A stretch of DNA of 51,407 nucleotides from Nitrosopumilus sp. LS_AOA (GTDB lineage Archaea > Thermoproteota > Nitrososphaeria > Nitrososphaerales > Nitrosopumilaceae), in contig LFLC01000015.1 of NCBI GenBank assembly GCA_001543015.1, positions 1 through 51,407 on the forward strand, in the 5' to 3' direction. The stretch's first letter is position 1, and each line of letters opens with the position of its first letter. The translations under genes and the position numbers were made by a program. Under the pieces are notes generated by a model. It did no database searches, was not told the DNA's origin, and was given only the letters and a program-made list of their open reading frames with translations. This document shows positions 1 through 51,407 of this stretch, piece after piece.

Positions 1-113
1 CAGATATATGATGTAATCTCATATAATTTAAAGATAAAATCTTTGTATTTCATTAGAAAATTACATTTGACAACTAACTGCGGATCTGGAAAAGTTGTAA
101 GTTCTCCAGTCAT
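1..113 (-). pseudogene. Detached 3' remnant of the TrmB/receiver gene
   Basis: If the insertion at 122-463 and one copy of its 10-bp flanking duplication are removed, the reading frame of the regulator gene to the right continues without a stop from position 113 down to the window start. It reads about 37 further codons beginning MTGELTTFPDPQLVVKC. The real end of the gene lies beyond the window. This is direct evidence that the insertion split a once longer gene. The function of this C-terminal segment is not recognised. Confidence 0.75.
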
Positions 114-473
114 TACAGAGGGATACCGACAATTCGATACGCGACGATTTGATACGGACAATTCGATACATGCACAATGATTGCCTATTCTCAATAATTT
201 TGAAGGTACGTTATTAGTCCAAATTAATGAAGTATACAACGAAATGCTGTTTAAATAACTACCTAAATAATGATGAGCATTACATAATCCTAATCTAATC
301 CAATATCCAATCGTAATGATAATTCCACATGTGAATTGGGAATGAAGATTCCTGAAATGTTCCACCTGGGAGAAAAGTTTGAATTGAATTGTCGATTATG
401 AATTGTCAATACTTCGATTTGTCCATGTATCGAATTGTCGCGTATCGAATTGTCGGTATCCCGATTACAGAGG
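112..473. mobile_element. MITE-like insertion with inverted-repeat ends and 10-bp target duplication
   Basis: A perfect 26-bp inverted repeat lies at 120-145 and 437-462. The 10-mer attacagagg flanks the element directly at 112-121 and 464-473, which is the mark of a target-site duplication. The interior is about 342 bp and has no plausible transposase, so the element is non-autonomous. Each end carries iterations of the 13-mer gacaattcgatac: 128-140, 143-155 (two mismatches) and 157-169 on the left, with reverse copies at 442-454 and 427-439 on the right. These could be transposase-binding sites; that part is inference. The element interrupts a regulator gene in frame. Confidence 0.8.
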
Positions 474-1782
474 CATAGACAGACCCAACTTGATTTTTTT
501 CCCAGATTAAAATGGATAAGTCTATAGAATAATTAAGCATGTAATAGAAAACACGCCTAATTAGATTCAAGTGTTTTAGAATTTGTTTGATATCATATGG
601 TTTGTAGATAATATCCGTAGGATGTACAGAATCAAGTTTTTTCTTTGTTTCTAAAGAAAAGTCTGCAGTTACAATAATTACACTGGCGTCTGGATCAATT
701 TTACGAATTTGTTCTAGAACCTGAAATCCATCAAATTCAGGCATCATAATATCTAAAAATACCACATCAGGTCTAATTTGCTTAAACATTTTTAGTGCAT
801 TTTTTGCTTCTGTGCATTTCTCAACTGTAGAAATTCCTTTAATTTCCAAATAATCTGAAAAAATATCCACTGCATCTTGATCATCATCTATTAAAAGTAC
901 AGTAGATTGCTTTTGTGATTTCTTTGTCTTTTTATTATTTTTATTATTAACTAGAATTTCTTTACTTGATTCCCATAAAAATCCACAAAAACTATTCATG
1001 TTATTTACAATATCTTCAGAATTTGTGATCATCGCAGACTCTTTATCCAAATTTTTATTTGAATATGGTGAAGTATTATTTGACATTAATACTTGTAATT
1101 TGTTACAAAGCAATCGCCCAGAAGATGGAAGTGTTACAATTTTAAAAGAAGTGAATCCTAGTCGTTTCACATATTCTTGTTTCGTTAAAAGTTCTGAATC
1201 AGACATTAATTTAATTGAGATATTTCGTTTTAGAGCATTTTTAATAGTTTCTGGAATTTCGGTATAATACATTCGTATAATATCAGATGATGATACAGCG
1301 ATGTATACTTCATCAGTAGTTTCTTCAATTAGTTTTATCATTTGATCATAAATGTTATGTCTATTTGAGATGATAGTTAATTTTGGAAGTTCAATTTGGG
1401 ATTCATTTAGTTTTAGATGTGATAATATTTTTAAGAATTTTGAAATATTTTTTTCTAAATCAACTACTTTTTGTTTTTGTTTTAAAATAATTTTTTTTAA
1501 TGTAGATTCAGGATCATTTGCTGAAAAGATAATTGGTGAGGATAGTGTAGATGTAACAAATCCCAAATTTTTTAATGTCTCTAAAATTTTATATGTTCTA
1601 ACTCTATCAATTTTTGTAAAATTACAAATTTTGCTAGCTTTTACTGAACCCAATCTTACTAATCCAACATATGTTTGAGCCTCATCTTCCTCTAAACCAA
1701 AATCTTTGAGAATAGATATTTCATCTAAATCTTCATCTTGAAAATCAAGTTTTTCGTCCAGCTTTATTTCCTGTACCTGCAT
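406..1782 (-). CDS. TrmB-like HTH regulator fused to a receiver domain, C-terminus replaced by an insertion
   Basis: A 458-residue soluble protein. Residues about 22-90 form a TrmB-type winged helix-turn-helix that would bind DNA, followed by a coiled segment to about 125. Residues 133-275 resemble the TrmB C-terminal domain. A CheY-like receiver spans about 293-410, with acidic residues D299-D301, phospho-acceptor D344, T372 and K394, so a two-component input is expected. TrmB-receiver fusion is not the usual bacterial layout. Residues after V439 (ending RYMDKSKY) are encoded by the inserted element, so the native C-terminus is lost. Start ATG follows a short leader. Whether the shortened protein works is unknown. 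Confidence 0.85.
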   Translation of the reverse strand: MQVQEIKLDEKLDFQDEDLDEISILKDFGLEEDEAQTYVGLVRLGSVKASKICNFTKIDRVRTYKILETLKNLGFVTSTLSSPIIFSANDPESTLKKIILKQKQKVVDLEKNISKFLKILSHLKLNESQIELPKLTIISNRHNIYDQMIKLIEETTDEVYIAVSSSDIIRMYYTEIPETIKNALKRNISIKLMSDSELLTKQEYVKRLGFTSFKIVTLPSSGRLLCNKLQVLMSNNTSPYSNKNLDKESAMITNSEDIVNNMNSFCGFLWESSKEILVNNKNNKKTKKSQKQSTVLLIDDDQDAVDIFSDYLEIKGISTVEKCTEAKNALKMFKQIRPDVVFLDIMMPEFDGFQVLEQIRKIDPDASVIIVTADFSLETKKKLDSVHPTDIIYKPYDIKQILKHLNLIRRVFYYMLNYSIDLSILIWEKNQVGSVYASVIGIPTIRYATIRYMDKSKY

Positions 1783-2060
1783 AGAGTTTTAGGGGGATTT
1801 TGCTATATCATTAGATGTGTTTACGATATTTACAAACAATTTTTCTATAAATATCTCAAAATTAATTATTTCTTGAATTATTTCTAAAAAGTACGATTTA
1901 CTCAGTTAGTTAATGACAAAATTGACTAGAAAATGGATTTTTACATAAAAAATAATGAAAATTTAGCAAAAACGATCAGATGAATAATTTCTAAAAATAT
2001 GAATAATTTCTTTAATTCTAATTCAAAAATTGCTGATTAAATCTCTACAAATTATCAGGT
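1783..2060. other. Intergenic region with divergent promoters
   Basis: No credible gene is seen in this AT-rich stretch between the divergent regulator and bioA genes. Several near-repeats of aatttctaaaaa occur (around 1873-2012), but none is long enough to define as a repeat. Confidence 0.4.
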
Positions 2061-2070
2061 TAATTATAAA
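2061..2070 (+). promoter_or_regulatory. TATA-like box of bioA
   Basis: The box taattataaa sits 24-33 nt upstream of the TTG start at 2094, the distance expected for a leaderless archaeal transcript. It supports the TTG start. Confidence 0.5.
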
Positions 2071-2093
2071 GATCTGAAATCATAGAAAAACAG

Positions 2094-3410
2094 TTGAAAA
2101 GTTCTGTATGGCATCCAAATACTCAGATGAGTGAATGGAGTTCTTTTGATAAAATCATCAAAGGTAAGGGAATGTGGTTAATTGATTCCAAGGGAAATAA
2201 AATGCTTGATGGTGTTGCATCAATGTGGTGCAATGTTTGGGGGCATTCAAATTTAGAATTAGTTAGAGCCATCACGAATCAAAGTAAAAAACTACAACAT
2301 TCATCGATGTTTAATCTAACAAATGGGCCAGCAGAAAAGCTTGCAAATACTCTTGTAAAAATATCACCTCAAATGTACAAAGTATTCTTTTCAGATAATG
2401 GATCATCTGCAATGGAGATTGCAATCAAAATATCACTACAGTATTGGCAAAATATTGGTGAGAAAAAGAAAACAGAGATTGCAACACTAGAAAATGGGTA
2501 TCATGGAGACACATTTGGTGCAATGTCAGTAGGATATGTACCTGAATTCTTTGGTAAATTTAAAAAACAATTATTTTCAACAATACGATTTCCAGTTCCA
2601 AACAGGTATAGAATTCCAAAAGGGATGAATTTTTCTGATTATCAAAATGATTGCATTGATAAAATTGAAAAAAGGTTTTCTAAAAATAACAACATTGCAG
2701 TATTTGTGATGGAGAGTGGGGCTCAAGTTGCAGGAGGAGTGATAATTTATCCAAAAGGATTTCAAAATAAAATAAATCGATTATGTAAAAAATACGATAT
2801 ACTATTTGTTTTAGATGAAATTGCTACAGGATTTGGTCGTTTAGGATCAATGGTACAATACACAGAACAAAAAAGTGTTCCAGATATTGTAGCATATGGA
2901 AAAATGCTGACAGGAGGGTACCTTACAATGGCTGCAACATTGACAAACAAGAAAATTTACAATTCATTTTTAGGTGAATTCAGGGATTGGAGACATCTTT
3001 TTCATGGTCACACATACACAGGAAACCCCCTAGCTGCTGCAGTTGCAAATGAAAATCTCAAAATGTATCAAAAGAAGAATTTGATAAAAAAGATTCAAAA
3101 AACATCTAAAATTTTTGAGGAATTTCATCAAGAAATCTCTGAATTAGATATTGTAGGTGACATTAGACACAAAGGAATGCTTATGGGAATAGAACTAGTG
3201 AAAAATAAAATAAAGAAATCTCCAATTCATCCAAAAAAATCAATTAATAAAATATTTTTTGAAGAAGGAAAAAAGCAAGGAATCTATCTAAGAACATTAG
3301 GAAATATTGTAATGCTTGTTCCACCACTAGCAATATCAGAAAAGGAACTTAGATTACTGCTAAAGAGAACAATTAGTACAATCAAGGCTGCAAAATCACA
3401 ATTAGTTTGA
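2094..3410 (+). CDS. bioA: Adenosylmethionine-8-amino-7-oxononanoate aminotransferase (DAPA synthase)
   Basis: A cytosolic PLP enzyme of fold type I that converts KAPA to DAPA with S-adenosylmethionine as amino donor in biotin synthesis. The 438-residue length fits the family. Seen in the sequence: the SxWHP and MWCNVWGH substrate region near the N-terminus, the GYHGDTFGAMSVG loop at about 135-147, D241 in VLDEIATGFGR and the PLP lysine K270 in AYGKMLTGG. The start is TTG at 2094; a TATA-like box at the right distance supports it. Neighbours bioB and bioF confirm the pathway. bioD, needed for the next step, is not in the window. Confidence 0.93.
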   Translation: MKSSVWHPNTQMSEWSSFDKIIKGKGMWLIDSKGNKMLDGVASMWCNVWGHSNLELVRAITNQSKKLQHSSMFNLTNGPAEKLANTLVKISPQMYKVFFSDNGSSAMEIAIKISLQYWQNIGEKKKTEIATLENGYHGDTFGAMSVGYVPEFFGKFKKQLFSTIRFPVPNRYRIPKGMNFSDYQNDCIDKIEKRFSKNNNIAVFVMESGAQVAGGVIIYPKGFQNKINRLCKKYDILFVLDEIATGFGRLGSMVQYTEQKSVPDIVAYGKMLTGGYLTMAATLTNKKIYNSFLGEFRDWRHLFHGHTYTGNPLAAAVANENLKMYQKKNLIKKIQKTSKIFEEFHQEISELDIVGDIRHKGMLMGIELVKNKIKKSPIHPKKSINKIFFEEGKKQGIYLRTLGNIVMLVPPLAISEKELRLLLKRTISTIKAAKSQLV

Positions 3411-3456
3411 TTATAATCTCCACACCATTCTAAGTTTGAAATTTTAATTTACAATG

Positions 3457-4434
3457 TTATGTTTTAAGACCAATTTTTTCAATCATTTCAAAGTCTTGTT
3501 TAGCATCATTTCCACCCATTGTGAGGTATCCTGCAGTGATAATCCCATTTGCACCACTTTGAAGTAATTCTGCTCCAGAATCACTAAGATTTGTTTCACG
3601 TCCCCCAGATATTTTGATAACTGATTCAGGTAGAAGAAATCGAATTACTGAAAATATTCTAACAATTTCTGAATTTGCTAGCTCTGTTTGTAATTCAAGT
3701 GGAGTGCCAGGTACTGGTACTAGAATGTTAATAGTTATTTCCTCAGGATATATTCTGGCTAATTCCAATGTTAATTCTAATCTTTGTTCTCTAGTTTCAC
3801 CAAGACCAATAATTCCTCCAGTGCATAATTCTAATCCTGCATTTCTTGCAATCTCTAATGTTTTTAATCGGTCTTCATATGTGTGGGTGGTACAAATTTC
3901 TGAAAACTTTGATTTTGCAGTTTCGAGATTATGATTATATCTTTTTACACCAAGTTCTTTTAATTTTGTTGCCTGCTCCATAGTTAGAAAACCTAAACTA
4001 CATTCTATACTAATTCCAACTTTATCATTGACTTTGGTAATTATTTTACATACTTTTTCAAAGTCACTAGGGGATGGTTCTCTCCAAGCTGCAACAAGAC
4101 AATAGGATTCTGCACCCTCATCTTTTGCTTTCTGAGCTTTTGTAACTACCTCATCAGGTGTTGGTAATTGATAAGAGTCGATACCTGTGTCAAAAAATGC
4201 AGATTGACCACAAAATGAACAATCCTCACTACATGCATTTTTTTTGATATTGTTTAATTGTTCTACGTCAATTTTTTCACCATTAAAATCATGGGTTATT
4301 TCATTTGCACACCTAGCTAAATCTTTAACATTTTCTTCAGGTATGTTTAATAATTTTTCAGCATCCTCAGACGAAATTCTAATTCCCGAAAATACTTTTT
4401 CTTGACACTCTTTAATGAATTGCAGAGTACTCAT
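3457..4434 (-). CDS. bioB: Biotin synthase
   Basis: A radical-SAM enzyme that inserts sulfur into dethiobiotin, the last step of biotin synthesis. The 325-residue protein has the CxxxCxxC cluster motif at C68, C72 and C75 (ACSEDCSFCGQS), which binds the [4Fe-4S] cluster that cleaves SAM. Further family features are the YNHNLET motif and the GGIIGLGE segment. It is convergent with bioA and divergent from bioF. The TATA-like tttataaaaa at 4455-4464 lies about 25 nt upstream of the ATG, indicating a leaderless message. Confidence 0.95.
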   Translation of the reverse strand: MSTLQFIKECQEKVFSGIRISSEDAEKLLNIPEENVKDLARCANEITHDFNGEKIDVEQLNNIKKNACSEDCSFCGQSAFFDTGIDSYQLPTPDEVVTKAQKAKDEGAESYCLVAAWREPSPSDFEKVCKIITKVNDKVGISIECSLGFLTMEQATKLKELGVKRYNHNLETAKSKFSEICTTHTYEDRLKTLEIARNAGLELCTGGIIGLGETREQRLELTLELARIYPEEITINILVPVPGTPLELQTELANSEIVRIFSVIRFLLPESVIKISGGRETNLSDSGAELLQSGANGIITAGYLTMGGNDAKQDFEMIEKIGLKT

Positions 4435-4572
4435 ACTGATTTTACATCAATTCCATTTATAAAAATAATGAACAGCCAAACCTTTCCTTTATCTACCATA
4501 TTTGAGATATCTAGGCATGATATTATCAAAAATATAGGGTTTTTATGCTTTAACAAATTTGTTTAGCATTGT
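4435..4572. promoter_or_regulatory. Divergent bioB/bioF promoter region
   Basis: This 138-bp gap holds TATA-like boxes for both directions: tttataaaaa (4455-4464) for bioB and tttttatgct near 4540 for bioF. A shared biotin-responsive control site could lie here, but no clear palindromic operator was identified. Confidence 0.4.
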
Positions 4573-5703
4573 TTGACTTCAAAACATAAACTCAACTTTA
4601 TTGATTTAGAATTAGAAAAATTCAAAGAAAATAATATCTATAGAAAATTAAACTACAGTACATCGAAAGGTGCACACATTACAATTAATGGTAAAAAACT
4701 TCTCAATTTATGCTCAAATGATTATTTGGGGATACCAATTACAAAAATACAAACAACACAACTACAATCAAGTTCAAGATTAGTTTCTGGAAATGATAAT
4801 TCATATAAAAAATTAGAAAAAGTTCTTGCAAAACATAAATCACAACAAAATAGTCTAGTATACCCTACAGGATATATGGTAAATTTGGGAGTAATTTCAT
4901 CAATTGCAAGTAAAGGTGATTTAATAATTAGTGATGAATTAAACCATGCAAGTATTATTGAATCATGTAAACTAACTGATGCCAAAATCCTAGTGTACAA
5001 ACATAATGACATGGATGATTTGCAAGCAAAACTAAAACAAAGTGGGAAAAGAAAGTTTGTAATAACTGAAGGAATATTTAGTATGGATGGTGATATGTCA
5101 AATCTAAAACAAATTACAGAATTGGCTGAAAAGAAAAATGCAATTACAGTTGTTGATGATGCACATGGTGATTTTGTAATTGGAAAGGATGGAAAAGGTA
5201 CTCCAAATTATTTGAATGTAGCAAAAAAAATTGATGTCTACATTAGTAGTCTTAGTAAAGGACTAGGATCATTTGGAGGATATGTTGCATCTCAAAACAA
5301 TGTAATTGATTTGTGTATTAACAAATCAAAATCATTTATTTATACATCAGCGCTGCCTTCATTTTTAATTGAACATACACTAAAAAGATTTGAAACAAAT
5401 AGAGAAAAACAAAAGAAAAAACTAGAAAAAAACATTAAGCATATTTCTGATGGGTTAAAAGAAATTGGATTTGATATTAATTCCTCAACTCACATTATTC
5501 CAATAATTATTGGAGATGAAAAATCAGCTATGGACTTTGGAGAATTCCTAATGAAAAATGGAGTATTTGCACAACCAATCAGATATCCCACAGTTCCAAA
5601 AAATCAAGCAAGATTGAGAATATCAGTCACAGCATGGCTATCAAAATCAGACATTTCAGATGCATTATTGATTTTTGAGAAAGCATATAGAAAATTTAAC
5701 TAA
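4573..5703 (+). CDS. bioF: 8-amino-7-oxononanoate synthase (KAPA synthase)
   Basis: A PLP enzyme of the alpha-oxoamine synthase family that condenses pimeloyl thioester and alanine to KAPA, the first dedicated step of biotin ring synthesis. The protein has 376 residues. Visible family features are CSNDYLG at 47-53, the DELNHASIIE motif at 121-130, DDAHG at 195-199 with the cofactor-binding aspartate and histidine, and the PLP lysine K229 in SLSKGLGSFGG. The start is TTG about 25 nt after a TATA-like box. Closely related 2-amino-3-ketobutyrate CoA ligases share the fold, but the bio neighbours decide for BioF. Confidence 0.92.
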   Translation: MTSKHKLNFIDLELEKFKENNIYRKLNYSTSKGAHITINGKKLLNLCSNDYLGIPITKIQTTQLQSSSRLVSGNDNSYKKLEKVLAKHKSQQNSLVYPTGYMVNLGVISSIASKGDLIISDELNHASIIESCKLTDAKILVYKHNDMDDLQAKLKQSGKRKFVITEGIFSMDGDMSNLKQITELAEKKNAITVVDDAHGDFVIGKDGKGTPNYLNVAKKIDVYISSLSKGLGSFGGYVASQNNVIDLCINKSKSFIYTSALPSFLIEHTLKRFETNREKQKKKLEKNIKHISDGLKEIGFDINSSTHIIPIIIGDEKSAMDFGEFLMKNGVFAQPIRYPTVPKNQARLRISVTAWLSKSDISDALLIFEKAYRKFN

Positions 5704-5808
5704 TTATCTCATTGAATCAAAGCCACCTAATGCAGGAGAGCCAATTATTATAGCGAGTGTAATTACTATTCCTAAAACAAGACCCACAATAACAAAACGT
5801 TTGTTCAT
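5704..5808 (-). CDS. Small single-span membrane protein (34 aa)
   Basis: A short ATG-initiated frame on the minus strand starts MNKRFVIVGLVLGIVITLAI and ends immediately beside the bioF stop. The basic N-terminus followed by about 20 hydrophobic residues predicts one membrane helix with the N-terminus inside. Function unknown. Its placement exactly between two convergently facing neighbours and its clean amphiphilic composition favour a real gene. Confidence 0.5.
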   Translation of the reverse strand: MNKRFVIVGLVLGIVITLAIIIGSPALGGFDSMR

Positions 5809-5841
5809 GAAAAAATACACATAGTCCCAGTTAAAAACGGA

Positions 5842-6639
5842 TTGGCTGCAAATAAGGGACGAATTTGGAAGAATGCTTTAAAACAAAAATTAGAACATCA
5901 TGGCATGGTAGAAATTACTTTAGCTGTAGCAGTATTAGCAGGATTAGGATCATTTGTTGCTCCATGTATTTTACCTATGATTCCAGCATTTCTTGCATAT
6001 ATTTCTGGAACAACACTTTCAGAATTAAATCAAAATAATGGATCTAAAACCATTGTAATTAATAGAATGAATGTAATTTTTAATACAATTTTCTTTGTGT
6101 TAGGATTTACTACTGTATTTTCAATTTATAGTGTAATAATTAATAGTGTTTTCTCAAATGTAAGTGCAGAAATTAATTCAACATTTAACATGATAGGTGG
6201 AATAATAATAATTTCATTTGGAATATTTATGATTTTATCAATGAAGATAAGAAAGCTAAACATTGAAAAGAAAATAGTTCCAAAAGGAATCAAAGTTAGT
6301 TATCCATTTTCATTTATTTTTGGACTTGCATTTGCTGCCGCATGGACACCATGTGTTGGTCCAATTCTTGGAACAATACTAACTTTAGCTGCTGCAACTC
6401 CAGCACATGCATTAAACATAATGTTGATGTACTCATTAGGGTTAGGAATTCCGTTTATTCTAATGGGAGTATTTCTTTCAAGAGGAACAAAACTTATTAA
6501 AAAAATGAGTAAACATCTCAAATATTATAATTTAATCTTGGGTGGATTTATCATTATTTTAGGAGTTTTGGTATTTACAAATCAATTAGCATATATTGCA
6601 AATTTTCCACTTCTAAACGAACTAATACTATTGGGATGA
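5842..6639 (+). CDS. CcdA/DsbD-type cytochrome c biogenesis transmembrane protein
   Basis: An integral membrane protein with about six helices that passes electrons from cytoplasmic thioredoxin to an outside-facing thiol protein. The hallmark cysteines are present: C42 in VAPCILPMIP and C171 in AAAWTPCVGPILGTI. The annotated TTG start gives 265 residues, but an internal ATG at 5905 (MVEITLAVAVLAG) gives a more typical N-terminus and is probably the true start. The gene ends 4 nt before the thioredoxin-like gene, so the two are co-transcribed. The closest architecture is DipZ, in which both parts are fused. Confidence 0.85.
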   Translation: MAANKGRIWKNALKQKLEHHGMVEITLAVAVLAGLGSFVAPCILPMIPAFLAYISGTTLSELNQNNGSKTIVINRMNVIFNTIFFVLGFTTVFSIYSVIINSVFSNVSAEINSTFNMIGGIIIISFGIFMILSMKIRKLNIEKKIVPKGIKVSYPFSFIFGLAFAAAWTPCVGPILGTILTLAAATPAHALNIMLMYSLGLGIPFILMGVFLSRGTKLIKKMSKHLKYYNLILGGFIIILGVLVFTNQLAYIANFPLLNELILLG

Positions 6640-6643
6640 TTAA

Positions 6644-7750
6644 ATGAATTCAGAAATTAAAACAGCAATAATTTTGGTAAGTGTGATTGCAGTAGGCATA
6701 GGCGTAATGAGTGTGGTTCTATCATCGTTTGATGAAAAAACATCAATATCCAATGTATTAACAAATGAGAATTCAATTAGTGAAATTGACAAATCAGGAT
6801 TCAAAAAGGCTCCAGACTTGGTTGGAATTGCACATTATCTAAACACAACTCCAGGAAATTTAGAAGAGCAAATGAAAAACAAAGTGATACTGTATGATAT
6901 TTGGACATATAGTTGCATTAATTGTGTGAGAACACTTCCATACATTACAGCTTGGAATGATAAATATTCAGATCAAGGTTTGTTAATTGTAGGAATACAT
7001 TCACCAGAATTTGAATTTGAAAAAAATCCAGACAATGTGCAGATGGCAATTGACAAACATGGAATTAGTTATCCAGTTCTTCTTGATAATGATATGGAAA
7101 CATGGAAGGCATTTGATAATAGATATTGGCCAAGAAAATACATTGCAGATCATGAAGGATTCATTAGATATGATCATATTGGAGAAGGAGGATATCAAAA
7201 AACTGAAAAAATTATTCAGCAATTATTAAAAGAAAGATCTGCAGATCTTGGAATTCAATTTGCATCTGCATCATCATTAGTAGATATTGAAGAATTTAAA
7301 CATACAAGTTTTAGAACACCAGAATTGTACTTTGGTTATAAATTTGCACAAAACAGGAATCAATTAGGAAGTGATGAAGGATTCCAACCAGGAAAAATAG
7401 TTACATATTTAGATCAAAACAATATTGAATTACATAAATTCTATCTTTCAGGAGAATGGAAAAATCATAAAGACAGTATGGAGCTAATATCAGAAACTGG
7501 AACTATAAAATTATTGTACAATGCTAAAGAGGTAAACATTGTAACTGACAAAATGGCAGAATTGGAAATATTCCTAGATGGTGAATTAGTTCCTGCAAAG
7601 TATTTAGGAAAAGATTCTACAGAAAATGGCATCATAGTATCAGAAGCTGGACTATACAACATCATAAACAATGAGAATAGTGCAACACATGAAATGGAAA
7701 TTAAAATTAGTGGTAAAGGCTTCCAAATGTTCACATTTACGTTTGGATAA
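6644..7750 (+). CDS. Membrane-anchored TlpA/DipZ-like thiol-disulfide protein
   Basis: The 368-residue protein has an N-terminal signal anchor (about 7-27), a thioredoxin-fold redoxin domain (about 55-200) with the redox pair C91 and C94 in WTYSCINCVRTLPY, and a C-terminal beta-rich domain of about 150 residues ending FQMFTFTFG. The same order is found in the soluble half of actinobacterial DipZ. It would act outside the membrane and accept electrons from the CcdA-like protein encoded just upstream. Likely jobs are keeping haem-binding or copper-binding cysteines reduced; the exact client is unknown. Confidence 0.85.
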   Translation: MNSEIKTAIILVSVIAVGIGVMSVVLSSFDEKTSISNVLTNENSISEIDKSGFKKAPDLVGIAHYLNTTPGNLEEQMKNKVILYDIWTYSCINCVRTLPYITAWNDKYSDQGLLIVGIHSPEFEFEKNPDNVQMAIDKHGISYPVLLDNDMETWKAFDNRYWPRKYIADHEGFIRYDHIGEGGYQKTEKIIQQLLKERSADLGIQFASASSLVDIEEFKHTSFRTPELYFGYKFAQNRNQLGSDEGFQPGKIVTYLDQNNIELHKFYLSGEWKNHKDSMELISETGTIKLLYNAKEVNIVTDKMAELEIFLDGELVPAKYLGKDSTENGIIVSEAGLYNIINNENSATHEMEIKISGKGFQMFTFTFG

Positions 7751-7828
7751 TGTAACTTAGCATAGGTGTCACTCCAGTTACACCATCCATAGTGACAAAT
7801 TCCTTTAAAACAAAAATTTCAACATAGA

Positions 7829-8494
7829 TTGAGAAAAATAGGTATGATAAGCAATTCTTGGAACAAAACTGAGGGAGAATCATTATCACAAAAAGTGATT
7901 AACAAAGTAAAACCTGATGAACCACTAAAAAACAAGATTGATTTTGCACAAAGGAAATTACAGTCTCAGATTTTTAAATTAGAAGGTATTAATGATAAAT
8001 TAGCAAAAAAACATGATTTCATATTTGAAAAAATTGTAAATGCTCAACGAAATAATAGAAGTAGTTATGCTCAAGCATATGCTGGTGAATTAGCACAAGT
8101 TAGAAAAATGAAAAACATGGTAAGTGGGGCAAAACTTTCCATGGAACAAGTTAAACTCAGATTAGATACAGTATCAGAATTAGGAGATATTGTAGTAACA
8201 CTTAGTCCATGTATGTCAATTATCAAGGGATTAGCACCATCACTTAATGGAATAATGCCAGAGGCAAACGCATCAATGCAAGATTTGTCACAAATCCTAG
8301 GAGATGTTATGTCTGGTTCATCAATGAGTATGGGTGAAAGTATGAGTGTCGGTACTGAAACAAATGCTGACACATTAGCAATTTTGGAAGAGGCACACAG
8401 TGTAATTGCTGGTCAAACAAAACAATCAATTCCAGACATTCCAGATAATCTTAAAGAAGAAATTGTAGGTAAAAGATCAGACATCTTAATCTAA
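7829..8494 (+). CDS. ESCRT-III/Snf7-like protein, CdvB paralogue
   Basis: A 221-residue, mostly helical protein. Residues about 33-125 form the basic coiled-coil of the Snf7 core (DFAQRKLQSQIFKLEG through VKLRLDTVSELGDI), followed by an acidic, Met/Ser-rich linker and a second helical part (183-212). CdvB proteins polymerise at the division site in thaumarchaea and Sulfolobales. There is no winged helix at the C-terminus, so this resembles the shorter paralogues rather than full CdvB. The TTG start at 7829 is about 22 nt after the TATA-like cctttaaaac; an ATG at 7844 is an alternative. cdvA and cdvC are not adjacent. Confidence 0.85.
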   Translation: MRKIGMISNSWNKTEGESLSQKVINKVKPDEPLKNKIDFAQRKLQSQIFKLEGINDKLAKKHDFIFEKIVNAQRNNRSSYAQAYAGELAQVRKMKNMVSGAKLSMEQVKLRLDTVSELGDIVVTLSPCMSIIKGLAPSLNGIMPEANASMQDLSQILGDVMSGSSMSMGESMSVGTETNADTLAILEEAHSVIAGQTKQSIPDIPDNLKEEIVGKRSDILI

Positions 8495-8511
8495 AATAAA
8501 GAATAATTATT

Positions 8512-8853
8512 TTACTTTGATTTCTTTTTGCTTTTTTGAATTAAAATTTTTTTTATTCTAGAAATTGTAGGATAGCTGTAACCACGTCTTCTATAATTCG
8601 CAATCATCATTTTCCAATTCTTTAATCTCCATTGAGCTTGTTCAAGTGTAACAGAGTGTACCTCTTTTTTGATGATGCTTTTTCTTCCCACTTTAAGTGT
8701 GCCAGCATCTTTTGCAGACCACCTATTTTTTGCAAATTTTAAACCAGTTAAAATTTCAGAAATGGGCATGTCTTTAAAATATTCTTTGAGTTTTTTTAGA
8801 TCTACATCAGTTGGTTTTTTGGAAATTGGCAACTCAACAAAATGTTTCACCAT
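8512..8853 (-). CDS. Conserved hypothetical basic protein
   Basis: A 113-residue protein, strongly basic in its C-terminal half (NYRRRGYSY...SRIKKILIQKSKKKSK). Predicted alpha-helical with no membrane segment and no cysteines. The high charge suggests nucleic-acid binding, but no family is recognised. It is convergent with the CdvB paralogue. Confidence 0.65.
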   Translation of the reverse strand: MVKHFVELPISKKPTDVDLKKLKEYFKDMPISEILTGLKFAKNRWSAKDAGTLKVGRKSIIKKEVHSVTLEQAQWRLKNWKMMIANYRRRGYSYPTISRIKKILIQKSKKKSK

Positions 8854-8975
8854 AAAAATACACAGAATCTAATGCCTTAAGAGAATCATGCTAAACCAGA
8901 ATTAACTAAAATAGAAAAAAACTGATGAATTTATGATTCCAAACCCTTAATTGAATATGATTACGTACAGGTAGT

Positions 8976-9065
8976 ATGGGATTAATGGATACGCTAGCAA
9001 AATTTTGCATTATGAAAAAAGTCCGAGAAAGAGCAAAAGATTCTGATAATGATTCTGAAAAATAA
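8976..9065 (+). CDS. Possible 29-aa microprotein
   Basis: An ATG frame starting MGLMDTLAKFCIMKK and ending in an acidic tail. It has plausible amphipathic composition, but is too short to be sure, and no ribosome-binding site is clear. Function unknown. Confidence 0.3.
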   Translation: MGLMDTLAKFCIMKKVRERAKDSDNDSEK

Positions 9066-9204
9066 AATCTAATTATTGTGCATTTAATAATTTAAAATCA
9101 CGAATTATTTACTAATGATTATACCAACGGGTTCTCTCGGATTTCCTCAAAAATGACGAAGATTGCCGAATTATGAAGTAAATATTAATTCAAAAATTAA
9201 AACA
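9066..9204. other. Intergenic region with a motif shared with 36.87 kb
   Basis: No gene is seen. The 17-mer attgccgaattatgaag at 9162-9178 is repeated exactly at 36869-36885, also in non-coding DNA. Confidence 0.4.
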
Positions 9205-9324
9205 TTAACAGTTCAAAGGGATTAGTGAATTTTTACATATTCCAACATAAGACATTATTCCAAAAACAATTATTCCAAAAGTGATCATTGGAATCAAAAT
9301 GAAAACTTTGGTTTTAAGACCCAT
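9205..9324 (-). CDS. Small single-span membrane protein (39 aa)
   Basis: The frame starts MGLKTKVFILIPMITFGIIV: a basic N-terminus followed by one long hydrophobic helix, then a short polar end with two cysteines. It lies just downstream of the same-strand DUF371 gene and has typical thaumarchaeal microprotein composition. Function unknown. Confidence 0.5.
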   Translation of the reverse strand: MGLKTKVFILIPMITFGIIVFGIMSYVGICKNSLIPLNC

Positions 9325-9363
9325 AAATCACATTGATTTAATGCATATAAAATTGTCACAGTT

Positions 9364-9780
9364 TTAGTCAACTGTAATGATTAAGGTACCTGTAGTTTTT
9401 GGATCTTGTAATAATGAAACCATATCTCGAGGTAACAAATCAGATGCCTTGTCACATTTTACAGCCAATGTTCTAGGACATATGAAATCACTTTTTCGTA
9501 TAACTATATCTTCAGAGTGTGTGAGAATTAAATTTGGATGTCCTTGACCAGTCATAACAAAAGAGTGATCCCCCACATTAATTGTAAAAGTTACTTTACT
9601 ATCAGATTTTTTGAGTTTGTCTTTTAGTTCTTGAGGTAAATCATAGCAACTAGAAGTTGCATTAACTCCGATTATACAATCACCTTGAGGAGTCAAATGA
9701 GATTCTTTGGTTATCTCAATAGTTTTTTGATGATTAGAACGAATATTTTCATGTCCTGAAAACTGAATTTCAAATTTCAA
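9364..9780 (-). CDS. DUF371 family protein
   Basis: A 138-residue protein matching the archaeal DUF371 family as recalled: an N-terminal FSGHENIRSNHQKTIEITK segment, a central DCIIGVNA motif, and GQGHPNLILTHSEDIVIRKS in the second half. The gene is compact and soluble with no membrane segments. No biochemical role is established for the family. It stands alone on the minus strand. Confidence 0.8.
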   Translation of the reverse strand: MKFEIQFSGHENIRSNHQKTIEITKESHLTPQGDCIIGVNATSSCYDLPQELKDKLKKSDSKVTFTINVGDHSFVMTGQGHPNLILTHSEDIVIRKSDFICPRTLAVKCDKASDLLPRDMVSLLQDPKTTGTLIITVD

Positions 9781-9813
9781 TGTTTAAAAAATATTTAAAC
9801 TCAAATTAAACTG

Positions 9814-10185
9814 TTAACGTTTCCAGTTTTGTGCTTCTGCAATACATTTTGAATAATAATTATCACTCACATAATCACAAACTCTTTCCTGATATATTCG
9901 GAAAAATGTCCCAAGACATTCGTATTGCTCTTGTTCATCAGTTAGCATTGAATTACACATTCCAGGATCTTTTTTCATATATGCAAGGTTACTTACACAG
10001 AATTGTGGTTCATCAAAATTCATACACATTTGAGGATCATCAAGATTCATGGCAGAATCCACTTCTTCTGAAATAGATTTTTCAGAAGATGAAAATCCTA
10101 GTCGGTCAATTGCTGAAAAAGCAGCAACTACCACTACGATTAACATTATCATTCCAGCAATAGTGAATCCAAAGAATGGTTTCAT
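9814..10185 (-). CDS. Hypothetical membrane-anchored Cys-rich protein
   Basis: A 123-residue protein with an N-terminal hydrophobic segment (about 5-26) acting as signal anchor and an extracytoplasmic domain with eight cysteines, including repeated patterns around CMNFDEPQFC and CNSMLTDEQEQYEC. The cysteines suggest disulfide bonding outside the cell. Family not recognised. Confidence 0.65.
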   Translation of the reverse strand: MKPFFGFTIAGMIMLIVVVVAAFSAIDRLGFSSSEKSISEEVDSAMNLDDPQMCMNFDEPQFCVSNLAYMKKDPGMCNSMLTDEQEQYECLGTFFRIYQERVCDYVSDNYYSKCIAEAQNWKR

Positions 10186-10350
10186 TTTATTGAATATATT
10201 ATACGGAATAATTGTAATAAAATATCATATATTCATTTTCAGTAAACACGATCTTATATGCAAAAATCAAAAATTTTTAAAATTTAGTTAATCGATCAAA
10301 CTTTTGTGTGCCTACATAACATACAAAAAATTAATCCGCATAGAGCACGG

Positions 10351-10360
10351 TTTAAATTAA
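10351..10360 (+). promoter_or_regulatory. TATA-like box of psmA
   Basis: The box tttaaattaa is centred about 27 nt upstream of the ATG at 10383, which supports that ATG rather than the TTG at 10374 as the start of a leaderless message. Confidence 0.5.
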
Positions 10361-10382
10361 ACTTTCAGAGCAATTGAATCAA

Positions 10383-11120
10383 ATGCTTCCTGCACAACAA
10401 GGTTATGATAGAGCAATTACTGTATTTTCACCAGATGGTAGACTATACCAAGTAGAATATGCCATTGAGACTGTAAGAAGAGGAACTATTGCAGTAGGTG
10501 TAAAATGTAAAGAGGGAATTGTAATTGCAGTAGAGGAGAAATCAAAAAAGTTACAAATTTCAAATATCGCTCAAAAGATTTTCCAAATTGATGATCATGT
10601 GGGGGTTGCAGCAGCAGGATATATTCCAGATGCAAGAAGTCAAGTAGATAATGCAAGATTCTTTTCACAAAGTAACAAAATGATTTATGATGAACCAGTT
10701 GAAGTTGAGACAATTGCTAAACATTTAGCTGATCAATGTCAACAATATACACAATATGCAGGAGTAAGACCATATGGAGTTGCACTAATTCTTGGCGGAG
10801 TTGTAAATAGCAAACCAGAGTTATTTCTAACTGACCCTAGTGGAACATTCATCTCTTATGAGGCAATTGCCATAGGTTCAGGGTCTGATGATGTAACTGA
10901 CTTTTTAGAAAAAACATACAAAGTAGATCTCACTTTAGATGAGGCATCAGTATTAGCTGTTGCAGGAATTCATTTATCAAGTGATGAAAAAGATGAACAT
11001 AGTCATATCAGAATGGCACATATCAAAAAGGAAAATGGATTGTATGAATTAGTAACAGATGAAAAGGTTGCAAATTATTCAAACACTGCAAAAGAAAAAT
11101 ATCCACAAGATAAAAATTAA
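10383..11120 (+). CDS. psmA: Proteasome alpha subunit
   Basis: The structural alpha subunit that forms the outer heptameric rings of the 20S proteasome and gates substrate entry. The protein begins MLPAQQGYDRAITVFSPDGR and carries the family signature GRLYQVEYAIETVRRGT, including the lysine/arginine-rich pocket residues used by the gating ATPase PAN. Length about 245 residues is normal. The TTG at 10374 would add three residues, but promoter spacing favours ATG 10383. The next gene, a SPOUT methylase, is 28 nt downstream on the same strand. Confidence 0.95.
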   Translation: MLPAQQGYDRAITVFSPDGRLYQVEYAIETVRRGTIAVGVKCKEGIVIAVEEKSKKLQISNIAQKIFQIDDHVGVAAAGYIPDARSQVDNARFFSQSNKMIYDEPVEVETIAKHLADQCQQYTQYAGVRPYGVALILGGVVNSKPELFLTDPSGTFISYEAIAIGSGSDDVTDFLEKTYKVDLTLDEASVLAVAGIHLSSDEKDEHSHIRMAHIKKENGLYELVTDEKVANYSNTAKEKYPQDKN

Positions 11121-11148
11121 TTATTACTACTAGAGAGATTGAATTACA

Positions 11149-11964
11149 TTGAAATTATCTGTAGCCATTCCTGAATCTGCATTATCTGATGAATCACTAA
11201 AGATAGACAAGACTAGAAAAATCTCAATTCTTGCAAGAGCTTGTTCTATTTTTAAAATTGATACAATCTATGTGTATCAAGATGGTGGAACTTACAAACA
11301 AGATGGGAATTTACTAGTGATGATTCTAAGATATTTAGAAACACCACAATTTTTGAGAAGAAGATTATTTCCTAAAATGAATGATTTAAAATTTGCAGGA
11401 GTACTTCAACCATTAAAAATTCCAAGCCACATCACACCTGCAAATGCAAAAAAAATTGTCAGAGGAGATGTGCGAGAAGGAATCATAGTAAGTGTAAAGG
11501 GTAAAAGGTTTGTAGATGTAGGAATTAATCAATTAATTCAATTTTATGGAAAAACAAGTATGGGAAAAAGAATTACAGTTCAATTCAAAGAAGGGTATCC
11601 AAAATTATCAGTTAAAGAAATAGAAAAATCAGAAGCACCAGCATACTGGGGATATTCTGTAAAAGAGAGAGCAAACTTGTATTCCATATTATCTGAATGG
11701 AAAGGAAGTGTTATCATTACATCAAGGAAAGGAAAAACTGCAACAAAAGATCAGCTTTCAAAATATACAAAATCAGATGAACCAGTACTGGTAGCATTTG
11801 GTTCACCTGAAAAAGGAATTCATGAAATTTTGGGAGGAAAAATGAAAAATGTACAAAATGCTAAGTCACTAAACTTTTTTCCAAATCAAGCTACTGAAAC
11901 TGTACGTCTCGAAGAGGCACTACTTGGAACATTAGCAATAATTAATGCTCAAAGTACTTCGTAA
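11149..11964 (+). CDS. SPOUT-superfamily RNA methyltransferase (COG2106/DUF171)
   Basis: A 271-residue protein of the archaeal/eukaryotic putative rRNA uridine N3-methyltransferase family. The C-terminal trefoil-knot segment is recognisable as VAFGSPEKGIHEIL followed by NFFPNQATETVRLEEALLGT, where the glutamate and arginine line the SAM pocket. An inserted OB-like domain lies about 80-160. It sits immediately before the L3 operon, a common archaeal context that fits a role in ribosome modification. Target base not shown by sequence. Confidence 0.88.
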   Translation: MKLSVAIPESALSDESLKIDKTRKISILARACSIFKIDTIYVYQDGGTYKQDGNLLVMILRYLETPQFLRRRLFPKMNDLKFAGVLQPLKIPSHITPANAKKIVRGDVREGIIVSVKGKRFVDVGINQLIQFYGKTSMGKRITVQFKEGYPKLSVKEIEKSEAPAYWGYSVKERANLYSILSEWKGSVIITSRKGKTATKDQLSKYTKSDEPVLVAFGSPEKGIHEILGGKMKNVQNAKSLNFFPNQATETVRLEEALLGTLAIINAQSTS

Positions 11965-11965
11965 T

Positions 11966-12076
11966 ATGGCAGAAAGGAAAAATTTTCTATTATTAGCAAT
12001 TGGAATGGGGGTAATAGGAATTATAATTGGTGGAGTTACAATTTCTAATATGGTAACAGATCTATTGGTACCATAA
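11966..12076 (+). CDS. Small single-span membrane protein (36 aa)
   Basis: The ATG begins one nucleotide after the methylase stop, so translation is probably coupled. The frame starts MAERKNFLLLAIGMGVIGII and has a single Gly/Ile-rich membrane helix with a short polar tail. Function unknown. Confidence 0.55.
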   Translation: MAERKNFLLLAIGMGVIGIIIGGVTISNMVTDLLVP

Positions 12077-12169
12077 CAATTTTAGACATAGTTGGTTAAC
12101 TAGAATATTTTATGTGGTTAACGATATCTCACATGGTTTAATAGAGGGATTTTGAGATGCGATTTAACA

Positions 12170-13165
12170 ATGGGCGCTCGAAAACGACATTCACCACGCA
12201 GAGGAAGTCTTGCATATTCACCAAGAATACGTGCAAAAAGTATGGAGGCAAGAATTCGTGCATGGCCAAAAATAAATTCAGATGAGCCAAGAATTTTAGC
12301 TCATTGTGGTTTCAAAGCAGGATGTGTACAAATTGTCAGTATTGATGATCGTGAAAAAGTACCAAATGCAGGAAAACAATTAGTTAGTCTTGGAACAGTA
12401 CTAGTGACTCCACCTGTGTTGATTTTAGGAGTTAGAGGTTATTCAAAAGATCATTACGGTAAACATGCAGAATTTGATGTTTATGCCGAAGATATTCCAA
12501 AAAGTTTTGCAAAAGAAATTTCATTAAAAAATAAACAAGAAAATGCTTTAGAGAATGCAGAAAAAGGATTAAAGAAAATTAAAGAGATATTTGCAATTAT
12601 CGCAGTTTCTCCAAGAGCTGCAGGTCTAGAACAAAAGAAACCATATGTCTTTGAAGCTTTAGTAAGTGGCGGAGATGTACAAAAACAATTTACTCACGTC
12701 AAAGAATTACTAGGAAAAGAAATTAAGATTAATCAAATTTTTGAAACAGGTGCAACTGTTGATGTTGCAGCAATTACTAAAGGTCATGGATGGCAAGGGG
12801 TTCTAAAAAGATGGAACGTAAAAAAGAAACAACACAAATCAAGAAAAACAGTTAGAGAAGTTGGTTCATTAGGTCCAATATCTCCACAAAGTGTCATGTA
12901 TACAGTACCAAGAGCAGGTCAAATGGGATTTCATCAAAGAGTAGAATATGATAAGAGAATTATGATTATGGGAAATACAAACGATGAACAAATTAAAATT
13001 AATCCAGATGGAGGATACAAGCACTTTGGATTAGTTAAAGGGGATTTCATTATTCTCAAAGGTTCAGTTCCTGGAACATACAGAAGATTAATCAAATTAA
13101 GAACTCAAATACGAAATGCTCCAGCCAAAGTTAACAAACCAAATATTTTGGAGGTAGTCATATGA
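12170..13165 (+). CDS. rpl3: Ribosomal protein L3 (uL3)
   Basis: First gene of the ribosomal cluster and an early-assembling large-subunit protein near the peptidyl transferase centre. The N-terminus MGARKRHSPRRGSLAYSPR is characteristic of archaeal L3. A TTG at 12152 would add six residues, but a TATA-like box at 12135-12144 places the transcript start near the ATG at 12170. The GHGWQGVLKRW loop and GQMGFHQR region are family hallmarks. The stop overlaps the L4 start by 4 nt. Confidence 0.95.
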   Translation: MGARKRHSPRRGSLAYSPRIRAKSMEARIRAWPKINSDEPRILAHCGFKAGCVQIVSIDDREKVPNAGKQLVSLGTVLVTPPVLILGVRGYSKDHYGKHAEFDVYAEDIPKSFAKEISLKNKQENALENAEKGLKKIKEIFAIIAVSPRAAGLEQKKPYVFEALVSGGDVQKQFTHVKELLGKEIKINQIFETGATVDVAAITKGHGWQGVLKRWNVKKKQHKSRKTVREVGSLGPISPQSVMYTVPRAGQMGFHQRVEYDKRIMIMGNTNDEQIKINPDGGYKHFGLVKGDFIILKGSVPGTYRRLIKLRTQIRNAPAKVNKPNILEVVI

Positions 13166-13977
13166 CCAAAATTACAACATACACAATTACTGGAACAAAA
13201 GATGGAGAAGTAGAACTACCACTAATTTTCTCAACTCCATTTAGAAGAGAATTAATTCACAAAGCATGTACCAATTTAACTTCACATAAATTCCAACCAC
13301 AAGGAAGACATCCAAGTGCAGGTCAAGATGTCGTAGCCGATTCAAATGATCCACCAACAGGTCAAGGTGTATCCAGAGTCGCAAGAGCACAAGGTGGCGG
13401 TGGTGGAAGACAAGGTCAAGGAGCAGAAGTTGCATCAACTAGAGGTGGAAGACAAGCACATCCACCAATTGTAGAAAGAGTGATTTACAAGAAATTAAAC
13501 AAAAAAGAAAACAAATTAGCATTATGCTCAGCAATTGCTGCAACAGCATCAAAAGAGCGAATTGAGTCACGAGGACATAAAATTGATGGAATAGAATCAT
13601 TCCCAATTATTGTAACAGATGATATTGAATCAGTTTCAAAAACAAGCGAAATGACCAAAATACTTGATGCACTAAAACTTTCCCAAGATTTAGAAAGATT
13701 ACAATCAAGAAAACCACGTTCTGGACAATCAAGACTTAGAGGAAGAAGTAAAAAAGTTGGAAAAAGTGTTTTGTTTGTAACTAAAGATGTATCAAATATT
13801 TCAAAGGCAATTGGTGCACTTCCAGGAGTAGAGGCAAGAAATGTTAAGGACTTGAGTGTGCTTGATTTGGCCCCAGGTTCTGATGCAATTAGATTAACAG
13901 TATATTCAAAATCAGCAATAGAGGAGATTGGTAAAATCAAATCAACACATCTAGAGGTAATGGGGAAAACACAATGA
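13162..13977 (+). CDS. rpl4: Ribosomal protein L4 (uL4)
   Basis: A 271-residue large-subunit protein lining the exit tunnel. The Gly/Arg/Gln-rich tunnel loop is visible at about 55-105 (SRVARAQGGGGGRQG followed by GGRQAHPP). A strong Shine-Dalgarno-like ggaggt lies 6-11 nt before the ATG, within the end of L3. The gene overlaps both L3 and L23 by 4 nt, so the three are translationally coupled. Confidence 0.95.
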   Translation: MTKITTYTITGTKDGEVELPLIFSTPFRRELIHKACTNLTSHKFQPQGRHPSAGQDVVADSNDPPTGQGVSRVARAQGGGGGRQGQGAEVASTRGGRQAHPPIVERVIYKKLNKKENKLALCSAIAATASKERIESRGHKIDGIESFPIIVTDDIESVSKTSEMTKILDALKLSQDLERLQSRKPRSGQSRLRGRSKKVGKSVLFVTKDVSNISKAIGALPGVEARNVKDLSVLDLAPGSDAIRLTVYSKSAIEEIGKIKSTHLEVMGKTQ

Positions 13978-14240
13978 ATGTAGATCAAGCAATGAGAATT
14001 ATTGTAAAACCATACATTACAGAAAAAACATTTGCAATGGTTGAAACTGAAAGTAAAATTTGTTTCATAGTAGAACGATCAGCTACAAAACCACAAATTA
14101 AAGAGGCAGTAAAAACACTTTACAAAGAAAATGTAAAGGGAGTCAACACTGCAAGAACAATTTATGGTAAAAAGGCATTTGTTCAGTTTGAAAATGTAGA
14201 AAAAGCAAGGGATTTGGCAACAAAGATAGGAATGCTATAA
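13974..14240 (+). CDS. rpl23: Ribosomal protein L23 (uL23)
   Basis: An 88-residue large-subunit protein at the tunnel exit, the docking site for SRP. It shows the family pattern IIVKPYITEKTFAMVE at the N-terminus and a basic loop before the KKAFVQF strand. The expected archaeal next gene, L2, is missing; S19 follows after 44 nt. Confidence 0.93.
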   Translation: MNVDQAMRIIVKPYITEKTFAMVETESKICFIVERSATKPQIKEAVKTLYKENVKGVNTARTIYGKKAFVQFENVEKARDLATKIGML

Positions 14241-14284
14241 TATGGTTGATAAAAATTCAAGCACAATAACAATGGAGAAGAAAG

Positions 14285-14680
14285 ATGGTTAAAGAATTTC
14301 TATACAGAGGTATTTCAAAAGAGGATCTAGATAATACATCATTAGAAAAATTATTCTTATTATTTAATTCAAGACAAAGAAGATCTCTTACCAGAGGTAT
14401 TACTGATGGAAAGAGAAAATTAATTGAAGAAATAAAATCTGCAAAAGCAGGTAAATTAAAAAATCCTATCAAAACTCATCTTAGAGATTTGATAATTCTG
14501 CCATACATGGTAGGCGTTACAGTAAATACTTTTTCAGGAAAAGAATTCCGTCCAGTCGCAATTACAACAGAGATGATTGGACATTACCTGGGAGAATATG
14601 TCATAACAAACAAAAAAGTCTCACATGGTGCACCAGGAGTAGGTTCATCAAGATCCAGTCTTTACGTACCACTAAAGTGA
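14285..14680 (+). CDS. rps19: Ribosomal protein S19 (uS19)
   Basis: A 131-residue small-subunit head protein. Family features: the FLYRGISKEDL N-terminus, the LTRGI loop, KTHLRDLIILPYMVG and the C-terminal GHYLGEY and HGAPGVGSSRSS stretch. A 16-codon frame at 14242-14292 precedes and overlaps the start; it may be a translational leader or mean nothing. Confidence 0.94.
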   Translation: MVKEFLYRGISKEDLDNTSLEKLFLLFNSRQRRSLTRGITDGKRKLIEEIKSAKAGKLKNPIKTHLRDLIILPYMVGVTVNTFSGKEFRPVAITTEMIGHYLGEYVITNKKVSHGAPGVGSSRSSLYVPLK

Positions 14681-14682
14681 TT

Positions 14683-15144
14683 ATGATGAGTAGATTTAGT
14701 TACGCTTTCCAAAATTATGATGCAACAAGACATGTACGTTCATCATTAAGAGAAAAAGACATTTCACATAAACATGCACGTGAAGTAGCAGTTGCAATTA
14801 AAGGACTATCAATTGAAAAAGCAAGAGATTACCTACATGCAGTAATTAACAAAGAAAGAGCAATTGCATTTAGAAGATTCAAAAATCAAGTAGGGCATAG
14901 ATCAGACCCCGGTATGATGTCTGGACGTTATCCACAAAAAACAGCTAAAGAGTTCATCAAAGTTTTAGATAATTTAGAATCAAATGCAGAATACAAAGGA
15001 ATGGATTTAGATAGATTAAAGATTGTAAATGCAACAGTGCACAAAGGAGTGGTTGTAAAAAGATTCATTCCAAGAGCAATGGGTAGAGCAACTCCAAAAA
15101 ATAATGTATTAACACATGTAGAATTGGTGGCACAGGAGATTTAG
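14683..15144 (+). CDS. rpl22: Ribosomal protein L22 (uL22)
   Basis: A large-subunit tunnel protein of about 153 residues. The archaeal signature [18 protein letters not shown] opens the protein, and the beta-hairpin tip region [16 protein letters not shown] is visible, ending with the HVELV strand. Three starts are possible: GTG 14677 (overlapping the S19 stop), ATG 14683 and ATG 14686; one of the ATGs is preferred. Confidence 0.93.
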
Positions 15145-15146
15145 AA

Positions 15147-15992
15147 ATGTCAGCAGTCAAAAATATAATTAAAGATAACTACAACACTATGCTTCTCATG
15201 GATTATCTGCGAGTTGCAATTAAAGATGCAGGTTTTTCACATGCAGATATTTCAAAAACACCAACTGGAACTAGAGTTGCATTACATGTAACAAGACCAG
15301 GAATTGTTATTGGAAGAAAAGGTTCAGGTATTAGAGAACTTACAACAAGACTTGAAACAGACTTTGGATTAAAAAATCCACAAATATCAGTAAATGAAAT
15401 TGAGAAACCAGAACTAGTTCCAAGTGTAATGTGTACTCGAATGGCATCACATCTTGAGCGTGGAACAGCATTTAGAAGAGCAACAATGTGGACATTAAAA
15501 CAAATCATGGAAGGTGGAGCTATGGGAGTTCAAATTACAATTTCAGGAAAACTTAGAGGGGACCGTTCAGCATTTGAAAAACATACAGTCGGAATATTAC
15601 CTAGAGCAGGACACCATGCAGAAATGATTGTTGATGAAGATATTGCACATGTTGGAACTGCAATGGGAAGAATTGGGATAAGAATTAGAATTGCAAAAAA
15701 AGAAAAACTGATTCCAGAATTTGAAATGATAAAGGAAAAAGTGCCAAAAAATAAACAAAGTGAAAATGGAAAAGTGGATGAGTCAAAGAAAACCAAAGTT
15801 GAAGAGGTTAAAGTAGAAGAACCAAAGAAAACCAAAGTTGAAGAGGTTGTTGTTGATGATATTAAAGTAGAAGTTACCAAAGTTGAAGGAAAAGTAGAGG
15901 GTGCAAAATCTGAAACAGAACAAATTGCAAAGGATGGAGAAAAAATGAAAGACCTAACAACAAATGAAGATGAGGAGAATGCATTGAAATGA
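15147..15992 (+). CDS. rps3: Ribosomal protein S3 (uS3) with repetitive C-terminal tail
   Basis: A small-subunit protein at the mRNA entry site. Residues 1-200 form the normal protein, with the KH domain GXXG loop in [14 protein letters not shown] and the C-domain [17 protein letters not shown]. After residue about 200 comes an 80-residue Lys/Glu/Val-rich tail in which KKTKVEEV occurs twice, encoded by a near-exact DNA duplication at about 15786-15849. The tail is absent from the core of the family and is probably disordered. The stop overlaps the L29 start. Confidence 0.95.
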
Positions 15993-16195
15993 CTAGAATT
16001 AGCATGAAAACAATAAATCAATTTAATGAAAAAGATCTTAAAAGTAAAATTCAAGAATCAAGAAGTGAACTTTCAAAATTAAAAGTTGATGCAGCTAAAG
16101 GCACACTAAGAAAAGAAAGCGGTAAACTAAAACCAATTAGACATGATATTGCTAGAATGTTAACAAGATTAACGGAGATGAATAAAGAGAAATGA
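15989..16195 (+). CDS. rpl29: Ribosomal protein L29 (uL29)
   Basis: A 68-residue two-helix large-subunit protein. Pattern: [18 protein letters not shown], then the basic [20 protein letters not shown] that contacts 23S rRNA. The ATG overlaps the S3 stop (ATGA); a second ATG at 16004 is possible. The end overlaps the next gene by 4 nt. Confidence 0.93.
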
Positions 16196-16458
16196 TTACA
16201 CCAGATAACATCACATCCCATGAATTCATAGGATTACACACAGAGATCATTCAATCAACTAATTCACAAGTAATAGGATTAAATGGGATGATTATGGATG
16301 AAACAAAATCAATGTTTAGAATTAACACAGAAAAAGGTATGAAATCAATTGCAAAATCATCAAATCATTGGAAATTTTCAATTGAAAATAAAGATGTGAT
16401 TATTGATGGTTCAAGAATTGCCAAAAGACCATTTGATAGATTAGGAGCAAAAGTATGA
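16192..16458 (+). CDS. rnp1: RNase P protein component 1 (Rpp29/Pop4)
   Basis: An 88-residue Sm-like barrel protein that binds RNase P RNA and helps 5' tRNA maturation. The motifs EFIGLHTEII, GLNGMIMDETKSMFRI and the final GSRIAKRPFDRLG are typical of Rpp29. Its place between L29 and S17 is the normal archaeal arrangement. It overlaps both neighbours by 4 nt. Confidence 0.92.
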   Translation: MITPDNITSHEFIGLHTEIIQSTNSQVIGLNGMIMDETKSMFRINTEKGMKSIAKSSNHWKFSIENKDVIIDGSRIAKRPFDRLGAKV

Positions 16459-16778
16459 CTAAAAATATTGGACTAGAAGTAAAAGAGCCAAAAAGAGAGT
16501 GTTCTGATAAGAATTGTCCATTCCACGGAAAATTATCAATTAGAGGAAAACTCTTTGATGGTAAAGTTACAGGTAACAAAGCAAAACAGACAATCACATT
16601 ACAAAAAGATAATGCAATCTATTTTACTAAATTCAAACGATATGCTAGAGGTAAAAGTACAATTCATGCACATGTACCAGCATGTATTGATATTGAATCA
16701 GGAGATCGTGTATTGACTGCAGAATGTAGACCAATATCAAAGTCTGTCTCATATGTAGTAGTTGAGGTTAGAACATAA
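16455..16778 (+). CDS. rps17: Ribosomal protein S17 (uS17)
   Basis: A 107-residue OB-fold protein of the small subunit. The archaeal N-terminal segment CSDKNCPFHG precedes the core, which ends in DIESGDRVLTAECRPISK. The two cysteines and the histidine may bind metal. Start and stop overlap the neighbouring genes. Confidence 0.93.
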   Translation: MTKNIGLEVKEPKRECSDKNCPFHGKLSIRGKLFDGKVTGNKAKQTITLQKDNAIYFTKFKRYARGKSTIHAHVPACIDIESGDRVLTAECRPISKSVSYVVVEVRT

Positions 16779-17200
16779 TGGCAAAACAAGCAGGTAAAGG
16801 CGTAGAAGAATTCAGACCATATGTTACAAGATCAATTCCAGTTGGTGCAAATATTGTATGTGCAGATAATTCAGGTGCAAAAATTTTAGAAATCATTAAT
16901 GTTCCAAGACATAAAACTAGAGCATCAAGACTTTCAGCAGCAGCAGTTGGTGACTTTTGTCAAGTTGTAGTAAAAAAAGGACCAGCTGAATTAAGAAAGC
17001 AAGTGTATGGTGCAGTAATTATTAGACAAAAATATGCAGTTCGTAGATTAAATGGTACAAGAGTTTGTTTTGAAGATAACGCAGCAGTATTAATCACTCC
17101 AGAAGGAGAGACAAAAGGAACAGACATCAAAGGACCAGTTGCAGCAGAAGCTTCAGAAAAATGGCCAAGAGTAGCTAACTTGGCATCAATGGTGGTATAA
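16778..17200 (+). CDS. rpl14: Ribosomal protein L14 (uL14)
   Basis: A 140-residue large-subunit protein at the subunit interface. The signature [15 protein letters not shown] lies near the N-terminus and the [17 protein letters not shown] region near the end. Starts on the last base of the S17 stop. Confidence 0.95.
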
Positions 17201-17204
17201 TAAA

Positions 17205-17696
17205 ATGAAACCAACAAAAATGCGCAATAGACAAATTTACCAGGCAACATTACAAACAAGAAGTAAACAAATGGGCAGTGCACTATCAAAAGATCTACAT
17301 AAAAAATATGGAAAACGAAGTGTACGAGTAATTACAGGCGATAATGTTACAATTCTTAGAGGTGAATTCAAAGGAGTAGATGGCAAAGTTACTCAAATTT
17401 CTACTCAAAAAAATAGTGTTGCAATTGATGGTGTAAAGAAAGAAAAAACAAAGGGTGAGAAATTTGATGTTTACATTCACACATCAAATCTAGTAGTAAC
17501 CTCGCTTAACTCAAGTGACAAATGGAGAATTGCAAAACTAGAAGGTAAAGATGCTAAAAAACAATCAAAAGAAACACCTGCAAAAGAGGTAAAAAAACAA
17601 GTAGCCCCTAAAGAAACAAAAGTAGCAAAAAAAGTAGAGGCTCCTAAAGAAACAAAAGTAGCAAGTAAAACAGTAAAAAAGGAAGATGAAAATTAA
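17205..17696 (+). CDS. rpl24: Ribosomal protein L24 (uL24) with Lys-rich tail
   Basis: A 163-residue large-subunit assembly initiator. The KOW motif is visible as [18 protein letters not shown]. Residues after about 115 form a Lys/Glu/Ala-rich tail with the repeated phrase APKETKVA, not part of the ordinary family. The tail resembles that of S3 in this operon. Confidence 0.93.
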
Positions 17697-18412
17697 TGGT
17701 AAGTATTGCAGGTAGTAAAAAACTCAAACGTCAAATGGCTCCATTGTTTTGGGGAATTACAAGAAAAGAAAAACGATTTGTAATTACAGTAAAACCAGGA
17801 CCACACAAAAAGAATAACGCCATTCCAACTGCAGTATTTCTAAGAGACACACTAAAGTTAGTTACAAGTCTTAGAGAAGCTAAAACTTCAATCTATTCAG
17901 GTAAAGTAAAAATTGATGGAGTAGTTAGAAAATCACTTCATCATGCAATAGGATTAATGGATGTAGTGGAATTAGAAAATGTTCCAGATATTTATCGTCT
18001 AGTTCCAACAGAAGGAAAACTCCTAAAACCAATTAAAATTAATGAATCAGAAAAATCAAAGAAAATTGTAAGAGTTGCTAGTAAAACCACACTTAACAAA
18101 GGAAAAACCCAGATAGGATTCCATGATGGTCGTTCAATAATTTCAGATACTAAAGTAAATGTTGGAGATACTTGTTTGATTCAAATTCCAGATGTAAAAA
18201 TTCTTGAAGTAATTAAATTAGAAGCAGGTAGTCAGGGTTTAGTTATACGTGGATCTAACTCTGGTCAAATTGGAAAAATTGAAGCAATTGAAGATGGAAC
18301 ATTCATCTTACCAAAAAGAGTTATTCTATCATTAGATGAAAGAAAAATTGAGATTCCAGCAGATATTATTATGCCAGTTGGTAAAGGGGAGCCAGTAATT
18401 CAAATAAAGTGA
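17696..18412 (+). CDS. rps4e: Ribosomal protein S4e (eS4)
   Basis: A 238-residue small-subunit protein restricted to archaea and eukaryotes. It has an S4-like RNA-binding segment (about 40-100; GKVKIDGVVRKSLHHAIGLMD) and a central domain plus KOW-like end. N-terminal KKLKRQMAPLFWGITRKE is diagnostic. The start overlaps the L24 stop by one base. Confidence 0.94.
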   Translation: MVSIAGSKKLKRQMAPLFWGITRKEKRFVITVKPGPHKKNNAIPTAVFLRDTLKLVTSLREAKTSIYSGKVKIDGVVRKSLHHAIGLMDVVELENVPDIYRLVPTEGKLLKPIKINESEKSKKIVRVASKTTLNKGKTQIGFHDGRSIISDTKVNVGDTCLIQIPDVKILEVIKLEAGSQGLVIRGSNSGQIGKIEAIEDGTFILPKRVILSLDERKIEIPADIIMPVGKGEPVIQIK

Positions 18413-18416
18413 TCAT

Positions 18417-18938
18417 ATGTCTCAAACAACAGAATCTCCAATGAAAAAAATTACACTAGATAAGATAGTTCTAAACATGGGTGTAGGTAAATCAGGCGAT
18501 ATAATTGAAGTTGCAAAAAGAGCACTAGAACAAATTTCAGGAAAAAAACCATCTACACGTAATGCAAAAGCACAACAAAGAGATTGGGGAGTAAGAAAAG
18601 GAGAACCAATAGGTGTTGCAGTTACAATTAGAGGTCAAGACGCCGTAGTTTTACTAAAAAGATTGTTAGATGCTAAAGGGAATTCACTTAAAGGTAAATC
18701 ATTTGATAACTTTGGTAACTTTTCATTTGGAATTAATGAACATATCGATATTCCAGATGTAAAATATGAACCATCAATTGGAATTTTAGGACTTGGTATT
18801 TCAATAGCATTATCTAGACCAGGTTACGGAATTAGAAAAAGAAGTAAACACAAAGCAAGTGTTGGGAAATCACACATCATTACAAGTCAAGAAGCAAAGG
18901 ATTATCTAGTAAAAGAATTTGGAGTGACAATAGCATAA
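18417..18938 (+). CDS. rpl5: Ribosomal protein L5 (uL5)
   Basis: A 173-residue protein that binds 5S rRNA in the central protuberance. Motifs: DKIVLNMGVGKSGD, KPSTRNAKAQQRDWGVRKGEPIG (archaeal form) and YGIRKRSKHKASVGKSH near the end. An ATG at 18444 could also serve, but 18417 is preceded by a short gap to S4e as expected. Its stop overlaps the S14 ATG. Confidence 0.94.
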   Translation: MSQTTESPMKKITLDKIVLNMGVGKSGDIIEVAKRALEQISGKKPSTRNAKAQQRDWGVRKGEPIGVAVTIRGQDAVVLLKRLLDAKGNSLKGKSFDNFGNFSFGINEHIDIPDVKYEPSIGILGLGISIALSRPGYGIRKRSKHKASVGKSHIITSQEAKDYLVKEFGVTIA

Positions 18939-19117
18939 TGGCAAAAGATAGATCCTACGAATTTACTGGAAGAAAGAAACATGACTTTGGTAGAGGTTCA
19001 AGATGGTGTAAAAGATGTGGAGATTATACAGCAGTTATTCAAAAATATAATTTAATGTTATGTAGACGATGCTTCAGAGAAGTAGCAATATCTTTAGGGT
19101 TTAGGAAAAATCGGTGA
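18938..19117 (+). CDS. rps14: Ribosomal protein S14 (uS14), zinc-binding
   Basis: A 59-residue small-subunit head protein, in frame from the ATG that overlaps the L5 stop to TGA. It contains a full zinc ribbon: C24, C27, C42 and C45 in SRWCKRCGDYTA and LMLCRRCFREVA. Its length and place between L5 and S8 fit archaeal S14. Confidence 0.95.
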   Translation: MAKDRSYEFTGRKKHDFGRGSRWCKRCGDYTAVIQKYNLMLCRRCFREVAISLGFRKNR

Positions 19118-19122
19118 TATAG

Positions 19123-19515
19123 ATGCCTTCAACTAATGTTTTAGCAAATTTGTTTGTAACACTATACAACAACGAAGCAAGAAGAAATACATCATGTGTC
19201 ATACTTCCAACATCAAAATTAGGAGTTGAAGTTCTAAAAACACTTCAAAAAGATGGGTATGTAGGTGAATTTGAACAAATTGATGATAAAAGAGGCGGTA
19301 AATTCAAAATCAAACTATTAGCAAAAATTACAAAATGTGGCGCAATTTCACCAAGATTCAAAGTAAAAACTGAAGAATACAATAGTTGGGAACAGCAATA
19401 CTTACCAGCATATGACAGAGGAATGTTACTAGTAACTACTAATCAAGGTGTGATGTCTCATCATGAAGCAATTAAAAAAGGAATTGGAGGATTTTTAATC
19501 GGATATGTCTACTAA
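19123..19515 (+). CDS. rps8: Ribosomal protein S8 (uS8)
   Basis: A 130-residue 16S rRNA-binding protein. Recognised from the N-terminal NVLANLFVTLYNNEARR and the C-terminal signature TTNQGVMSHHEAIKKGIGGFLIGYVY. It overlaps L6 by 11 nt. Confidence 0.94.
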   Translation: MPSTNVLANLFVTLYNNEARRNTSCVILPTSKLGVEVLKTLQKDGYVGEFEQIDDKRGGKFKIKLLAKITKCGAISPRFKVKTEEYNSWEQQYLPAYDRGMLLVTTNQGVMSHHEAIKKGIGGFLIGYVY

Positions 19516-20062
19516 GCAACTAGAAAAATTTCAAGATGCAGTAGATATTCCAGAAGGGGTTAAAGTTTCACAAAAAAAACACATGTTAACATTTGTAGGA
19601 CCATTAGGTAAAACCTACAAAAGTTTTAGAACTATTCCAGTTAATATTGAAATTTCTGAAAACAAAATTTTGCTAAAAGCACTAGGAACTAAAAAAAGAG
19701 ACTATGCAATATTACACACTGCAAGATCATTAATCAGAAATATTTGTGAAGGATTAATTGTAGGATATACAATAAAAATGAAAATTGTTTATGCACATTT
19801 TCCAGTTACAGTTAAAGTAGATGGAAAAGTTATCATCATTGAAAATTTTCAAGGAGAAAGGGCACCAAGAAAAACACATGTTGTAGGTAATACCAAAGTA
19901 ATGCCCAAAGGAGAAGATGTGATACTTACAGGTGAAGTTTGGACAGACATTACACAAACTGCAGCAAACATTGAATTGAAAACCAAAGTGAAAAATAAAG
20001 ATCATAGAGTTTTTCTTGATGGTATCTATGTATATGACAAGAAAAAAGGTATAGAAAAATAA
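19505..20062 (+). CDS. rpl6: Ribosomal protein L6 (uL6)
   Basis: A 185-residue large-subunit protein with two related domains, near the factor-binding site. It contains GYTIKMKIVYAHFPVTVKV and the final KDHRVFLDGIYVYDKKKG typical of archaeal L6. The cluster ends here: L32e, L19e, L18 and S5, which follow in many archaea, do not. Confidence 0.93.
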   Translation: MSTKQLEKFQDAVDIPEGVKVSQKKHMLTFVGPLGKTYKSFRTIPVNIEISENKILLKALGTKKRDYAILHTARSLIRNICEGLIVGYTIKMKIVYAHFPVTVKVDGKVIIIENFQGERAPRKTHVVGNTKVMPKGEDVILTGEVWTDITQTAANIELKTKVKNKDHRVFLDGIYVYDKKKGIEK

Positions 20063-20080
20063 TAGTTTCTAGTTTTTCTC

Positions 20081-20368
20081 ATGACCCTTGATCCTGAATT
20101 TGTAAAGCAGACAACTGATTTAATTGTGCAAACTTTAGAATTATACAAAACTGCTGGAGCATCCCCAAGAATTGGGGAGACATGGGATTGTAAAAGCATA
20201 GGGGATTTTTTGTGTGGATTCTTTGTTGGTGAAATGGTCGGTTCTGCACTAAGTGCTTTTCAAATTGTTCATCATAGGGAACCTACTGCAGATGAACATT
20301 TAGAAATAATAGAACTAGTTGAAAGTCATTCAATTGAAATTAAAGAATTTTTTGCAAAATTTAATTAA
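20081..20368 (+). CDS. Conserved hypothetical protein (95 aa)
   Basis: A short helical acidic protein 18 nt after L6 on the same strand. The central segment DFLCGFFVGEMVGSALSAFQ is hydrophobic but probably buried rather than membrane-spanning. Co-transcription with the ribosomal genes is likely from spacing. Family and function not recognised. Confidence 0.7.
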   Translation: MTLDPEFVKQTTDLIVQTLELYKTAGASPRIGETWDCKSIGDFLCGFFVGEMVGSALSAFQIVHHREPTADEHLEIIELVESHSIEIKEFFAKFN

Positions 20369-20406
20369 TCTTTAATCAATTATTACCAAAACACCAAAGT
20401 CGTAAA

Positions 20407-20414
20407 GATTAAAT
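20407..20414 (+). promoter_or_regulatory. TATA-like box of tRNA-Asn
   Basis: The box gattaaat ends 25 nt before the tRNA 5' end, standard spacing for archaeal tRNA promoters. Confidence 0.5.
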
Positions 20415-20439
20415 CACTTTTACCAAGGAACTAACTTGT

Positions 20440-20513
20440 GCCTCCCTAGCTCAGCGTGGTAGAGCATCCGGCTGTTAACCGGATGGTCACCAGTTCAAGT
20501 CTGGTGGGAGGCG
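20440..20513 (+). tRNA. tRNA-Asn (GTT)
   Basis: A complete cloverleaf. The acceptor stem gcctccc (20440-20446) pairs with gggaggc (20506-20512), with G as discriminator. The anticodon stem tccgg/ccgga encloses loop ctgttaa with anticodon GTT at 20474-20476. The T arm contains gttcaag. No intron is present, and CCA is not encoded. Confidence 0.95.
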
Positions 20514-20520
20514 CTTCTTA

Positions 20521-20542
20521 TTTCTAAACTCGAGTTTTGAAA
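20521..20542. repeat. Palindrome copy 1
   Basis: A 22-bp palindrome tttctaaactcgagttttgaaa, 10 of 11 pairs matched, beginning 7 nt after the tRNA. It is one of five related palindromes between 20.5 and 23.6 kb. Confidence 0.6.
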
Positions 20543-20590
20543 CATTATTTTTTCATACATGTAGTATAATCACTAGTCTAAATTTAATAT

Positions 20591-20614
20591 GTTTCTAAAT
20601 TCGAATATAGAAAC
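20591..20614. repeat. Palindrome copy 2
   Basis: A 24-bp palindrome, 11 of 12 pairs, of the gtttctaaattcgaa type. It lies upstream of the zinc-ribbon gene that starts at 20704. Confidence 0.65.
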
Positions 20615-20703
20615 ATTGATCTGTTGAAAGTAATTGGTGTACACTATTAGACAACATAGATCTAATAGATGATCGCACATATAGAATATGCAGGAGGTTT
20701 ACA

Positions 20704-20952
20704 TTGGTCAGAACTAGAAGAGCCAATAGATATTGTGTTGATTGTAGTGCAAGATTGGTGTATTATCCAAGATTATCAAACCCTAAAGCACCAAATGAAC
20801 ACAGAGTACTAGTTTATGCATGTCCTGATTGTACAGATGACTTTGAAAAACCAAAAATGTTCTCAATTAGACGCAATCAAGTAGAGGATCCATTAGAAAC
20901 AGTAGAAATAGAAATAACACAGTTACAGAAAAAAATAATTGTTGCAAAATAA
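20704..20952 (+). CDS. Small zinc-ribbon protein
   Basis: An 82-residue protein with two CxxC pairs (YCVDCSA near residue 11 and YACPDCTD near 40) that would bind one zinc ion. Its start is TTG, chosen because a strong Shine-Dalgarno-like caggaggt ends 6 nt upstream. Basic at the N-terminus, helical at the C-terminus. Role unknown; nucleic-acid binding is possible. Confidence 0.7.
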   Translation: MVRTRRANRYCVDCSARLVYYPRLSNPKAPNEHRVLVYACPDCTDDFEKPKMFSIRRNQVEDPLETVEIEITQLQKKIIVAK

Positions 20953-20964
20953 CCAGAAATAAAA

Positions 20965-21192
20965 ATGTCAAAAACTGAAAAACCAAGAAGTAATGTGTGG
21001 TATTTGTTACCAATACTTTTTGGGGTGATTGGCGGAATAATTGCATTTTTTATCATACGTAAAGATGATCCACGTAAAGCAAAAAATTGTCTTTATGTTG
21101 GGCTTATTTTGATGTTTATTGGAATTATGTTCAACATGTTAGTTACCCCATCAATTCCAGAGTTGGATTCAGGATTTAATATCAATATTTGA
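20965..21192 (+). CDS. Two-span small membrane protein
   Basis: A 75-residue protein with two hydrophobic helices (about 11-30 and 42-60) joined by a charged loop RKDDPRKAKN. The layout, a charged N-terminus before a Gly-rich first helix, is common among thaumarchaeal small membrane proteins. It follows the zinc-ribbon gene by 12 nt and is probably co-transcribed. No function recognised. Confidence 0.7.
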   Translation: MSKTEKPRSNVWYLLPILFGVIGGIIAFFIIRKDDPRKAKNCLYVGLILMFIGIMFNMLVTPSIPELDSGFNINI

Positions 21193-21228
21193 TATGGTGT
21201 ATTGATTTTCAAGCAGTAATTTTAATTA

Positions 21229-21250
21229 TTTCTAAACTCGAATTTAGAAA
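21229..21250. repeat. Palindrome copy 3
   Basis: A 22-bp palindrome tttctaaactcgaatttaga(aa), 10 of 11 pairs. It lies between two same-strand genes, about 55 nt before the start of the gene at 21304. Confidence 0.65.
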
Positions 21251-21303
21251 CATATTAAATTTAGACTAGTAATCCATATGATTTAGAATCATATAGAACT
21301 AGT

Positions 21304-21768
21304 TTGAATTATTTCATTATGAGTGCAGCTAGAATGCGTGATAATATGGAAAGATGGTTAATTCATGAAGGTCATTCGTTTGAAGAGATAAAAAATCCAG
21401 AAAATTCTTTCCAAATACTAGTAAAACATGCAGGGCAGTACGGCAACCCCGTAGAAATATTTGAACCAAAAGCACAACCAGGGATTATAGTAATAGGGGC
21501 CAAAATAATTTTGAAAACTAAACAAATTTCAAGATATATGGGATTTAATGAAGATGAAAAAAAGAGATTTGAGAGTAGAGTATTAGAATTTTGTAATTCA
21601 ATTCAAGCAATTAGCAAAGTAATCACAGAAGAAGGGAAACAAAAGGTGGGAGTTTATGTTGTATTAGATGACAAAGAAAACATCAATCAACAAAGTGTCT
21701 TTGATGCAATAGATAGATTATCAGAAATGTATGAAAAAACTTCCAGATATTTAATGAAAACATTCTAA
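21304..21768 (+). CDS. Conserved hypothetical protein (154 aa)
   Basis: A soluble alpha/beta protein. The N-terminal part reads MRDNMERWLIHEGHSFEEIK and resembles archaeal DUF2299-like proteins, whose fold recalls secretion chaperones; that resemblance is a weak recollection. An internal ATG at 21319 (MSAARMRD) may be the real start. Function unknown. Confidence 0.65.
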   Translation: MNYFIMSAARMRDNMERWLIHEGHSFEEIKNPENSFQILVKHAGQYGNPVEIFEPKAQPGIIVIGAKIILKTKQISRYMGFNEDEKKRFESRVLEFCNSIQAISKVITEEGKQKVGVYVVLDDKENINQQSVFDAIDRLSEMYEKTSRYLMKTF

Positions 21769-21829
21769 AAAAATAGACGATTTATCAGTTCTACGCGGGC
21801 CTTATATCAAAAATTGACTATTCAATATT

Positions 21830-21976
21830 ATGAAAACAAAAACATCAAAAGCAAAAGAATTAACCATATCAACTGCAGAACTGTCAAGATTTGGTATGGG
21901 TGTAATGAGTAGAGCACTCAAAATAGTAAACACTGCAAAAAAAGGTAAAATTACCATCAGACTAGAAAGAATCTAA
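21830..21976 (+). CDS. Small basic protein (48 aa)
   Basis: An ATG frame beginning MKTKTSKAKELTISTAELSR with a basic C-terminus. It is predicted helical, pI clearly high. The composition and the terminator-like hairpin 17 nt after its stop support a real gene. Function unknown. Confidence 0.55.
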   Translation: MKTKTSKAKELTISTAELSRFGMGVMSRALKIVNTAKKGKITIRLERI

Positions 21977-21993
21977 AATAAAGAATACTAGAT

Positions 21994-22018
21994 GGAGAGG
22001 AAAACCCCCTCCTTTTTT
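21994..22018 (+). terminator. GC-rich hairpin followed by T6
   Basis: The segment ggagagg (21994-22000) can pair with cccctcc (22006-22012) with one mismatch and is followed by six T. It would end transcription of the 48-aa gene. Confidence 0.45.
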
Positions 22019-22552
22019 ACATTAATTATCAGCAAAAAATAGCATTTTTGGCCAATTCTAAATTTAGAAATAGTTGATTTGTACAAAATTTCAATAAATT
22101 AATTGAACTACTCAAAAACCATCAAAATGGTGATTTTGTTCATATTATGCCTAGGCGTTAAACCCCCCTCAAAATTAGATGGTTTAGGCATAATGTGATT
22201 TTTCCAGAAACAGGTGTTTAGATGGGGGGTTGAACACTGGTGCCTAGCTGCAAAAGGCAACAGTGATTCCACCAAGGTCTCCCAGTAAAACATGTGTGAT
22301 CTTTTAGAGTTGTGCCTAAATGCTAAACCCCTCAAAAATGACCAAAAATTAGCTAAAATCACACCAATATCACATGATATTTTAGAACAAAAATTACCCA
22401 AAATGATTATTTTTTGATATAAAATGTGGTAAAAATATCGGCCCAAAATACTACAAAATATCGTATTTTTGTGCATTATTTATCATCCAAAAAAAAAGAT
22501 GTAGATAAAAAACCGAGATTAAACTATATACCAAAAAATTACCAAACCATTC
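22019..22552. other. Gene-poor stretch with inverted and direct repeats, possible structured RNA
   Basis: No convincing protein gene. Local composition is clearly more GC-rich than nearby DNA around 22140-22290. Perfect 10-bp arms attatgccta (22144-22153) and taggcataat (22185-22194) can pair; aacccccc (22161-22168) can pair with ggggggtt (22224-22231); tggtg (22238-22242) with cacca (22270-22274); gcc/ggc within that. A near-direct repeat of tgcctaggcgttaaaccccc returns at about 22314-22332 as tgcctaaatgctaaacccc. An RNA or a decayed mobile element are both possible. Confidence 0.45.
22056..22069. repeat. Palindrome copy 4 (short form)
   Basis: A perfect 14-bp palindrome ttctaaatttagaa. It is the same half-site as the other copies but without the central ttcgaa. 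Confidence 0.5.
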
Positions 22553-23038
22553 ATGGTAAGGTTTGGAATGGTAATTGTAATTGCTGCAGTAATCATATCC
22601 ATGTCTGCTGGAATGTACACATACTATCTATACCAAACAAACTACATCACAGCAAATGCTGGTGAATCAGTGATCGTTGGACCAGTACAATATACCATAT
22701 CATTTGAAGGAACACATGATGGAGATAAAGAAACAGTCCCTGAAAATACATTTGTGATGATTGGAATTTCTGCAGAAAATATCAGTGATGATAAAACCGT
22801 AATTTCGGGGGGACAATTTTACATTGTTGATGAAAAAAATCAGAAACATGAGGCAACTTATGGGGAGTTTTCATCAATAGACCTGCTCTTTGAAGGATTA
22901 GACCCAGGAAAACCAATTCAGAGAACTACACAATTTGATATTCCATTTGATGAGGATAGTCAATACAAAATAATTATCAGACCACAAAAAGAACAATCAA
23001 CAGTTGACACAGCTCTTATTTGTCTTACAAATTGTTGA
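22553..23038 (+). CDS. Membrane-anchored DUF4352-like protein
   Basis: A 161-residue protein with an N-terminal hydrophobic anchor (about 5-28) and a beta-sandwich domain outside the cell. The ENTFVMIGISAENISDDK segment and later YIVDEKNQKHEA resemble the DUF4352/immunoglobulin-like family. The last two cysteines (ALICLTNC) are close to the end. Possible starts are the ATG at 22553 or one at 22568. Confidence 0.65.
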   Translation: MVRFGMVIVIAAVIISMSAGMYTYYLYQTNYITANAGESVIVGPVQYTISFEGTHDGDKETVPENTFVMIGISAENISDDKTVISGGQFYIVDEKNQKHEATYGEFSSIDLLFEGLDPGKPIQRTTQFDIPFDEDSQYKIIIRPQKEQSTVDTALICLTNC

Positions 23039-23140
23039 TCGATATTTTTAGAAAATAAAAAAAGTGTCAAATTATACTATTATTAGCATAGTATTGTGTG
23101 ACGTTTACCATATAACTCACATGATTTTGGCAAAAAAACT

Positions 23141-23527
23141 ATGGCAATATCCAAAGCCAAAAGAGCAGAAGCAGCTAAAAAAGCAGCACGAAAGAGAAAT
23201 GCCGCAAATAAAGCAGCAGAAGCTACAAAAGCAGCAGCATCTCGTAAGAGAAAAGCAGCAGCAACTCGTAGGAAAAATGCAGGTAAAAGAGCAGCACCAA
23301 GACGTGCAGCACCTAAAAGAAAGGCAGCTCCTAAGAGAAAGGCAGCAGCTAAACGAAGAGCCGCTCCAAAGAGAAAGGCAGCAGTAAAACGCAGAGCCGC
23401 TCCAAAGAGAAAGGCAGCTCCTAAGAGAAAAGCAGCAGCTAAACGAAGAGCAGCTCCAAAGAGAAAGGCAGCAGTAAAACGCAGAGCCGCTCCAAAGAGA
23501 AAGGCAGCAGCAAGACGTCGTCGTTAA
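23141..23527 (+). CDS. Histone H1-like Lys/Arg/Ala-rich protein
   Basis: A 128-residue protein made almost entirely of Lys, Arg, Ala and Pro. It opens MAISKAKRAEAAKKAARKRN and continues as repeats of RRAAPKRKAA, with a 30-residue tandem unit present twice. Such composition is seen in eukaryotic H1 tails, bacterial Hc1/AlgP-like proteins and some archaeal proteins. It is expected to be disordered and to bind DNA or RNA. A palindrome follows 50 nt after the stop. Exact role unknown. Confidence 0.75.
   Translation: MAISKAKRAEAAKKAARKRNAANKAAEATKAAASRKRKAAATRRKNAGKRAAPRRAAPKRKAAPKRKAAAKRRAAPKRKAAVKRRAAPKRKAAPKRKAAAKRRAAPKRKAAVKRRAAPKRKAAARRRR
23324..23503 (+). repeat. Tandem 90-bp duplication inside the H1-like gene
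   Basis: The 90-bp unit at 23324-23413 is repeated at 23414-23503 with only two to three base changes, so the duplication is recent. It preserves the reading frame. Confidence 0.85.
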
Positions 23528-23574
23528 GCACTGTCCATACATCCTTTTTTATTACTTGACATACGTGATTAGTT

Positions 23575-23602
23575 ATGTTTCTAAATTCGAATTTAGAAAC
23601 AT
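23575..23602. repeat. Palindrome copy 5 (perfect, 28 bp)
   Basis: A perfect 28-bp palindrome: atgtttctaaattc followed by its exact complement. It lies between two convergent genes, the H1-like gene and the PPOX gene, so it could end both transcripts or bind a dimeric protein. Confidence 0.75.
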
Positions 23603-23611
23603 TCTAAACTA

Positions 23612-24016
23612 TTACTCTTGGATCTTTAATTCAGGTAAGATGAAAACTTTGTCTGGTTTTATTTTTAGAATAATTCTTTTTTCATCTGCTCGTTTGAATG
23701 GATATTTTTCCCGTCCCATGTATTGTTGTGTTAGTTTGTCTGCGTGAGTATAATCATAATCAGGAATTAATTCAGTAACGACTCCACGAATTGTCGTCAT
23801 GTCAAGTGGATTCTCATGTGATACAACTGAGACTGCAACTCGAGGATCACGTAGAATATTTTTGTGTTTTATTCTACCCTCTGCAGTATTAATCAAAATA
23901 TGGTCATCATCATAATTTGCCCAAACAGGGGAAACTTGTGGTGAGCCGTCTTTCATCACAGTTGCAATGAATACTAAATTCTTTGCAGAAAATAATTTGA
24001 TTGCTTTATCATCCAT
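23612..24016 (-). CDS. PPOX-class (FMN/F420-binding split-barrel) protein
   Basis: A 134-residue protein of the pyridoxamine-phosphate-oxidase-like fold. Visible patterns: LVFIATVMKDGSPQVSPVWANYD, then INTAEGRIKHKNILRDPRVAVSV. Members bind FMN or coenzyme F420 and reduce small substrates; F420 use is plausible for a thaumarchaeon but not proved by sequence. The start overlaps the stop of the regulator gene upstream, so the two are one operon. Confidence 0.85.
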   Translation of the reverse strand: MDDKAIKLFSAKNLVFIATVMKDGSPQVSPVWANYDDDHILINTAEGRIKHKNILRDPRVAVSVVSHENPLDMTTIRGVVTELIPDYDYTHADKLTQQYMGREKYPFKRADEKRIILKIKPDKVFILPELKIQE

Positions 24017-24651
24017 TATTTTTTGTCATTCTCAAAGATATTAGTCATGGCACGATTCATAATCTCCATAACTAAATATTGTGAATACCCTTCAGATTTT
24101 TTCCCTTTTAATTTACTAGTTTTTGGAGCTAATCCTTTTAGAATTTTTTCAATTTTTTCAGATGTATTCACAATGATTTTTGAATATTTAGAATCAAAAT
24201 CATCTGGTGTTTGAAAATCTAACAGTTTGGTTGATGTGCTGTAGAATTTTGTGATGGCACCACGTGATTCCTCAATTCGTGCAATTTCAATTAGACCAGA
24301 TACTTTTAGAATATCTAAATGATGGCGAATTGTAGTTAGGGCTTTTTTGATTCCAAATTTTTTTAGAGCAGTGCAGATTTGGTCAGCTGACAATGCTTGA
24401 CGATATAATAGCTCTACAATTTTTGCACGTGCAGGGTCTTCAATTGCTCGTGCGTGTTCAATACTTGTCGTAACAATACGATTTACTTTGATTTGCTTTT
24501 CTAGTAAGGTTGACATGCTGATTATACCCTCAAATAGTGATCTAAAAGATCCTCGTATCATATTTTTTTGTCTAATCGCATCAATTTTTTCTGATTCCAG
24601 AAATATTGATACCGCTACTAAAATTATTGTTAAGGATACTAAATTATCCAT
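24016..24651 (-). CDS. ArsR-like winged-helix regulator
   Basis: The winged helix lies about 65-135 of the longest frame: IEDPARAKIVELLYRQ, then ADQICTALKK and TTIRHHLDILKVSGLIEI, the recognition helix and wing. The N-terminal 45 residues are hydrophobic and may be a membrane anchor; alternatively the start is the ATG at 24516 (MSTLLEKQIKVNR). C-terminal helices probably dimerise. It is transcribed with the PPOX gene and may control it. Confidence 0.75.
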   Translation of the reverse strand: MDNLVSLTIILVAVSIFLESEKIDAIRQKNMIRGSFRSLFEGIISMSTLLEKQIKVNRIVTTSIEHARAIEDPARAKIVELLYRQALSADQICTALKKFGIKKALTTIRHHLDILKVSGLIEIARIEESRGAITKFYSTSTKLLDFQTPDDFDSKYSKIIVNTSEKIEKILKGLAPKTSKLKGKKSEGYSQYLVMEIMNRAMTNIFENDKK

Positions 24652-24883
24652 GGACTACTAAAAATATCATAATGCATCTAATAATTATCATACCACTATG
24701 ATTAACATAGTATCAATAATAGAAATATTGTAGCGGTTTTAAAAATATTGTAAAATATCAAAAAAATGAATTCTGAAAAGATGTGTCAGAAAATACACTA
24801 ACAAGGTATGAAATAGTACATAATCAAAAAATTAATTCGAGTTGAAAGTTAGCTTCTAGTCAACATTGAATGAATAAGGAGTA
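24652..24883. promoter_or_regulatory. Promoter region of the regulator-PPOX operon
   Basis: AT-rich, no gene. It contains repeated aatattgta and the near-palindrome actatgattaacatagt (about 24697-24713), which could be an operator. Inference only. Confidence 0.3.
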
Positions 24884-25720
24884 TTACAGGGAAGTTCCTG
24901 AAAGTTTTTCATATGCTGCAACATATCGTTGGGTCATTTTTGTAATAATTTCTTCTGGGATTTGTGGCGCTGTTGGTTCTTCACCTTTATTGCGTGCATC
25001 ATCAAATTGTTGTTGATATCCATTAGCAGTTAACCAATCACGTAAGAGTTGTTTGTCATATGCATCTTGAATTTTACCAACCTCAAAGGAATCTTTAGGC
25101 CATAATCTATACTCATCAGGACCAATTGAATCACCCAAAGTTATTTCTCCATTTAATAATCCAAATTCTAATTTTAAATCAGCTAGAATAAACCCAACAC
25201 CATCTGCAATCTCTGCCATCTTTTTGTAAATAGTGATTGATGTTTCTTTTAACCAGTCAAATTGCTCCTCAGTTACAAGATTCATTTCAAGTGCTTTGTT
25301 TTTATCAATTGGAGTATCGTGTTCAGACTTTGTAGTAGGATCAAAAAGGGGTTCAGGAAGTTTTGCAGCCATTGTAGTATCAGTTCCTTCTGGAACTGTA
25401 ACTTCCCCTTTTTTCCATCGATTAATCAAACTGCCATAAAAATAGCCTCGAACCACACATTCTATTGGAAGCATTTTCATCCTTTTTACAATTATTTCAT
25501 TATCTGATTCTCGTCGTACAAAATGATTTGGAGTATCTAGTTTATCAAACCAAAATTCTGCAAATTTACACAAAACTTTACCTTTTTCAGGAATATCTTG
25601 TTTAAATTTTACATCAAATGCAGATACCCTATTTGAGAATTTGAAAAGAATTGTTTTCCCATCTACTTCATAGAGATCCTTTACCTTTCCACTAGTAAGA
25701 AACTTCAATGATTTAGGCAT
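24884..25720 (-). CDS. purC: Phosphoribosylaminoimidazole-succinocarboxamide synthase
   Basis: This ATP-dependent cytosolic enzyme joins CAIR and aspartate to SAICAR in purine synthesis. The 278-residue protein shows the start GKVKDLYEVDGKTILFKFSNRVSAFDVK, the phosphate-binding VRGYFYGS loop, and DSIGPDEYRLWP near the end. Longer than the bacterial 240-residue form, nearer the archaeal/yeast type. It follows the purSQLF cluster but is separated by DUF427 and a gap. Confidence 0.95.
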   Translation of the reverse strand: MPKSLKFLTSGKVKDLYEVDGKTILFKFSNRVSAFDVKFKQDIPEKGKVLCKFAEFWFDKLDTPNHFVRRESDNEIIVKRMKMLPIECVVRGYFYGSLINRWKKGEVTVPEGTDTTMAAKLPEPLFDPTTKSEHDTPIDKNKALEMNLVTEEQFDWLKETSITIYKKMAEIADGVGFILADLKLEFGLLNGEITLGDSIGPDEYRLWPKDSFEVGKIQDAYDKQLLRDWLTANGYQQQFDDARNKGEEPTAPQIPEEIITKMTQRYVAAYEKLSGTSL

Positions 25721-25936
25721 GAATTTATCGGATTTAACTGCTAGGGAAATTTATGGTCCAACCAGATTTGCTAAAAAAGTAGAATCGATCTTTTTTTCTA
25801 GGAACCGTATTTTTTGAACTCATAGAATTTTTGGTATTTGGAAATATCATACAAGTAGGAAGGTCAACATTAGTATCGATCAAAGTAATCGACATTTACT
25901 CGGCACATATTTCTCAAATTAGATTGATGTTAAAGC
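25721..25936. other. Intergenic region
   Basis: No gene seen. A poly-T run (about 25791-25797) near the purC start and two atcgatc motifs occur. No structure is clear. Confidence 0.3.
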
Positions 25937-26062
25937 ATGAGAACAGTCAATGATGAACTAAATAATTGGCTATTAAAGACTGATGAATATTTTGAGTCAT
26001 CAAAAAAAGATGTGAAATTAGGGCATATTGCTTTGTATTTTGATGATAATCTTTTAAATTAA
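25937..26062 (+). CDS. Small acidic protein (41 aa)
   Basis: An ATG frame starting MRTVNDELNNWLLKTDEYFE. Acidic amphipathic helix-forming composition suggests a real microprotein. It faces the DUF427 gene convergently. Function unknown. Confidence 0.45.
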   Translation: MRTVNDELNNWLLKTDEYFESSKKDVKLGHIALYFDDNLLN

Positions 26063-26076
26063 AAATGAAAACAAAA

Positions 26077-26355
26077 TTATTTTACATTTACACCATTCCA
26101 AAAGGCCACCATTCCTTTGATTTTTGAGGCAGCATCATTTGGTTCTGCATAATACCAAGCACAATCTTTGTTTGTTTTTCCATTAACTGTAACTGAATAA
26201 TAATTGGCCATTCCTTTCCAGCCACACATAGTAGTTAATTCAGTTTTAGAATAATACTCTTCTTTAATTGAATCAAATGGAAAATAATGATTCCCCTCAA
26301 CTATTACCGTATCATCACTTTCTGCTATTATTGTTTCATTCCAAATTGCTTGCAT
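26077..26355 (-). CDS. DUF427 family protein
   Basis: A 92-residue beta-rich protein matching DUF427 as recalled: IIAESDDTVIVEGNHYFP, the TTMCGWKGMANYYSV core and CAWYYAEPNDAASKIKGMVAFW. No activity is established. It lies just downstream of purF with a 37-nt gap. Confidence 0.85.
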   Translation of the reverse strand: MQAIWNETIIAESDDTVIVEGNHYFPFDSIKEEYYSKTELTTMCGWKGMANYYSVTVNGKTNKDCAWYYAEPNDAASKIKGMVAFWNGVNVK

Positions 26356-26392
26356 AGTTTATCATCCATTCTAAAATATTTAAAAAAATATC

Positions 26393-27862
26393 CTATTCTC
26401 CTTTCATCTCTGCACGAGTTTTGAATTCAGGTTTTATTCCTAAAGAGTCGTAATTGCCTGATGAACATGTAAAACACATAGAATCAATTGGAATTCCAAC
26501 TGCTGCTGCTAAATTTTCAGAATCATTAAACCCCAAAAAGTCAGCACCAATACTTTTTCTCACCATCTCGGTAATTTCTTCATGATTCATTTCCTTTCCA
26601 TTTGAAAATGTTGCAAGTTCATCTTGTGAAGGAAAATCAATTCCAGCATAACATGGGAATTTAATTTGAGGGTATGTAATCAGCATGCTGATTTTTTTAG
26701 CACCGGCTCTTTGCAAAGCCTTGATAATTGCCTTGGAACTTGTACCTCTAACTAAACTATCATCAATTACTACAACATGTTTGCCTTCAATTATTTCTTT
26801 AATTGGAATAATCCATCGATTGATTTCAATTCTATCTGATTGATGTGGCTCTATGAAACTTCGTAAAGGGCCTTTTTTGCTATATCTGTCTTTCAGTAAT
26901 CCTTCATCAAATGAAATACCCATTTCTTGTGCATAACCTAATGCTGCAGGACGTGCAGAATCAGGAACAGGGATTACTAAATCAGCATCATGAATTGGAA
27001 ATTTCTTTGCTAAAAATCTCCCAATATTTTTTCTTGCAACATAGATGTTGGTGCCCTCCATGTTACTTGATGGATGGGCAAAATATGTGAATTCAAAAGA
27101 GCAATGTGCACGTGTAGTTTCATTTGAAAACATTTCAGTCTCCAATCCATTTTTGCTTAGTTTGATTAATTCACCAGGAGTTACATTTCGTTGTAACTCT
27201 GCACCTACTGCAGAAATTGCAGATGATTCAGAGGCCACAATGTATGTGTCATCAGATTTCTTATGTCCTAGAACCATTGGACGAAATCCTTTAGGATCAC
27301 GTGCAGCATAAACTGAATTATCATCAGAAATAAATGTAAAACAATAAGAGCCCACCATTTCATTTTTCAAAATTGATAGAGCCTTTCCCATATCACCGTT
27401 TTCAGAAATTAATGTAACTAATCTCTGAGCTGCAACTAGAGTATCACTAGCATTTTGTGGAGTAAATGAGCATCCACCCACAAGATTAGATAACTCTTGA
27501 GCATTAGCAATGGTTCCATTATGTGCAATACACAAATCTTTGACTTTGAGTGGTTGTGCATTTTCCAGTGTACTTCTACCCATAGTGGAGTATCGAACAT
27601 GCCCAATTACGGATGATGATGCATATTCTTTTGTGATTGCTTTGAATTCTGATGATGCGTCAGATACTAGTCCAATTTTTTTGAATGGTGGTTTGTTTGG
27701 TACTGCCAACCCCCAAGCTTCTTGACCCCGATGTTGTAATGCTCGTAATGCATCAATTACCATAGGAACTACATTAGTTCCACTAAGACTAAAAATTCCA
27801 ACTACACCACAATTCTCTTTTGGTTTATCATCAAGACAATCCATATTGTGGGTTTTATCCAT
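26393..27862 (-). CDS. purF: Amidophosphoribosyltransferase
   Basis: Catalyses the first committed step of purine synthesis, making phosphoribosylamine from PRPP and glutamine. The 489-residue enzyme has a 17-residue propeptide and catalytic Cys18 (ENCGVVGIFS) of the Ntn-type glutaminase. The PRPP loop is VVIDDSLVRGTSS. Cysteines in FPCYAG and in SMCFTCSSG fit the [4Fe-4S] form. The gene overlaps purL by 8 nt. Strong end-product feedback is usual for the family. Confidence 0.96.
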   Translation of the reverse strand: MDKTHNMDCLDDKPKENCGVVGIFSLSGTNVVPMVIDALRALQHRGQEAWGLAVPNKPPFKKIGLVSDASSEFKAITKEYASSSVIGHVRYSTMGRSTLENAQPLKVKDLCIAHNGTIANAQELSNLVGGCSFTPQNASDTLVAAQRLVTLISENGDMGKALSILKNEMVGSYCFTFISDDNSVYAARDPKGFRPMVLGHKKSDDTYIVASESSAISAVGAELQRNVTPGELIKLSKNGLETEMFSNETTRAHCSFEFTYFAHPSSNMEGTNIYVARKNIGRFLAKKFPIHDADLVIPVPDSARPAALGYAQEMGISFDEGLLKDRYSKKGPLRSFIEPHQSDRIEINRWIIPIKEIIEGKHVVVIDDSLVRGTSSKAIIKALQRAGAKKISMLITYPQIKFPCYAGIDFPSQDELATFSNGKEMNHEEITEMVRKSIGADFLGFNDSENLAAAVGIPIDSMCFTCSSGNYDSLGIKPEFKTRAEMKGE

Positions 27863-30020
27863 GTAATACCAAATCCCTTAACGAATTTATCCAAGTTTTA
27901 TGCGCTTTATCAACTCTTAGATTAATGACGGATGTATTATTATGATTGAATCGAATTTTTTCTCCTCCAAATTCACCTATGTTTTTAAAAGATACTTTGT
28001 ATTTTTTGAGAATTTTTTCAAGTTTTGAAATATTTTTCTTCTCAACTGTTAATAGGTATCTTGAATGACTTTCAGAAAATAATATTCTATCAAATGACAA
28101 TTTCTCACCAGGGACCATATCTAATGATACATTACATCCAATATTGCTAGTCATACATAATTCAGAGACTGCAACTGCCAGTCCACCTTTAGAGCAATCA
28201 TGTGCAGATTTTATAATTTGTTTTGAAATTATATCCAATACGGCATTCATGTTTTTCTTTGATTCTTTAAAATTAACTGTAGGGCAATTGCCGCCAATAA
28301 ATTTATGAATATATTCAAAATATTCAGAACCACCAAGTTCATCTTTTGTGTCCCCTACAATTACAAGACAATCTCCATCAATAATTTTTTGAGGGACTAG
28401 TGGTTTTTTATCAATTAATCCCAAGACACCAATTAGAGGCGTTGGTTTGATTGAACCGGCAGGTGTTTCATTGTATAGGCTCACTTTACCGCCAATACAT
28501 GGAATTCCAAAGTCTTTTGCAAAGTCAGTTAACCCTTTTAGTGATTCTAAAAATGTCCAAAAAATTTCTGGATCTTTTGGACTACCAAATTGTAAATGAT
28601 CAAGCATTCCAACAGGTTTTGCTCCAGTACATACAACATTTCTACATGCCTCCTCAAAACAACCAATTGCACCTTCACGAGGATTAATGTAGCATTGCTT
28701 TGGGTTGCCATCAATCTTTACTGAAAGAAACTTTCCATTATCTAATCGTAATACAGATGCGTCCCCTCCAGGTTTTACCACAGTTCTAATCCCCACCTCA
28801 TGATCATATTGACTATACACCCAAATCTTACTTGCAATGTTTGGTGCAGATAAAAATTTCATCATCATTTTTGAATAATCAGTTATTGGTTTTAGTTTCT
28901 TTTCGTGAGTAATGGTTTTCAGATATGATGGTTTTTTTGAGGGTAAATCAAGTAGTGTTGCATTTGCAATAATATCTGCAGATAAATTTGCAAATGTTTT
29001 GTTTCCTTTTTTTACATGAACTTTATTATCAAATGTAACACTACCAATTACAGAACAACCAATTCGGAATTTCTCACAAATTTTTTGCAATTTTTTTAAT
29101 TTCACTTTACTTGTAACAATTAACATTCTTTCTTGAGATTCAGAAACCATAATTTCATTTGGATGCATATCATTTTCTCTAGTGTGAACTTTGTTTACAT
29201 CCATCTCGATTCCAATATCTAGTGTATCAGCAATTTCAGAAACAGCACAAGATAGTCCACCCCCACCTAAATCCTTCATGGCATGAATTAATTTTTGAGT
29301 TCTTGCCTCAAGTATTGCCTCTATGATTAATTTCTCAATAAATGGATCAGGAATTTGTACTGCTGAACGGTCCTCAGACTCTAAAGAATCAGATGCAAAT
29401 TGTGAGCCACCAATACCATCCCTGCCTGTAGAGCCTCCAAGTAATACAACTACATCTCCTTTTTTTGCATGATTTTTGATTAGTTTATCTTTTCTACCGA
29501 ATCCAACACATGCAACATCAACTAGGGCATAATTCTGATAACAATCATCAAACTCTACCTCACCGCCAATAGTGGGAATTCCTAAGCAATTACCATAATC
29601 AGCAATTCCTTTAACTGCATTTTTGAATAACCATCTTGCTTGCTTGTCTTTTTCTATATTTCCAAAACGTAATCCATCAAAGATTGCAATAGGACGAGTT
29701 CCAGCTGACAAAATATCTCGAACTACTCCTCCAACACCTGTTGCAGCTCCACCATATGGTTCAACTGCAGACGGATGATTATGGCTTTCAATGTGTGCAG
29801 TTACTACATAACCACCCCCAACATCAAGTACTCCTGAATCATATCCTTTTTCATTAATTACTAAAGGACCAGTCATAGGTAACATTTTGAGATGCATCTT
29901 TGATGATTTGTATGAACAATGTTCAGACCATTGAGCTGCTACAATTTCTAGTTCAGTAGATGTTGGTACTCTACCAATTTTTGATTTTAGTTCATCTAGT
30001 TCTTGTGGTTCTAAACTCAA
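27855..30020 (-). CDS. purL: FGAM synthase subunit PurL
   Basis: The 721-residue synthetase subunit of the three-part FGAM synthase, which converts FGAR to FGAM with ATP. It is the short archaeal/Gram-positive form that needs PurS and PurQ, both encoded upstream. Family marks: WSEHCSYKSSK near residue 30, HNHPSAVEP and the DLGGGGLS loop. Overlaps purQ by 4 nt and purF by 8 nt, so the operon is tightly coupled. Confidence 0.96.
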   Translation of the reverse strand: MSLEPQELDELKSKIGRVPTSTELEIVAAQWSEHCSYKSSKMHLKMLPMTGPLVINEKGYDSGVLDVGGGYVVTAHIESHNHPSAVEPYGGAATGVGGVVRDILSAGTRPIAIFDGLRFGNIEKDKQARWLFKNAVKGIADYGNCLGIPTIGGEVEFDDCYQNYALVDVACVGFGRKDKLIKNHAKKGDVVVLLGGSTGRDGIGGSQFASDSLESEDRSAVQIPDPFIEKLIIEAILEARTQKLIHAMKDLGGGGLSCAVSEIADTLDIGIEMDVNKVHTRENDMHPNEIMVSESQERMLIVTSKVKLKKLQKICEKFRIGCSVIGSVTFDNKVHVKKGNKTFANLSADIIANATLLDLPSKKPSYLKTITHEKKLKPITDYSKMMMKFLSAPNIASKIWVYSQYDHEVGIRTVVKPGGDASVLRLDNGKFLSVKIDGNPKQCYINPREGAIGCFEEACRNVVCTGAKPVGMLDHLQFGSPKDPEIFWTFLESLKGLTDFAKDFGIPCIGGKVSLYNETPAGSIKPTPLIGVLGLIDKKPLVPQKIIDGDCLVIVGDTKDELGGSEYFEYIHKFIGGNCPTVNFKESKKNMNAVLDIISKQIIKSAHDCSKGGLAVAVSELCMTSNIGCNVSLDMVPGEKLSFDRILFSESHSRYLLTVEKKNISKLEKILKKYKVSFKNIGEFGGEKIRFNHNNTSVINLRVDKAHKTWINSLRDLVLHG

Positions 30021-30697
30021 TTCTTTGCACCCATTTGTACCAGTAAAGATTCAAAAATTAGTGATGAGGGTTTACTATCAATTGGATTAATTTCAGACTC
30101 TACTGCACGTTCTGGATGAGGCATCATGCCAACTACATTTCCATCTTCATTACAAACCCCGGCAATTCTATTTGCAGAACCATTAACCACATCACTATAT
30201 CTAAATACAATTTGATTATTTTTCTTTAATTTTTTTAGAGTATCATCATCTGCATAGTATCGTCCCTCACCATTAGCAATCGGGATTGGAATTTTTTGAT
30301 TTAGTTTGAGTTTGTTTGTAAATGGTGTTTTGTTATTTTCAACTATCAACTCAGTCCACTCACACATAAAATTCAGAGATTCATTTTTGAGTAAAACTCC
30401 TGGAAGTAACCCAGATTCTACTAATATTTGGAATCCATTACACACACCTAAAACTGGAATTCCCTTTTCTGCTAACTTTTGAACATCTGAAATTATTGGA
30501 GAATGTGCAGCAATGACTCCCGCCCTGAGCCTATCACCATATGAGAATCCACCAGGTAAAATTATTGCATCAATATTTTTTGGCAGTCCTTTATCATGCC
30601 AGAAATATTGTGTGTCAAAATGAAAAACATCAGATAATACATGATACATATCACGATCGCAGTTACTACCAGGAAAAACCACAACCCCAACTTTCAC
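30017..30697 (-). CDS. purQ: FGAM synthase glutaminase subunit PurQ
   Basis: A class I glutaminase of 226 residues that supplies ammonia to PurL. Nucleophile C86 lies in VLGVCNGFQI, and the catalytic histidine and glutamate in MMPHPERA. The start MKVGVVVFPGSNCDRD is typical. Confidence 0.96.
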   Translation of the reverse strand: MKVGVVVFPGSNCDRDMYHVLSDVFHFDTQYFWHDKGLPKNIDAIILPGGFSYGDRLRAGVIAAHSPIISDVQKLAEKGIPVLGVCNGFQILVESGLLPGVLLKNESLNFMCEWTELIVENNKTPFTNKLKLNQKIPIPIANGEGRYYADDDTLKKLKKNNQIVFRYSDVVNGSANRIAGVCNEDGNVVGMMPHPERAVESEINPIDSKPSSLIFESLLVQMGAKN

Positions 30698-30771
30698 AAT
30701 TGTATTAAGATTTCGAGATATTTAATTTGAATCGAGACAGAAAGAATTTTTTGATAATAGTTTTTGATCGC

Positions 30772-31032
30772 TTAGGCATCAAAAACATCAACAGTTACTA
30801 TGCTAACCATAGGATTGTAAATTCGCAAGTCATCACAAATTTTTTGCACCTTTGAGTGTGCAGTTTTTTTATCTTTTTCTGTAATGGTGAATTTTAACAT
30901 TTTTGCAGTCTTAATTTTTGTAACTGATTTATGTAATCCTCGAAGAACTAAATCATTTAGAATGGTCTCACCCTCAGGATCACTAATCCCTGGTTTGTTC
31001 TCAATTGTGACATGCACATCAAAAGTGGCCAT
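30772..31032 (-). CDS. purS: FGAM synthase subunit PurS
   Basis: An 86-residue dimeric protein that bridges PurL and PurQ. The DPEGETILNDLVLRGL segment is the family signature. It is the first gene of the operon; a TATA-like run lies about 25 nt before its ATG. Confidence 0.94.
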   Translation of the reverse strand: MATFDVHVTIENKPGISDPEGETILNDLVLRGLHKSVTKIKTAKMLKFTITEKDKKTAHSKVQKICDDLRIYNPMVSIVTVDVFDA

Positions 31033-31299
31033 TAATGATTTGGAAAAATGAAATCAGGTTAATTTATCTTCCTAAAATTTGTGCTTTTATACTTTTTTTG
31101 TAATATACAATAGGTAATTTGGTTCTGAGGACTTGTGTTGTTGTTGATATTACCGGCCCAGAATCAGTTACTTTTTTATTTTTACATTAGTACAATACAC
31201 ATCTTATTGACATAGACTAGATTGAAATTGTATGTTAGTTTTTTAATTGTGCATAATTAACATTAAAGATTATACACATTGTATTTTTTTGTAATTGAA
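31033..31299. other. Intergenic region upstream of purS
   Basis: No gene seen. AT-rich, with several T runs that may end transcription of the RHH microprotein gene, and the purS promoter at the left edge. Confidence 0.35.
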
Positions 31300-31455
31300 T
31301 TATACTTTGAATTTTTTAAGACCCTCACTTACAACCAAATTCAAAACACGTGAAAAACTAATGGATTTGGGAGAAGTTATGATCATCTTTGCTTGAATAT
31401 TTCGAAGTTTTCGTACATTGATAGTATCAATTACAACAGTTATTCGATCACTCAC
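31300..31455 (-). CDS. Ribbon-helix-helix (CopG-like) microprotein
   Basis: A 51-residue frame starting at GTG 31455, with sequence MSDRITVVIDTINVRKLRNI onward. The first strand, RITVVID, and the later SISFSRVLNLVVSEGLKK helix match the ribbon-helix-helix DNA-binding fold, in which two chains form a dimer. A TATA-like tttatattaaat lies about 22-30 nt upstream, fitting a leaderless transcript from GTG. Probably a small regulator. The gene is short and non-ATG, so it is easily missed. Confidence 0.7.
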   Translation of the reverse strand: MSDRITVVIDTINVRKLRNIQAKMIITSPKSISFSRVLNLVVSEGLKKFKV

Positions 31456-31619
31456 AACATCAATACGTCGATTTAATATAAAAAGAACAGCAATACTATG
31501 ACACTGTTACAGTAAGAATTGAATATTGTCACTGAAATTAAAACAAAAAAACAGCATATTTTCAGGTTTTTTCATAAAGATATTGGAATTTATATCAGAA
31601 TGAATTACAGAATTATAAT

Positions 31620-32084
31620 ATGCCTAGAATGAGATATTGGAAATTAACATCAGATGAGATGGTGGATCTCAATTATGATGAATCCAAATTACTAAACTGG
31701 GAAATCAAATGTATTAGAGAACCAGAAGAGGAGGCTCATTTTATTGGCGTTTTCATGTATAGAAATGGTACAGCATATGACTATGAATCAGTAAAGGGGA
31801 TTTGTTTCTTTTACAACAATATTGATTTGGAAGAAGTTCCTAAAATCACAAAATTTCTACAAGGAAAATACAATGGAAATGAATTGGAAAAAGGGGAAAG
31901 AATACTACTCAAAGGTTCTGATGAAATCTACTCTGCCAAAGATATTGGTGAATTAGCAAAAGAGATGGAAAGTAAATTTAACACAAAGGCTGTGATTTCT
32001 CTAGAATTTGAGGGAATAACACAAGAAGCACTCAAAGAGTCAGGAATGCCTGAAGCAAAACTATTGCCAATTCCCAATAAATAG
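31620..32084 (+). CDS. Conserved hypothetical protein (154 aa)
   Basis: A soluble alpha/beta protein starting MPRMRYWKLTSDEMVDLNYD. No membrane segment and few cysteines (two). The last third is helical and acidic. No family recognised. It lies 27 nt ahead of tatC on the same strand and may share its transcript. Confidence 0.65.
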   Translation: MPRMRYWKLTSDEMVDLNYDESKLLNWEIKCIREPEEEAHFIGVFMYRNGTAYDYESVKGICFFYNNIDLEEVPKITKFLQGKYNGNELEKGERILLKGSDEIYSAKDIGELAKEMESKFNTKAVISLEFEGITQEALKESGMPEAKLLPIPNK

Positions 32085-32111
32085 ATGTATAATTAATCAA
32101 AAAGAGAACCG

Positions 32112-32903
32112 ATGTCAGATCTTGATGGTATCAATAAACATTTTGAAGAACTAAGAAAAAGACTACTACGAATTGTTCTAGTTATTGGAATTATAGCAGT
32201 ATTCATTTTAGCATTTCATGTAGAACCAATTCAAGTAGGAGAAATTACTTTGTATTATCCAAATCCAGAACCAATGAACAACATCGCAGCTCAGGTAACA
32301 CAACACATGAAAAATAATTTAGTTCCAGAAAACGTTCAATTAATTCAAACAGCCCCTGGACAAGCTTTCTTTGCTCAAATATACGTTGCAGCATTAATTG
32401 GGGTGGTAGTTGGAATGCCTGTAATAATCAGAGAGCTTGTAGGATTTATCAAGCCAGCACTAAAAGAAAATGAAATCAATGTTAGTAGAAGCATTTCAGT
32501 TCCAGCATTAGGGTTATTCATTATTGGTTGTGTGTTTTCTTACAATTTTGTCATACCATATATTTTAGAATTTTTGTATAGATACGGGGAATCTGCAGGT
32601 CTAGTAACATTTCTCAATATTATGGATTTTGTTACTTTTGTTTTACAGTTTTTGTTAGCATTTGGATTATCATTTCAACTTCCACTTGTAATGTATGCAA
32701 TATCTGCCTCAGGTGCAGTTGATGCATATTTTTGGAGAAAAAATATCAGATACGCAATAGTTGCAATTGTGATTTTTGGAGCAGTGATCACGCCAGATGG
32801 TAGTGGTGTTACAATGTGGTTTATTGCAGTTCCAATGATTGTACTATACACCATAGGCATGCTATTCATTGAGCGTAAAGAGCGAAAAAAATCGAACATT
32901 TAA
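32112..32903 (+). CDS. tatC: Twin-arginine translocase TatC
   Basis: A six-helix membrane protein that recognises the twin-arginine signal of folded exported proteins. The 263-residue sequence shows the amino-terminal HFEELRKRLLRI motif, the FIKPALKENE loop and the FGLSFQLPLVMYA helix. A large outside loop lies between the first two helices (about 38-85). tatA follows immediately. Confidence 0.94.
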   Translation: MSDLDGINKHFEELRKRLLRIVLVIGIIAVFILAFHVEPIQVGEITLYYPNPEPMNNIAAQVTQHMKNNLVPENVQLIQTAPGQAFFAQIYVAALIGVVVGMPVIIRELVGFIKPALKENEINVSRSISVPALGLFIIGCVFSYNFVIPYILEFLYRYGESAGLVTFLNIMDFVTFVLQFLLAFGLSFQLPLVMYAISASGAVDAYFWRKNIRYAIVAIVIFGAVITPDGSGVTMWFIAVPMIVLYTIGMLFIERKERKKSNI

Positions 32904-32931
32904 ATCTGAAATTAACAACGATAGTATTGTA

Positions 32932-33138
32932 ATGATTGGAATTAATGAGATCCTTATTTTGGCATTAGTGCTTGGTGTATTGATATTTGGTGCAAAAAAG
33001 ATCCCAGAACTTGCAAAAACATTTGGTAAAGCCAAAGGAGAATTTGAGAAAGGAAAAATTCAAGGAGATAAAGAACTCGCAGATTTTAAAGGTGAAATTG
33101 ACAGTATTACCAAAGATAAAGAAGTAAAATCAGACTAG
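32932..33138 (+). CDS. tatA: Twin-arginine translocase TatA
   Basis: A 68-residue protein that forms the Tat pore. One short hydrophobic helix (MIGINEILILALVLGVLIFG) is followed by the hinge GAKKIPELAKTFGKAKGEF and a charged tail. The frame is open back to 32869 inside tatC, but the ATG at 32932 gives the correct TatA N-terminus. Confidence 0.92.
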   Translation: MIGINEILILALVLGVLIFGAKKIPELAKTFGKAKGEFEKGKIQGDKELADFKGEIDSITKDKEVKSD

Positions 33139-33563
33139 GTTTCAGCAATTTTTACAAAATCATCTATAATTTTACTATAATTCTCACGTAAATTATTTTT
33201 TGCAAATAATTCAGAGATTTTCATTTTAGCCTTTAGTTTCAAATCCACATCAATTAGAATTTTAGTTCCATCAGAGTGATCTAAAAACTGTTCTTTGATG
33301 TAACTTCCTTTGGCATCACCACCAATTACAAAAACCTCATGTAGATAGGGTGGTTGAGATACATGTTTTGTCATCATTACCAATTCTTTATCTCCCAATA
33401 TCAGATGCTCCTCTACAACTGCCATATCATTACGAATAGAACGAACCCTAACTGATGGAAAATGTTGAGAAAATAATTTTTGATAGTTTTCAAAATTTGA
33501 AAAAATTTCAAATACAGAACTTCTTTGTGCATGAACTATTTTATCAATTGAAAATTTTGGCAA
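33135..33563 (-). CDS. SRPBCC/START-fold protein
   Basis: A 142-residue helix-grip protein recognisable from FSIDKIVHAQRSSVFEIFSNFENYQKL. Such proteins bind hydrophobic ligands or act as cyclases; ligand unknown. Two nt separate it from ubiX, so the two are one operon, hinting at a lipid or quinone-related ligand. It overlaps tatA by 4 nt in convergent orientation. Confidence 0.75.
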   Translation of the reverse strand: MPKFSIDKIVHAQRSSVFEIFSNFENYQKLFSQHFPSVRVRSIRNDMAVVEEHLILGDKELVMMTKHVSQPPYLHEVFVIGGDAKGSYIKEQFLDHSDGTKILIDVDLKLKAKMKISELFAKNNLRENYSKIIDDFVKIAET

Positions 33564-33564
33564 A

Positions 33565-34125
33565 CTAATTCAAAGTTCCCCATCGAGGGTACAAGTTATG
33601 TTCTAGATCAAATTGGTCTAAACATTTTCCAACTCCGTGATTAACAATATCATCAATTGTTTTTGGTTTTGTGTAAAATTCAGTAACTGGAGGTAAAATT
33701 ACAATTCCCAATCTAGATAACTTTAACATGTTTTCTAAATGAATTGCAGAAAGTGGAGTTTCGCGCACCATTAAAATTAATTTTCTTGATTCTTTAATGG
33801 TGACACCAGCAGCTCGTGCAACTAGAGTGTCATCGTATCCATTAGCAATTGCAGATAATGTCTTCATGCTGCAGGGTGCAACAATCATTCCATCTATTTT
33901 ATGAGTTCCACTAGAAATACTTGATGCCATATTTTTTTCATCAGATGTACTAGTTGCAAGTGATTTTACATAGTCTAAAGAAAATTCAGTCTCCATGGAA
34001 ATACATTTTTCTCCCCATTCAGATATTATCAAATGAGTCTCAACATTGAGTTTCTTGAGTACTTCAAGCATTCTAACTCCATAAATTGCTCCAGTACTAC
34101 CAGTAATTCCAATAATTAATTTCAA
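33565..34125 (-). CDS. ubiX: Flavin prenyltransferase UbiX
   Basis: A 186-residue flavoprotein that attaches a dimethylallyl group to FMN, making the cofactor of UbiD-type decarboxylases. Seen: the GITGSTGAIYGVRMLE nucleotide-binding start, the central APCSMKTLSAIANG motif, and VRETPLSAIHLENMLKLS with the conserved arginine and glutamate. No ubiD in the window. Confidence 0.93.
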   Translation of the reverse strand: MKLIIGITGSTGAIYGVRMLEVLKKLNVETHLIISEWGEKCISMETEFSLDYVKSLATSTSDEKNMASSISSGTHKIDGMIVAPCSMKTLSAIANGYDDTLVARAAGVTIKESRKLILMVRETPLSAIHLENMLKLSRLGIVILPPVTEFYTKPKTIDDIVNHGVGKCLDQFDLEHNLYPRWGTLN

Positions 34126-34174
34126 TATTTTATTATAACATTCACAGTATTTTATGTGTTAGAAATAGTATGCT

Positions 34175-34318
34175 CTAGAGATTTTGTGCATCATCGTTCT
34201 CTTCTGCCTCTAATTCTTTTCTAAGTTTACGTCGTTTATACCACAACGAAATACCGCCTGCAAACATGGCAGTAAGTAAAATGATTCCCATCATTTGTAA
34301 TTCAAAAGAATACAACAT
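34175..34318 (-). CDS. Small single-span membrane protein (47 aa)
   Basis: The frame starts MLYSFELQMMGIILLTAMFA, one membrane helix, then a highly charged tail with YKRRKLRKELEAEEND. It is upstream of ubiX on the same strand. Function unknown. Confidence 0.55.
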   Translation of the reverse strand: MLYSFELQMMGIILLTAMFAGGISLWYKRRKLRKELEAEENDDAQNL

Positions 34319-34415
34319 GCTAAAATTCAAAAATTGAATGAAAAAAATCTTTGGATTTTCATCGATCGAATAAATTGAAAACTAGCTATATTAGATCCAG
34401 TAGTCTAGTCATAAT

Positions 34416-35507
34416 ATGATTAAAATCTCTGAGATCAAAAAAATCGTTAATGATTATTCTGATGTTAAAATAGGCGTCTTAGGAAGTCATTCAGCACTAG
34501 AAATCATGGATGGTGCAAAAGATGAGGGTTTTCAAACCAAAGTTTTTTGTCAAAAGGGACGAGAGGGGCCATATCAGAGATTTGGAAGGTTATCTGATGA
34601 GATTACAGTTTTAAATAAATTCAAAGATATGGCATCAGCTAAAATTCAAAAAGAGTTGAGGGATTCAAATACAATAATTATTCCCCACAGATCACTTACT
34701 GTTTATCTAGGTTACAAAACAATAGAGAATTCATTCAAAGTTCCAATTTTTGGAAATAGAAAACTATTCCAAGCAGAAGAAAGAACTGCAAAAAAAGGTC
34801 AATACTATCTTTTAGAAAAAGCCAGAATAAAATATCCAAAATTATTCAAAGATCCAAAGAGAATAAACAAACCATGTATTGTTAAAGTCCAAGAAAAAAA
34901 GAGACCACTTGAAAGAGCATTCTTTACTGTATCATCGTACAAAGATTACAAAGAAAAATCAGAAGCAAAACTCAAACAAGGGTTAATTGCTAGAAAAGAT
35001 TTGCAAAAAGCAAGCATAGAAGAATTAGCAATTGGGACATACATGAATTTTAATTTCTTTCATACACCAATCTCAAAACAAGTTGATTTTATTGGAATTG
35101 AGAGAAGATTGCAAACAAACATTCATGACTTTAATGCATTACCTGCAAAAGAACAATTAGAGATGGATATTGAAATACAAAATATCGAAGTAGGGCACAC
35201 TCCTGCAAGTATTAGGGAATCACTACTTGAAAAGGTAATAAAAATGGGGGACAAGTTTGTAGCAGCAGTCAAAAAAGAATATGCACCAGGAATCATAGGA
35301 CCATTTTCGCTTCAAAGTGTAATTACTAAAGATTTAGAATTAATTGTATATGATGTATCACTACGAGTTCCAGGAAATCCTATTGTTGCAACAACTAGTC
35401 CATATACAAAATACCAATATGGTCAAACATTTGGAGTGGGTAGGCGAATTGCAATGGAGATAAAACGTGCCCAAGAAGAAGACCGTCTTGATGAGATAGT
35501 AACATAG
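34416..35507 (+). CDS. purP: 5-formaminoimidazole-4-carboxamide ribonucleotide synthetase
   Basis: An archaeal ATP-grasp enzyme that formylates AICAR with formate and ATP, replacing the folate-dependent bacterial step. The 363-residue protein has the N-terminal GSHSALEIMDGAKDEGF loop, FGNRKLFQAEERTAKKGQ, and GPFSLQSVI near the metal-binding site. It adds to the other purine genes in the window but is transcribed separately. Confidence 0.93.
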   Translation: MIKISEIKKIVNDYSDVKIGVLGSHSALEIMDGAKDEGFQTKVFCQKGREGPYQRFGRLSDEITVLNKFKDMASAKIQKELRDSNTIIIPHRSLTVYLGYKTIENSFKVPIFGNRKLFQAEERTAKKGQYYLLEKARIKYPKLFKDPKRINKPCIVKVQEKKRPLERAFFTVSSYKDYKEKSEAKLKQGLIARKDLQKASIEELAIGTYMNFNFFHTPISKQVDFIGIERRLQTNIHDFNALPAKEQLEMDIEIQNIEVGHTPASIRESLLEKVIKMGDKFVAAVKKEYAPGIIGPFSLQSVITKDLELIVYDVSLRVPGNPIVATTSPYTKYQYGQTFGVGRRIAMEIKRAQEEDRLDEIVT

Positions 35508-35537
35508 AATTTTTAAAAATTAAAGAGATTATCCAGA

Positions 35538-35549
35538 TTTTAATAAAAT
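35538..35549 (+). promoter_or_regulatory. TATA-like box before RNA candidate 1
   Basis: ttttaataaaat, centred about 28 nt upstream of the base of the foldable element at 35572. Same spacing as for the tRNA-Asn gene. Confidence 0.45.
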
Positions 35550-35571
35550 CATTTTATCAAAGAAAAATAAA

Positions 35572-35665
35572 GGCGTATACCCCTAAACTGCAGAACTTTG
35601 AGAGATTTCCTCTCGTGGTCAGTCGTTAAACGCCTGATTGCCTTTTTAGTTCTGCGGGGCTACGC
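35572..35665 (+). ncRNA. RNA candidate 1: long stem with two internal hairpins
   Basis: The segment folds by simple pairing. Outer stem: gcgta (35573-35577) with tacgc (35661-35665), cccc (35580-35583) with gggg (35656-35659), gcagaact (35590-35597) with agttctgc (35648-35655). Inside are two hairpins: gagag/ctctc (35600-35604 and 35610-35614, loop of five) and tcag...ctga (35619-35622 and 35634-35637) capped by cgt/acg. It is GC-rich against its surroundings. A T·G pair at the base of the first hairpin (35599/35615) favours the plus strand. No known family recognised. Confidence 0.6.
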
Positions 35666-35830
35666 TATCCTAATCGCCAGATTTTGTAACTAACGACATC
35701 AATTACTATAAGACATATTGATATTTAACATTTTGTGGTGAATAATTCAACAAACTATCTAATTCATTGTAATTCATAAATGTATGAATTTTCGAAAAAA
35801 TTAGAATTTTGAGCACAAAATATCAAGAAA

Positions 35831-35840
35831 AATATATTTT
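35831..35840 (+). promoter_or_regulatory. TATA-like box before RNA candidate 2
   Basis: aatatatttt, centred about 25 nt upstream of the first base of the inverted repeat at 35861. Confidence 0.4.
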
Positions 35841-35860
35841 CAGTAAAAATCACATTACTA

Positions 35861-35962
35861 TGTTAATTGGTTAGATTGGAAATACATTGAATACCATTCG
35901 ATCTAATTTTGAATGATTAAAGCGGTTTGACATTCAAAATGGATTGCTGATACCAATTAACA
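35861..35962 (+). ncRNA. RNA candidate 2: three-way-junction element
   Basis: The ends pair perfectly: tgttaattggt (35861-35871) with accaattaaca (35952-35962). Inside, tagat (35872-35876) pairs with atcta (35901-35905), extended by tgg/cca, and attttgaatg (35906-35915) pairs with cattcaaaat (35931-35940) across a 15-nt loop. All stems are perfect. The element is AT-rich, so it could also be a small inverted-repeat DNA element. No protein frame is present. Confidence 0.5.
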
Positions 35963-36077
35963 ATACAAACTCTTTTTCCAGCTAAGAATTGTTGATGAAA
36001 ATAATGAACATACAAAAATGGTTCAGATAAAAATGGTCAAAGCAAACTATTTTTTGAGGAACTTAAAATCATAAAAT

Positions 36078-36338
36078 ATGGGAAAAATGATCTTTATCAA
36101 AGAAATAATCACAACAATAAAAGAGCCAAGACTATGTCCAACATGTCAAAAAGAAGATAGATTAGAAGAGAATTTAGTAAGAGAGGAGAGATCAGGTGGA
36201 AAAACCATACTGTGTACTCGTTGTGAAGCACTAGTTGTAATTACAAATCACAATCTCAAAAAAGTAGAATTATCAGCAATTAAAGATGATTCAATTATGT
36301 TAAAAGAACCTCATTTGATTAGAAAACTAGGATACTAG
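36078..36338 (+). CDS. Small zinc-ribbon protein
   Basis: An 86-residue protein with CPTCQKE and CTRCEA pairs separated by about 25 residues, forming one zinc ribbon. The C-terminal half is mixed helix and strand. Role unknown; such ribbons often bind nucleic acid or partner proteins. Confidence 0.7.
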   Translation: MGKMIFIKEIITTIKEPRLCPTCQKEDRLEENLVREERSGGKTILCTRCEALVVITNHNLKKVELSAIKDDSIMLKEPHLIRKLGY

Positions 36339-36357
36339 TCAAACTAAAACAAACAGA

Positions 36358-36741
36358 CTAGGAATATTTTTTAGTTGTAGTTTTTTTGGTAAAAGTTTTT
36401 TTTGTAAATGGTTTCTTGGTATATTTTTTATTTGTTAATCGTTTTTTAGTTTGAGTTTCTTTGTTTGCTGGAGGCAATCGTGTTGATAATAGTCCTTTTT
36501 TATCATCTAAAATCATTGCAATAATGCGAGGTCTAATACAACTAGCAGCTTCCCAACCCCTCAAATTAGCTTTCTTACATTCTTCTTTAATGATAAGACC
36601 AGCCAAACCTTTACTCCAGATATGACGATTTGTATCATATACTTCTAGAATTTTTCCATGTTTTGTAATTTTAATTGCTCCATGGCATCGTTTAATGATT
36701 TGAGCAGATACTCCATCATAGACTTTCTCAAAATTTGCCAT
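36358..36741 (-). CDS. Hypothetical protein with Thr-Lys repeat tail
   Basis: A 127-residue protein. The first 90 residues are a small mixed domain; three cysteines (RCHG, EECKK, ASCIR). The last 30 residues are repeats of TKK (KKPFTKKTFTKKTTTKKYS), strongly basic and likely disordered, as in nucleic-acid-binding proteins. Family not recognised. Confidence 0.65.
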   Translation of the reverse strand: MANFEKVYDGVSAQIIKRCHGAIKITKHGKILEVYDTNRHIWSKGLAGLIIKEECKKANLRGWEAASCIRPRIIAMILDDKKGLLSTRLPPANKETQTKKRLTNKKYTKKPFTKKTFTKKTTTKKYS

Positions 36742-36868
36742 ATCATAATATTAAAAATATACATCAAAAATGTTTTGATTTGAAATACAACACCAATATA
36801 CCATAGAAATAGTGATGATTCTTGCTGATGATTAATCAAAAACTAAGCTAAAACTGAATGTTGATGAA

Positions 36869-36885
36869 ATTGCCGAATTATGAAG
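36869..36885. repeat. 17-mer shared with 9162-9178
   Basis: Exact copy of attgccgaattatgaag in the non-coding gap before the 67-aa gene. Meaning unknown. Confidence 0.4.
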
Positions 36886-36948
36886 CGTATTTTAAAAAAC
36901 GATGCTTGAAAATATGAGTATTAATACAACGATAAAGAAACCACCGCC

Positions 36949-37152
36949 ATGAAAGAATTACCTGAAAAATTTCCAGAATACTCTATCATGTACAAAACAT
37001 TATCAAAACAAATTAAATTACTAAAAAAAACTAAAGTAAATTCTAAAGAAGAAAATGAAATTAATTTAAAAATTCAAAATTACCAAAGGGAGTTAAATAA
37101 AATCAAGGAAAAATTTCCAGAAAATTATTTTGATGAATTTGATTCATCATGA
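36949..37152 (+). CDS. Hypothetical coiled-coil protein (67 aa)
   Basis: A small charged protein starting MKELPEKFPEYSIMYKTLSK, with a KFPE motif repeated at its two ends and a coiled-coil centre. It overlaps the next convergent gene by 28 nt. Function unknown. Confidence 0.6.
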   Translation: MKELPEKFPEYSIMYKTLSKQIKLLKKTKVNSKEENEINLKIQNYQRELNKIKEKFPENYFDEFDSS

Positions 37153-37361
37153 TTATGTTCATCTCCACAATCACAAGAGTGATCATTCCCATTAAATGAC
37201 ATTAATTTTACAACCATCTCATCACGAATTTTAAGTAAATCCTCAACTTTTTCTTTCAAGGAATCAGAATTCCAGTTTTCTTTATGTAAATCTCTAACTG
37301 TATCAATAATTTCAAGATCCAAATTAAGTAAATTATCCATTAGTTCTTCTTGTTCTGACAT
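37125..37361 (-). CDS. Hypothetical protein with His/Cys-rich tail
   Basis: A 78-residue acidic helical protein whose end, HSCDCGDEHNHDES, is rich in metal-binding residues. It may carry or sense a metal. It overlaps the 67-aa gene at its 3' end. No family recognised. Confidence 0.65.
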   Translation of the reverse strand: MSEQEELMDNLLNLDLEIIDTVRDLHKENWNSDSLKEKVEDLLKIRDEMVVKLMSFNGNDHSCDCGDEHNHDESNSSK

Positions 37362-37411
37362 GATTTTTTTACAGATATACCCTGAAAAAAACTATTCTAA
37401 TCAAAAATAGA

Positions 37412-37846
37412 TTAAGCTTCAATGCTTTCTTTAAGTAGATTTTTCCGTACAAGAATTGGGATTTTATAGTATGCAGCAAGTGCCATAGCATCAGATGCAC
37501 GATAGTTTCTCAACACAAGATCTTTTTTACCAGTAAAGTACAAGTTGGCTCTGAGTACCTCTCCGCTTTCATAGATTTTTACTTTGACTAGAACCAATTC
37601 ATTTTCTTCACAAATATCTTCAATCATTTTGTAAATTGATGGAGCAGGTTCCCCCTCAGTTTCACTAAAACTTGAAATATGTTTTGCAACCTCTCCAGAA
37701 AATGCCCTCATATGGAATTCTTTTCCATTATCAGCCTTTAGAACAACCATTCCTTCAACAGCGTATGGGTCTACAAATCCAATATAGTCAATTTTGACTG
37801 AGTCATAATCAGGCTCTTGTGCTTGATCAATATCCATAATATTACG
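37412..37846 (-). CDS. DUF151/BFN-domain protein (bifunctional nuclease family)
   Basis: Recognised from KIDYIGFVDPYAVEGMVVLKADNGKEFHMRAF and NYRASDAMALAAYYKIPILV, which match the DUF151 family whose plant members have nuclease activity. Frame is open to an ATG at 37882, but MRNIMDIDQ at 37846 is nearer the usual start. Activity in archaea is not established. Confidence 0.8.
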   Translation of the reverse strand, partial: RNIMDIDQAQEPDYDSVKIDYIGFVDPYAVEGMVVLKADNGKEFHMRAFSGEVAKHISSFSETEGEPAPSIYKMIEDICEENELVLVKVKIYESGEVLRANLYFTGKKDLVLRNYRASDAMALAAYYKIPILVRKNLLKESIEA

Positions 37847-37945
37847 CATAAACTTCGTGCCCAGTGCATATAAAGATAGCAAATCCCTTAGATCAAAATT
37901 TGAAAATAATCAGGTGAATTATTCTTAGACAATCAACAACGTAAT

Positions 37946-39829
37946 GTGACCCCAAATTATTTAAAATCCCCAATTATGGATAGCTTGATGTCGACAAATC
38001 CAGAACGTGCTGTATCATACGTTCTAAGTAGATACGTTACAGAATACATGGACAAAGATGTACTAATTCTAAGTAAACATACGCAAACTAGAGAAGCTGC
38101 AAGAATGCTACGTCACTATGAAACAGATGACATTGTAGTTACTGATGATGATAGAAAACCCATTGGAATTGTTACAGACGAGGACATCCTAAACAAGGTA
38201 ATTGATGTTTCAGTTTACGCAGAAACTACACAGCTAAAAGACATCATGAGTGCTCCATTAATTACAATTAATGAAAAATCAACTTTACAAGACGCATTAC
38301 ACAAAATGCGAGATAACAATATTAGAAAATTACCAGTAATCTCAAAGAAAAATCAAATCATGGGAATAATTTTTCAATCAACAATTGCAAATGTAATTAG
38401 AAATGCAACATCAACACCACCCAGACTACTCAGTCCACCAGTAAAAGCAATTTTAGGGAATTTAGGTTTTGTATTACAATTTGCAGGAGTGTTATTACTA
38501 ATTCCAGCAGTACTTGCAACAGTTTTTGAGGATACAACAACTGCTACAGGAATTTATCTTACCACAGTACTCTTACTAGTTACAGGATTTTTCCTGAATT
38601 CTTATGGAGAAAAATCCAGTCTAAATTTACAACAGGCATCAATTTTGGTATTTTTAAGCCTGTTTTTACTAACATTGTTTGGAACAGTACCGTATCTGTA
38701 TGTATTTCCAAGTGATGAAACAAATATTGAGGTTTTTGCAAATGCATTTTTTTCTAGTGCTGCAGGATTTACAACTGGCGGAATATCACTAATTGATGAA
38801 CCAGAAAAACTATCTCAGAGTTTTACATTTTATCGTAGCTATACACAGTTAGTTGGTGGAATGAGTTTCATTTACCTGGTAATTACTGCATTTTATCCTG
38901 AATCAAAATTACAATCCATGCGTGGTTTTATTTCAGGAAGAACACTTCACATGAAAGAACTGTTCTTAACTATCACAGTTATCTTTGCAGTTTACATCAT
39001 TATTGTTGCAGTCTTGTTGTATCTGTTTGGTTCAAGAAACCCAATTAGTGAATTCTCACCAGAACATCTAATAGATAATTTTTCACTAGCAATGAGTACT
39101 CTTGCGACGGGTGGATTTACACCAACATCAACGATATTGGATAATTTATTGTGGCAAGAACATATTATCCTAATGGGTGCAATGATACTTGGTGCATTGC
39201 CATTTACATTCCATTATGCATTTGTTAGAAAAAAATTCCTAGCACCAAAACTAGGAAAAGAAGTATTAACATATTTTGCAATTTTAGGTAGTGCTACAGT
39301 TCTATTCATACTAGTAAGCGGATTAGATCCACTACAAAGTGCATTTTATTCTGTATCAGCTAGTACTACTGCAGGATTACAACAAGAAAGTCTAGCAGGG
39401 TTAGGCGGTCCAGCTCACACCATATTGATAATTTTGATGGTTATTGGCGGATGTGGCTTTTCAACTGCCGGAGGTTTGAAAATATTTAGGTTATTCCATT
39501 TAAGAAATTGTAGAGCATTTTTCAGTAAAATGAGAAGAAAGGAATTATCAAAACAATCTAAAAAAGAATTAACATCAACTTTGATAATTTTGGCATTGTT
39601 TCCGATAATTTCAACTATAGCAGGAGCTCATTTAGCAGCAATTGAAGATGTTCCATTTCAAGATGCGTTCTTTGAATCGGTAGGGGTAATTACAACAGGT
39701 GGGTTATCTGCAGGAGTAATTAATATAGACACAGACCCTGCAACAAAAATTGTCTTAGGATTTTTGATGATTTTTGGAAGATTGGAAATTATTGCAATAA
39801 TCTACATCTTTATTCCAAGGCTAAGCTAG
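37946..39829 (+). CDS. CBS-domain/TrkH potassium transporter fusion
   Basis: A 627-residue membrane protein. Two CBS domains occupy about 31-86 and 98-152, followed by a TrkH-type potassium channel core from about 165 to the end. Four pore loops with the selectivity glycine are visible: SSAAGFTTGG, STLATGGFT, SASTTAGLQ and VGVITTGGLS. CBS domains normally bind adenine nucleotides; here they would gate uptake directly. TrkA-like subunits are absent from the neighbourhood. Start: GTG at 37946 or ATG at 37976. Confidence 0.88.
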   Translation: MTPNYLKSPIMDSLMSTNPERAVSYVLSRYVTEYMDKDVLILSKHTQTREAARMLRHYETDDIVVTDDDRKPIGIVTDEDILNKVIDVSVYAETTQLKDIMSAPLITINEKSTLQDALHKMRDNNIRKLPVISKKNQIMGIIFQSTIANVIRNATSTPPRLLSPPVKAILGNLGFVLQFAGVLLLIPAVLATVFEDTTTATGIYLTTVLLLVTGFFLNSYGEKSSLNLQQASILVFLSLFLLTLFGTVPYLYVFPSDETNIEVFANAFFSSAAGFTTGGISLIDEPEKLSQSFTFYRSYTQLVGGMSFIYLVITAFYPESKLQSMRGFISGRTLHMKELFLTITVIFAVYIIIVAVLLYLFGSRNPISEFSPEHLIDNFSLAMSTLATGGFTPTSTILDNLLWQEHIILMGAMILGALPFTFHYAFVRKKFLAPKLGKEVLTYFAILGSATVLFILVSGLDPLQSAFYSVSASTTAGLQQESLAGLGGPAHTILIILMVIGGCGFSTAGGLKIFRLFHLRNCRAFFSKMRRKELSKQSKKELTSTLIILALFPIISTIAGAHLAAIEDVPFQDAFFESVGVITTGGLSAGVINIDTDPATKIVLGFLMIFGRLEIIAIIYIFIPRLS

Positions 39830-39865
39830 GATAGGATTTAATGTCATAATGGAAAAGTCAGAATA

Positions 39866-40696
39866 ATGAGTGAGCAATCAAATGACATCAAGAAAGGTAA
39901 AAAGTTAGTCATACTAGGATTTGTGATAATTGGGATTTTATTTTTGATTTATAGTAGATACCAAGACCCAGAAGTAATTACACCTAGTGCTTTAGAATCA
40001 GTACAAAGAATTGCTTTAGGATTTTACATCACGCTCATTGCAGCATTTGGGGTAATTGGTATTGGAATGTATCGATATCATAAAGGAAAGGTGCAAAATA
40101 AGGGTAAAGATCTATCAACTATAATTGCACTAGTAACATGGAATCAAAAATCACGAAAAATTTTTGTTGCTGTGTTTATTTCATATGGGATTTTCTTTTC
40201 ATTAGTTTCAGGAACTCTAGTATACCAACCAGAAGTAAATTTTGCAATTCATTATGGTGCAACAATACCGTCAGGATTTATCGCTCCATGTTGTGATGAA
40301 GTAGGATACATGCCAAAAATAATAATTTATCTAACTGAGCACATAGGATTGCAAATAATTCCAGTTAATTTGGTTTTACAGATTATGGTATCATATTTGG
40401 TAGGATTAAATGCATCAATTGCCATTAGTGCATATAATATTTCAAAGAAAGGTAGAGGGGCAACTACAATTGGAGCAGCTGCTGGATTATTCATTGCGTG
40501 TCCAACTTGTGCTGGGACATTTTTGTCAATATTTATTGGAACAGCTAGTGGAATTGCATTATCTATTGCATTATCTCAGTTACAAACATTATTTATCGCA
40601 ATATCTATTCCAGTTTTAATAATTACACCATATGTAATGGCTAAAAAATTAAGAAATAATGATGGTAGTTGTAAAATTGATGGAGAGGTAAAATAA
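39866..40696 (+). CDS. Multi-span membrane protein with paired cysteines
   Basis: A 276-residue protein with about six hydrophobic helices. Two cysteine motifs lie on or near membrane surfaces: FIAPCCDEVGY (around 138-148) and FIACPTCAGTF (around 209-219). The pairs suggest metal or disulfide chemistry in the membrane. No family name is certain. It starts 36 nt after the TrkH fusion and shares one base with the next gene. Confidence 0.7.
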   Translation: MSEQSNDIKKGKKLVILGFVIIGILFLIYSRYQDPEVITPSALESVQRIALGFYITLIAAFGVIGIGMYRYHKGKVQNKGKDLSTIIALVTWNQKSRKIFVAVFISYGIFFSLVSGTLVYQPEVNFAIHYGATIPSGFIAPCCDEVGYMPKIIIYLTEHIGLQIIPVNLVLQIMVSYLVGLNASIAISAYNISKKGRGATTIGAAAGLFIACPTCAGTFLSIFIGTASGIALSIALSQLQTLFIAISIPVLIITPYVMAKKLRNNDGSCKIDGEVK

Positions 40697-40929
40697 TGGG
40701 TATACAATCACGCACAGAATATGTGAATTTTTTCATAAATTTGAATATGGGTGAAGGTACTAATTTACTAAATTTTCTAAACAATGAAAAAAGAATTCTT
40801 AAATTAAAACTGGGAAATAAAAGTATTGAAAAAGAACCACTAAAAAATGGAATTAAAATTTTAGAAGAATTAGTAAAAGAAATTAATGATCATGGCGAAA
40901 AATCAGTATTAGAAAAATATGAAAAATAA
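40696..40929 (+). CDS. Hypothetical protein (77 aa)
   Basis: A small, charged, helical protein beginning MGIQSRTEYVNFFINLNMGE. Its ATG overlaps the stop of the membrane protein gene (TAATG), so translation is coupled. Function unknown. Confidence 0.6.
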   Translation: MGIQSRTEYVNFFINLNMGEGTNLLNFLNNEKRILKLKLGNKSIEKEPLKNGIKILEELVKEINDHGEKSVLEKYEK

Positions 40930-40944
40930 TCAAAAGGAAGAAAC

Positions 40945-41511
40945 ATGGATATAACTTCAGAAATAATTAGAACTGAAATACTCAGAGTTCTAAATGAAGG
41001 TGGTAAAATTCGAGGAAATGAACTTGCAGAAAGAGTGATTAAAAAAGTAGGTAATGAAAAAATTGTGTATAGAGAAATCAGTTCACTAGTACAATCTGGA
41101 GAAATTGATAAAAAAGTTCACAGTAGAGCGCATATTGAATATGAATTAATTAATTTGGATGAATCAGTAAATGAACAACTCAAAAATTTACATAAAGAAA
41201 TTGAAGTGATTTATGATGAAATTAAAAAATTCAACATTACTATTGAGCAAGAAAAATTAATTTTTCAAGAAAGATTACGTTCAGTTATTCATCTCATCCA
41301 CATTGTACAATCAACTGATGGAATAATGAAATTATTATCACATTATCCATCATTTAAAAAAGATAAAATGTATTCACAGATTGTTAGAAGAATTGATGAT
41401 TGTTGGCAAATAATTATGGGTGTAATTGCACATCAAGACGAAGAAAATTTCTTAAATGAAATACTATCAAACCTGAGAGTATTACAATTTGATGCAAAAA
41501 ATGTGAATTAG
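40945..41511 (+). CDS. Winged-helix and coiled-coil protein
   Basis: A 188-residue protein. The N-terminus (about 5-65; GGKIRGNELAERVIKK, then YREISSLVQSGEID) looks like a winged helix, followed by a coiled coil (about 72-105) and a helical domain. Probably a regulator; target unknown. Ends convergently over the PIN-like gene by 4 nt. Confidence 0.65.
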   Translation: MDITSEIIRTEILRVLNEGGKIRGNELAERVIKKVGNEKIVYREISSLVQSGEIDKKVHSRAHIEYELINLDESVNEQLKNLHKEIEVIYDEIKKFNITIEQEKLIFQERLRSVIHLIHIVQSTDGIMKLLSHYPSFKKDKMYSQIVRRIDDCWQIIMGVIAHQDEENFLNEILSNLRVLQFDAKNVN

Positions 41512-41780
41512 GATTTTTTTAATTTATCTACAACTATTTTAAAAATTTCATCATTATCAAGTAATATGAAAGGTAAATTATTTTCCTCACATGCCTGTCC
41601 GCTCTCAGTATCACGAGTTACTAGAAGCATGTCATTTTCTTTAGCATAGTTTATCACAGAATAGTCAGTTCTAAGTTTATGCCCAGATGTGCGTAGTTTT
41701 TTGACACTGTATGCATCATACCCTAATTCTTTGAGTTTCTCATCCCAGCCATCATCCATTTCATCAATTAGAATTTTCAT
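41508..41780 (-). CDS. DUF5615/Mut7-C-like PIN-fold protein
   Basis: A 90-residue protein starting MKILIDEMDDGW, with the acidic residues and later LLVTRDTESG of the PIN-like nuclease fold. Family members are often toxins or RNA nucleases. No antitoxin is obvious next to it on the same strand. The fold call is good; activity is inference. Confidence 0.75.
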   Translation of the reverse strand: MKILIDEMDDGWDEKLKELGYDAYSVKKLRTSGHKLRTDYSVINYAKENDMLLVTRDTESGQACEENNLPFILLDNDEIFKIVVDKLKKS

Positions 41781-41864
41781 ATAATTATCTAAATTGATTT
41801 CAAATATTAGTGTAAACCTAAACTAGAGTCAACTACTTATTTTCAATAAACCAATAGTCATGCA

Positions 41865-42098
41865 ATGGATGTAAAAGAGGAAGACCAGTCTGGAGAATCA
41901 AAAAAAAATCATATAATTTACTATAAATCACTAATCAATACAATTTTAGAAATTCAAAAAGAAATGAATCTAGAAAAAGAAGATGCAATAAAAGAACATC
42001 TAAGCAAAAGAATAGAGGCCATGGAAAAAGACCAGAATAGGATTAGAGAAATGTTTCCAGATATTTCAAAGGAAGAGTGGGATGGTAGCACCAACTGA
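41865..42098 (+). CDS. Hypothetical coiled-coil protein (77 aa)
   Basis: A highly charged helical protein starting MDVKEEDQSGESKKN. The end overlaps the next gene by 17 nt in another frame. Function unknown. Confidence 0.55.
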   Translation: MDVKEEDQSGESKKNHIIYYKSLINTILEIQKEMNLEKEDAIKEHLSKRIEAMEKDQNRIREMFPDISKEEWDGSTN

Positions 42099-42288
42099 GA
42101 ATAATCACAATAAACATCTTGATTTGCTTCAAGAGTACAAATTACACCTTGTGAAATATATCGAAGAATTACAAAAAATGGATAAAAAATCAGAATTTGC
42201 AAAACAATGGAATGAAGATACAATAAAAGAAAGAAAACAAGAGTTACAAGTAATTGATAAAATTTTAAAAAATTTAATTCGATTTTAG
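42082..42288 (+). CDS. Hypothetical protein (68 aa)
   Basis: A small helical protein starting MVAPTENNHNKHLDLLQEYK. It overlaps the preceding gene and is probably translated with it. Both have similar coiled-coil composition and could bind each other. Function unknown. Confidence 0.5.
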   Translation: MVAPTENNHNKHLDLLQEYKLHLVKYIEELQKMDKKSEFAKQWNEDTIKERKQELQVIDKILKNLIRF

Positions 42289-42635
42289 TTATGATATTTT
42301 TGTGTTAAATCATAAAGACTTTCACAAAAATCATGTACATGTTCTGCAGAGATACCATCAAACCATGAAGTTTCTGAGTCAATGTTAAAATCATTAAATT
42401 TTCTTGAAGATGATTCTACAAATTTAATTTCAGATAGAATTAATTTTTTTATCTCATCTTGCTCAATTTTTGATAAATTGTAATTACAAGTCATCAAATC
42501 AAGTAACACGTAAAAATTTCCATGGCTAGGATTAATTTTTGATTTGATAAATGGTTTATTTGATTGCTGACATTCACGATAGTGTTTATCATATTCAAAC
42601 ATCTTGGAATCCCCCAAATATTTGTGAAACGTCAT
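42285..42635 (-). CDS. Hypothetical protein (116 aa)
   Basis: A soluble, mostly helical protein with MTFHKYLGDSKMFEYDKHYR at its start and three internal cysteines. No family recognised. Convergent with the gene before it (4-nt overlap). Confidence 0.6.
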   Translation of the reverse strand: MTFHKYLGDSKMFEYDKHYRECQQSNKPFIKSKINPSHGNFYVLLDLMTCNYNLSKIEQDEIKKLILSEIKFVESSSRKFNDFNIDSETSWFDGISAEHVHDFCESLYDLTQKYHN

Positions 42636-42667
42636 AAATTAAGAATTAACAAATATCTAATTAAATT

Positions 42668-43054
42668 CTAAAGTTCAGAAGTAATTTTCTTTATTCTAGT
42701 AATCAATCTGATTTTTGTGTTAATTGGCATCTCAGGCTCCATTGTAAAATAAATGATATTTCTTCGTGTATAGATTACCATTTGAGAAACTTTTTCTCGC
42801 TCTACATGAACATATCTTACCTTCCCAAGGGATTTATCAAATTCTTTTCTCATAGCTCGTCGTTGAGCAACTTGTTTACAGAAATGCTCCTCTTCTTTTT
42901 GAGATTTCATACTGGTTTTTCCAGTTTTCATAATTGCCTCTCGAATGTTGCCCTTTGGATCAATTATAGCTCCGAATCTCATTTTTGAATCTAAATTGAT
43001 AATTTTTTGAACAATTTCTAATAGATCAATTTTTTTCTTTGCAACCATTAACAA
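42668..43054 (-). CDS. Roadblock-like small protein (DUF6659-type)
   Basis: A 128-residue protein with MRFGAIIDPKGNIREAIMKTG near residue 25 and VIYTRRNIIYFTMEP later, a pattern seen in thaumarchaeal proteins of profilin/roadblock-like fold (DUF6659 as recalled). Function unknown. A second ATG at 43045 is an alternative start. Confidence 0.65.
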   Translation of the reverse strand: MLMVAKKKIDLLEIVQKIINLDSKMRFGAIIDPKGNIREAIMKTGKTSMKSQKEEEHFCKQVAQRRAMRKEFDKSLGKVRYVHVEREKVSQMVIYTRRNIIYFTMEPEMPINTKIRLITRIKKITSEL

Positions 43055-43212
43055 ATTAGAAAAATTTTACACTAAATATAATCTAATGAGTACATTACAA
43101 GAATAGAGAATTTTTAAAAAATTGTCGATTATATGTTAAAATAATTTCACACATAATTATCTCATAGTTTTCGGTCTATGTTTAATTATCAATTATTAAA
43201 AATACTAATATC

Positions 43213-43440
43213 ATGAAAACAGGATTCCCTTTAATCATCATAGGAATTATTATGTTTACTATGGGTTTAACGATATATTATTCAATTCAATCAGGTCAAA
43301 CAGATCTTGTAATGAGAAATATCAAATACGTAGGCGGCACATTTGTTGGGCTTGCTGGAATGGGTGTCACTCTAGCAGGAATTTTATTATATTTAATTAG
43401 TAGAAATGAAGCACCAATACAAGAAAAATATGATATTTGA
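43213..43440 (+). CDS. Two-span small membrane protein
   Basis: A 75-residue protein with two hydrophobic helices (about 5-25 and 39-62) separated by a short polar loop. Leaderless start is likely. Function unknown. Confidence 0.65.
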   Translation: MKTGFPLIIIGIIMFTMGLTIYYSIQSGQTDLVMRNIKYVGGTFVGLAGMGVTLAGILLYLISRNEAPIQEKYDI

Positions 43441-43503
43441 ATAAACTTCAAAAAAATTTAGAAATAACTAAATTATAATAATAAAAATATCCATCATCAA
43501 GAA

Positions 43504-43929
43504 ATGTCGGAAAAAATTTGGATGGGGGGAATTTATCTTAAAGATGAGGGAGGATATGAAATTGTTTTAAAATCACTTCAACATTATAAAAAAAGATTAA
43601 GGAGTATTGAAGATAGTCCAGAATTAAAGGAAGCCGCAGCTATATTTGGACCGTTATTAATTCAGCAAGCAATGAAAACGCATCCCAAAGTTATAGAAAT
43701 GATTAAAAAAATTCAAAATAATATTGGAGATATTAAAACAGTAAATAATCTAGAAGGTGATGTATCATTTTTAGAAAATGCACTAGTATGTTATGAGTCA
43801 GATATTCATAAAGCTCAAGAAACTGAACATGAATATTTCACAAAATTAATTGAAAATGTGGAAGAATCAAAAAAAGATTTGGATACAATAAAAATTGCAC
43901 TAGAAAAAATAAAACAATATTCAGAATAG
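43504..43929 (+). CDS. Hypothetical helical protein (141 aa)
   Basis: Begins MSEKIWMGGIYLKDEGGYEI and continues with long charged helices, probably coiled coil, from about 65 to the end. Similar proteins seem common in thaumarchaea by impression only. Function unknown. It is convergent with the next gene (2-nt gap). Confidence 0.65.
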   Translation: MSEKIWMGGIYLKDEGGYEIVLKSLQHYKKRLRSIEDSPELKEAAAIFGPLLIQQAMKTHPKVIEMIKKIQNNIGDIKTVNNLEGDVSFLENALVCYESDIHKAQETEHEYFTKLIENVEESKKDLDTIKIALEKIKQYSE

Positions 43930-43931
43930 TT

Positions 43932-44162
43932 TTACAATCCTTGCAGATACCATTCAAAATATGGAATTAATGTCAGACATTGTTTCTTTTTTTCTGATTC
44001 ATCAGCGTTATTTGTGATTTTTTGAATTTTTCCATGAAGATAGTCGGTAGTCAATTCACTTCTAAAATGAGGTAAAATTTTTGTAATTATTTCAAGTATT
44101 TCATCAGACGAGGAATTCTCAAGATTATCCATGATGTGTTTAATTTGAACTTCTAATGACAT
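43932..44162 (-). CDS. Hypothetical protein (76 aa)
   Basis: A short helical protein starting MSLEVQIKHIMDNLENSSSD. No family recognised. Confidence 0.55.
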   Translation of the reverse strand: MSLEVQIKHIMDNLENSSSDEILEIITKILPHFRSELTTDYLHGKIQKITNNADESEKKKQCLTLIPYFEWYLQGL

Positions 44163-44200
44163 GGTATTAGTTGAATTCTACCCATTATTATTTTATAGAA

Positions 44201-44446
44201 TTAAAGAACATCATCATTATCCCAAGTGAGGCGAAATCTCCCAGTTACTCGAAACATGTTTAATTTTCCCCCGTTCTTGAAATTTAATTTGGATGATTTT
44301 AGAGACGTATTTTCAATTTCTAATGTAACATCATCTTTTATGGTTTGAAAAACTATAGGATCATTTGAAATTTGTTTCCACTCTTCTTCATCAAAATCAA
44401 TGTATAGTTTTGTGTACATTAATCCCATAATTTGTTGATGTAACAT
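44201..44446 (-). CDS. Hypothetical protein (81 aa)
   Basis: A small alpha/beta protein with a beta-rich second half (KDDVTLEIENTSLKSSK, then GRFRLTWDND). No family recognised. It follows the winged-helix gene by 25 nt on the same strand. Confidence 0.55.
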   Translation of the reverse strand: MLHQQIMGLMYTKLYIDFDEEEWKQISNDPIVFQTIKDDVTLEIENTSLKSSKLNFKNGGKLNMFRVTGRFRLTWDNDDVL

Positions 44447-44471
44447 ACCTGAATAAATAACTACGCCAAGT

Positions 44472-45053
44472 CTAAGAGTTCAATGAATTTTTGGGCATAA
44501 TAATACCAAGGTAACTTACAATGGTGGGATAAATTATATCAAAATCACTATCATTTCGAATAATATCTATCACTTTGTGAATTAATTGTTGAATCATCAA
44601 ATGTTCATCCCGATACAATGTTTTTTTTGGGTTTTTTGCAGAATCTAATATTGTAAATCCATTATCAGTTTGAAGTAAATTTCTTAAAAGAGAATTTGAG
44701 ATTTTAATTTTTTCATCAATATCCTTATGTGGATAATCAGTGTCAAGTCGTTTAATTTTTGATTTTAAATCATGAAAAAAATTGTTTGTAGTGCGTTCAA
44801 TGTGTTGATATGATCTTTGTTCATAATTTTCAGTTGGATGATAAAATTTCATGTTACCTTTAGCAGTTACTGAAATAATTTCTTTTTCTAATAGAGAGTT
44901 ACGTGTTTTCTCAAATGTAGTTTTTGCCATAAACTGTGGTACAATTAATTTTAACAAGGCATTATGATGCAAATCAGAATTATTTTTGATATATTCTAAT
45001 ACGATTCTTTCACGCTCATACATGTCCGAGTTGGGCTCAAATTGACTCATCAT
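44472..45053 (-). CDS. Winged-helix transcriptional regulator
   Basis: A 193-residue protein. Residues about 12-75 form a winged helix (ERIVLEYIKNNSDLHHNALL, then TFEKTRNSLLEKEIISVT). The rest is helical with an acidic middle. A palindrome aggtcgacct lies 5 nt upstream of the start, suggesting self-control. A second ATG directly follows the first. Confidence 0.7.
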   Translation of the reverse strand: MMSQFEPNSDMYERERIVLEYIKNNSDLHHNALLKLIVPQFMAKTTFEKTRNSLLEKEIISVTAKGNMKFYHPTENYEQRSYQHIERTTNNFFHDLKSKIKRLDTDYPHKDIDEKIKISNSLLRNLLQTDNGFTILDSAKNPKKTLYRDEHLMIQQLIHKVIDIIRNDSDFDIIYPTIVSYLGIIMPKNSLNS

Positions 45054-45057
45054 TACT

Positions 45058-45067
45058 AGGTCGACCT
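45058..45067. promoter_or_regulatory. Possible operator aggtcgacct
   Basis: A perfect 10-bp palindrome with a further half-site aggtc at 45077-45081, between the TATA region and the start of the regulator gene. Inference from position only. Confidence 0.4.
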
Positions 45068-45164
45068 ATATTACACAGGTCATCTATTAAAGAATTTCCA
45101 CAGATAGAATATTAAATTATTTTCAAAAATTATTGAGAATTAAATTTAATTCAAGAAAAAAATA

Positions 45165-45401
45165 TTAATTTACGCCTTTTCTTCTAGTTAATTTTTCAGA
45201 TGTAATTGACTCAATACTTTTTCCAAATTCCTCAAGTTTAGTATTCATTTCATCTTTTTCAGATTGTGTGAATTCTCTAATAATTACATCATTAGAATCG
45301 ACAAAGTTTTCACATTTTTTACAAAGCCACAATGATAGTTTTTCAGTATATTGAAAAATGGGTAATCTTCGTCCGTTACATTGTATACAAAATAATGGCA
45401 T
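45165..45401 (-). CDS. Small zinc-ribbon protein
   Basis: A 78-residue protein with FCIQCNGR and LCKKCENF pairs forming one zinc ribbon, then an acidic helical tail. Starts 33 nt downstream of EF-2 on the same strand and may share its transcript. Role unknown. Confidence 0.7.
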   Translation of the reverse strand: MPLFCIQCNGRRLPIFQYTEKLSLWLCKKCENFVDSNDVIIREFTQSEKDEMNTKLEEFGKSIESITSEKLTRRKGVN

Positions 45402-45433
45402 AATATCTTACTTGTATCACTAGTATTGTCTTT

Positions 45434-47626
45434 TTAATCTTTATCGATAAAATCGCTAAGAACTGGAGGATCTGGTGCAAGTCCTTTTCTTTTTCTAATA
45501 TCAGAGATTGTAGTTACCAACATTGATTTTGGAACTTCAGTCCATTCCTTAAATGATGTATTCCATGTTGCACGGCCTGCAGTCTGACCTCTCATTGCTT
45601 CTGATAATGTAAAAGTTTCAGCAGCTGGAATTTCACCAATTACAATACTTGCTGCACCTTTTTGTGACATGTCAAGTACCTTTCCACGTTTACCAGAAAG
45701 AATGGTTGCAATATTTCCAACTAAATCAGTTGGAACACGAACCTCAATTGCTAGTGTTGGTTCAAGAACGGAAGTACCTGCAGTTAGTAATGCACCCATA
45801 CATGCACGACGTGAAGCAGGTCCTAATTGAGACAAACCTCTGTGTGCTGTATCCTCGTGTGGAACAAAGTGTGTAAAGATAAACTTACAATTTCTCATCT
45901 GCTCTCTACAAAGAGGACCTTCTTTCATCACTTCTTCAAATCCAGAATTAATTGAATCAGTAGATTCGTGTACAAATTGAACACCTTTAGTTCCATTAAT
46001 CAAAACATTTCCACGTGAATCAAGTTTCATTATTCTCTTGATAGTATCAGTGTCCCATCCTGCATTTTTTAGTAAGTCTTTAACTACGGTTTTGTCTTTA
46101 ATATCACTAATTTCACCAGTTCTGAGCATATGTGCAATTTCAGGCTCTAATGGCTCCACTTTCATGAAAATTTTGTTATGCCTATTTGGGGATTTTGCCA
46201 TAACTGGTTCACATGCACCCTTCACAGTCTCTCTATAGTTAATCAAAGGTTCAGAAGTAATTATTTCAAGTTTAGAATCCTGAATTCTATGTACTGCAAC
46301 ATCCAAGTGCAATACACCCATTCCAGCAATAATTGTCTCACCACTTTCCTCATCAATTTTTACAATCAAATTTGGATCTTCAATTGTTAATTGTTTTAAA
46401 ATATCTACAAGTTTAGGTAAATCTTTAGGATGTTTTGGTTCAATTGCAATTTGAACTACAGGTTCTGAAACATATTTGACACCTTCAAACATTTGAATTC
46501 CTTTTACAGATGATAATGTGTTTCCAGCTCTACATTCAGTTAATCCTAATAGTGCAGGAATATTTCCAGCTCCTAATTCTCCAACTTGTTCTCTCTGGTT
46601 ACCCATAAAGAAATTAACTGATTGTACACGTCCCTCTCTTTTTTCATCTATAATATGGATAGTTTGTCCATCTTTAATTGTGCCAGAAAATAATCTACCA
46701 ATTGCAACAGGACCTGCTGCAGCATCTAAAACCATGTTTACAACCATCATAATCATTGGGCCATCATCACTACATGCAAGTAATGCTTTTCCGATATCAG
46801 ATTCCAAATCACCCTTCCAAATTTGGGGAATTCTATACTTTACTGCTTCATGTGGTGCAGGATGATGTTTTACAACCATTCCAAGTATAGCTTCTGCCAG
46901 TGGTGCTTTTTCTACAAGGTCATCAACTTTTTCATTAGTATAAGCATCAATTACATCTTTGAAAGTAAGTCCTTTTTCTTTCATCAAATCAACATTGATT
47001 GCCCAACGATCTTTTGCAGAACCAAATGTTACACTTGAATCTTGAATGGATACTTTCCATTTGTCTTTGTATTCAGGTTCACCATATGTTTCAATTAACT
47101 GATTAAAGTTTGAAACAACTTCTGCTAGTTGTTCTTGCATTTTTTCAGGAGTTAATCGAAGTTCTTTAATGAGTCTATCCACTTTGTTGATAAATAAAAC
47201 AGGTTTTACTCGCTCCTCTAATGCCATTCTAGTTACAGTTTCAGTTTGAGTCATAATTCCTTCAACTGCATCACACACTACAACTGCACCATCAATTGCC
47301 CTAAGACTACGAATTACCCTTCCACTGAAATCTACGTGGCCAGGTGTATCGATCATATTGATGACGTATTCTTTGTCATCTTTTGTAAAATGTAAAGTAA
47401 CATTTGCTTGATAAATGGTAATTCCTCTTTCTTGTTCTTCTTTATCAAAGTCCATTGCCAGTGCTTTTCCTGCAGCTGATGGAGCGATAATTCCAGAATA
47501 TGCTAAAAGACTATCACTCATGGTAGTCTTTCCATGGTCAACATGAGCAATTACACCAAAATTACGGATTTGCTCCTTGTTCTTGATAATTTTTAAAACT
47601 TCAGTTGTTGACTTGTATTTTACCAT
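45434..47626 (-). CDS. fusA: Translation elongation factor 2
   Basis: The GTPase that drives ribosomal translocation. The 730-residue protein has G1 AHVDHGKT (27-34), G3 DTPGH (93-97) and G4 NKVD (147-150), then domains II-V. The diphthamide histidine is H595 in EDTAHRGLSQ. The archaeal/eukaryotic-type domain IV is clear. EF-1 alpha is not in the window. Confidence 0.97.
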   Translation of the reverse strand: MVKYKSTTEVLKIIKNKEQIRNFGVIAHVDHGKTTMSDSLLAYSGIIAPSAAGKALAMDFDKEEQERGITIYQANVTLHFTKDDKEYVINMIDTPGHVDFSGRVIRSLRAIDGAVVVCDAVEGIMTQTETVTRMALEERVKPVLFINKVDRLIKELRLTPEKMQEQLAEVVSNFNQLIETYGEPEYKDKWKVSIQDSSVTFGSAKDRWAINVDLMKEKGLTFKDVIDAYTNEKVDDLVEKAPLAEAILGMVVKHHPAPHEAVKYRIPQIWKGDLESDIGKALLACSDDGPMIMMVVNMVLDAAAGPVAIGRLFSGTIKDGQTIHIIDEKREGRVQSVNFFMGNQREQVGELGAGNIPALLGLTECRAGNTLSSVKGIQMFEGVKYVSEPVVQIAIEPKHPKDLPKLVDILKQLTIEDPNLIVKIDEESGETIIAGMGVLHLDVAVHRIQDSKLEIITSEPLINYRETVKGACEPVMAKSPNRHNKIFMKVEPLEPEIAHMLRTGEISDIKDKTVVKDLLKNAGWDTDTIKRIMKLDSRGNVLINGTKGVQFVHESTDSINSGFEEVMKEGPLCREQMRNCKFIFTHFVPHEDTAHRGLSQLGPASRRACMGALLTAGTSVLEPTLAIEVRVPTDLVGNIATILSGKRGKVLDMSQKGAASIVIGEIPAAETFTLSEAMRGQTAGRATWNTSFKEWTEVPKSMLVTTISDIRKRKGLAPDPPVLSDFIDKD

Positions 47627-47675
47627 ATCCGCAAACCTAAGTATTCAGCTATTAAATCTTAGCCTTGTAAAAAAT

Positions 47676-48581
47676 TCAATAGATCATTTGATTACTTACA
47701 TTACGAATATTTTTTGCCAATACAAAATGACAATCTTTTTTCTTTTTCTTTTTGGCTTCAAAAAGTGTAATGAATTGAGAGAAAAATATACAATATAACA
47801 TCTGAGATAATTTTTCTGATGGCATATCAGGATGGATCACATTAATTCCAATTTCTTTTAGATGTAATGAAAGTTGTTTATTATGAGTATTTTTTTCCTC
47901 AAAAATAATCACAGTGTCTCCTTTTTTTACTGAAAATAATTCCATATGAGAGAACTGCTCAATTTTAGAATATTGTACAGCATACCCTAAAATCTCATAA
48001 AATTTTGCAGCACAATACATTGCTATTGGATAAGTATACAAATTTCCAAGAACAAAAATTCTTTTTGTGACTTTGAATTTTTTTACATTTAGTCTTACCT
48101 TTGAAAATAATTTTAAATGATTTGAAATATTTATTTTTTTTACTAGAGAAATACAAGTTAATGCACTTTCTAAAAATGAAATACTACCAGCAGTAAATAC
48201 TCCATGATTTGGAGCAGATAGTAAAATAGTATCGTTGGAGATTTTTGCCAGTTTACTATAAGGCATAGATGTGATAGCTGTTGTTTTTTTTGCAGTTTTT
48301 GCAACTTTGATATTTGATACAGTATTTCCAGATATTGAAATAAAATAGACATGTTTTGATTTGACCAATTGTTTGTTTTTTAAAAGATCTAGCGGATCCA
48401 TTGCTCGTACTACTCCACCAGAAAAAGATTCAGCAAGCATTGCTGAGACTAAAGAATCACCACTTCCAGAAAAGATAGCATTAGTTTGTTGATTTGATGA
48501 TAATATTTTTTGATTTTTAAATGATTTTAAAAAATCAGATTGAAGGTCAATGTCTTTCTCAAATGCTTGGATTGTGTTCAT
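47676..48581 (-). CDS. SIS-domain sugar-phosphate isomerase-like protein
   Basis: A 301-residue protein with two SIS domains. The first has FSGSGDSLVSAMLAE and FISISGNTVSNIKVAK, the sugar-phosphate binding loops; the second starts near KRIFVLGNLYTYPIA. Related to bifunctional phosphoglucose/phosphomannose isomerase and GlmS-type isomerases. The substrate is not shown. It contains a run of six lysines (EAKKKKKK) near the end. Confidence 0.8.
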   Translation of the reverse strand: MNTIQAFEKDIDLQSDFLKSFKNQKILSSNQQTNAIFSGSGDSLVSAMLAESFSGGVVRAMDPLDLLKNKQLVKSKHVYFISISGNTVSNIKVAKTAKKTTAITSMPYSKLAKISNDTILLSAPNHGVFTAGSISFLESALTCISLVKKINISNHLKLFSKVRLNVKKFKVTKRIFVLGNLYTYPIAMYCAAKFYEILGYAVQYSKIEQFSHMELFSVKKGDTVIIFEEKNTHNKQLSLHLKEIGINVIHPDMPSEKLSQMLYCIFFSQFITLFEAKKKKKKDCHFVLAKNIRNVSNQMIY

Positions 48582-48663
48582 TACAAGAATAAATTTTTAG
48601 ACATATTAGAAAAATGATTCGGAATAGGTTTTGGTTTTTATTACGACGGTATAGGAAAAAAAT

Positions 48664-49491
48664 ATGAAAATTTCTGTAGGACATACTCCTGATTCAGATG
48701 ACGCATTCATGTTTTATGGGATGTTTACAAATAAAATAGAATCACCAGGATTTACGGTAAACCATGTAATTGAGGATATTGAAAAATTAAATCGGAAAGC
48801 AACAAATCCAGAATTGGATGTTACTGCAGTTTCAGTGCATGCATGTGCATACATTCCAGGATATACAATATTACGAAGTGGTGGAAGTTTTGGGATCAAT
48901 TATGGTCCAATAGTTACTGCAAGAAAACAAATGTCAATTGAGGAAATTAAAAAATGTAAAATTGCAATACCAGGTAAAATGACATCCGCCTTTTTGTTAC
49001 TACAATTGATGATTGGTAAATTTGATTATATTGAGATGAATTTTAGTGACATACCAAAAGCTGTCAAATCAGGTGAAATTGATGTAGGACTAGTAATTCA
49101 TGAGACTCAGTTATCATATGAGCAAGAAGGAAATGTCAAAATTTTAGATGTTGGGGAATGGTGGGACAAGACAACAAATGGGTTACCAGTACCACTTGGA
49201 ATTAATGTAATGAAAACAGATTTGGGAATGGAGACAATTTGTAAATTTGACAAATATCTTCAAAAATCAATAGAGTTTGGGATTGAACATATGGATGATG
49301 CATTAGAATATGCAATGCAGTATTCTAGAGGAAAACCACGTGATTTAATTGAAAAATTTGTAAAAATGTATGTAAATAAAGTGACAGTAAACATGGGTGA
49401 TCCTGGAGAAGAGTCAATAAGAAAACTCTTTGAAATGGCAAAAGAAAAGAATTTGGTACCAGATTTTGAACTAAGTATTGCCACCAAGTAA
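48664..49491 (+). CDS. MqnA/MqnD-family menaquinone biosynthesis protein
   Basis: A 275-residue periplasmic-binding-protein-like fold. It starts VGHTPDSDDAFMFYGM and has the TAVSVHACAYIP segment, which match MqnD (dihydroxynaphthoate synthase) more than MqnA. The futalosine route for menaquinone is the known role. Other mqn genes are not nearby, so the true pathway in this organism is uncertain. Confidence 0.8.
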   Translation: MKISVGHTPDSDDAFMFYGMFTNKIESPGFTVNHVIEDIEKLNRKATNPELDVTAVSVHACAYIPGYTILRSGGSFGINYGPIVTARKQMSIEEIKKCKIAIPGKMTSAFLLLQLMIGKFDYIEMNFSDIPKAVKSGEIDVGLVIHETQLSYEQEGNVKILDVGEWWDKTTNGLPVPLGINVMKTDLGMETICKFDKYLQKSIEFGIEHMDDALEYAMQYSRGKPRDLIEKFVKMYVNKVTVNMGDPGEESIRKLFEMAKEKNLVPDFELSIATK

Positions 49492-49518
49492 TTATAGAAC
49501 AAAAAAAAATTAGAATTA

Positions 49519-49812
49519 ATGGGAGATGGAATTGGAGGTCCAGTGATGGGTATTCTTACAAACAATGCTTTTGAATTACTTGTAAGTCATTTTAGAAAAG
49601 ACAATAAAGACGAATATGGGAAAACTGAAAAAATAGTCATTGCAAAAATTGATAATCCTGAAGAGCCACAATATTCTGAAACTACACAAGATGATTTAGA
49701 AAGAGCACTCAAAGGTAAATTTGTCACATGTAATGTTCAGTATAGAGATACAAAAACAGATGCACTAGTGTGTAATGTCTTTGTTCAAAAACCACCAGAA
49801 GAGTTCAAGTAG
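49519..49812 (+). CDS. Hypothetical protein (97 aa)
   Basis: Starts MGDGIGGPVMGILTNNAFEL, helical first part and beta-rich end. It is 27 nt after the Mqn-family gene and may be co-transcribed. No family recognised. Confidence 0.6.
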   Translation: MGDGIGGPVMGILTNNAFELLVSHFRKDNKDEYGKTEKIVIAKIDNPEEPQYSETTQDDLERALKGKFVTCNVQYRDTKTDALVCNVFVQKPPEEFK

Positions 49813-49927
49813 ATTTATTTGAAAATTTCCGTTTGTAGAAAAATTAATTGGATTTTTTATTAAAAATAATTTAGGAGTAAAAAACAGAATATGCCTAATA
49901 TAGGTTAAAATCAAAGATAAGGGATAG

Positions 49928-50209
49928 ATGGTTTTAGTTGATAAAAAAATTCTGAGTGGAGGAATTGTATTACTAGTTATTGGAATTATAATTTCAGTAA
50001 ATGTTAATTCTACAATACCAGCAGGACATTCAGGAATGACTGAAGAGGAAATAATTGATTTGTTAACAGCTGAGCAAGATATCAAAGATTACAATACAAT
50101 TTCAGGTATTTTTATGGCATTAGGATTTTTATTATTTTTGATTAGTTTTGGAGCAAGAAAGAGAAAAGGGTCAGCAGTTAAAAAAGAAGTAAAAAAGACT
50201 ACAGAATAA
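49928..50209 (+). CDS. Two-span membrane protein with basic tail
   Basis: A 93-residue protein with two hydrophobic helices (about 8-25 and 57-73), an acidic loop between, and a lysine-rich end. Function unknown. Confidence 0.6.
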   Translation: MVLVDKKILSGGIVLLVIGIIISVNVNSTIPAGHSGMTEEEIIDLLTAEQDIKDYNTISGIFMALGFLLFLISFGARKRKGSAVKKEVKKTTE

Positions 50210-50392
50210 TTCACTAGTATTTTCACTCCAAACTTGAGTTCAAAAAGAGATAAAATCCAATAATTTGTTAATTTTAAGAAAATTGATAATATTTTTTAAA
50301 ATTACAATTAGTAATGGATTTGTTCCAAAATGGTATGGATTAATGACCTGTTTTTCCATCGTAGGTATAAGAATAACAAAGAATACCATAGT

Positions 50393-50623
50393 ATGAATAA
50401 AACATCAATTCACATGGGAAATTGTCTAGGCAACGAAATTAAAAACACTACATCATACTGGGATGTATTAAACCACTATGGAATTTCAAAAGATGATCTA
50501 AAAAAATTAGATTTGTCATATGAGGAACTCTACAAAGTGCATAAAACCATCCAGCAACATGAAGAAGTTCGTAATTTCCTTAAAGATTTTAAGGAAAAAA
50601 TTGCCAATTTGAATGTAAAATAA
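50393..50623 (+). CDS. Hypothetical helical protein (76 aa)
   Basis: A frame starting MNKTSIHMGNCLGNEIKN, helical and charged, two recognisable amphipathic helices at the end. The frame is open back to 50330, but the ATG at 50393 gives the more natural N-terminus. Function unknown. Confidence 0.5.
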   Translation: MNKTSIHMGNCLGNEIKNTTSYWDVLNHYGISKDDLKKLDLSYEELYKVHKTIQQHEEVRNFLKDFKEKIANLNVK

Positions 50624-50774
50624 GATAGTTAAATTTTTTAAAATAAATTGTTTCTCTAATTCATTAAATGTTATTTCATATTTTTTAAACAAAAAAATAA
50701 GGTCATCAAACATACAAAATAAAAAAACAAGAGGAAGATATTGAAGAAGATCTAAAAAAACTTGGATATGCAAA

Positions 50775-51097
50775 ATGAATAAAAATTCACAGAGATTAAT
50801 GTTTGAATTTTTAAATAAAAACGGTGATTGGGTAGAGCTGACAAACAAACTCAATGGTGAATTTTTAGCTGTAGAAACAATCAAAAGAAATATGGGTGGT
50901 TTAAACGTTTTGATGAATATGTTGGGATTAGATGAGAAGAAGAAGAAGAAGAAGAAGAAGAAAATTTAACTTACTCACAGTTGCAGTATATTTTGCTGGA
51001 ACAACAAGACCAACTTCTTGCATTCTTCTACACTGATAACGAAATATTTAATAAGCGCCCACCTAGAAGACCAAAAAAAAATATTTTACTCAAGTAA
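50775..51097 (+). pseudogene. Frameshifted gene at an AAG run
   Basis: The frame starts MNKNSQRLMFEFLNKNGDWV and runs to a stretch of nine lysines (50937-50963), then stops. Removing one base at about 50936 changes the run to glutamates and the frame continues as ENLTYSQLQYILLEQQDQLL to a stop at 51095-51097, giving a plausible protein of about 107 residues. The interruption could be a mutation, a phase-variable tract or a sequencing error. A homopolymer-rich stretch follows, with possible further shifts. Function unknown. Confidence 0.5.
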
Positions 51098-51261
51098 ATA
51101 CGGTGTATACTCTTTTTTTTTTAGTAAGAACCAATTTTGTAAGAACACTGAGCCTCAATTTTATCAAAAAGTAAGAACAAGTTTAGAACAACCTGAGCTT
51201 CAGAATTCCCATCAGCCAAGAGAAGGATAACATTGTAAACTGACCTTAAGGGCATAAATTA

Positions 51262-51387
51262 TTGCAGGAATTAATTGTTGCGGAATTTATTTTTGCGATT
51301 GAGCATCGTAGATAAGTCGAATTTTGCGGAATTTATTTTTGCGATCGAAGGAGGTGACCTCATTTTTGCGTAATTTATTTTTGCGAT
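51262..51387. repeat. Iteron-like repeat array
   Basis: Three copies of the 22-mer ttgcggaatttatttttgcg(at) at 51278-51299, 51324-51345 and 51366-51387 (last with g to t at position 6), spaced 46 and 42 bp, plus a degenerate copy at 51262-51282. The spacers differ. No reading frame is conserved. The array continues toward the window end. Confidence 0.7.
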
Positions 51388-51407
51388 TCTAGCCTAAGGT
51401 AAAAATA

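Follow-up and report, generated by a model that had tools for sequence, protein, structure and literature searches.

The structured element at positions 35572-35665 of the window (the whole stretch of DNA that was analysed, 51,407 nucleotides of contig LFLC01000015.1 from Nitrosopumilus sp. LS_AOA) is, as judged from sequence comparisons, part of a new RNA family that is nearly universal in Nitrosopumilaceae. The family nearly certainly corresponds to an RNA predicted to be read from the minus strand and to carry a short ORF. The reading that we favour, with moderate confidence, is that of a free-standing, translation-gated, trans-acting small RNA gene; the gating and the action in trans are its less certain parts, and fall short of the near certainty attached to the minus-strand RNA with its ORF. 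The interval 35572-35665, originally predicted to be the whole RNA, covers only a three-way junction; the gene model is ~142 nt long, runs from 35699 to ~35558, and has the following features:

35558..35699, minus strand: predicted transcript of the small RNA gene, ~142 nt, with the 5′ end placed from the box A spacing (26 nt) and the 3′ end from the U-rich stretch
35722..35728, minus strand: promoter box A, with minus-strand sequence TTAAATA (plus-strand TATTTAA), at a fixed offset among copies
35707..35711, minus strand: TATA-like -10 motif, TTATA on the minus strand, a probable promoter-proximal element (conserved 'tata' in the upstream consensus)
35670..35699, minus strand: leaderless mini-ORF of nine sense codons plus a stop, with start, stop and length kept among copies; translation predicted
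35573..35665, minus strand: three-way junction core, with covariation and compensatory changes
35573-35577/35661-35665, 35580-35583/35656-35659 and 35590-35596/35649-35655, minus strand: P1 of the junction core
35600-35604/35610-35614, minus strand: P2 of the junction core, with the loop GNNNU on the minus strand
35619-35622/35634-35637 and 35624-35626/35630-35632, minus strand: P3 of the junction core
35558..35571, minus strand: U-rich 3′ end (CCUUUAUUUUUCUUU), probable transcription terminator, with a raised T fraction among copies

The fold described in the original prediction was recovered. The RNA fold of 35560-35680 on the plus strand had an energy of -39.3 kcal/mol (z = -4.3), and none of 200 shuffled sequences was equally stable; it consists of an interrupted outer stem of ~17 pairs (GCGTA/TACGC, CCCC/GGGG and GCAGAAC(T)/(A)GTTCTGC) enclosing two hairpins. 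The 142 nt of the element have a G+C content of 43% and lie in AT-rich surroundings. The minus strand of the same stretch folded almost as well (-36.7 kcal/mol, z -2.8), since the stems are near-perfect inverted repeats, and the strand must therefore be settled by other evidence. The predicted transcript itself (35699-35558, minus strand) folded at -44.0 kcal/mol (z -3.6), giving a 5′ hairpin over codons 2-9 and the three-way junction.

The stems of the junction core are conserved as RNA stems, as follows from four observations. Compensatory changes were found at 9 pairs in the genus alignment and at 29 of the 33 base pairs in an alignment of 47 divergent copies. In the latter, 90.8% of the cells were paired, compared with 37-44% for slid partners; its covariation score was reached by none of 500 shuffles, and the predicted stem pairs headed the ranking of all column pairs by a background-corrected G-statistic. 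The compensatory changes named in the original prediction as support for the element were thus present, and the stem-breaking drift that would have spoken against the element was not seen. The only unpaired positions kept were the P2 loop, the ATG, the stop and the -10 motif, the last of these with conserved columns 203-204.

BLASTN searches of 100 relatives showed the element to be present across the genus, as a rule in two copies per genome. Two covariance models, R1 (built from 46 copies) and R2 (built from divergent copies), were used for wider searches. In a sample of 250 genomes of the class, model R2 had matches in 138, every one of them in Nitrosopumilaceae, which made up ~146 of the sampled genomes; the usual number of copies per genome by covariance model was 2-3. 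In a sample of the phylum, all 30 family members were positive and none of the 170 other genomes was, and when 20 genomes of other families were searched with looser filters the best E value of R2 was 0.3. The core pattern is present in named records such as Nitrosopumilus salaria, Nitrosarchaeum and Ca. Nitrosomaritimum. The pattern also occurred in two MAGs labelled Nitrososphaeraceae by their submitters, with mini-ORFs of the type found at the second locus described below; we take these labels to be loose naming. A viral origin was rejected, the exact core pattern being absent from viral contigs, as was a mobile element or MITE, the copies lying at few syntenic loci with unique flanks.

Three kinds of locus were recognised, the names of whose genes we presume from their sequences and general knowledge. 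At the first, as in the window, the element lies downstream of purP; at the second, it begins 2-13 nt after a gene for a small secreted protein and precedes an SDR gene; the third, which is more divergent, lies between aroA and aroC. The initial description of the element as lying downstream of purP thus holds for the locus in the window, but this is only one of several, paralogues sit elsewhere, and purP and the RNA gene converge. Among 131 loci, the 3′ neighbour was convergent in 118, so the element is free-standing and not the leader of another gene. A ribosome-dependent attenuator or terminator controlling read-through into what follows it, whether a gene or sequence antisense to the neighbour, is accordingly very unlikely: it would fit the anatomy of a leader ORF, hairpins and a U-rich end, and in 10 loci (e.g. 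L096, L112 and L039) a co-directional gene starts within 250 nt, but the prevalence of convergent neighbours, the different genes at different loci (purP, small secreted protein, aroA) and the lack of any shared set of starvation codons are at odds with it. A riboswitch or attenuator of the neighbour was rejected on similar grounds, as neighbours vary by locus and are mostly convergent.

Some copies departed from the common type. In the aroA-aroC subfamily (L163, L164, L165; L122, L123, L126, L134), P2 was rebuilt to the GAAAAGCATTCTC type and the mini-ORF layout was unchanged, the frames reading, for example, MQKRVNYTA or MQKRANFTA, each followed by a stop. A similar subtype was seen at another locus, beside a sirtuin-like gene (L120, L121, L124, L125). 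Tandem copies ~310 bp apart were found on one contig (L102 and L128; contig C184 of G289), with different mini-ORFs (MPMIVTPIN and MPIVPTVD, each ending in a stop).

The evidence for the minus strand came mainly from the flanks. When those of 105 copies were placed side by side, conservation was seen to extend past the fold to ~35730, over the mini-ORF and the promoter on the minus strand; box A stood at a fixed offset in 99 of the 105 (84 + 15). Of 138 copies, 124 had an ATG at the offset expected from the model, and a TTAAATA-type box was centred exactly 26 nt before it in 99 of these (within 40 nt in 114). The first in-frame stop followed nine sense codons in 117 of the 124 copies and eight in six, against a shuffled mean of 21 of 124 in the 8-9 range. 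Codon 10 was TAA, TAG or TGA in 94% of copies (117/124), all three stops being used, while six of the other seven had the stop one codon earlier, a 3-nt change in length; codons 2-8 were nearly stop-free over the 124 copies. Between the stop and the first GCG of P1, 117 of the 124 copies had a gap of 3 or 4 nt. On the far side of the fold, the T fraction on the minus strand was raised for ~15 nt (138 copies). In the window, the mini-ORF reads ATG TCG TTA GTT ACA AAA TCT GGC GAT TAG, specifying MSLVTKSGD, and its codons 2-9 form an RNA hairpin.

Consensus fold energies were lower on the minus than on the plus strand in three alignments, and most wobble pairs agreed. In P1 and P2, A.C on the plus strand (equivalent to G.U on the minus) outnumbered G.U on the plus strand by 32 to 9, favouring minus, and in the genus alignment the wobble pairs of the ORF hairpin favoured minus by 52 to 9. 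The exception was P3. Its wobble pairs leaned towards plus by 25 to 14 in the divergent alignment, an excess due mainly to the outermost pair; in the genus the count for plus was 114 to 13, the lower pairs of P3 there being better described as conserved sequence than as a proven helix. The initial ORF-hairpin columns of the divergent alignment leaned towards plus by 39 to 10, chiefly through an outermost pair that is unused in the minus-strand fold. A TATA-like box (TTTTAATA), as noted in the original prediction, is present on the left side of the element. Of 105 copies, however, no more than 4 have a plus-strand TATA-like motif at any one offset, making it a poor promoter candidate. A plus-strand small RNA transcribed from this box was therefore rejected, and we regard it as highly improbable: the plus strand does fold well (z -4.3) and the P3 wobble pairs favour it, but its TATA position is not conserved, the second-locus element begins only 2-13 nt after a stop codon, within a coding neighbourhood, and the ORF, box A, the U-tract and the consensus energies all point to the opposite strand.

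The RNA is also not plainly non-coding, a point absent from the original prediction: ahead of the fold lies a leaderless ORF, conserved among copies and 8-9 codons long. The length and stop of this ORF are fixed and its peptide is loose. The 117 copies specify 71 sequences, in which positions 2, 5, 6 and 8 are very variable, although some types recur by locus (MSLVxKSGD many times at the purP locus, MPKDIIPID 13 times at the second), and variability is not clearly greatest at third codon positions. The case for translation rests, for these reasons, on the start, the stop, the length and the promoter spacing. One alternative is that the minus-strand RNA is non-coding, the ATG and stop going untranslated and the 5′ hairpin and flanks being kept for some other reason. 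This would agree with the coincidence of the ORF with a hairpin, at least 5 of whose 7 pairs form in 84 of 117 copies, and with the third codon positions not being specially variable; structure alone, however, does not predict that codon 10 should be a stop in 117 of the 124 copies and that six of the remaining seven should have it one codon earlier, and we consider this explanation improbable. A somewhat better, though still unlikely, alternative is that the product is the nonapeptide, made from a very short leaderless mRNA for which the three-way junction would serve merely as stabiliser or terminator. The fixed start, stop and length of the ORF and the recurrence of certain peptides within a locus type speak for it, while the diversity of the peptides, and the fact that it is the RNA core rather than the ORF that is shared and homogenised among paralogues, speak against it.

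This homogenisation was evident when paralogous loci within one genome were compared. In G022, G044 and G055 the cores were 95%, 92% and 97% identical, while the ORF and promoter stayed distinct; over 16 genomes the effect was significant for the core (p = 0.0015), and no such effect was found for the ORF or the promoter. As the core is homogenised between paralogues and the ORF and promoter are not, the comparison suggests that the loci share an RNA effector domain, preceded at each by a leader of its own.

The favoured reading, that of a translation-gated RNA acting in trans, would work as follows. From 5′ to 3′ the parts are a box A placed 26 nt ahead of the ATG, an 8-9-codon ORF, a gap of 3-4 nt, the three-way junction, which a GC-rich stem closes, and a U-rich stretch. 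Transcription would start at the ATG itself, yielding a leaderless message; for leaderless archaeal messages, an RNA that starts at its own AUG is normal. A ribosome would then translate the short frame. A ribosome terminating on a stop codon covers roughly a dozen nt past it, so at the stop of the mini-ORF its leading edge would lie over the 5′ strand of P1; because of this overlap, ribosome occupancy and the closed fold would be mutually exclusive. The simplest purpose of this arrangement would be to make the active fold depend on translation of the RNA's own mini-ORF. The three-way junction would be a shared effector domain, putatively binding protein or RNA, and the mini-ORFs, which differ by locus, would supply the input, reporting ribosome or amino-acid status, or would provide 5′-end protection. 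We tentatively entertain the further idea of an 'attenuator without a gene', in which each passing ribosome opens or closes the fold and paralogues share the effector fold but differ in their mini-ORFs. If this further idea were true, the sea's most abundant ammonia oxidisers would carry a free RNA that senses translation. Nitrosopumilaceae are widespread and very abundant marine ammonia oxidisers, and the layout of the RNA family (promoter, leaderless nine-codon ORF, structured RNA) is fixed and unusual. Annotation pipelines overlook ORFs this small and lineage-specific RNAs alike. Cultured strains of the family exist, making the transcription start, the ribosome footprint and the fold directly testable.

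As the original prediction held, the structured RNA found no match among known families: at the gathering score, Rfam 15 matched only the tRNA of the window, leaving the element unmatched on both strands, and at E up to 10 it gave two weak snoRNA matches, both outside the element. No conserved unpaired C/D boxes and no 3′ ACA box, as would mark guide RNAs, were present, the 3′ end being U-rich. A tRNA-like domain with a tag ORF, as expected of tmRNA, was not seen either, ARAGORN finding only tRNA-Asn in the window. The position of a 5′-UTR riboswitch, before co-directional genes of one pathway, does not match that of the element, whose neighbours vary and are mostly convergent; nor does that of an attenuator sRNA, before a co-directional biosynthesis gene, given 118 convergent 3′ neighbours in 131 loci.

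In the microcin C7 gene mccA, a 7-codon ORF is followed by structured RNA, which serves to protect the message or to terminate it. The element resembles it in having a very short ORF ahead of structured RNA, but no modification genes were noticed among its neighbours, the C-terminal residue of the mini-ORF peptides is not a fixed Asn, and its RNA core is far more conserved than its peptide. The closest working analogue is the leaderless attenuator sRNA rnTrpL of the Sinorhizobium meliloti trp operon (rnTrpL/peTrpL). This RNA begins directly with the ATG of a 14-codon ORF; it carries Trp codons, is split off by attenuation before trpE(G), ends in a terminator structure and, once released, acts in trans and may double as a small leaderless message (PMC7298713). 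The element is alike in that it is predicted to be a small RNA beginning at the ATG of a short ORF and having a terminator-like end. Unlike the bacterial rnTrpL, it is archaeal, free-standing and mostly convergent with its neighbour, its ORF has 8-9 codons and no fixed regulatory codon, and its core is an unrelated three-way junction. In the archaeon Haloferax volcanii, small RNAs with ribosome occupancy have been described, a few of which encode small proteins; these form no single structural family, and no fixed mini-ORF before a conserved fold has been reported for them (PMC12482152). Their ribosome occupancy is known, whereas that of the Nitrosopumilaceae element is predicted only. In the open literature searched, little was found on small RNAs of Nitrosopumilaceae and no report matched this RNA family, whose transcript may nevertheless have been sighted earlier; in the main text of Weinberg 2010, neither a Cenarchaeum nor a Nitrosopumilus motif is named.

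A second conserved and structured RNA-like element, divergent from the first, was seen in the same intergenic region at 35860-35985 on the plus strand. It has no Rfam match. A TATA-like AATATATTTT lies upstream of it, its outer stem is formed by GTTAATTGG and CCAATTAAC and encloses hairpins, the loop ATTAAAGCGGTTTGA is conserved, and the element ends in a T-run. It was 72-94% identical in ~40 loci of the purP type, and the energy of its consensus fold was -54 on the plus strand, compared with -44 on the minus strand.
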